This document shows, piece by piece, positions 1-64,000 of a DNA stretch of 64,000 bases; the first letter of the stretch is position 1, and every line of letters begins with the position of its first letter. The notes beneath the pieces are model-generated. The model saw only the letters and a program-made list of their open reading frames with translations, ran no database searches and was not told where the DNA came from. The position numbers and the translations under genes are program-made. Origin of the DNA: Diogma glabrata (lineage: Eukaryota > Arthropoda > Insecta > Diptera > Cylindrotomidae); contig OY856188.1 in NCBI GenBank assembly GCA_963693315.1, forward strand, positions 155,075,369-155,139,368, given 5' to 3'.

Positions 1-923
1 CATTTATGAGTTTATGTTGCTTAAACTTATACTAGCTGTTAGACAAACTTTTCAACTATAACCTCAGAGATTTTCAGTTTTCTAACCCAAGAGGTTTCAA
101 TGTAATTAGCATTATGTAATTAGCATTATGCATTATATGAATGGCATATTCAATTACAACAACAAATTCCGTAAAAATATAAAAACATCCCATAGAAATA
201 TTAAATAAATTTTCTTTTGTTTCTTTTTTTGAGTTTTTATTTTTTTTCGCAAAAATTTAAAAAAAAAATTAAAACAAACCTGATTTTTTTTTTTTTTTAT
301 TGGAGGGCCTTGAGACTTACAGTTCAAGTAGCACTGCGACCTGAAGGTCTATTGTGCTTACCCTGATTTTGTTATTAGTCAGTCGTCGTCTGTGCCGTTA
401 CTGGTTGTATTCTGTCATCCAAGTTGAGACTTTTAATCAAACAAACCAGAGTTATTATTGTTTTAAATTATGGAATATTTTCTTTGGCTATTTGGGAATG
501 GTTTAGTTGAAATGAATATAATATGTATATTGATTACACTTTTACAAAAGTTTTCCTAAATTGATAGATATTTGTATTATTTGAGGTGTAACAGTTGTTT
601 GATAATTTTTGATTATAAATTATGTGTTGTGGTATTGTAGGTGTGACGTAGTGAGAACGTTGATTTGCTCTTTGGTGGATTTAATATGTTATTAATAATA
701 GTTTTAACCAAATTAAATAAAACTGGTCCGAAATAGCATTGATAAAGTTGTTTCGGTTACTGTATTTAATTGGTTTGATAATTTTTTTGAATTATTCTGT
801 TTCTACTTAAATTTTTTATGTAACCCAATCTGACACATCTAATTCTATTTGTACACAAAACTGTCTGACCCCGAAATCTACCTATTTCTAGCGGATATAC
901 GTGCCGCTTGGACTTTTTTGTTT
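1..923. other. AT-rich DNA without recognisable gene
   Basis: I see no supported coding exon here. A slightly GC-richer stretch at about 300-420 could be an old transposon fragment or a noncoding exon. Nothing in it decides which. Confidence 0.4.
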
Positions 924-1137
924 TTCTATCCTATCATGAAATATTGGCCTATGTCATATTTTATATGTGATAGGATTTATTGTTTAGTTATTCCCTCTAT
1001 AACAAAATATATAAAAAACAATTTTGCGTCCATCAACACCTTAGAACGCATATTGTTGTGGGACCTTGGTCTTAAAAGGTTTTTATGTGTGTTGTAACAC
1101 ATACTGTAATTCCTACTACATAACACATTTTATAAAA
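924..1137 (+). mobile_element. Internally deleted LINE derivative, 5'-truncated copy
   Basis: The sequence joins part of the 5' untranslated region of the LINE at 26213-29811 directly to that LINE's 3' end. The left part matches 26585-26690 (around ATATTGGCCTATGTCATATT) and the right part matches the LINE tail (GTTGTGGGACC, then TCTTAAAAGG). The coding region is absent. The same junction and the same 3' change (GGGACCTTGGTCTT) occur in the longer copy at 48552-49169. This points to a propagating non-autonomous family, not an isolated deletion. Confidence 0.65.
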
Positions 1138-1804
1138 GAAAATATATATCTGTATAAGCATTAGAAAATATGCATACAACGTATTTTTCAAGTCATATCG
1201 TTAATATCATTATAGTGCTAATTTTCATATCAAACGAGTTGTCAACATTATACCCAGGGACAACATCGCAATATTTAACAACAGATTAAGATTTTGATTA
1301 AGATCAAAACAAATTTGCTTATTTAAAAAACACGTCAGCCATTCCTTATCTTATTCTTAAATTCGAGTAATAAAATAATTAGAATCAAAAAAACATTAAG
1401 TTTGAATTTTTATACAATCAATCACATTGAAAGCTTGCTCGTCGACAGCACTTAAAAAATCGGTAAAAAAGATATAGAAATTCTAGATCCACTAAAAATA
1501 AAAGAACGAAATATGTAAAGATTTTCGTTTCTAAAATACAATAACATAAAGAACAACGTTCTACTAGCTATATATTCCAAAACAAGCGCTCACTCTAGTG
1601 ACAAAGGTTTTTGGGATATAAATAAATTAAAACAAGAGAAGAAATAGTATTGGCGTTAAGCTTTTCTATATGCATAGCTCAAGGTTCTCAAAAATATAAA
1701 ATAAAAATGTTGTGAAAAGTTTCATTATCATTAAAAAATAAACTGAATACGCGTATTATCAGGCACTAGAAAGAATAAACTCAAAAATAGTTGTACATAA
1801 AATT
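1138..1804. other. AT-rich DNA, nothing recognised
   Basis: No open frame, RNA gene or repeat with recognisable ends was seen here. Confidence 0.4.
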
Positions 1805-1882
1805 AGAATAATAAGACTGAATCTAACAAAATATGGTGTGCAATTTATGAAATTTTTTTGCTATCCACAAAATTGTCGATCG

Positions 1883-1961
1883 ATCTAGTTTCGAACCGAT
1901 AAGAACTTTTTATTACACTTTAAAAAAGTATATCATTCTCATCAGGACTAGCCGACTAGAT
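1883..1961 (-). ncRNA. Hammerhead ribozyme, core intact
   Basis: Read on the minus strand, ATCTAGTC is followed by an 8-nt stem I (GGCTAGTC), then CTGATGAG, a long stem II, GAAAC and TAGAT. Stem III pairs ATCTAG with CTAGAT (6 bp). Stem II pairs GAAUGAUA with UAUCGGUUC, leaving one bulged G. The cleavage triplet is GUC, between plus-strand positions 1953 and 1954. The layout is type III, open at stem III. Stem I is very short (3 bp, one G-U, 2-nt loop). Related copies: 54444-54519 and 54898-54973. Confidence 0.8.
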
Positions 1962-2334
1962 ACACTACCAAAAAAATTTTTCGCTATATAAACCTAAAAT
2001 AGGTCACTACTCTAGCGAAGTATAAGAAACCAAAAAACTTTCATAAACATATGTTTATTAGATTCAGGTTTAGTCAATTTGTTTCTCTAGTTGATCACTA
2101 TTGTTGTTATACTCTAACCAAGTTAGAATTGGATAACAAACTTGTATCGTTGAGAAGAAGATGACTATCTTCACTTGTGTCTGTCGACACATTATCTACA
2201 ATTAATTCAATGAATTATTTGTGATATTACATCACTCCGATGGAAATAATCCATCATAAATAATAAGACTGAATCTAACAAAATATGGTGTGCAATTTAT
2301 GAAATTTTTTTGCTATCCACAAAATTGTCGATCG

Positions 2335-2409
2335 ATCTAGTTTCGAACCGATAAGAACTTTTTATTACACTTTAAAAAAAGTATATCATTCTCATCAGGG
2401 CTACTAGAT
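2335..2409 (-). pseudogene. Hammerhead ribozyme, broken copy
   Basis: The CTGATGAG and GAAACTAGAT blocks and stem II match the copy at 1883-1961. The 5' part reads ATCTAGTAGCC, which lacks the five bases spanning the cleavage triplet and the first half of stem I. The RNA should therefore not self-cleave at the usual site. Confidence 0.7.
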
Positions 2410-2529
2410 TGAGTCCGAAGTCTAGTCGGAGTGATGTAATATCACAAATAATTCATTGAATTAATTATAAAATTAGAAATTAAAAAAAAAGAAAACAGAG
2501 CAATAAAGAAAATGCACAAAATAAATTAC

Positions 2530-2781
2530 CAGTGCATGCACAATGAAATCACTTTTACTCATGAGATTTAAGCAACTTTTTATTATTATTTTTTAATAGT
2601 AGCACAATGCTTTAAAATGTAGCTAGATTCATTCTCTATTAATCACGAGGAAAAAGTTAAGAAATCTTTAACTTTTTCATTGACAAAAATATCTTTCAAA
2701 AATAAATTTTTTTTTCTCAAAAGAAATTTTCATACAAACTTGGATCTAATGAGTAAAAGTAATTTCATTGTGCATGCACTG
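2530..2781. mobile_element. MITE with about 32-bp terminal inverted repeats
   Basis: The left end, CAGTGCATGCACAATGAAAT, is repeated inverted at 2750-2781, and the match continues through ACTTTTACTCAT. TA flanks both sides, so a Tc1/mariner-type target duplication is possible. The interior of about 190 bp is AT-rich and noncoding. Confidence 0.65.
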
Positions 2782-3285
2782 TAATGCTACATTTCAATTA
2801 ATTTCTTTTTTTTATTTATAACAAGACACAAACAAAACATTAGAAACAGAAAACTACCAACAATTTGCGCACAATCAGTAGAAGGGCAGTTTTGGTTTTC
2901 TTTTTTTTTATAGTAAAGTAATTCTTCTGTCATAATACACTTTACGCAATAAAACCTTTTTGTTTAAGATATTTATTTTCATTTTAAAGTAAAACAACCA
3001 AAAATAAGTTCTGATGGCATGGGATTACTTAAAACAACTATAACTTTTTTAAGCGTAAAATTATACCTTTCAAATTTTAGATATTCTTTTAAGTTACTAT
3101 AGTGTTCTATTTGAATGTGTAGTGTAGCGTACATTACCTATCTCAATAGCAAAAGAATTCTGCTGTTTTAAGAGCTATACTACATTATTTATATTTGATT
3201 GCGTAAGAGAAAAAATAATTTAAGTCGTTTACCATAGTTATTATTATTCTTAAATTAATTCTTTGTTTTTTTTTCTTATCCGCAG
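2782..3285 (+). other. Intron end upstream of the SLC5 start codon
   Basis: The stretch ends in a pyrimidine tract and CCGCAG directly before the ATG at 3286. The start codon is therefore the first base after a splice acceptor, and at least one noncoding 5' exon must lie upstream, possibly outside the window. Nothing else is recognised. Confidence 0.5.
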
Positions 3286-24558
<21,273 letters not shown>

Positions 24559-25184
24559 TTTAATAAAATGGAGATTAAAATCTCCGAGGATTATCAATTA
24601 AATATGTGAAACTACGAATGCGCTTGAATTTGATTTCTTACATTTTTTTTAGAAATTAACCTTTTTGTAATTTAGTTTAATTAAACTATTATGAATTTCT
24701 AGTTTAGATTAGTATTTTAAATGATTTTTGTTTAAGAACCACGTTAATTCTGATAAATGATATTTTTATACAACTGTTGATTAATTTAAGATAAACCTCT
24801 AATTAATATAGATATTGTAAATATTTTGTACCTCTAAATTTTTAATATATAGTTAGCTGTACTTACTTATTGTGCGTCCATTTATTGTAATAATTATGAA
24901 GAATTATCAGTTTATATGTTATATACTTATATTGACAATGATTGTGATTTACACTTGGGCAGGAATTAATAATATTCATAAAAAAAACTAATTTTTAAAT
25001 CGTTACTGTTAAATAAGCTACATAGGTAATGAACTTCAAATATTTAAGTGAAATAATATTAATATTTAAAGGCGAAATACCACTGTAATAATTATAAATA
25101 ACTTGAGACAGACAATAAATAATACTTAAATAGAATAAAAATATTATTTTTTTTTAATAAAATGTGTTGAGTAATAGGCGAATG
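24559..25184 (+). other. Probable SLC5 3' UTR
   Basis: AATAAA occurs at 24562 and 25114. The later one is more plausible as the polyadenylation signal because the first lies only a few bases after the stop. Confidence 0.45.
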
Positions 25185-25945
25185 TGTCAAGAAAATCGTA
25201 AAGTGTGTCAAAACAAGGAAATTTGCATATTTTTGCTTAAAAAACGTTCATTTTAAGTGATTACGAGTAGGAACATTGAATTTGGAGAAATCTAGATGGT
25301 CAGGATTGGTATGTAAGACCAATACCTAGATTATTGCATTATAAGTTTGTCAAAAAAACAATGTCGAGTGTGTCAAAAGAATGATTTTCTTTTTTTAACC
25401 CAAATTTTTGGATAAAAATAAAATTAATTATTTGTATGGCATGAAATGTAATTGAACATGAAAATTGGACATAGAAATTTTTGATTTTGTTATAATTTTT
25501 GGAATTTTTTGGAATTTTGAAAAAGTTTGTATTTTTGATTTTGTTATAATTTTTTCAATATTTTAAGAATTTTTGCAATATTTTTGGAATATTGAAAAAA
25601 GTTTCAATTTTTGAGTTCGTAAGAATTTTTGGAATATTTTTAGAATTTTAAAAGGTTTAAATATTTGTTTTTATTATAATTTTTGGAATATTTTTGGAAT
25701 TTTGAAAAAGTTTGTTTTTTGATTTTGTTATAATTTTTGCAATATTTTAAGAATTTTGGAAATAGTTTGAATTTTTTAATTTTGAATTTTTGCAGTGTTC
25801 TTAGTATTTTGAAAAAAGTTTCAATTTTGATTTTGTAAGAATTTTTGGAATATGTATTTTCAAAATTTTGAAAAAGTTTAAATTTTTGATTTTATTATAA
25901 TTTTTGGAATTTTGAAAAAAGTTTCGCGTTAGAACCTTAAAAAAG
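25185..25945 (+). repeat. Foldback-family fragment with AT-rich minisatellite
   Basis: Starts with GTGTCAAGAAAATCG and shares GTGATTACGAGTAGGAACAT with the arms of the element at 31690-36905. It then runs into about eight imperfect copies of a unit of about 55 bp around TTTTGGAATTTTGAAAAAGT. Confidence 0.65.
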
Positions 25946-26706
25946 TTTTGTGAGTTGCATATTTATAAAAAATTTATAAAATTTACTTAAAGTTATTTAT
26001 TTTTTGAGTGAAAATTAAAATCACCTATTACATCACACTTCTATTCCTTTCAGCAAAATTTATTATATTTGTGTGAGGCTGATTCACAATTACATAAAGT
26101 TTAAATATATATTTAATTTAATTGATTGTTTCCATATCAAAGTTTCCAGATTGATTGTTTTCAGCAAAGGAATTTCCGCAGGAGGGATCGATTTTGATCG
26201 ATTATGATCAATGTTGATCTACGGGTCTGACTACTTTGCGTACTCCAGTCCCTGCCATTGACATATGAGTTAGCGTGAGATATCACATACCACTTACAAT
26301 GGCAGGAGATGTCATTAGCCAAGATGATATCTTAGGGTGCTGGCGGACGAACTTTAATTAGTCAACGGCAGCACTTCCAGTCTTAGCTGGGCAGCGTTCC
26401 GTAGCGGTACCGCTCATTGGCTCTTCCGAGGAATCGGACCAACACGTAGGTTATGTGTGGGCTTTGTGCCTCGATTGAGGTAGTGGGCGGTGCGTCTGGG
26501 GTGCGCTGCATCAGCTGGATTATTGGCATTTAGTTTTGTTTTGTTTTCTGCAAATTTCTCACAATTTGTTTTTCACTTATTATTTTGTTATTATTTCTTC
26601 ATCTTATCATGAAATATTGGCATATGTCATATTTTGTAGTATGATAGGATTTTTTACTTAGTTATGCATTTTAAAATAAAACATAAAAAAATAAAATAAC
26701 ACCCTT

Positions 26707-27966
26707 TTGATATATATATGGCAGTACAACCGAAAAAAAAATAAGTCTGCAAGTGGTAAAGCAAATTTGCGCAATCCACCCGCCCATAAAGCGGCATGTC
26801 CACGGAATTTGCAGGGACAAAACATATATGAATCAATAAAAAATTTTAAAATACATGTTCAAAACATCTGCGGATTGAACGCTAACCATGACCACGTGCA
26901 ACATCATCTTGAGCACGACAAACCGAACATTCTATTCCTTACAGAAACACAAGTTTCTGAAAATTTTCTCTTTATAGAATCGCTTAATTCCAAATATAGG
27001 CTCGAATCAGCTTTCAAACTCCATCAGGGCGTATGCGCATTCATTCATGAGAGTGTTGCGTACACGCGCTTTCCAAATTTTGAACTACACGGTGACGGCT
27101 TCAATACAATGGTTTTAAAGATTTGTCTTCCAGAAATGACTTTTTTTACAATAGCTTTATACCGGTCCCCCAACAAACGTAACCCAAACTTTTTTAAAAT
27201 TATGGACGAGATTAGAGCAAAGTCCCCTAATTGTGAAGTTATCGTTACCGGTGACTTCAACGTCCACAACAAATCATGGTTGGAATTCTCCAAATCGACC
27301 GACGATGTTGACAATAGTGGAAAACTGGCAGAAATTTTTGCCGCGTCTCAGGGCCTATTCCAAATTGTTAAAAGCCCGACTTTCACTCCCCGTAATGGCG
27401 GTGATAATAGTTTTCTTTTAGATCTCTATCTTACCACAATGCCAGATATTACGAGTGTCGATGTCGCGAAAGGTAGTATTGGAAATTCTGATCATTATTT
27501 AATCTCATCAGTTATCAAAACTGATTTACTTAAAACTACAGCTCCCAAACCCCGTAAAATATTTCACTACTCAAAAATGGATAAGAGTGGTCTTCAAAAT
27601 TTTTTCCATGGTTTCCCTTTCGACCGTCATTGTTTTTACACTGACAATGTAAATGTTTCTGCTCAAAACTTTACAGAAACCATCCAATTTGCTATCAATA
27701 AATTTGTCCCTTTCTCCATAGTAAAACCCAAACAAAAATACTTGTATTCGAAAGCTGCCAAAACGGCACTTAGAAACAAACGTAGATCATTTAATATTTG
27801 GATTCATAACAAAACTCCCACTAATCGATCCCAATATCTAAAGGCCAACAGATATCTAATCAGATTATCTCAAACGAAAAGTCCGAAATTGACAGAGCGA
27901 AAGCCTCAAAACTTACGTCTATGTCTGTTTCTGACAAGAGTTTCTACAGTGCCATTAATTCTTTAA
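26707..27966 (+). pseudogene. LINE AP-type endonuclease
   Basis: Contains HVQNICGLNANHDHV, LFLTETQVS (catalytic Glu), IALYRSPNKRN, VIVTGDFNVHNKSW (catalytic Asp/Asn) and GNSDHYLISSVI (catalytic Asp-His). It would nick target DNA for target-primed reverse transcription. The frame leaves the true path near 27875, and the last 30 residues are out of frame. Confidence 0.87.
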
Positions 27967-27995
27967 ATTCTGGTACAAAATTTTCTATTCCCCTA

Positions 27996-29365
27996 TTATT
28001 GATGGTGATTTAATCGTCAATGATCCCGCAAGAAAAGCTAACTTGTTCGCTGAACGCTTTGCTCTGAACTCCACTGTTTTGGAAACTCCTAAAGAAATAC
28101 CCCAAATCCAGTCTTCAGGAGTTAATATGAATGAACTTCACTTCAAACCCAAAATAGTCGCTAAACTTTTAAAGGGGTTAAACATCAACAAAGCATCAGG
28201 AATGGACAATATTCCACCCATTATTTTAAAAACCTTTTCCAAAGAACTTGCACCAACTTTAACTAAAATATTCTACCAATCCTACAAATCTGGTATATTT
28301 CCCTCGTGCTGGAAGTTGGCAAATGTCCAGCCCGTCCCCAAAAAGGGACCAAAATCCGATATCTCAAATTATAGGCCAATAGCTTTACTATCGGTCCTAT
28401 CCAAAGTCTATGAGCATTATATTAATACACATATTTCAAAATTTCTGGAAGAAAATCATTTAATATCCGACAGCCAATACGGTTTTCGAAACAAAAGATC
28501 AACTACCGATCTATTAAACTATGTAGCGCATTGTTGGAACAGCATACTTGATAAAGGTGGTGAAACATACGTTATCGCTTTAGACATCTCCAAGGCATTC
28601 GATCGAGTCTGGCATGCCAACTTAATCAACAAGCTCGTTGCGTACGGTTTTCATCCCAATGTTGTGAAGCTGATTCAAAATTTTCTATCCAACCGATACA
28701 TTTCGGTAACCTTAGACGGATTTTCATCTGAGTCTAAACTAATTAACGCTGGTGTACCCCAAGGCTCAGTATTGTCCCCAACCCTATTTTTGATTTATAT
28801 CAACGAATTGTTGAAAATCACCAGTAACCCAATAAATAGTTTTGCAGATGATTGTACTCTGCACAAGTCGTTCGAGCCCCTTCCTTCAAAAGGTAAAATG
28901 CACGAACGAATTAATCCTCCCCAGAGAGACGCTGCCATAAACGTGAACAAAGACCTGAATAAAGTCGCCGACCGAGGTGACCAAAACCTTGTCAATTTCA
29001 ACTCCACCAAAACACAGCTGTTGATTGTTTCCAGATTAAAGACCGAGTTCCCCAAAGATATTTTATTTAGTATGTGTGATGAACCAATAGGTGAATGTAA
29101 AAACATTCGTTTATTGGGTGTCACAGTTTTAAATGACCTACTCTGGAACGATCATGTAAAGGCGATGGCAAAAAGCGCGTCCAAAAAACTCGGCCTCCTA
29201 AATAGATGCAAAAAATTTTTCACTCCATACCAATTGCTCCATGTTTATAAGTCCTATATTCGTCCCTGTATGGAGTACTGCTGTCAAGTTTGGGGTGCTG
29301 CCTCTGTTTCCATCTTGGCCCTCTTGGACTCTGTTCAAAAGCTATGCGAGCTATACGAATTGTAG
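27996..29365 (+). pseudogene. LINE reverse transcriptase
   Basis: In order: ASGMDNIPPIILKTF, SNYRPIALLSVLSKVYE, SQYGFRNKRSTTDLL, YVIALDISKAFDRVWH (first catalytic Asp), GVPQGSVLSPTLFLIYINEL, SFADDCTLHKS (FADD catalytic box), and RLLGVTVLNDLLWNDHV. The frame is open at least from IIDGDLIVNDPARKANLF. A 5-base insertion near 29342 breaks the C-terminus, relative to the copy at 6345. Confidence 0.87.
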
Positions 29366-29733
29366 GTGATCGAACTTTGACATCAAAACTTGATTCCCTA
29401 CAACATCGTCGCACTGTTGCTGACCTCGTTGTTTTTTACAAATATCGTCATCAGCAGTGCTCAGATGAAATCAGCGGCATCATGCCTCAAACTTATTTTT
29501 ACCGCCGTTCCACTCGGCAATCGGCTGCCGCAACCAGTGGCACGGTAAAGATCCGGCGCTGTCATACTGGCAGATCGCAGAGAGACTTCTTTGTCCGAAC
29601 TGCGTACAAATGGAATAGTTTGCCGGAACACTTAGTCTCAGGTGGCTTCAACCCACAGATGTTTAAAAAAAGCGTTAATCTACACCTTAGAACGCCAGTT
29701 GTTGTGGGACCCAGGTCTAGACCTAGGTCTTAA
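29340..29733 (+). pseudogene. LINE RT C-terminal tail (frameshifted)
   Basis: Continues as RAIRIVGDRTLTSKLDSLQH through [20 protein letters not shown], the tail domain seen in the copy at 6233-6727. Confidence 0.75.
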
Positions 29734-29811
29734 AAGGTATTTATGTGTTGTTGTGACACATATTCTAAACCCTATTACACAACACATTTTATTAAAAAAA
29801 AAAAAAAAAGA

Positions 29812-30452
29812 CCGGGTTTCCCAAAGATATTTTATTTAGTATGTGTGATGAACCAACAGGTGAATGTAAAAACATTCGTTTATTGGGTGTCACAGTTTCA
29901 AATGACCTACTCTGAAACGATCATGTAATGGTGATGGCAAAAAGCGCGTCTAAAAAACTCGGCCTCCTAAATAGATGCAAAAAATTTTTCACTCCATACC
30001 AATTGCTCCATGTTTATAAGTTCTATATTCATTCGTCCCTGTATGGAGTACTGCTGTCACGTTTGGGGTGCTGCCTCTGTTTTCATCCTGGCCCTCTTGG
30101 ACTAGGTTCAAAAGCGGGCTATACGAATTGTGGGTGATCGAACTTTGACATCAAAACTTGATTCCCTACAACATCGTCGCACTGTTGCTGACCTCGTTGT
30201 TTTTTACAAATATCGTCATCAGCAGTGCTCAGATGAAATCAGCGGCATCATGCCTCAAACTTATTCTTACCCCCGTTTCACTCGGCAATCGGCTGCCGCA
30301 ACGGTGAAACGGTAAAGATCCCGCGCTGTCATACTGGCAGATCGCAGAGAGACTTCTTTGTCCGAACTGCGTACAAATGGAATAGTTTGCCGGAACACTT
30401 TGTCTCAGGTGGCTTCAACCCGCAGATGTTTAAAAAAAGCATTAATTAACAC
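29812..30452 (+). mobile_element. Second, 5'-truncated LINE copy, head to tail
   Basis: Starts in RT right after the poly(A) of the first copy (near CCCAAAGATATTTTATTTAG, compare 29050) and runs almost to the 3' end. It then turns into unrelated sequence before (TA)n. Small deletions and stops are frequent. Confidence 0.75.
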
Positions 30453-30485
30453 CGAATAGAGTGCCGGTCGTTTTCGTTATATCTC

Positions 30486-30929
<444 letters not shown>

Positions 30930-30986
<57 letters not shown>
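30930..30986. repeat. (TA)n microsatellite
   Basis: Right remainder of the TA tract split by the MITE. Confidence 0.92.
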
Positions 30987-30988
<2 letters not shown>

Positions 30989-31689
30989 TGCCATACATAT
31001 TGCCATACATATTTGCATCTTTTTTCAATGTGTCGTCAAATTAATTCCCGAATGAATGTTATATGCTCCCAACAAACATAAAAAACATTGTGGAAAAAAC
31101 CACCTGTTGTATGGTGGATCCCCAACCCTTTATCCAACGTACTCCAAAAGCTAATAAAATCTCTCTCATGTTACTTGAAAGCTTTTATCAACGTTTCATA
31201 AAAATCGATCGGTAGTTGTAGGCTACAGTAGGGATAAACACCAGGAAAAAAACTTTTTAACCGGAAGTGTCAAACCGGATCATTTGCCAAAGTTTCATCA
31301 AGATCCTATGCAGAAAGGTTTTGACTATGTTGCATTTTTATGCTGATGTATACGAGGAGCTGACCTATAATCCCCCATCCGCCAATCAGCTGATCACTTT
31401 ATTTTCAATTGTTATGGTGTAAACATGCATCGTACAAATTTTGAAGCGGCATCAAATTACTTTTGGAATACGTTTTTTTTACCAGTTTAAAATTCCCCCA
31501 CAACCACACCCCCCGCAAGTCTGACAGCTGACTCTTATTTTCTACATCACATCTATAAAAATTAAATTCAATCGGCATCAAATCACTAACAAAAATGCAA
31601 CGCTGCCTCCCGGTCTATAAAGAAGTATAACTTCAAAAATTGTTTGTAGTTAGAATAAATTTCTTCTTAGATCCAAGTTCAATTAGGTT
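30987..31689. other. Intergenic DNA, nothing recognised
   Basis: No coding frame or clear repeat was seen. Confidence 0.4.
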
Positions 31690-34600
31690 TGAGTCCGCAT
31701 CATAACATCGAAAAATCAAATCGTAGAATCACCAGAAATCACAAAACCGAAAGTTCATACCACCGAATTTCATATCATCGAAAGTTCATACCATCGAAAA
31801 GTCATAGCATCGAAAGATCATATCACCGAAAATTCATTACGTCGAAAAATCATAGCACCGAAAGATCGCATCACCGAAAATCATATCATCGAAAATTTTA
31901 TTCACAAAATCGAAAAATCATATCATCGAAAATCGTAAAATCGAAAAAAAATCATATCATCGAAATATCATTACATCGAAAATATTCGATGTAATGAATA
32001 AATCATTGCATCGAAAAATCATATCATCGAAAAACAGAGTGTACTCTCCTAACAGATAAAACTTTTGTAAATTAAAATGTTAAATGTCAGCAGTATATGT
32101 TAATTGGGCAATTCGTTTGAAAATGTACATTTATTTGTGGATTTTTTTAAAATCAAAATTTTGTATGTGTGAAACGAAAGAAAAAAACTGAATTCTGAAT
32201 TTTTTATTTATTGCTTTAAAATGCAGTTTTGCCGGCATGCATTTTTAGTAATTTCTTTTGGTTTACATAGATAATATATTATGTGCTATCATATTTTGAA
32301 GATAAAGCTTTAGGATTTCAAACAAATTTTTCTACATTTTTTTGAATAATACTATAGGGCAGGGCTATTCTTTTGGAAATGCGCTTGTTTTATAGTTTTT
32401 TTTTGAAAATGCCTAAACATTTGGTATGTTTAGTATTGACGAAATTTGTATTGGCGAAAGAAAGTGTTTGTCAAAAAATCATGAAGTGTGTCAAAACACG
32501 AAAATGAGCATATTTTTTGCTTAAAAAATCGTTCATTCTAAGTGATTACGACTAGTAACATTGAATGTGGAGAAATTTGGATGGTTGGCATTGGTATGTG
32601 GGACCAGAACCTTGATTATTGTATTGTAAGTGTGTCAAAAAATACTCTCAAGTGTGACAAAAGAATGATTTTCATTTATTTTTTAACCCAGTTTTTTGAA
32701 AAAAAATAAAATAATAGTATGTAATTATTTGTATAACTTGAAATGTAATTGGACATGTTTCTATCCAGTTTTAATCCTTATAGGAACAATTGGGAAATAT
32801 CAAGTTGTTGCAGATTAAATGTCGTTTAAAAAAAATGTAATTATGAGAAAGATATTCTTTTGTAATCGTTTTGTGTGATTCCACGACTTCTGAATAACAG
32901 GAACAGTTGGAAAATAAGTTTGAATTTTTGATTATGTTATAATTTTGGCAATATTTTTAGAACTTTGAAAAAAGTTTAATGTTTTATTTTATTATAAGTT
33001 TTGGAATATTTTTAGAATTTTGAAAAAGTATTTATTTTGTTTTGATTTTTGCAATATCTTTAGAATTTTAAAAATAGTTTCAATTTTTGATTTTATAATA
33101 TTCTCTTGAGTCTTGAGTATGTTTGAACTTTTGAAGAAAATTGAAATTTATGATTTTATTATAATTTTTAGAATCTTAGAAAAAGTTTGAATTTTTGAAT
33201 ATGTATGTTATAATTTTTGCAATATTTTTGGAATTTTGAAAAAAGTTTCAATTTTTGATTATGTAATAATTTTTGGATTATTTAGAATTTTAAAAAAGTT
33301 TAAATTTTTGATTTTATTATAATTTTTGAAATATTTTTAAGTTTTGAAAAACATTTAAATTTTTGATTTTATGATAATTTTTAAAAGTTTTAGGAAAAAT
33401 TTTTGGAAAAGTTTGAATTTTTTAATTTGTAATATTCTCTTGAATATTTTTGGATTTTGAAGAAAACTGGCATTTTTGATTTTATTTTAATATTTGGAGT
33501 TTTTTTTAAATCAATTCAATCAGACTTCTTTTTTCCGGCAATGTATTAATATTACTTCGGTCTAAAAGACCTAAGTATTACATTCATGAGCCAAAAGTGA
33601 AATTCTTACCCCCACATTACCTACGAAATCTAGAAAACCGCTGGAGCGATTTCAAAAATTTTGGTGCCTAAAAATAGGTATACTCTATGGACAGGTCCGA
33701 AAGGACGCTGTGTTTGATAACTGTACTGGAAGTGTGTCAAAAAATCATTAAGTATGTCAAAAATAGCAGACTTTCATATTTTTGACTTAAAAAACGTTCG
33801 ATTTGAGTGATTACGAGTAGAAACATGGAATTTGGAGAAATCTTGATGGTAGGGATTGGTATGTGAGATCAAAAACTAGATTATTGTATTAGAAGTTTGT
33901 CAAAAAAATCTTGCATAATAATCGCAGAATAATCTGATGTACAGCTATTGGAAATTTAACAATGAAAAAAACAAGAAAGCAATTATTTAAATAAAGAAAA
34001 TATGAAGGAAATGAAACTTCAGAGCTTTGAGGTATTAATGCTTTGGTCAGTTATGGTGACATTATTTTTAGTTTTAAGCAGAGACATATAACAAAAACAA
34101 AAGTCTGCAAAAAATTGATGGTACAAATATTTTCTGGTAGGAAATGTATTATAAAACTAACACAAAACGATTGTGTTGAAATGTTGTGTTGTCGGAAAAC
34201 TATCATAAATATATCATAACAGACAGATCATAAATGTTAAAAAATATATGAAATGATGCGCAACGAGGATTAGCTCAGGTAAATTTCTCAAACACTCTCC
34301 ATTTAGAAATCAACCATTTTAACTTTGAAGCGTGTCACATAATTAAGGAACATGCCATTTCATTTATACAATTACATTTTAGTTTTGTTTTGATATTTTT
34401 TTAAGCAAATTTGATTTTTCTCCTTTTATTTTAGGACATTACAAATTTAAATAATAAAACATTAAGGATTGTGTTTGTGTTAAGGCTTTTAATACAGTTT
34501 TCACCAAAAGCTTTGCACGAGGACAAGATTTTTAACAAAATCAAATATTAAAACTTTTTCAAAAATTCTAAAAGTATTGCAAAAAATATTGCAAAAATTG

Positions 34601-36905
34601 AAACTTTTTTCAAAATTCCAAAAATTATAATAAAATAAAAAAATAAAAATAGTCCAAAAATTCTTACAAAATCAAAAATTGAAACTTTTTTTAAAATTCT
34701 AAAATTATACATAAAAAAATTCTATTTTGTTTTTCAATATTATAAAAATATTGCAAAAATTAAAACTTTTTCCAATATTCTAAAATATTGCAAAATTGTT
34801 ACAAAATCAAATATCCAAACATTTTTTAAAATTCCAAAAATATTTCAAAAACTAAAACAAATTTAAAAATTTCCATGTCCAATTTCATTTTCAATTACAT
34901 TTACGTCATAAAAACAGCTACATTTTTTTCCAAAATATGGCTAAAAAATAAATGAAATCATTTTTGACACACTTGACATTATTTTTTGACAAACTTATAA
35001 TGCCACAATTCTCAATAATAATAATAAAATTTCATGTCATATAAATAATTAATTTAATAACACACTTGACAACATTTTTTTGACAAACTTCTAATGCAAT
35101 AATCTAGTTTTTGATCTCACATACCAATCCCCACCATCAAGATTTCTCCAAATTCAATGTTTCTACTCGTAATCACTTAAATCGAACGTTTTTTAAGCCA
35201 AAAATATGAAAATCTGCCATTTTCGACATACTTAATGATTTTTTGACACACTTCCAGTACAGTTATCAAACACAGTGTCTTTTCGGACCTGTCCATAGTG
35301 TATACCTATTTTTAAGAACCAAAATTTTTGAAATCGCTCCAGCGGTTTTCTAGATTTCGTAGGTAATGTCGGCCGACCGGAAGACAGCCAAACATTTTTA
35401 TGCTTTTTTAGACTCAGTAGGTCCTAAAACGTCGAGAAATACCAAAAAAAGTGGGAGTAAGAATTTCACTTTTGGCTCATGAATGTAATACTTAGGTCTT
35501 TCAGACCGAAGTAATATTAATACATTGCCGGAAAAAAGAATCCTGGTTGAATTAATTTAAAAAAATTCCAAATCAAAAGTTCCGACTTTCTTCAAAATCC
35601 AAAAATATTCAAGAGAATATTACAAAACAAACAATTCAAACTTTTTTCAAAAATCTTAAAATTTTTAAAAATTATCATAAAATCAAAAATCTAAATGTTT
35701 TTTTTCAAAATTTAAAAATATTTCAAAAATTATAATAAAATCAAAAATTTAAACTTTTTCAAAATTCTAAATAATCCAAAAATTATTACAAAATCAAAAA
35801 TTGAAACTGTTTTCAAAATTCCAAAAATATTGCAAAAATTATAACATACATATTCAAAAATTCAAACTTTTTCTAAGATTCTAAAAATTATAATAAAATC
35901 ATAAATTTCAATTTTCTTCAAAAGTTCAAACATACTCAAGACTCAAGAGAATATTACAAAATCAAAAATTGAAACTATTTTCAAAATTCTAAAAATATTC
36001 CAAAACTTATTATAAAATCAAACATTAAACTTTTTTTCAAAATTCTAAAAATATTGCCAACATTATAACATAATCAAAAATTCAAACTTATTTTCCAACT
36101 GTTCCTGTTATTCAGAAGTCGTGGAATCACACAAAACGATTACAAAAGAATATCTTTCTCATAATTACATTTTTTTTTTTAAACGACATTTAATCTGCAA
36201 CAACTTGATATTTCCCAATTGTTCCTATAAGGAGTTAAAACTGGATAGAAACATGTCCAATTTCATGTTCAATTACATGTTTGAAATCCTAAAACTTTAT
36301 CTTCAAAATATGATAGCACATAATATATTATCTATGTAAACCAAAAGAAATAACTAAAAATGCATGCCGGCAAAACTGCATTTTAAAGCAATAAATAAAA
36401 AATTCAGAATTCAGTTTTTTTCTTTCGTTTCACACATACAAAATTTTGATTTTAAAAAAATCCACAAATAAATGTACATTTTCAAACGAATTGCCCAATT
36501 AACATATACTGCTGACATTTAACATTTTAATTTACAAAAGTTTTATCTGTTAGGAGAGTACACCCTGTTTTTCGATGATATGATTTTTCGATGCAATGAT
36601 TTATTCATTACATCGAATATTTTCGATGTAATGATATTTCGATGATATGATTTTTTTTTTCGATTTTACGATTTTCGATGATATGATTTTTCGATTTTGT
36701 GAATAAAATTTTCGATGATATGATTTTCGGTGATGTGATCTTTCGGTGCTATGATTTTTCGACGTAATGAATTTTCGGTGCTATGATTTTCGATGTTGCG
36801 ATTTTCGGTTGTGTGATTTTTCGACAGTATGATTTTTATTTTTCAATTCATTGCTTTTTTCGATGTAACGATTTTCGATGGTATGATTTTTCGATGATAT
36901 GACAC
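31690..36905. mobile_element. Foldback transposon, about 5.2 kb, minisatellite ends
   Basis: Two inverted arms (31690-33920 and about 35080-36905) flank a unique loop of about 1.15 kb. The outer 350 bp of each arm is a minisatellite of about 15 bp (ATCATATCATCGAAA variants). The next part is unique sequence (for example GTCAGCAGTATATGTTAATT at 32087), then AT-rich repeats of about 55 bp, and last a TTCGGTCT hairpin block. The left arm has about 410 bp more (about 32335-32740). The right arm has about 110 bp near 35380-35450 that the left lacks. No protein is encoded. The design resembles Drosophila FB elements. Confidence 0.8.
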
Positions 36906-36924
36906 GATCCGGATAAACCAATAA

Positions 36925-37760
36925 ACCAATTTCTTAGATAAACCAAGTATAGAAGATTGTTCGAAAAATCTGAAATATTCTTCTGATCTCAGAAACTACA
37001 AACGACGGAGATGATTGTAGTAAAATATGTTTGTTTGAGCAAAAGGTTGAGCAACTACAGGCTCAACTTTTTGCTCAAATGTGCATTTAAAATTTTTTGT
37101 TTACAAATAATATTTTCTAAAATATTTATCATTACTACAAACGATTTCGAACAATCTTGTATACTTCTGACTTATCAAAATTATTACTGTGTATAGCGGA
37201 ATCACATATTTTTTTTAGTACAATCATCAACGTCGTTTGTAGTTTCTGGGATCAATAGAATATTTCAGATTTTTGCTCAACTGTAAATTTTGTAATTTTT
37301 ATTTCTATACAAATATTTTCCAAAAATATTTATCATTACTACAAACAACTACAAACGATTTCGAACAATCTTGTATATTTGGCTTATCAAAATTATCACT
37401 GTGTATAGGGGAATCACATATTTTTATGATTGGGAAGAAAATTATTACAACTACAAACAAAAAAATTTTACTACAATTATCAACGTCGTTTGTAGTTTCT
37501 GGGATCAATAGAATATTTCAGATGTTTGCTCAGCTGTAAATTTTGAAATTTTCATTTCTATACAAAAATTTTCCAAAAATATTTAGCATTACTACAAACA
37601 ACTACAAACGATTTCGAACAATCTTGTATACTTGGCTTATCAAAATTAACACTATGTATAGGGGAATAACCATTTTTATGATTTGAAGGAAATTTATTAC
37701 AATTACAAACAAAAAAATTTTACTACAATCATCTACGTCGTTTGTAGTTTCCAAAAATAG
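36925..37760. repeat. Minisatellite, about 3.5 units of 214-253 bp
   Basis: GATTTCGAACAATCTTGTAT recurs at 37144, 37357 and 37613, with shared GTCGTTTGTAGTTTCTGGGA blocks between the copies. The units contain inverted ACTACAAACGA and TCGTTTGTAGT words. Confidence 0.75.
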
Positions 37761-37789
37761 ATTTCTTTTTTTTTTTTCTTATGTTCGTG

Positions 37790-38210
37790 TTCCAAGTTCA
37801 CACAGCTAAAGTTTGACAATCAATCAGTCTTTAAGTTATACTCAAATCAACAGTGTTTTTATTTAGTGTGAAGTTCAAGTAGAAAAAAAATCAAAGATCA
37901 TGTAAGTATTTAGAATTTACTATTCGGTAGAAGTTGTTCTTTTAAGAGTCTCTGGCTCACAAAAACAACCAAATACCATTTCATGTGGTAATCAGTTTTC
38001 CTATTTGGATAACTTATTATTTGGTGGATCTTGTTCTCTTAAGAGTCTCTGGCCCATGAGAACAACTGAAACCCTAGGGACTTCACGAATACAGGATTCA
38101 CCTCAGATCCTATATTCGTCACTAATTATTCTTAAGGATCTTTTGATCCCTGATAAGAAAACTTAAAACTCGTTATACTCCTTACTCACTCATTCCCACA
38201 ATACAAACAT
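37790..38210 (-). repeat. Possible LTR remnant of the second Ty3/Gypsy element
   Basis: It lies directly downstream of truncated pol on the minus strand and begins TGTTTGTATTGTGGG. It contains two related blocks around AAGAGTCTCTGGC. No matching 5' LTR was found near 42 kb, so the assignment is tentative. Confidence 0.35.
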
Positions 38211-40127
38211 ATTATACTTTTAATAAATCAAAAGATGTTTGACATGCTTCAGTCCATATAAATTTTATATTTTTTGTAATAACTTATTAATTGGTGCTGT
38301 ATATAACTATATCATCTAAATACACATAACACTCAATGCCTTGTAAACCCGTTAGGACGTGATTCATAGCTCTTTGAAAAGTGGCAGGGGCTCCTTTCAA
38401 TCCATATGGCATTTTGTTAAATTCAAAATGTCCTAAAGTACTACTGAAAGCCGTTTTTTCTCTATCCTTAGGGTTAACTAGTACTGATGATATCCGCTAG
38501 CTAGATCAAGGGTGGTGAAATATCTAGAGTGACCAAGTTGGTCCAAAATTTCTTCTATGCGCGGAAGGGGAAATGCGTCACCTATTGTTATCAGATTAAG
38601 CTTCCTAAAATCAACAACCACTCGAAATCGTTTATTGCCGGACTTATCAGGACGTTTTGAAACAATAAGCAAAGGAGCATTGTAAGGACTCTTACTATAA
38701 ACTATTATATTATTTTCGAGCATTTCCGAAATTTGTTTGTTTATTTCTTCCTGTTGTGTTTGTGGAATTCTATACATTTTTTGGTTGATAGGGGCTTTAT
38801 CTGGTAACGTGGGTATTGAATGTGTTATTGCTGATGAATAAGAAATATTTTCTCCTTCTAAGTGAAATAAGTCTTCATGATTTACTATTAATTGTACAAT
38901 AGAGTCTCTTTCTTCTTTATTAAGATCATTATCTAGATTATGATTATTTAAAATTCTATTTATTCTATCACTATTTCTATTGCTATCTAAATTTTCTGAT
39001 ACTTCTGGTATTTCAAAAAAGTTATCCGAACTATCATATTCTGGCACATAATCTTCTAAATCTACTTCAAAATTATTTATATTTATTACGCTTATGGGTA
39101 CTACACTGTTTTGTATTTTAGCAACCACATTGGAGGTGTATACACCTGGTAACACTTCTTTAGAGAAACATACGACTTCTTTATCATTATCGTCATCGAT
39201 TTTAAAATACAATATTTTTTTTGATCGTGGTGGAATTGTTTTTATTTGAGTAGCAACGATATTTGGTAGAATAGATGAGTTTGAATTATCCTTAACTAAC
39301 GCTTTATTATTTTCTATTTGAACATTTTTGTAACTTGTACTGAGGATTTCTCTGAACCTGCCTCTATGATGTATCTGATTCGAATTTGTTATCCTATCAT
39401 TTCGAATGATTCTAGGATTGGTTAAATTCTCGTTACTTATAGGACCTGATACATTCGGTACTACTTTGTTCAATTCAACTAACGGTTGTTTTTCGTTAAG
39501 GTTTCCAATCTGATTATCTACCACTTGACTTGCTCTGAGTCTATCAAGTTGTCGATTTGGCACTGTTTTGAATGCATTGTTACAAATAACTTTGATAGCC
39601 GTACTATCATTTAGTTCCGATTCATAATTTTTTTCAATTTCTCCTACATTTCATGGTTTGCATGAAAAGGGGAAAATTACTTGATTTTGATTCCTTGTGC
39701 TTAATACTATTAGTTTATTGCTAATAAAATCTACTATTGAATTTCGAGCTAAAACATCTCGTCCTAAAATACCATCACTTTGAAAATTCATATCCTCAAT
39801 TACATGAAACTTAATTGGTAGTAAGTTATTTGAAATTGCGCCTATTACTGTACCTAATGTATAATTTGTTTGATGAATACCTCTAATAATTGCTTTTTCT
39901 GTAGTATTTAAAATATGTTTTTGGTTTATACTGGATCTTTTAATTAAAGAAACTTCAGCTCCAGTGTCAATCAAAAGTGTAGTAATTATATTTTTTCCTA
40001 TATCTAAATTAACACTAATTTCTGGACAATTGCCAGTTGATTTAGTAGCATCATATATGCCTAAGTTAAAATTTTCATGTTCCAGATTATTTAGGTATTT
40101 GTTTGGGCTTTGAATTGTAGGTTGCAA
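38205..40127 (-). pseudogene. Second Ty3/Gypsy pol (protease, partial RT), truncated
   Basis: Minus strand: an aspartic protease with LLIDTGAEVSLI at 39960-40000, a linker, then RT blocks FRVVVDFRKLNLI, YFTTLDLASGYHQ and, in another frame, CYVYLDDIVIYST at 38290-38325. After a deletion, FIWTEACQTSFDLLK (the RT to RNase H connection) appears near 38210-38265. RNase H and integrase are gone. Frame breaks occur near 39600 and 38478. Confidence 0.82.
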
Positions 40128-40138
40128 TTCAGCCCTAG

Positions 40139-40942
40139 TTAGTTTAAATCATTATTAATATTTTCAGGTGGTTGTTCATTGGAATTTGTATAATTTGGGG
40201 AGATAAATGTTTTAATTTGTTGGGTGTTTGGAGTTTCGTAATACTGAACATTTTTTGGTGCGTATGAGATGCGGGGACCTGAATTACTTAAATTTGGAAC
40301 TTGAGTACGAATTGTATATGGAATCTGTTGGTACTGAAAATTTCGTTGTCCTTGCGGATTTTGGTTATGTGTGTAATTTACTGGGTTATTAAATTGTAAA
40401 TTACTTGGCAAATTCCAGTTGTTAGCTGGCCTATATTGGATACTATGCGGTATCTGTGGTTGATTATAATGCATAGCATTGAAATACGTATTTTGTTGAG
40501 GGGCTACATTACGAAAAGTTTGAGAATTTGTAGGCTGGAGTAACTGTTCTTGGTAACTAGTTTGTTGGGCTAGATTCGATCGCAATCTTTTTCGACAGTT
40601 TGTTAATGTATGTCCGTAGTTTTTACAATATCTACAACTAATATCATTTCTCGGCAAAGTGTTAGAAAGCTGTTGTAAATTAGGTTGATTTGCATTAGAT
40701 GAATTTGTGGTTGTATTATATATTTCTGTGTTAGTATGTATGTTTCGGTTTGGCTGTAAACTGTTTTGCATATTATTGAATTTTTCCAGTACTATTGCGT
40801 ATTCTAACACTGTTTCAAATTCCGTTTTCGCTAATGAAATTTGAAGAGCTACTTCTCGTTCTCTTAAACCAAGCTTAAAACATTTTATTGGCCTGCTTTT
40901 CGAGTTCGTGCAACCCGGCAGAACAACTATCATTATAACCAC
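40139..40942 (-). pseudogene. Second Ty3/Gypsy gag, nucleocapsid part
   Basis: A CCHC zinc knuckle, CRYCKNYGHTLTNCRKR, is followed by a long Asn/Gln/Pro-rich tail. The capsid part lies in a different frame (40875-41726). Confidence 0.75.
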
Positions 40943-41726
40943 ATTTTAAAAGTAAAGCCTTTGCTTTTCTTAATAATCTGTTGATTTTATCTCCGAATTC
41001 GGTAACAGATTTGTGGGTACTTTGAACCATTAACCCCATTTTCCCATATAACTCAAAATAGCTAGAGTCTTCCTTTAGTCCTCGGGAAAGATATTTATAA
41101 AGTTCTTTCAAACTTGTGAAATTAATACCACTTATAAGTTTCAGGGCGTTGCCCGATAACCGTGTCCTAACTGACTGTAAAAAGTGGGTTCTGTATTCGC
41201 TTGGTAGGGTGTGGTACGCGCGATCGCATTCATGCTTAAAATTAAAAAATTCGTCTTCCAGTCCATCATGCATTTCACCATTGTATTTTGGTATATTTTT
41301 AACTCTGGTTGTTATCATATTGTACTCTTCGTCTAATTTATTATTAAAACTAGGTACATCGGTTCCACTATTCGTCATTTTTAAATTTTTCACGTCTTTT
41401 AATTTATTGTTCAAATTTCCGAGGGCAGCGATTTCCGAATCGACCCTTTCTCTTAAATCTATATCTTCGTCCAGAGTTACCGACTCCAGATTAAGATTCT
41501 CTAAACTATTTGTTTTCTTTTTTATAACGGCTTCGCGTGATAAATCGCGTACAATTTCGAATTCGTTATTTAATATATTTAAAGTAGAACTTGATGGCTT
41601 ACCTTCTGAAATTTTGTGTGCTGCTTTATTTTTTCGACGGTCGTCAATAGCTGAACTACAGGATAGATTTCGTTGTCTGGCTGAACTGCTTGCTTGCTCC
41701 GTTTTACTAGACTCTTCCTTAGACAT
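40875..41726 (-). pseudogene. Second Ty3/Gypsy gag, N-terminal and capsid part
   Basis: The start at 41726 gives a Ser/Lys-rich N-terminus (MSKEESSKTEQASSSARQRN). A capsid-like segment follows (FFNFKHECDRAYHTLPSEYR, then SGNALKLISGINFTSLKELY). A frameshift near 40900 separates it from the zinc knuckle part. Confidence 0.7.
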
Positions 41727-42697
41727 TTGTTAAATAAAACTATTAAGCTACTTTCAGTTTTTTGTATATCGTCAATAGCTACACTGATATAGATAGATTC
41801 CTAGTCTCTTGAAGATTTCTTGTCAGTAAAACTTCTTTCTGGTAATTGACAGCTTTTTCTAGCTCCGGAACGTTTATTTCAATTGTATAATATTTTGTAC
41901 TTGTACTTTTGACTGACGACTTGATACTTTTGAATTTTGATAACTGTATATTATATAACTTTAAAAACTGTATTTTGAACTTTTAGCTTGTTCTTAAAAA
42001 TTGTTTATAAATTTTTACTATCACCCACTTAACAATTATTTTATTTTATTATAGAATTATTAAACTTATTATTTGGGTTTTAATTCGAACCACTTTAGAA
42101 CCACAGGTTAATACCGGCCGCGCCGGTATTAAACTTTATGTACCAACAGTGTTTGTGGTTCTTACCTGTGGATGGTTCTCAAAACGTTTTTATAAAACAC
42201 TTATTATTGTTTTTCAAATTATTATTAATTTATTTTTTTATATAACTTTAATTATAATATAACTTTCATTATAATTTTTACTTATTTTTAAGTTAGAATT
42301 ATTATTTATCTTGGTGAGGATCACTTGAACTGAGATTGAACTTGAAATAAGAATTACTTAAAAATCAACTATTAAAACTAAAACTTAACTCGACTATTCT
42401 TTATTAAAACTCGAACTGAACTCTACTTAAAAACTAAAATCCAATCATTTATAGTATTCAATTTATCCAAAATCAACAAAAATGATTTGGCCTAATTTTA
42501 ATTGAAAATCGAAACATTCAAAACAATTTTCTTGCAAGTCAAATAAAATTATTTAAATATTTCGATTTATGCAATTATTTTGATGTATGCAATTTTCGCA
42601 TAATTAACAATTTAATGAATTTAATTCTTTATGCAATTTTCGCATAATTGACAATTTAATGAATTTAATTTAATTTATTAATTTTGTTGATTTTGAA
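41727..42697. other. Leader of the second Gypsy element and AT-rich DNA
   Basis: Contains a GC-rich hairpin at 42112-42136 (TTAATACCGG, 5-nt loop, inverse). GAACCACAGGT at 42099 also returns inverted near 42160. No matching LTR was found. Confidence 0.4.
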
Positions 42698-42700
42698 TAA

Positions 42701-43918
42701 CACTAGTTTACAAATTTTGAACTTTTTTTGTCTCCCTGAATAAAACCCAACTTTTCTTATGGATTTGGACCTCCTGAACACGAATATCATATTCATTTTT
42801 TTTAGTTAGCTCTCGTTTTTGAGATATTCACGAAAAACCAATTTTTTCGGTGATCAAAAATGTTGTTTCGGTTTTTGGCTCTCATATTTTACAAAACAAG
42901 CAAATTTAAAATATTAATGAATATATGCATATTAAATATGCCAACAAATATTTTGAGCTATATTTTGTAAAAATCCATTAAGGATTCTGGAAGTTACAGT
43001 CGAAAAAAGTTGAAAAAATACGAAAAATTCATGTTTTTTAAAAAATTCTCCATTTTCAACACCATAAATTTTGAACAAATAAAGACACTAATTTTTTGTT
43101 ATTATTATTAAAAAAGACATTTCATAATCAATTAACTGATATTTTCCAACTCCTAAAATAAGTCCAAGGTGGGAGGAGCTAGATTATGTCAAAAAACTTC
43201 ACAAAAAAATCTTAATTTCGAGAAAAATCATATACAAATAAGACACAACTTTTGTCAAAAAAAGACATTTCATAACTAACTAACTGATATTTTCCAACTC
43301 CTAAAATAAGTCCGAGGTGGGAAGAGCTAGATCTACTACGAAAACAACTTATATATAAATTAATTATGTTGCAGAATTTAAATTATTCTTATAGTTAAAT
43401 TTTTTTTCCAAATTTTGAGTTTTGACTTTCTTTGGAAAAACTTGAATAACTTGGTGCAAACTGCACCAATACTCATGTCTTTTAGCTCAAAAGAAAGAAA
43501 ATTGAAGCTACTATAGGCTCCAAGAAATAACAAAAAATTAGTGTCTTTATTTGTTCAAAATGTATGGCGTTGAAAATGGAAAAATTAAAAAAAAACGTGA
43601 ATTTTTCGTATTTTTTCAACTTTTTTCGACTGTAACTTGCAGAATCCTTAATGGATTTTTACAAAATATAGCTCAAAATATTTGTTAGCATATTTAATAT
43701 GCATGTGTTTCATTAATATTTTTAATTTGTTTGTTTTGTAAAATATGAGACCCAAAAACCGAAACAACATTTTTGATCACCGAAAAAATTGGTTTTTCGT
43801 GAATATCTCAAAAACAAGAGCCAACCAAAAAAAATGAATATGATATTCATGTTCAGGAGGTCCAAATCTATAAGAAAAGTTGGGTTTTATTTCGGGAGAT
43901 TTTTCTTGTAAACTAGTG
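42701..43918. mobile_element. Palindromic DNA transposon with CACTA-like ends, 1218 bp
   Basis: Starts CACTAGTTTACAA and ends with its inverse, flanked by a TAA duplication (42698-42700, 43919-43921). Inverted arms of about 390 bp (42701-43110, 43525-43918) face a centre with a direct repeat around CTGATATTTTCCAACTCC. A CACTA terminus and a 3-bp duplication fit the CACTA group. No transposase is present. Confidence 0.75.
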
Positions 43919-44299
43919 TAATTTAAATTTTTAAGTAATTTCTTAACCTATATTGTTACTAACTAAATCTATTTAAATCTATTTAATCTACCAAAGGAGA
44001 TTTATACAACAGTGTCTATGCAAAATGATTGATCTAAGATTTTTGTTTTAATCATTTGTGTATATATTTATTTTATTGACCGTGTTTTTTTTTAAATAAT
44101 TTTAATTAATGACTTTTAAAAGAATATGTTTTTATTTCCACATTACGAAGTTTCACTTCTTCCGCGCGGAGGGACTGCACGCACAATTTTTTTTAATTGC
44201 ACAAACTTTGAACTAACTTTATTTCTTAAAAATATACAAAAAAAATTTTCTTTAACTAGTTTCGTTAATCATCGTCAGAAAGAAAATTTGCAACTGTTC

Positions 44300-45088
44300 A
44301 TACAATCGGCCCTAAGGAGTTGTTTTAATCTTGTTCGGAATTCAACATTGAATCGTCGTAGTACTCCGATTTTTTCACAGCAAAATCTATTGCCTCTTCT
44401 ACAATATGACTAGGTTTTTCTTCAATATAGAGACAAAGTGACTGTATTTTTATAACTAATTGATCAATATTCAAGCTTGTGCTTGCAATACAATCCAAGC
44501 ACAATTTATTCGCCTTAAAACATCATTCCAAAACAAAAGGTAGCAAAGAAATGTAAAACCATACACAATCACCACGCATAAGGTTCTGTGCAGCGCCTCT
44601 AGTGTCTACATTTTCTTGTTGATCACTTAATTTCTCAATTGAAGCCACAATCCCATTAAAATTTTCATCCAATACTTTAACTGAAGCATAATGAGCATCC
44701 CAACGCGTTGTTGAGAGTCTTTTAAAAGTTGTTTTGCTGTGTTTAACAAGCACTTCCCAGCAGCTAGTCGAAGCAGAAAAAATGTAAAAATTCCAATGTT
44801 CCGAAAAATGTTACAAAAGCTACATTTTGTGCAAATGAGTGTTGGTCATATAAATTAATTGAATGATCTATACACCAATAGATATTGCTTTGTTGTTTTT
44901 TGCTTTAATAATAGCTTGCACTCCTCCATGCATACCACTCATAACAGCTGCATTATCATAACCTTGGGAACGACAATAATTCATAACATCTAAACCGTCA
45001 TTTTCAAGATTTTTAAGAATTTCATTGCTTAAAGCAGCGGCTTTTTTTTCCATGTAAAGGAAAAAGTCCAAGGAATACTTCTTTGATT
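44300..45088 (-). pseudogene. hAT transposase, C-terminal portion
   Basis: Blocks KAAALSNEILKNLENDGLDV, YCRSQGYDNAAVMSGMHGGV, TTFKRLSTTRWDAHYASVKV and VDTRGAAQNL follow the order of hAT/ZMYM1-like proteins. EEAIDFAVKKSEYYD lies near 44380-44410. Frameshifts near 45060 and 44800 break it. Confidence 0.78.
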
Positions 45089-45209
45089 CAGTGGCGTCAT
45101 TTCACCAAAATCTTGGGGGGGCGAGAATTTAAATGACATAAAAAAATTTTTTTCGTAAAACATAACATACACATTTTTATACACACATATATTTAAAAGC
45201 ATTTAAATG

Positions 45210-45480
45210 CATGGACTAAGAAATAAAAATAAAATGATTTTGAGCTACCTCGGTTACTCTGCTAGATCTTTGTCTTCTGTTGTTGTTTCATTGAAGCGAA
45301 TGTCGCAAAGTTCTGCAAAATCCCTTCATTTGTTAAAAATAATTTTAAATTTAGTATCATCTCTGCATTGTTTAAGCATCAAGAAAGTAGTTTTAATTAA
45401 AGCGCTTGTTTTAGAAATTATTATATCTTTGCTTTGTAACTGTTCAGAGAGTGAATTTGTAAACGACAGCAGATCGTGCA
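45210..45480 (-). pseudogene. Possible hAT transposase C-terminal fragment
   Basis: Minus strand reads SLSEQLQSKDIIISKTSALI, then KTTFLMLKQCRDDTKF. This resembles the LQSKD helix region of ZMYM1-like transposases. Assignment is by short motif only. Confidence 0.4.
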
Positions 45481-45905
45481 GCATAAAAAAAAGGATGGTT
45501 TTTCTATACGATCCCAGGCATCCCGGGATTTAAAATTTATGAGTCACGTAGTCCAAGGATCCATAAAACACCACGGGATTGCAATCCCTACGTGACTCCT
45601 CTTATGACGAATCGTTTTTTTGTTTGTTTGTTTGTTTTCCTTTATTTGTCTCAGAGAGAAAGAGTTATGTCTACCCTAAACTGACCAGAGCCAAATCGTT
45701 AAAATGTGGGACAAAATGCAAACATTCTTCCAAATACTAGCTAATTAAAATTTCTATTGCGAGAAAGTGGGACGGTGAAAACGTGCTAACTAGATTGTGC
45801 ATAAATTTACTATTTAATGCTTTCCTTTACTATTTGTTTACTATTTAATTCTACAAAAAATTCTTTTATTTGAATTGGACATTGTTCAACCGTTAGGAAA
45901 CTTGC

Positions 45906-46255
45906 TTACAGTGGTTCGTACATTTTCAAAATTCTTTCTAGTGCTGGCATTACCGCCAGCCAGCGAGTTTCACTGTATCCAATAAGTTGGTTATGTTTGA
46001 CATTACTTTTGCCGCAGAACTCCTTCAACTTAAACCAGTAAAGACAGTAAAATATCCAAATTTTTTTAACCCTGCCATTTAAATCAGCAGCACTTCTTAT
46101 TGCATTATTTAGAATACGGGCTGCGAATCCAAATCCCAATACGTTCTGGTTCAAATTTGCGTTTAGCTTGCTTTTAAATTTTCACCCCTTGACGTGACAC
46201 CACTAAAATTGGTGTTCGTGTTATCAGCGCAAATTGCAACTAGCTTTTTGTCAAT
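45906..46255 (-). pseudogene. hAT transposase fragment (inner element)
   Basis: LVAICADNTNTNFSGV (46210-46250), GFGFAARILNNAIRSAADL and YSETRWLAVMPALERILKMY form the typical core of an hAT transposase. A frameshift near 46170 separates the blocks. Confidence 0.72.
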
Positions 46256-47569
46256 GTTAAATAACAACAAGAAAACAAAATAACAACAAAACTTGTTTAA
46301 GCTACTGGAGCTGGCGGCTTATAGCAACGCTTTTTTATGTTTATCTGTATCTATATGTCTTTTAATATCATAATGTCCGCTGTTAATTTGCAAATTCACT
46401 TCCACTGGTAATACAATAAACTTTTGCGTCGTTATATTTTTATTTTTTTATAAAAGGATAGTCCAATTCAATATCGTATGAGAATTTACGTAAACGTTTT
46501 CTATCCGTCTTGATTTGCAGGAGAACTTTTTAAATATAATTTTAAAAATTAGTATAAATTTACCTTTTATAGCAGCTTAAAATTTTTGTTACACAAGTAA
46601 AGACTGCAAAACAATTGAAACAATTTATTTTAATTTTACTAAATAATTAATATCTTTTCTGTATTCTGTAAGATAAGAGGTATATAGTATACCTCTCGTT
46701 CTATCTTTTGCAAATCTATACCATTTATCAAGTTTTTATGTTGTTTACTTTGTTTGTTCTTTATTGAGAAAAAAAATTAGAAATTAGAAAGCAATAATTT
46801 TACTTTTGAGCTACCTAGTTTAAGTGTGTTTAAACAGAGTTTGAAACGCTACTTATATCACTCCTTTACTTTGTTCTTTCAGAGTGCGTAGCTTAAAAAA
46901 AAAATATAACACTCCCACACAGAGGAGTGAAAATAATAAAATATCATTATTGCTACTAAATTGAAATAAATATTTTCTTTCAAATACTCAAAACTTTTAT
47001 CTTTGCTTCAAATTTGATGCTTTCCAACGTAAAATGCTTCGAATGATTCGTTCAATTATTCATGTATTGTTAGAAAAATGAATATAAAGGATGACTAATT
47101 TTGTTCTTTTGCAAATCGAATAAAAGAACAGGAAAATGTAATCTGCTCCAAAGGAGTAAAATCGAAAAAACAAAAATTTTACTCTTACGAGTAAGAACGA
47201 TATTCAAATTATGAACATTTTAATTTTTGAATATTATTTCAAAGGATTGAAAGGAAAGTGCTCGAATAAAGTAAAATTGTAAAGTCTGGTTTGAAAATTT
47301 AAATGTTTATGAATTTATACGGAAAACTGCGTCTTTTTAAGTAAAATATTTTGTATTTTATTTTTCATAATATACTTTCGATCTCTCGTATATACACCGG
47401 GGAGATGTTTCTATACACAAAGAAACCTTTTCGCTGAGGTAGATGTGTTAGACATCAATAGATATTTGCAAAATAAAATGTAAATTATCGAAATGAAAAA
47501 AACTGAGTTTAGTATTTCTATGAAAATTATAGTTAAAACACTATTTATAGTAAAAAAAATATTGCACTG

Positions 47570-47675
47570 CAGTCAAATTCTGTAATTGTGAAGCGGTGAA
47601 GTGATAAGTTTTTTAATGAAAAGAAACGAAGAAATTTTTATCACTTCACCGCTTCACAGTTACAGAATTTGGCTG
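47570..47675. mobile_element. Hairpin MITE, about 106 bp
   Basis: 38-bp arms (CAGTCAAATTCTGTAATTGT and the inverse, through GAAGCGGTGAAGTGATAA) pair with two mismatches around a 30-bp loop. A second copy is at 21747-21855. Confidence 0.7.
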
Positions 47676-48551
47676 CTGGTTTGTTCTCTCAATATAGTTA
47701 AATCAACATATACATAACATCATACAAACTGCAAGAAAAAACTGTGAAGCCATTGCTTTGACTAAGATATTGCGCAAACTGTACGTAGGTAGATATAAGG
47801 TTTTTTGATTATTTCGATAATGCGGGCAAATGTGGTGGTAATATTTATTTCGTGGGACGCTTCGTGTGACAAATTTCTCCGTGGGACAACGCAACGAAAT
47901 ATGGGACATTTCCACGCAGCGTGGGACGTCTGGGCAGTTTACTACCCATAAACGTGCGTAAATTTTTCATTTGATTCAAAATTGTACAACCAAATTGTAG
48001 AAAAACCTACCACAAAAAAAAAATAGTTTCTCCCTCCCTGTATAAAAAAATGAACAAAGATTGACGTTTAGGATATATTTTAGATTTTATTATAACCAGC
48101 CAAACATACAATTTTTGCTATTTTATGAATTAAAAATTATAGTCCATATAGCGAAAAGAATTTGTCAGCAAGTTTTCATAGCACATTTTGAAAATATTTA
48201 CATAACTTAATTTGTTCGTGTCGTTAGAAAATATTGCTTGTCCATTATAAAACATTCACTATTATAAAATCACTGGAAATAATCCGCAATAAATTTAAAT
48301 TACTCCCGTAATTATTTTCATTCATTTTATAAAAATTAGCACAACTATCAAGAAAACTTTTGATATGTTATAGGATTTTTACACGTAAAATCCTATACAT
48401 TTAGAATTGTTTTTAATTTATTGTTTTTAAAAAAGCTGTAAAGTTTGTACAATATGATATAGATAAAAAACAGGGCCAAACAGTCAGGGTTCTCAAAATA
48501 TGTGGGGCATGGAGGGATAAGTTTTTATTGTTTAAAATTTTTTTTTTATTT

Positions 48552-49169
48552 TTGATCTACGGGTGTGACAAACCCGCGTAATCCAGTCCCTGCTATTGAC
48601 ATACGAGTTTACCTGAGATATCACATACCACTGGCAATAGCAGTGAGATATCACTAGCCAAGGCGACATCTTAGGGGTGGTGGCGGATGAACTGTATTCA
48701 GTCAACGTTAGCAACCCTCAATCTTACCTGTGAAATAATCCTTGCTGATGAGACGCTTTTGCTTCCTTGAAGAAACGAGCCTTCAAATAACTATGTGTAG
48801 GCTTTAATCATTAAGATGGTGCGTCAAAAGATCAAGGAATAGGCAACCGGCTGGATTATTGGCAACTACTTTTTTGTTTTGATTCAGCAAATTTTTGCCA
48901 AAATTTGCTATTTACTTTTTAATCTACTTTTATTTTCTTTATTCTATCATAAAATATTGGCCTATGTCATATTTTGTCAGTGATAGGATTTTTTGTCTAG
49001 TTATCCATTCTTTAACAAAAAATATAAAAAATAAAACAAAGGAAGATTTACGTCCATCAACACCTTCGAACGTATGTTGTTGTGGGACCTTGGTCTTAAA
49101 AGGTTTTTAAGTGTTATTGTGACACATATTGTAATTCCTACTACACAACACATTTTATTAAAAAAAAAT
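48552..49169 (+). mobile_element. Internally deleted LINE derivative, full-length copy (618 bp)
   Basis: About 480 bp matches the LINE 5' untranslated region (from TTGATCTACGGG; compare 26213). It is joined near 49040 to the last 120 bp of the LINE, with an A-rich tail. All coding sequence is absent. It has the same junction as 924-1137. Confidence 0.75.
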
Positions 49170-49832
49170 AATTAGGTTGTGTTCTCCTGCATGTACTTAC
49201 TTTTAAGTTTATATAAATTACCAATGGCCAATAACAATTGAAATTTGAATGTTAAATACTGCACTATGAACTCTCGAGGAGCCCTATACTAATGAAATAT
49301 TTTGTTTCCTCTGGCTCAGACACGAACATCTTATAAACAAAACACAATCGTTCTTCTAAAAGCGGTAATGCCGCGCACCTTATAGTACGATAGAATTTTG
49401 TCAAAATACGCACCCACGGCGTTTTTGGAAGAACGATCGTGTTTTGTTTATAAAACTGATTTCATCAGAAGATTAGAAGCAAAACGACCGCCTTTCATAT
49501 CGGCGGCGCTCTAGTCCTTGATACAAAGAACGATAGTGGTTTGAATATTGCGATGAACTGTACTTTAGTCGGGCCAAAATAATATGTAACGTAATAATTA
49601 TATTATCAGATATATTTCAATTAATAGTATGCGATAAAATTGGTATATTAGTTAAGTAAATCTTCTAAAAATTAGACGAATTTACAAAATAACCGTGCAT
49701 TGAAATTTTTATAGTGTATAATTCTACCACGATTGGATGGTTTTATTGAATCGATGTATTGAATTATTGATAGTATCAAATCCTTGGGGGGGGCCAATGC
49801 CCCCCCCCAGCCCTACCCAATTGACGCCCCTG

Positions 49833-50098
49833 CTTTGATTTCCACTTTTCTATCATCAATTTTCTCATAACGAATCTCTTCTGACATTTGATCAATATGT
49901 GAAATGTCAGGTGTGCTATCAAACATAATTTCAAAATATTTATATTTTTTTTAATATTTAATTCAAGATGTGTTCTTTTAATACTACATCATAGTTTGAC
50001 AGTAGTTTGATTAGTTCTAAGAAATTGCCTTTATTTAAAGGCTTTTTCCTTCATCATATCCACGAAATGCTAGTTTTTTTTTTAGATAAAAACAAAGT
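49833..50098 (-). pseudogene. Outer hAT transposase, middle portion
   Basis: Minus strand reads LAFRGYDEGK, then SLNKGNFLELIKLLSNYDVV, VLKEHILN, and further MFDSTPDISHIDQMSEEIRY. This is the conserved block before the first catalytic region of hAT/ZMYM1-like proteins. Confidence 0.75.
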
Positions 50099-50102
50099 TA
50101 TG

Positions 50103-51871
50103 CACTCAAAAAAAAAAGTTCGTAAAATTTACAGAAATGTCATTCGATTCAACATACATTTCTGTTACTTTTGATCCTACAAATTGTCCGTTGAATACAA
50201 CAAATTGATGTCAGTTGAATTTATTTTATCAACAATTTTTAACGAACAGTTTGTAAATTTTGCAGACATGTTTGTTAATTATTACGAACAAAACCCCAAC
50301 CAGACTGTTAAAATAACGAACATGTTTGTTAGCTTTTGACATTTTATTTAATTGATTTTATATTATATTTCCAAAACTATTAGTAAGTTATAATTAGTTT
50401 ATATTTTATTATAATACTATTAAATATACGTACATACTTATATTTTTTCTATGATTTTAATTAAAATTTACCGAAACAAAGTTTACCTTTATAGACATCT
50501 CTAAAACAAAACTGTTGACTTTCCTTAAAGTTTTAGAACATTCAAATAACACATATATCGTTCAAAATTTCAAACTGATTTGTTTGCTTTGCGAATATGA
50601 TTTTCTGGTAGATTTTGGCCTTGAGAATCCATTAATTTAGTCCATTTTTTTCTAAACAGTTTTTTTAAAGAGTTATTTAATTTAATTGGATTTACTAACT
50701 GCTCTAACAATTAATGCTCTAGTTTTTTTATTAATCATTGGACACCTTAATGTTATATATCTATGGATAGGTATATTAATGGCCAACTAAAGTATGTAAA
50801 AAAATTTTTTTTTGTAACCCTTTTATTGAAAATTTTCGATTTTTTTTTTTTTTTTAAATTTGAAATTGATAAAAACTGATTTTGAAATTTTTAGTATTAT
50901 GCCTGTATTTGACTCACAAATACCTACAATTTAAAAAAAAAATTATTCAAAACAACCTCTTAATAAAAAAGTTATAAGCAAAAAAAAAAAAAATTTTTTT
51001 AAATTTTTATGTTAGTGTGTAATTTACCTATACGCATGCAATATTTGCTTAAAAAATTCCTTTTTTCTTAAATTTTTGTCTTTATTTGTTTTTTATTGAT
51101 ATTTAATGGTTTAATAAACGAACAAAATGGTTAAAATTATTTTTTGTAGGTTTATTAAAAATTAAACAAATTTACAAAAAAATTAAGCTAATTTGAATTT
51201 GAAATAAAAGATTTTTTACAATTTTTACATACTTTAGTTGGCCATTAATATACCTATCCATAGATATATAACATTAAGGTGTCCAATGATTAATAAAAAA
51301 ACTAGAGCATTAATTGTTAGAGCAGTTAGTAAATCCAATTAAATTAAATAACTCTTTAAAAAAACTGTTTAGAAAAAAATGGACTAAATTAATGGATTCC
51401 TAAGGCCAAAATCTATCAGAAAATCATATTCGCAAAGCAAACAAATCAGTTTGAAATTTTGAAGGATATATGTGTAATTTAATTTCACTAAAATTCACTA
51501 AAATTTCACTCATTTTTTAGGTATTTTAATTGACACAATTCATTAGATATTTTCACACTTTTTCTTAAAACTATGCTTTTTATTTCACTAAGTTCACTAA
51601 AAATTTCAAGCCCTTACTACTCGAATTTTTTCATATTTACGTTTTATATTTTTGATTTTTGGCGATTTTATTCAACAAACGAAAATCAACGAACTGCTTG
51701 TAAAGGTAGTTAAAAATATTTAACAAACATGTTTGTTGAAAACTGGCAATTAACAAACACGTTTGTTAAAACAATAGAAAATCAAATAACGTGTCCTTTA
51801 AATAAATTAAATAAATTCCTTTAAATACATTCAATAGTTTGTTGTATTTTACCTACAATTTTTTTTCAGTG
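50103..51871. mobile_element. DNA transposon, 1769 bp, TATG target duplication
   Basis: Left end CACTCAAAAAAAAAAGTTCG, right end inverse CACTGAAAAAAAATTGTAGG. TATG is duplicated at 50099-50102 and 51872-51875. Palindromic words around ACAAACATGTTTGT occur near both ends (about 50270, 50320, 51720, 51755). No transposase is seen. Long inverted arms are nested inside. Confidence 0.7.
50549..51474. repeat. Long inverted repeat nested in the TATG element
   Basis: Arms of about 257 bp (50549-50805 and 51217-51474) are nearly identical (for example AGGTATATTAATGGCCAACT). The central part of about 410 bp is AT-rich. It may be a separate foldback insertion. Confidence 0.7.
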
Positions 51872-51875
51872 TATG

Positions 51876-51990
51876 CAATAATCTGGATAAAAGATGTTTC
51901 CACTTCTGTTTTTCATTATCTATTAATAGCAAGACTGCGTCTCCTATCGTTTTATGAACCTCGTTTCCAAAGTTTGCCGCTTTTTAAAAT
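51876..51990 (-). pseudogene. Outer hAT transposase, N-terminal portion
   Basis: Minus strand reads AANFGNEVHKTIGDAVLLLI, then DNEKQKWKHLLSRLLHT. It joins the FALSKKNLAFRGYDE-like block at 50098 once the TATG element is removed. Confidence 0.6.
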
Positions 51991-52074
51991 TGGGTTATTC
52001 TAAAAATTGCGAAACCGTTTTTCAACAAAATTAAAATACATAAATGTAAAGTTCGTGAAAATTGGCATTATGTA

Positions 52075-53300
52075 ATTACTTCGGTCTGAAAGACCTAAGT
52101 ATTACATTCATGAGCTCAAAGTGAAATTCTTACCCCCACTTTTTTGGCATTTCTCGACGTTTTAGGACCTACTGATTCTAAAAAAGCAAAAAAAAAATGT
52201 GTGTCTGTCTGTCGGCCGTCCGTCCGTCCGGCCGTCACAACCGACGAAATCTAGAAAACCGCTGGACGGATTTCAAATTTTTTTTTTCTAAAAATAGGTT
52301 TACTCAATGGGAAGAGCCGAAAGGACGATGTGTTCGATAACTGTACCGGAAGTGTGTCAAAAAAATCGTCAAGTGTGTCAAAACAAGGAAATTTGCATAT
52401 TTTTTGCTAAAAAAACGTTCATTTTAAGTGATGACGAGTAGGAAAATTGTATTTGGAGAAATCTTGATGGTCGGGATTGGTATGTGAGATCAAAATCTAG
52501 ATTATTGCATTATAAGTTTGTCAAAAAAATGTTGTCAAGTGAGTCAAAAGAAAGATTTTTATTTATTTTTTTACCCAATTTTTTGGAAAAAAATAAAATT
52601 AATTATTTGTTTGAAATGAAGTTTTATTATTATTATTGAGAATTATTATAAGTTTGTCAAAAAAATGTTGTCAAGTGTGTCAAAAGATTTTTATTTAGTT
52701 TTTTACCTAATTTTTTGGAAAAAAATAAAATTGTTTGTTTGAAATGAAATTTTATTATGATTATTGAGAATTATGGCATTATAAGTTTGTCAAAAAATGT
52801 TGTCAAGTGTGTCAAAAGAAAGGTTTGTATTTATTTTTTACCCTAATATCTTTAGAAAAAAATAAAATTAATAGTTCGTATGACATGATATTTTATTATT
52901 ATTATAGAGAATTATGGCATTATAAGTTTGTCAAAAAATAATGTCAAGTGTGTCAAAAAATGATTTCATTTAATTTTTAGCCAATTTTTTGGGAAAAAAA
53001 TGTAGCTGTTTTTATGACGTAAATGTAATTTAAAATGAAATTGGACATGGAAATTTTTGAATTTGTTATAGCTTTTGAAATATTTTTGGAATTTTGAAAA
53101 AGTTTGTATTTTTGATTTTGTAATAAGTTTTGCAATATTTTTAGAATTTTGGAAAAAGTTTTAATTTTTCATTTTGTAAGAATTTTTGGAATATTTTTAG
53201 AATTTTGAAAAATTTTAAATTTTTGATTTTATTATAATTTTTGGAATTTTGAAAAAGTTTGATTTTATTTAATTTAACAAATTTTTTGGAATTTTGATTA
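52075..53300 (+). repeat. Foldback-family fragment, single arm
   Basis: Starts with ACTTCGGTCTGAAAGACCTA, as in 33555 and the inverse near 35500. It includes a GC-rich stretch of CTGTCTGTCGGCCGTCCGTC type and three tandem copies of a unit of about 120 bp around TTGTCAAGTGTGTCAAAAG. It ends in AT-rich repeats of about 55 bp. Confidence 0.7.
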
Positions 53301-53340
53301 CAATTTTCCGGCAACGTATTGATGTTTCGTGTTTTTTTTC

Positions 53341-54437
53341 CCTTTATCTCCATTTAGGAGCATAGGGCGTCTACTAGACTGGACCATCTGACTCTGTTCG
53401 GGGCAATCGCTTTCAGTTCACCCCATGTCTTGCCGATTTGTTTTGCTTCAGCTACCGTTTTCTTCCACGTCATGGGTGGTCTTCCAACTCTCCTTTTACC
53501 TTGTGGATTCCACTCTAGGGACATCCTTGTTATATCTTTAGCTGATTTCCTCAGTGTATGTCCTATCCATCTCCATTTCCTTTGTTTTATCTCGGACTCA
53601 ATGTCTAACTGCTCTGTCTGCCGTAGAAGTTCCTGGTTACTGATGGTGTTCGGCCAGAAGCATTTGATCAGTCTTCTCAGGCATTTGTTCACAAACACCT
53701 GTAGTTGATTTGTGATCTTCTTTGTGTGTTTCCACGTTTCACACCCATACAGCAGTACTGACTTGACACATGCATTTAACATTCGTAGCTTTGTCTTTCT
53801 TGACAGGACGGATGCATTCCAGATGTTGTGAAGCATATTGAACGTATTTCTAGCTTTGTTAATACGCTGACTGATATCTTCTTCAGTCCCGCCTGTTTTT
53901 GCTACAGTACAACCAAGGTACACAAAATTGTCGACTTCATCCACTTGTGTATTGTTGATGGTAATTGGTGTTATCGTTTTGGTGTTCAATCTCATAGACT
54001 TTGTTTTCCTGATATTAATGTTGAGACCGACTTCATGTGCAAGGGCTGATAGCTTCTGTATTTTCTGCTGCATGTCCGTATGTGTGTGTGTAAGTAGACA
54101 GATGTCATCTGCGTAGTCTAGATCATTGAGCCGGCTTGTTGTGTTCCATTGGATTCCATTTGGACTTGCATCATCGAGCTTTCTCATGATACTATCTAGT
54201 ACTATCAGGAATAGTAGCGGGGATAGTACACAGCCTTGTCTCACTCCTCGGTGGTTGTAGTATTTATCACTTTGCCGTCGTTTGTATTGTATGTATTCTG
54301 TTTCCAGCATCCCGATACATTTCTTTGATTAGATCAACTATTTTCTTCGGGACGCCCATTTCACAAAGTGTCTTTCATATCGCGCTTCTGTTAATTGAGT
54401 CGAAGGCGCGTTCGAAGTCCACGAAGAGGAGATCTAA
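53341..54437 (-). pseudogene. RTE-like LINE reverse transcriptase, 5'-truncated
   Basis: Minus strand: LLFVDFERAFDSINR (first catalytic Asp, 54380-54430) is interrupted by a stop. Then come VRQGCVLSPLLFLIVLDSIM, LNDLDYADDICLLTHTHTDM (YADD box), VYLGCTVAKTGGTEEDISQR, CVKSVLLYGCETWK, and the C-terminal RWIGHTLRKS and KRRVGRPPMTWKKTV. This pattern is typical of RTE-clade elements. The open part is 318 residues (53354-54310). Endonuclease and RT fingers are missing; the hammerhead array follows directly at 54438. Confidence 0.82.
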
Positions 54438-54443
54438 GAGTTT

Positions 54444-54519
54444 ATCTAGTCGGCTAGCCCTGATGAGAATGATAGACTTTTTTAAAGTTTAAAATTTTCT
54501 CATTGGTTCGAAACTAGAT
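54444..54519 (+). ncRNA. Hammerhead ribozyme, core intact
   Basis: ATCTAGTC, cleavage after C at 54451, stem I GGCTAGCC (self-complementary), CTGATGAG at 54460-54467, stem II, GAAA at 54510-54513, then CTAGAT closing a 6-bp stem III. Stem II pairs GAAUGAU with AUUGGUUC, with one bulge and G-U pairs. Confidence 0.82.
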
Positions 54520-54897
54520 CGCTCTAAAATTGTATGGATTGCAAAATGTTTCATAATTTGCACCATAATTTTTTAGATTCAGTTCTTATATTATTCTTGA
54601 TGGGAGATTTTCCATCGGGGTGATGTTCTATCACAAATAATTTACTGAATTAATTGTTGATCATGTGTCAATAGACACAAGTGAAGACTAGTCATCTTCT
54701 TCTCACAGATACAAGTTTGTTATTCAATACTAGAATGTCTAGAGTATAACAAAACAGTGATCACCAGAGAAATTAATTGACTAAACCTGAATTTATTAAA
54801 TGTATGTTTATGTAAATTTTTTGTTTTTACACTTCGCTAGTGTTGCAACCTAATTTTTGGTTATATACATTAGCGTTGACATTTTTTGGTAGAGTTT

Positions 54898-54973
54898 ATC
54901 TAGTCGGCTAGCCCTGATGAGAATGATAGACTTTTTTACAGTTTAAAATTTTCTCATTGGTTCGAAACTAGAT
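54898..54973 (+). ncRNA. Hammerhead ribozyme, second core
   Basis: Same sequence as 54444-54519 except for one change in the stem II loop. Cleavage is predicted after 54905. Confidence 0.82.
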
Positions 54974-55429
54974 CGCTCTAAAATTGTATGGATTGCAAAA
55001 TGTTTCATAATTTGCACCATAATTTTTTAGATTCAGTTCTTATATTATTCTTGATGGGAGATTTTCCATCGGGGTGATGTTCTATCACAAATAATTTACT
55101 GAATTAATTGTGAGCTTTAAATCATGTGAGCTATTGTGAGCTTTAAACATGTATTACATACAATTTCAAACCAACAATTTTGATATACAAATGTAGTTGT
55201 TTCAGGTTATACTATCTTTCCTACGTTCAATATTTATTTAGCATGATGACTAGAATGCAAATTGCAAAAGACAGTAGCAATATAACATTAAAAAACTGCA
55301 TTATAGATCAAATTTTTAAAATCCGTAAATAGAAATTTTTATTATTTTTATGAATTCATGAATAAAAAATAATAATTTTAATGGTATTTAATAAAAATTA
55401 AAAAAAAAACAATAAGAACAATATACCAA

Positions 55430-55492
55430 GTCCAGGAATTGAACTCACGATTTACAGAACACCAGTCAAGCGCGTTATCCACATCGCAATTT
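55430..55492 (-). other. tRNA-like sequence
   Basis: Minus strand GCGATGTGGATAACGCG resembles a D arm and GTGAGTTCAATTCC a T arm at tRNA-like distance. Imperfect stems suggest a SINE head or tRNA pseudogene. Confidence 0.4.
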
Positions 55493-55924
55493 CAAACGTT
55501 AAGAAATGATGGATGTGTTTCATATTTAAAAATATTTTGCTGATTTAAAAATTGGTAATGCGAATATATGGATTTTACTCCAAATAAAATTTTTCAACGC
55601 GGCTAAAGAAGTTTTCACTTCAAAAATTTCAGTACAACTTCTACACCACCAATTTCGACGATGCTATATTTTTGTACTCGGTGTGGACAAAATAACAATT
55701 CTGTTTCCAAAAGAATACGATCGAAATCGTAATTCTGCGTTGGTGCAACCCAAAAGAATACAAATTACATGCGAAAATAATACACTATAAGTTGTTTTTA
55801 GTTTTGGAGGTTTTTCATTTCAGAATATGTAGTTTCAGTCGTGACCGTTTTTATCAACTTCAAAAATACCAATTTTTATGTCACGTGACATGACTATAGT
55901 CATGACATCTGATGTGATGCTCTT

Positions 55925-56345
55925 TCAGTAGGGTGTAAATTTTATTTCTTGAAGAACCGCGACTAGAATATTGTTTTTGTACATATAGTTAATGATATTA
56001 TCGAACTTATTTATGAGACCGTTACAATTTCGTTGCGTTATTTTCACATCACTTGGGTTTTACAGCTGCGCGTTTATTCGCATTGTATTCTGCTGCGAAC
56101 TCGTGTTGGAAAGATGACTTATTGGGCAACATTGCGCTATATAGTTTTGGCTCAATTGCTTGTGTGGCAAGACCGGAGCAGTTTTTGAGCTAGCACCATT
56201 CCTTACAGCTGTTACACTGGACGGATGTAGCCCTTAAAATGATTTTACATATTGGCTATTGCTCAACGCCATGTTTTAGTTGGTCCAGAATTTCTTTCAA
56301 TACCAGCAATGACGAGGAGGATTTGACGCATTGAGGTCAGTAACA
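55925..56345 (-). pseudogene. LINE N-terminal fragment (2A-like motif, Cys-rich finger, endonuclease start)
   Basis: Minus strand, several frames: QILLVIAGIERNSGPTKTWR (degenerate NPGP-type motif), then QCNSCKEWC-like PHD finger residues. Next comes ITQRNCNGLINKFDNIINYM and NNILVAVLQEIKF, the first motifs of an AP endonuclease. The fragment ends there. It may belong to the LINE family at 19280-21440. Confidence 0.6.
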
Positions 56346-56419
56346 GCTACTTCTTTATCCAAAAAATAGATCGATGGGGTAGACTTTCGTCGAAATTTTT
56401 TTGATGTTCCATAATACTA

Positions 56420-57150
56420 GGTTCCGAGCACTGCAGGGGCGTAGACCCGTCTGTCTTGAGAAATCTTTGGATAGAAACCTATCCAAAACACCTTAAATAT
56501 TCTGTAAAGCTAGAACATTCCATAAGGCAGTAAAAGATAGTTTATAACTTTTATATCAACAAAAATTTCTTGCATAGAACGATATAAGTAGACTGATCAC
56601 TAATTTTAAAAGTTAATTAAGAGGAACCAAATAACATAAAACAGATAGTAAGTAGGAATCAATATAAAGCTGCTTTAACACATTAAAAAATATATGTATA
56701 AAAATGAAAAATTTTATGTATACATATTTCTGTATATATAGCAAAAAATTTAATCCTAGCGGTTCTTGTTCCAGCTCAGTTCCAGAATTGACGTCATATT
56801 CAATCTAGCTTATTAAACTTTTAACGTTTGATACTAACCTAGTTCTCCAGTTTGCTAAATAAAGTTGATCCATAACAGAAAATGGAAGTCTCAACTTCGT
56901 CAAAAAATTTATTTCAATCTAAATATTTTTATTTCATTTAAATTTCATAAACAATTCATATCATCTATTTTATTAACAATTACTTTTATTTAAGAGAATA
57001 CATTTTAATGAATTGCAGGAGTTCTGATCGTATTATTGTTGTTATAGCATATAATGGAAGTTATATCAAAAACAGAAAATCTGATTTGAATAAATAATAA
57101 AAAATATTTTATTTCATACTGATATCTAAAACGACATTTTTCGAATTATT
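56420..57150. other. Intergenic DNA, nothing recognised
   Basis: AT-rich, without a supported frame. Confidence 0.4.
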
Positions 57151-57154
57151 TATA

Positions 57155-57236
57155 GTACAAAAAGTTGAACTTTAACGTCCTAGGACTTTATAAAATTTTA
57201 TAAAGTCCTAGGACGTTAAAGTTCAACTTTTTGTAC
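57155..57236. repeat. Perfect 82-bp palindrome
   Basis: 41-bp arms from GTACAAAAAGTTGAACTTTA to the centre TAAAATTTTA are perfectly complementary, with no loop. Confidence 0.9.
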
Positions 57237-57243
57237 CATAAAT

Positions 57244-57307
57244 GTTGAACTTTAACGTCCTAGGATTTTATAAAATTTTATAAAGTCCTAGGACGTTCAA
57301 GTTCAAC
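57244..57307. repeat. Second palindrome, 64 bp, related to the first
   Basis: Arms GTTGAACTTTAACGTCCTAG and inverse, two mismatches. It repeats the core of the palindrome seven bases upstream. Confidence 0.88.
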
Positions 57308-58782
57308 TTTTTGAGCAAAACTTAAAACTCATTTCTTTTTATTTTAATAAATTTCCAGTATGAAATAAAATTTTGTATTTACCTCCAACGAAAAGTGTTT
57401 TTAAAGGTACTCACTAGTAATTTCGGCCTCAGCTAGACGCCTCGGCCGTAAACAACTAGCTCGTACTTTAATGTTTCACTTTTCGTTCTAGATAAATAAA
57501 TAACTATTAAAAATTAAACCAACTTTAAAAAAATTGTGTATAAACTATTAACAAATATGTTTTTGATTTATTTTTCTTGTATAAATATTAGTCTATCAAT
57601 CACACCTTTAAAATAACTATATAGAACTGATCCTTTACTGCAATGTTTCAAAATGATATTTAATCTGTATTCTAATTACTTTACTAGCGAAGTATCCGTT
57701 GCTAAAGAACCAACATTAACATATTTTATAATTCCAGCTAATCCATTTTCTGCTTTCCAGTTGTTATTTAAAAATTAATATTTTCTTCATAGTCGTTAAG
57801 GTTTCAGCATGTGAGGAGTCAACTAATCCTTAATCATCTTAATTTATATTAACAGGTGTTATATGGCAGAAGAAATAAAAACTTTTTGCAAATCAATAGC
57901 AAATCTCAAATTATTTTTTTCAAGGGTTCATTTTAGGAATATGGTTTTCTGTTAACCCGAGTTCCCATTCTAAATTCAGCTTTCGTATATATTTTTAAAA
58001 GAAAATACTAATCTTTTTCATGCGATATAAAACAACCTTGTAGTGGGTAAACAATAGCTTATCCGCAATTTAAAATGTTTTGTAATTCATATTTCCACAA
58101 TCACCTATACTAACTTTTTTAAACATTCTGGTGAATATATAGTTTTGTCACGCAACAGTTTATAATAATTATAATATCATGAACACAATCTAGCAATAAT
58201 ACGATTATAGATTAAGATATTTTCAGTTTTATATGGTTTTATCAAGAGATTCATAAATTAATTTAATATAAATGTAGCTCTTGACTTGTTTACAACTAAC
58301 CTGAGATCGTTAAAAATAATTATGAAATATATGTTTAGTCATGTAATCGCAGCATAATCGTTGACTACTGAAGAACAACAAATAATAAATTGAAAATATG
58401 TTTTTTCATTATTTTTGAACTTCTTACAAATTAATATTAAATGTATTAGGATGGTTCAATGTGGGACACATCGCCTATCACAGGCTAAATTAAGAATAAC
58501 TAAACTAGTGGAGATATTGCAATATTATTTAATTTCAAAAGACCGCGTACTGTCCGTAAGAAATATGTTTTAAGCATTTTCTGTAGAATACGTTAACAAA
58601 AGAATATATTTCGAGTATTAATAATATATAATTTATATATTATAGATCCGATGAAATAATATAAATCATTTTCATCAACTTTAGATTCAAAAATTTCATT
58701 GGACATCAACTTTTTCTCCTGCTGTTAATAGTTGTTCTCTGTTTGGAAAAGAAGTTGTTAGCAATTAATATTAAAAACATGA
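57308..58782. other. Probable 3' UTR and intergenic DNA of the downstream minus gene
   Basis: No coding exon seen. The part next to 58783 is likely 3' untranslated region of the Nausicaa-like gene. Confidence 0.4.
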
Positions 58783-59184
58783 TTATTTAAACATCATACT
58801 GCACAAAACCTGCTGAAAATCTTGAGCGTCATCTTCTACAGTTTCAGTTGACATGAGAGTATTACCACCGGTACCAGTCTGATGTACGTCCTTGTCTTTA
58901 TTACTAAAACCTATTCGCGATATAGATGATTCCCGTTTGGGTGGAATGACTGGTTTATTTGGAGGAATAGGTGGTGGAACACCTCTTCCCATAACAGGAA
59001 TTAATACCTTTTTTATAGTAGGTTGAGTGGATTGATGGTTAGACGGAATATTGGATTTAATATTATTTTGTATCGGGACCGGCGAATTTGAATATGTTGA
59101 TCCGATAGATTGAACAACTGCACCAGCTAGAGTTACGCCAACCGGTGGATTATTTGAGGAATTTGACAACTTTCGAGCTGGAAC
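58783..59184 (-). CDS. Nausicaa-like gene, last coding exon
   Basis: Acceptor ATTTTTTTAG. It encodes 133 residues starting VPARKLSNSSNN and ending CSMMFK. The charged and proline-rich content suggests disorder. Confidence 0.65.
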   Translation of the reverse strand, partial: VPARKLSNSSNNPPVGVTLAGAVVQSIGSTYSNSPVPIQNNIKSNIPSNHQSTQPTIKKVLIPVMGRGVPPPIPPNKPVIPPKRESSISRIGFSNKDKDVHQTGTGGNTLMSTETVEDDAQDFQQVLCSMMFK

Positions 59185-59491
59185 CTAAAAAAATGATTAG
59201 TAAATGATATATTAGCATATTATTGGCAAATTATACCTTTGTTAAATTAAATGTATTCAATTCATTGGCTGATGTTTGACGTAATGTTTGTCCTGGAGAA
59301 ATAGAGCGAGCGATTCCTGTAGCTGAAATAATGATAAATAATATTGTTAGAAGTGTTTAGTAATTGTACGTATAACATTAAAATACTTGGTCCTGAAACA
59401 GGCACACTAGAAACAGTAGCTGTTGGTTGAATAATTTTGGCAACGCTACTAATCATTGGAGTCCCCGACGTACCGCTCTCATCAATTCCAT
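58783..59491 (-). CDS. Last three coding exons of a cortactin-binding protein 2 / Nausicaa-like gene
   Basis: Exons 59491-59387, 59322-59237 and 59184-58783 join in frame with 64-bp and 52-bp introns. Together they read ESGTSGTPMISSVAKIIQPT, SVPVSGPTTGIARSISPGQT, SANELNTFNLTK, then VPARKLSNSSNNPPVG. A proline-rich GRGVPPPIPPNKPVIPPKRE segment follows, and the C-terminus is DFQQVLCSMMFK. The proline motif and the SISPGQ segment are features of the CTTNBP2 family, which binds cortactin and regulates actin. The N-terminal coiled coil must lie upstream, probably beyond the window. The name rests on recalled motif resemblance, not a search. Confidence 0.65.
59237..59322 (-). CDS. Nausicaa-like gene, penultimate exon
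   Basis: Acceptor TTATTTCAG. It encodes TGIARSISPGQTLRQTSANE, then LNTFNLTK. Donor AAG|GTATAA, phase 0. Confidence 0.65.
59387..59491 (-). CDS. Nausicaa-like gene, antepenultimate exon
   Basis: Acceptor CAATTAAAG at 59492. It encodes GIDESGTSGTPMISSVAKII through VSGP. The donor CCAA|GTATTT ends in phase 1. Confidence 0.6.
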
Positions 59492-59848
59492 CTTTAATTG
59501 TAAAGTAATATAAACAAGACAGTTGAAGTGAAAATATTTTGTTTCCTTTTTGCTTTGGATATTAACTAGCTATTGATACTTGTATTCAAAGAGTTTGCTT
59601 AATGTTTAAAAATGGTTTTAAGACTTGAAGTCATCTTTTCTGTCTTTCGTCCATTTAAGTAAATATATAACCAGTGATCAGATTTTTATTATTTAATTAA
59701 GGGCGCTCGGACTTATTTTAAAAATAAAACCAAAACCAAAAGAAAAACGTGCATTTGCCCTTATCAGTCGGAATAGTTAGAAATAAAATTTATTTAAAAT
59801 TAATTAATTAATAAAAACAATAATCGAAAAAAAAGCAATGAATTTATA

Positions 59849-61820
59849 GGGTCATTTCATTGTGACCTACGTAACATTCTTACCATTTTCAACTAATGTT
59901 TTTGCCTATTAATCATAAGAAACATTGTTATTTTGTGTGATTTTTGTTATTTTATGCTAGTATGCAGGTAAGAAATACACTATCAATGAAAAAGGCAGTA
60001 AATTATACATATATTAAGTAATAATAATAAAATTTAGTGCTGTTAAGTTAGTCTTAAGAAAAGGTTAAGTTGGTCTTAACAAAAAAAGACCACAGTAAAA
60101 CTTACCCAAACTTTCAAAGCAATTTCTCTGAAAGTATGTCTTCAAGAAACTCAAATTAAAGTAATAAAGCACAAATTGTCTTTTTTTAAATATGCATATG
60201 ATTTTTACAAATGCTAAATACAATAAGAGGTTCCCTTTAAAAAAATTATGTGACCAACGTAATAGAAAGAAACACATAAAAAATAATGCATTATTACTAA
60301 CAACAATTTTATTTCCTATTTGTTCTTCTCCAACTTTTATACACTTTATCAATTTTCTTTCTATCTTTCGTACCAATAATGAAGGGCAAGTTTCCAATAA
60401 GATTAATTAGTAAGTGATAGCAATTCATTGAGCTGTTTGATGTTGTCCTCCCATTTCCATTCATGCATCAAGAAACTGAAGTTCTCACAATTGGGGCAGC
60501 AACACACTTCATGGTCTTTCGATTTCACTGTTTCTACTTCTACAGGTCGAAACTCGTAAAACTTTGATAGTCCTATATCAATGTTGGGACTTGGGATAAC
60601 TCGTGCGCTTCCTGGAAATTGTACATCAACCAACGCTTTTGCAAACTCATTTTCTTATTGGTGGTTGGATCTCTGAAAGATTTAACATCTTTTTTCCCTG
60701 GAAAAAAATTCGCGAAATTTCATCCTTGCGATAAAATTCTCTGGCCCCATTATTCGCTTCATCAGTAATTCTTTTTCGTTGAGTAGCAGTTCTTTGGCTT
60801 AAAATTGGAATTCCTATATCTGAAGCTAACTTCTCAAGAATAGCCATTTTTTTCGGGGACTTTGCGGCAATGTGGACTTGACACGCTTTAAGGCCTTTTC
60901 AAAGCTTTGAGGATTAGAATAGGCCTTCTCAGGACTCGTAGAAGTAGCAGTTGCAGATGATTCCAATTTCTCTTTCAAACGCATTTTTCGCATTCTTAAC
61001 TTTGTAGCTTCTTTTTTTTTTTTCTTCCCCTTAGCATCTTCCTTTCTTTTTATTCTTAAATTCGTTATGAATTCTTTAGCCTTTTCCCTTTCGATTAGCT
61101 TGTGTTCTTCAGTTCGACTTGCTCCGTTCTTTCTTTTCCTTTCAGCAGCAGATGTCCCAACCATACTGTTCACCCTTAGTAGAAATAATTTTCTATTACT
61201 TTAGACAACAGTTTTTAAGCAACATTTAAACACTAAAAAACACTGTGACTAACGTAACACTTTAACTTGTTACGTTGGTCACACAACACATGTGACGTTG
61301 GTCACAAACCCTTATGATCACATAAAAATTATTTTGTATAATTTTAAGATGGTTTTACATCACATATAGTGAAAATAAAGAGATTTCACAGTTAAAAGGT
61401 TTTGGTTTAAAAAAGTACTTGAGTTAGAAAGAAAAAAAGAAGTTTTTGTGACCAACGTAACATTCAAAACATAAGAAATAAACAGCAAAATTGTATGTAC
61501 ATACATTGTATATTTACAAACAATGACTTTTAATTGAATTAGATGAAGGTCAAATCGAAAAAAAAATTTATCTTCGAAAACAATTTAATTAGTATATATC
61601 CATCAACAACATAACTTATAAATCCAATATTTATGTATGATAATATAAACCTAATAACCATTTGATTTAACAACTCTTCCTGTTGCTAGATTCAAAATAC
61701 AACAATAGTGTTGTCAGATTCTTAAACTACAGTATGCGTAGAATAAAATAAAATAAAAAGTTTATTATATATTTCAAGTTTTGTTTTAAGTTTGAGGTTT
61801 ATGTTTACATGGAATGACCC
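59849..61820 (-). mobile_element. DNA transposon, 1972 bp, TATA-flanked, unknown superfamily
   Basis: Ends GGGTCATTTCAT and inverse GGGTCATTCCAT, flanked by TATA on both sides. Six copies of a GTGACCAACGTAAC-like word lie at 59862, 60250, 61244, 61269, 61292 and 61448 in both orientations. The minus strand carries a broken gene for a protein family I cannot name. It probably lies in an intron of, or just upstream of, the Nausicaa-like gene. Confidence 0.72.
60403..61173 (-). pseudogene. Protein of the TATA-flanked transposon, function unknown
   Basis: Three frames in order (61173-60826, 60847-60647, 60633-60403) look like one protein broken by frameshifts. A very basic Lys/Arg helix region (KGKKKKKEATKLRMRKMRLK) comes first. 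It is followed by SFEKALKRVKSTLPQSPRKK, LEKLASDIGIPI, then EFYRKDEISR, and last CCCPNCENFSFLMHEWKW with a CxxC pair. The pattern SPRK, then YxRDDISR, then paired Cys recurs in uncharacterised animal transposon proteins as I recall. No catalytic triad is visible in the remaining part. Confidence 0.55.
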
Positions 61821-61824
61821 TATA

Positions 61825-64000
61825 TTTATTTATTTATATATTTATTTTAGCTAAATTCGTTCAATAAATCATTTTAAATAAATAATAAAAAATAATTTTA
61901 TTTACTTCATAATTTAATTCATGAATAACAAAAAATAATTATAATAAAATAAAAATTATTCATATTTAATCATTTAAAAAAAATTATTTACCAAAATGTA
62001 GATCATTATCTAAAATTACGATTCATTCATATAAATTTCTAAAATCTTTCTTTTCTTATCAAACAACGAAATATGACGAAAACTAACCAGAGTAAAACAA
62101 AACAAATTTTATTCCTCTTTTCTTTGATCGAAATAAATGTAAAAAAATAAAATCTACCACGTTCAAAAATTTATTTATTTAAAATATCTGAGGGCGAAAA
62201 ATAAGAAAATGAACCTTAGCCCTTTGAGTGCAGATTGTAATTTATATGCATTTTATTTTGGAAGACAAAAACTTTTTAAGGGCAAAATAAAATAAAAATC
62301 AGAGCACTGTATATAACTCTTTTGGGAAGTCTGACTATCTGGCTCTTACCATAATTATAATCTCGTAAAGATAAATAGAATTAACAAAAACAATTACAAG
62401 TCAACAAATCGTGCTATCAGTAAATACCGTTACATCTTGAGCGACATAAATGCCCATTACTTCTTCTTTCCGAACAAATCGTTTTATCAAATTTGGTCAC
62501 AGTTAACGACTCGTCACCAACTCATTACGAACACGTTTTACAATAAGCACTAGCAGCTCCCCGGATTTGCCACTTGCCATTCTCTTTTAACTATTTTAAT
62601 GTAGGCGTAGTGAAAAACAGCGCTATCTTCGGCTTATATACCCGAATAATAATATCGATTAAGATCTCGAGACTAATAATAACCAAATGCAAGTCACCAA
62701 ATGCGTACCAAAGTTAGGAAGGCTTTCAACACAAATTGAATAAAAACGTAGTAAAGATTTGTTTATACTCCAATATCTATCCCATGAACATGTGTTCCGT
62801 AACATATTGAAAAATACTGCACCCACACACATCCTATCAGATAGCTACCAGCAAATAAGACCTAATTTCGCAACCGATGTGGCACTAATGGCAGTTTGAC
62901 GATCAAACAATTAAATGCGGAATCTAATGGACAACTAGGAAACTGAAAGTATCTCTCCGAAGTTTATCCATGATCACACATCATCTTCATCATAAGTTTC
63001 ATCACTATTACAATTCAACTACTAAAACACATTACATAATTATATTATATTACACATTTATATATCGTCGCTTTAATAATGAAATAGCGTGTGCGCGCGC
63101 AAAAGTGTAGCTTCGAGATAATTGAGTTTAAAGAAGGATGTGCGCATGCGTTTTCATGGACGTTAAATAACAACATATTAATTTTTTGATTTGTATATTA
63201 TGTTCGTTATCTTCTTTTATTTATTTGTGATAAACAGAGAAATTGCGATTCCAGATGATTATTGTTTAAATTAATCTAATGAATTAAATTTAAAATATGT
63301 ATTTAGTTTTTGAAGAAAATTTTTTGTTTACGAGCTATTATGTTGAAAACGTACATCGAAAAAAAAACAACTATTTTTTAAAAATCTGAAATTTTAATAT
63401 ATTTTTGGTATTGACGAAAGGAAAAAAGCACTTTCTGCTTTTATTTTTTGTGTACTCTGAATCGGAGTTATACGCGGTTGAATTTTTGAGGCTTTTTCAC
63501 GTAGTTTTGGTAATGGTGACAATGTTTTGTGAATGGATGCCACAAATTTCATCCGACTTACGTATATTTTTGCAAGTAAAACGGAAAATAATTGAAATAA
63601 GTAGGTTTAAAATTAATAACTTTTCTCTTTTCCACTAGGCGGCGCGTAAAACCTTGGTTTACTTCAAAGCTCATATCTCCAAAAACCACCTTTTTTTCAT
63701 TTGTTTTTCACAAATTTTAAAGTAAACATATGCAGCTATAAAATTGAGAAATAAAAAGTCCGCAATTCAATATGGATTTTTTCTTACGATTTTTTAAAGT
63801 TTGGTATATGAAAAATTCACATGTGTTTTTTTATTAAGTTAATAATCCTGTACTAAATGTGGATCTAATAAATTAAACATTTCATATTTTAACACCTGCA
63901 ATAAATTTGAACCATTTTCTGTGCATTAATGGTTAAAAACTTATTAAAAAAATTTAAGTTAAGTGGTAAAATAAAGGAATTTAAATTATTAAAAGGGTCT
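61825..64000. other. Mostly AT-rich DNA, no clear gene
   Basis: Apart from the promoter-like segment near 62.6 kb nothing is recognised. The 77-codon frame at 63405-63638 lacks any family feature. Confidence 0.4.
62503..62645 (-). promoter_or_regulatory. Possible minus-strand promoter and short first exon
   Basis: GGGTATATAAGCC at 62631-62643 is a good TATA box. An ATG at 62580 opens a 25-codon frame, MASGKSGELLVLIVKRVRNE and five more residues, about 50 bp after it. It could start a transcript of the minus-strand gene downstream. No linking exon was found. Confidence 0.25.

Follow-up and report, generated by a model that had tools for sequence, protein, structure and literature searches.

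The window described here is a 64,000-nt stretch of Diogma glabrata DNA (contig OY856188.1, positions 155,075,369 to 155,139,368 of the forward strand), which lies on contig 4 of the 1.33-Gb genome. It contains two copies, A and B, of a short repeated element, and copy A directly abuts a LINE fragment. The features in and around copy A are as follows.

53354..54436, minus strand: 5'-truncated LINE abutting copy A (RVT_1 and DUF6451 domain matches)
54437..54890, plus strand: unit A1, a 454-bp direct repeat (unit position 1 = 54437) with at least 271 genomic matches
54444..54519, plus strand: type III hammerhead of A1 (descriptor scan; predicted cut 54451/54452)
54452..54459, plus strand: palindromic 8-nt stem I segment GGCTAGCC, without a loop, which could pair with the copy in another unit
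54497..54506, plus strand: in-loop segment complementary to the core CUGAUGAGAA (54460-54469), a predicted trap of 10 bp, G-U pairs counted
54587..54594, plus strand: putative start site 1 (unit 151-158), from array ends
54648..54656, plus strand: putative start site 2 (unit 212-220), from array ends
54891..55111, plus strand: unit A2, a partial direct repeat (unit 1-221)
54898..54973, plus strand: type III hammerhead of A2 (descriptor scan; predicted cut 54905/54906)

The two units are spaced by 454 bp, and A2 matches A1 at 220 of 221 positions, with one difference. The first-pass annotation had proposed tandem hammerheads at 54444-54519 and 54898-54973, and the GUC triplet, CTGATGAG, GAAAC and the self-complementary GGCTAGCC are all found where it had placed them; within each unit, the order is AUCUAGUC, the predicted cut, GGCUAGCC, CUGAUGA, stem II and GAAACUAGAU. 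Stem III, which had been called a perfect 6-bp helix, is 7 bp long once the A15.1-U16.1 pair is counted. The proposed type III layout also holds, with its 8-nt self-complementary stem I, GGCTAGCC, lacking a loop. Using a descriptor that demands CUGANGA, GAAA, a stem II of at least 3 bp and a stem III of at least 5 bp, four type III sites were found in the window, two in each copy and all with a 7-bp stem III, and no type I site. Across 300 windows simulated with an order-2 Markov model, the total was 2 type III matches with a stem III of at least 6 bp, or 0.007 per window, along with 6 type I matches. A chance origin of the hammerhead match, taken alone, is unlikely but not impossible, and becomes very unlikely once the remaining evidence is added. 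No Rfam family reached its gathering score anywhere in the window, and no Rfam hammerhead was reported for 54300-55300 up to an E value of 10; the RF00008 search of the D. glabrata genome gave no matches, its 14 controls being likewise silent.

There are no stop-to-stop frames of 120 aa or more inside the element, and so no reverse transcriptase plus GIY-YIG frame of the kind carried by an autonomous Penelope-like element (PLE). The right end of copy A falls at about start site 2 (in A2, 55102-55111); neither a target-site duplication (TSD) nor a minus arm was found for this copy. Directly to its right, TTGTGAGCTTTAAA occurs twice, 26 bp apart, at 55108-55150. Within the element, GGTTCGAAAC at 54505-54514 overlaps the GAAAC of the hammerhead and resembles the pol III B box consensus; a tRNA-type promoter was considered on this basis and dropped, as ARAGORN finds no tRNA at 53000-57000 and a T run lies upstream. 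On the left, the element had been described as sitting directly against a truncated LINE, and the RVT_1 and DUF6451 matches at 53354..54436 bear this out; the LINE is presumably of the RTE type. Elsewhere in the window, there is an 80-bp unit, apparently a near-perfect palindrome, in 1.9 copies (57160-57313); diverged AT-rich arrays, often with units of 53-56 bp and in both orientations (25476-25910, 32910-33503, 34582-36095 and 53051-53299); and a transporter exon whose product shares 67% identity with a protein of Diabrotica balteata, its best matches reaching 70-75% and the other named ones likewise coming from insects.

The second copy in the window has a more complete insertion structure:

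1797..2478, minus strand: copy B overall, belonging to subfamily B and 81% identical to A
1797..1808, minus strand: second copy of the TSD
1809..2403, minus strand: direct arm, running from unit 19 through 454 and on from 1 to about 160
1883..1961, minus strand: complete type III hammerhead (descriptor scan)
2426..2466, plus strand: inverted arm of 41 nt, head-to-head with the direct arm, its outer end at site 2
2467..2478, minus strand: TSD TTCTAATTTTAT, whose leading T or TT may be part of the element

The direct arm comprises about 1.3 units and terminates at site 1, and the TSD is 10-12 bp long. The head-to-head junction (2404-2425) is a 22-nt filler with CTAGA/TCTAG ends. When the subfamilies are compared, A and B differ at 93 of 465 aligned columns, and none of these falls within the 42 hammerhead columns (hypergeometric probability 5e-5; three of 465 rotations of the mask likewise give zero differences); the alignment takes the 3' half of stem I from B1, because B2 is changed there. 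The hammerhead is strongly conserved across subfamilies A and B.

The element belongs to a large and recently dispersed family. In the D. glabrata genome, scoring of 32 among 323 candidate places gave at least 271 matches to unit A, and for unit B 40 of 518 places gave at least 188. Neither these copies, nor copy B, nor the hairpin that competes for the core had been noted in the first-pass annotation. The unit A matches listed are 99-100% identical, and among them are insertions on four contigs. These matches were grouped by eye into about 31 arrays, 20 of which were fetched; this sample favours the youngest arrays, as the match list is ordered by score. The 20 arrays contain 110 full units, and show 93 substitutions relative to the majority in 63,941 sites, or 0.15% (HSPs of at least 97% identity). 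They range from 2 to 14.5 units, with single arms of up to 10 units that stay in phase, and GGCTAGCC is the majority form of the palindrome in the fetched arrays of both subfamilies. As a test for selection at the RNA level within the young arrays, 8 substitutions were counted in hammerhead sites against 9.3 expected, and an attempt to trace source RNAs found the variants to be mostly private to arrays. A 15-mer scan of viral contigs gave at least 120 stretches, which we took as chance, and longer exact patterns had no matches in viral and genome contigs. With unit-length tandem arrays, a hammerhead in each unit, noncoding sequence, TSDs and recent dispersal, the earlier description of the locus as retrozyme-like is borne out, and the identification of the element as an insect retrozyme with a putative type III hammerhead is well supported.

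The arrays of the family have a mirror architecture. By BLAST, 18 of the 20 A arrays are head-to-head, with minus units on the left, plus units on the right and the 3' ends pointing outward; L155 is a nineteenth by eye, its minus arm of ~20 nt having been missed by BLAST, and L162 consists of a single arm. TSDs of 10-16 bp, a length that includes any letters common to flank and element, bound 18 of the 20 arrays, and none was found for L151 and L165. The TSDs are 78% AT, compared with 72% in the flanks (15 loci). Moreover, the outer ends are fixed: among the 18 arrays with TSDs, 34 of 35 arm 3' ends lie at two sites, 18 at unit 151-158 (site 1) and 16 at unit 212-220 (site 2), a rule already put on record from copies A and B ahead of the retrieval of the arrays. 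One of each site is seen in 15 of the 17 double-armed TSD loci; in a set of 14 such loci with both ends at the sites, 13 are mixed (P = 0.0009 under free choice per arm). The exceptions are L160, which uses site 1 twice; L168, where the left arm ends at unit 97 (the sole outlier of the 35); and L151 and L165, with left ends at 264 and 275 and right ends at a site (218 and 155, respectively). The inner (5') ends, by contrast, are scattered: none of 36 centre junctions is at the cut site, unit 15/16, and 8 fall in unit 1-42 against 3.3 expected by length. Five further arrays were fetched for subfamily B (L183-L187), and all are head-to-head. Only in L183 and L185 do both ends lie inside the stretch, and these two (TSDs of 11-12 bp) and copy B of the window each use one of each site; L187 has its left end at site 2 (the right end lies outside the stretch), that of L184 misses site 1, falling short by about 10 nt, and that of L186, at about 373, is off the rule.

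These ends bear on how the element could have spread. We regard it as exceedingly improbable that the family is a satellite that grew through unequal exchange and matches the hammerhead motif by chance; tandem arrays are what this would produce, and a chance type III match arises about once per 150 windows of such composition, but it leaves unexplained the dispersed, TSD-flanked insertions on four contigs among the matches listed, the mirror layout, the fixed ends and the conservation of the hammerhead between subfamilies. The idea was dropped on the TSDs, fixed ends and conservation. Mobilization by a LINE, for example the adjacent RTE-like family, had been raised in the first-pass annotation. 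Copy A does abut a 5'-truncated LINE, oriented like the missing minus arm, and LINEs are known to leave 5' inversions with TSDs; the route would be ordinary target-primed reverse transcription with twin priming. However, LINE reverse transcription begins at the 3' end of the RNA, whereas both retrozyme arms begin at fixed internal sites of the unit, and nearly all of the fetched arrays are mirror-type. Additionally, the LINE touches one copy, for which no TSD was found, and the right flank of copy A has no common word of 8 bp or more with either the LINE tail zone or the left side of A. Twin priming was therefore dropped as a general mechanism, given the fixed internal starts and the mirror arrays, and we consider LINE mobilization a poor prospect, the architecture of the insertions being instead of the PLE type. 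The adjacent LINE is probably not part of the element, and a mixed LINE/retrozyme insertion at copy A is conceivable.

The D. glabrata genome carries PLE frames: at least 150 GIY-YIG matches were found (150 scored of 4129 candidates), many of them in long frames of up to 840 aa. One of these elements (L181), which encodes RVT_1 and GIY-YIG in 814 aa, is itself inserted head-to-head as a mirror pair; the 3' end of one arm extends about 38 nt further than that of the other, and there is a 12-bp TSD-like word of low complexity. Another (L182; C598:2500-8500) is, over its 6-kb stretch, a simple tandem with a unit of about 2868 bp, and GIY-YIG matches recur along this contig at ~2868-bp spacing. 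Five loci (L171, L172, L174, L175 and L177) represent a PLE family with a hammerhead-like CTGAGGAG..GACCC..GGGTC..GAAAT, and in L172 and L174 this motif is present on both strands. In a sequence search against the PDB, the PLE frame had no matches. Since the retrozyme has no BLAST match longer than 18 nt to the 12 PLE loci compared, its link to PLEs is architectural.

In published work, PLEs are described as occurring in partial tandem arrays beside an inverted copy, with TSDs of 8-10 bp or in some cases none (PMC3846280), and the purified Anolis PLE (PAc) is reported to cut and extend both strands and to initiate inside its RNA, the spacing of the start sites corresponding to the 'tail' (PMC11167929). 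The retrozyme has partial tandems, adjacent inverted copies and short TSDs in common with PAc, Adineta Pen (PMC3846280) and L181, together with two internal start sites that give an optional tail, AT-rich targets and a hammerhead in the repeat. It differs from PLEs in its 454-bp unit without a reverse transcriptase or endonuclease frame, its type III hammerhead and its arms of up to 10 units. Furthermore, its start sites are ~61 nt apart, compared with a PLE tail of 30-40, and its two arms nearly always differ in start site, whereas PAc is reported to show no start-site difference between strands in vitro (PMC11167929). It is the agreement in arrangement, internal starts and AT-rich TSDs that points to a Penelope-type mechanism.

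The sequence is that of a hammerhead, yet the energy model predicts it to be mostly off, because a trapped hairpin outscores the active fold. The 3' strand of the stem II loop has two options: one is stem II, which contains a bulged G and is 7 bp long in A and 8 bp in B, and the other is pairing with the core CUGAUGAGAA (10 pairs in A and 11 in B). The two A-B changes inside the 10 pairs preserve the trap, and one of them also gains a stem II pair; when the loops were shuffled, 129 of 20000 (A) and 65 of 20000 (B) reached 10 pairs. In A1, A2 and B2, the hammerhead fold is predicted to be less stable than the free ensemble by ~11-14 kcal/mol. Dimeric folding, which had been suggested from the self-complementary stem I, is compatible with the predictions in part: for two units, either in trans or as a 684-nt 1.5-mer, exchange of stem III and pairing of the stem I palindromes are predicted, which is the topology of a double hammerhead, but the core remains trapped in the dimer too, and the double hammerhead itself, at -34 to -35, is far above the MFE dimer at -52 to -65. 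The predicted trap suggests that cleavage would need a partner, either a second unit or a protein. There is a reported parallel in Anolis, where the Penelope (PAc) ribozyme cleaves only if its protein is there to assist (PMC11167929).

The best explanation, which we judge to be likely, is that the element is a nonautonomous retrozyme copied repeatedly from both cut strands by a Penelope-type reverse transcriptase. In transcripts of the tandem units, a type III hammerhead would recur every 454 nt; the hammerheads would cut the RNA to monomers, and a host ligase would presumably close these into circles. A Penelope-like (GIY-YIG) reverse transcriptase would then cut both strands of the target and begin copying internally, normally at site 1 (151-158) on one strand and at site 2 (212-220) on the other; it would pass several times round the template, making as many as 10 units, and head-to-head joining of both cDNAs would leave a target duplication of 10-16 bp. 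Counting against this scheme are the predicted trapping of the core, the position of the centre junctions away from the cut site and the lack of a strand difference reported for PAc. Alternatively, the template could be a linear multi-unit transcript, the hammerhead being dispensable for mobilization and either kept for another reason or a relic. The predicted trapping of the ribozyme core would fit with this, as would the report that PAc hammerhead mutants still insert, unprocessed RNA being the dominant substrate (PMC11167929); many-unit source arrays do exist, moreover, and long transcripts from them could yield multi-unit cDNA. The copies are too alike for a circular template to be told from a linear one. 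Nevertheless, the strong conservation of the hammerhead between subfamilies 19% apart, the arms that reach 10 units in phase and the reported expression of metazoan type I retrozymes as circles (PMC7229834) argue against a linear template, which we consider unlikely, albeit with an appreciable chance of being correct. Returning to the Penelope-type scheme, in its most detailed form a Penelope-type enzyme would carry out rolling-circle reverse transcription of ribozyme-made circles twice per insertion, once for each strand and with a start site proper to that strand; the type III ribozyme, with its palindromic stem I, would be bistable and self-trapped, and opened only by a second unit or by the Penelope protein. 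This full combination is put forward tentatively, as something that may hold but is slightly more apt to fail.

Dimeric hammerheads of newt and PLEs are said to have been described by Lunse in 2017; as in the present element, a weak palindromic stem allows a double hammerhead to be formed from two units, although in those cases the palindrome is stem III of type I motifs, as opposed to stem I in the type III motif of the present element. Forster 1988 is cited for double hammerheads in PMC6155905. Among known retrozymes, the closest relatives in form are the metazoan non-LTR retrozymes, noncoding tandem units of ~150-450 bp with a type I hammerhead in each (Cervera and de la Pena 2020, PMC7229834): these also combine a hammerhead per short tandem unit with no LTR, a TSD longer than 4 bp and a low GC content. 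The element departs from them in its type III hammerhead with a loop-less palindromic stem I, a layout that the earlier annotation had called unusual for an animal retrozyme; the animal retrozymes in the papers cited here do carry type I. The words 'inverted' and 'head-to-head' are absent from the main text of PMC7229834. Plant LTR retrozymes, the subject of PMC4918200, have type III hammerheads in direct repeats (PMC7229834, PMC7761336) and, like the element, a ribozyme blocked by complementary sequence, in the plant case within the predicted circle, but they are reported to differ in having LTRs (about 350 bp), a spacing of 600-1000 bp and TSDs of 4 bp, compared with the 10-16 bp TSDs seen here. 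Type III hammerheads are also reported in animals for HDV-like agents and for termite and fly genomes; these have extended helices I and II, unlike the element, and those of termites are described as isolated motifs, whereas the element forms a dispersed array family (PMC7936874).

PLEs have been named among the candidate helpers of animal retrozymes (PMC7229834, PMC7761336), a proposal based on the type I hammerheads of both, their tandem occurrence and their co-existence (PMC7229834). In the titles and abstract openings of the open-licence papers that were searched, mirror retrozyme arrays with fixed start sites were not found. Judging by the present family, type III hammerheads can occur in animal retrozymes, and the family may also provide a natural example of a ribozyme hidden by its own stem-II loop. 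As to which enzyme spreads animal retrozymes, the ends of the insertions point to a Penelope-type mechanism in this one genome with its hundreds of copies, and they offer exact start sites that are open to test.
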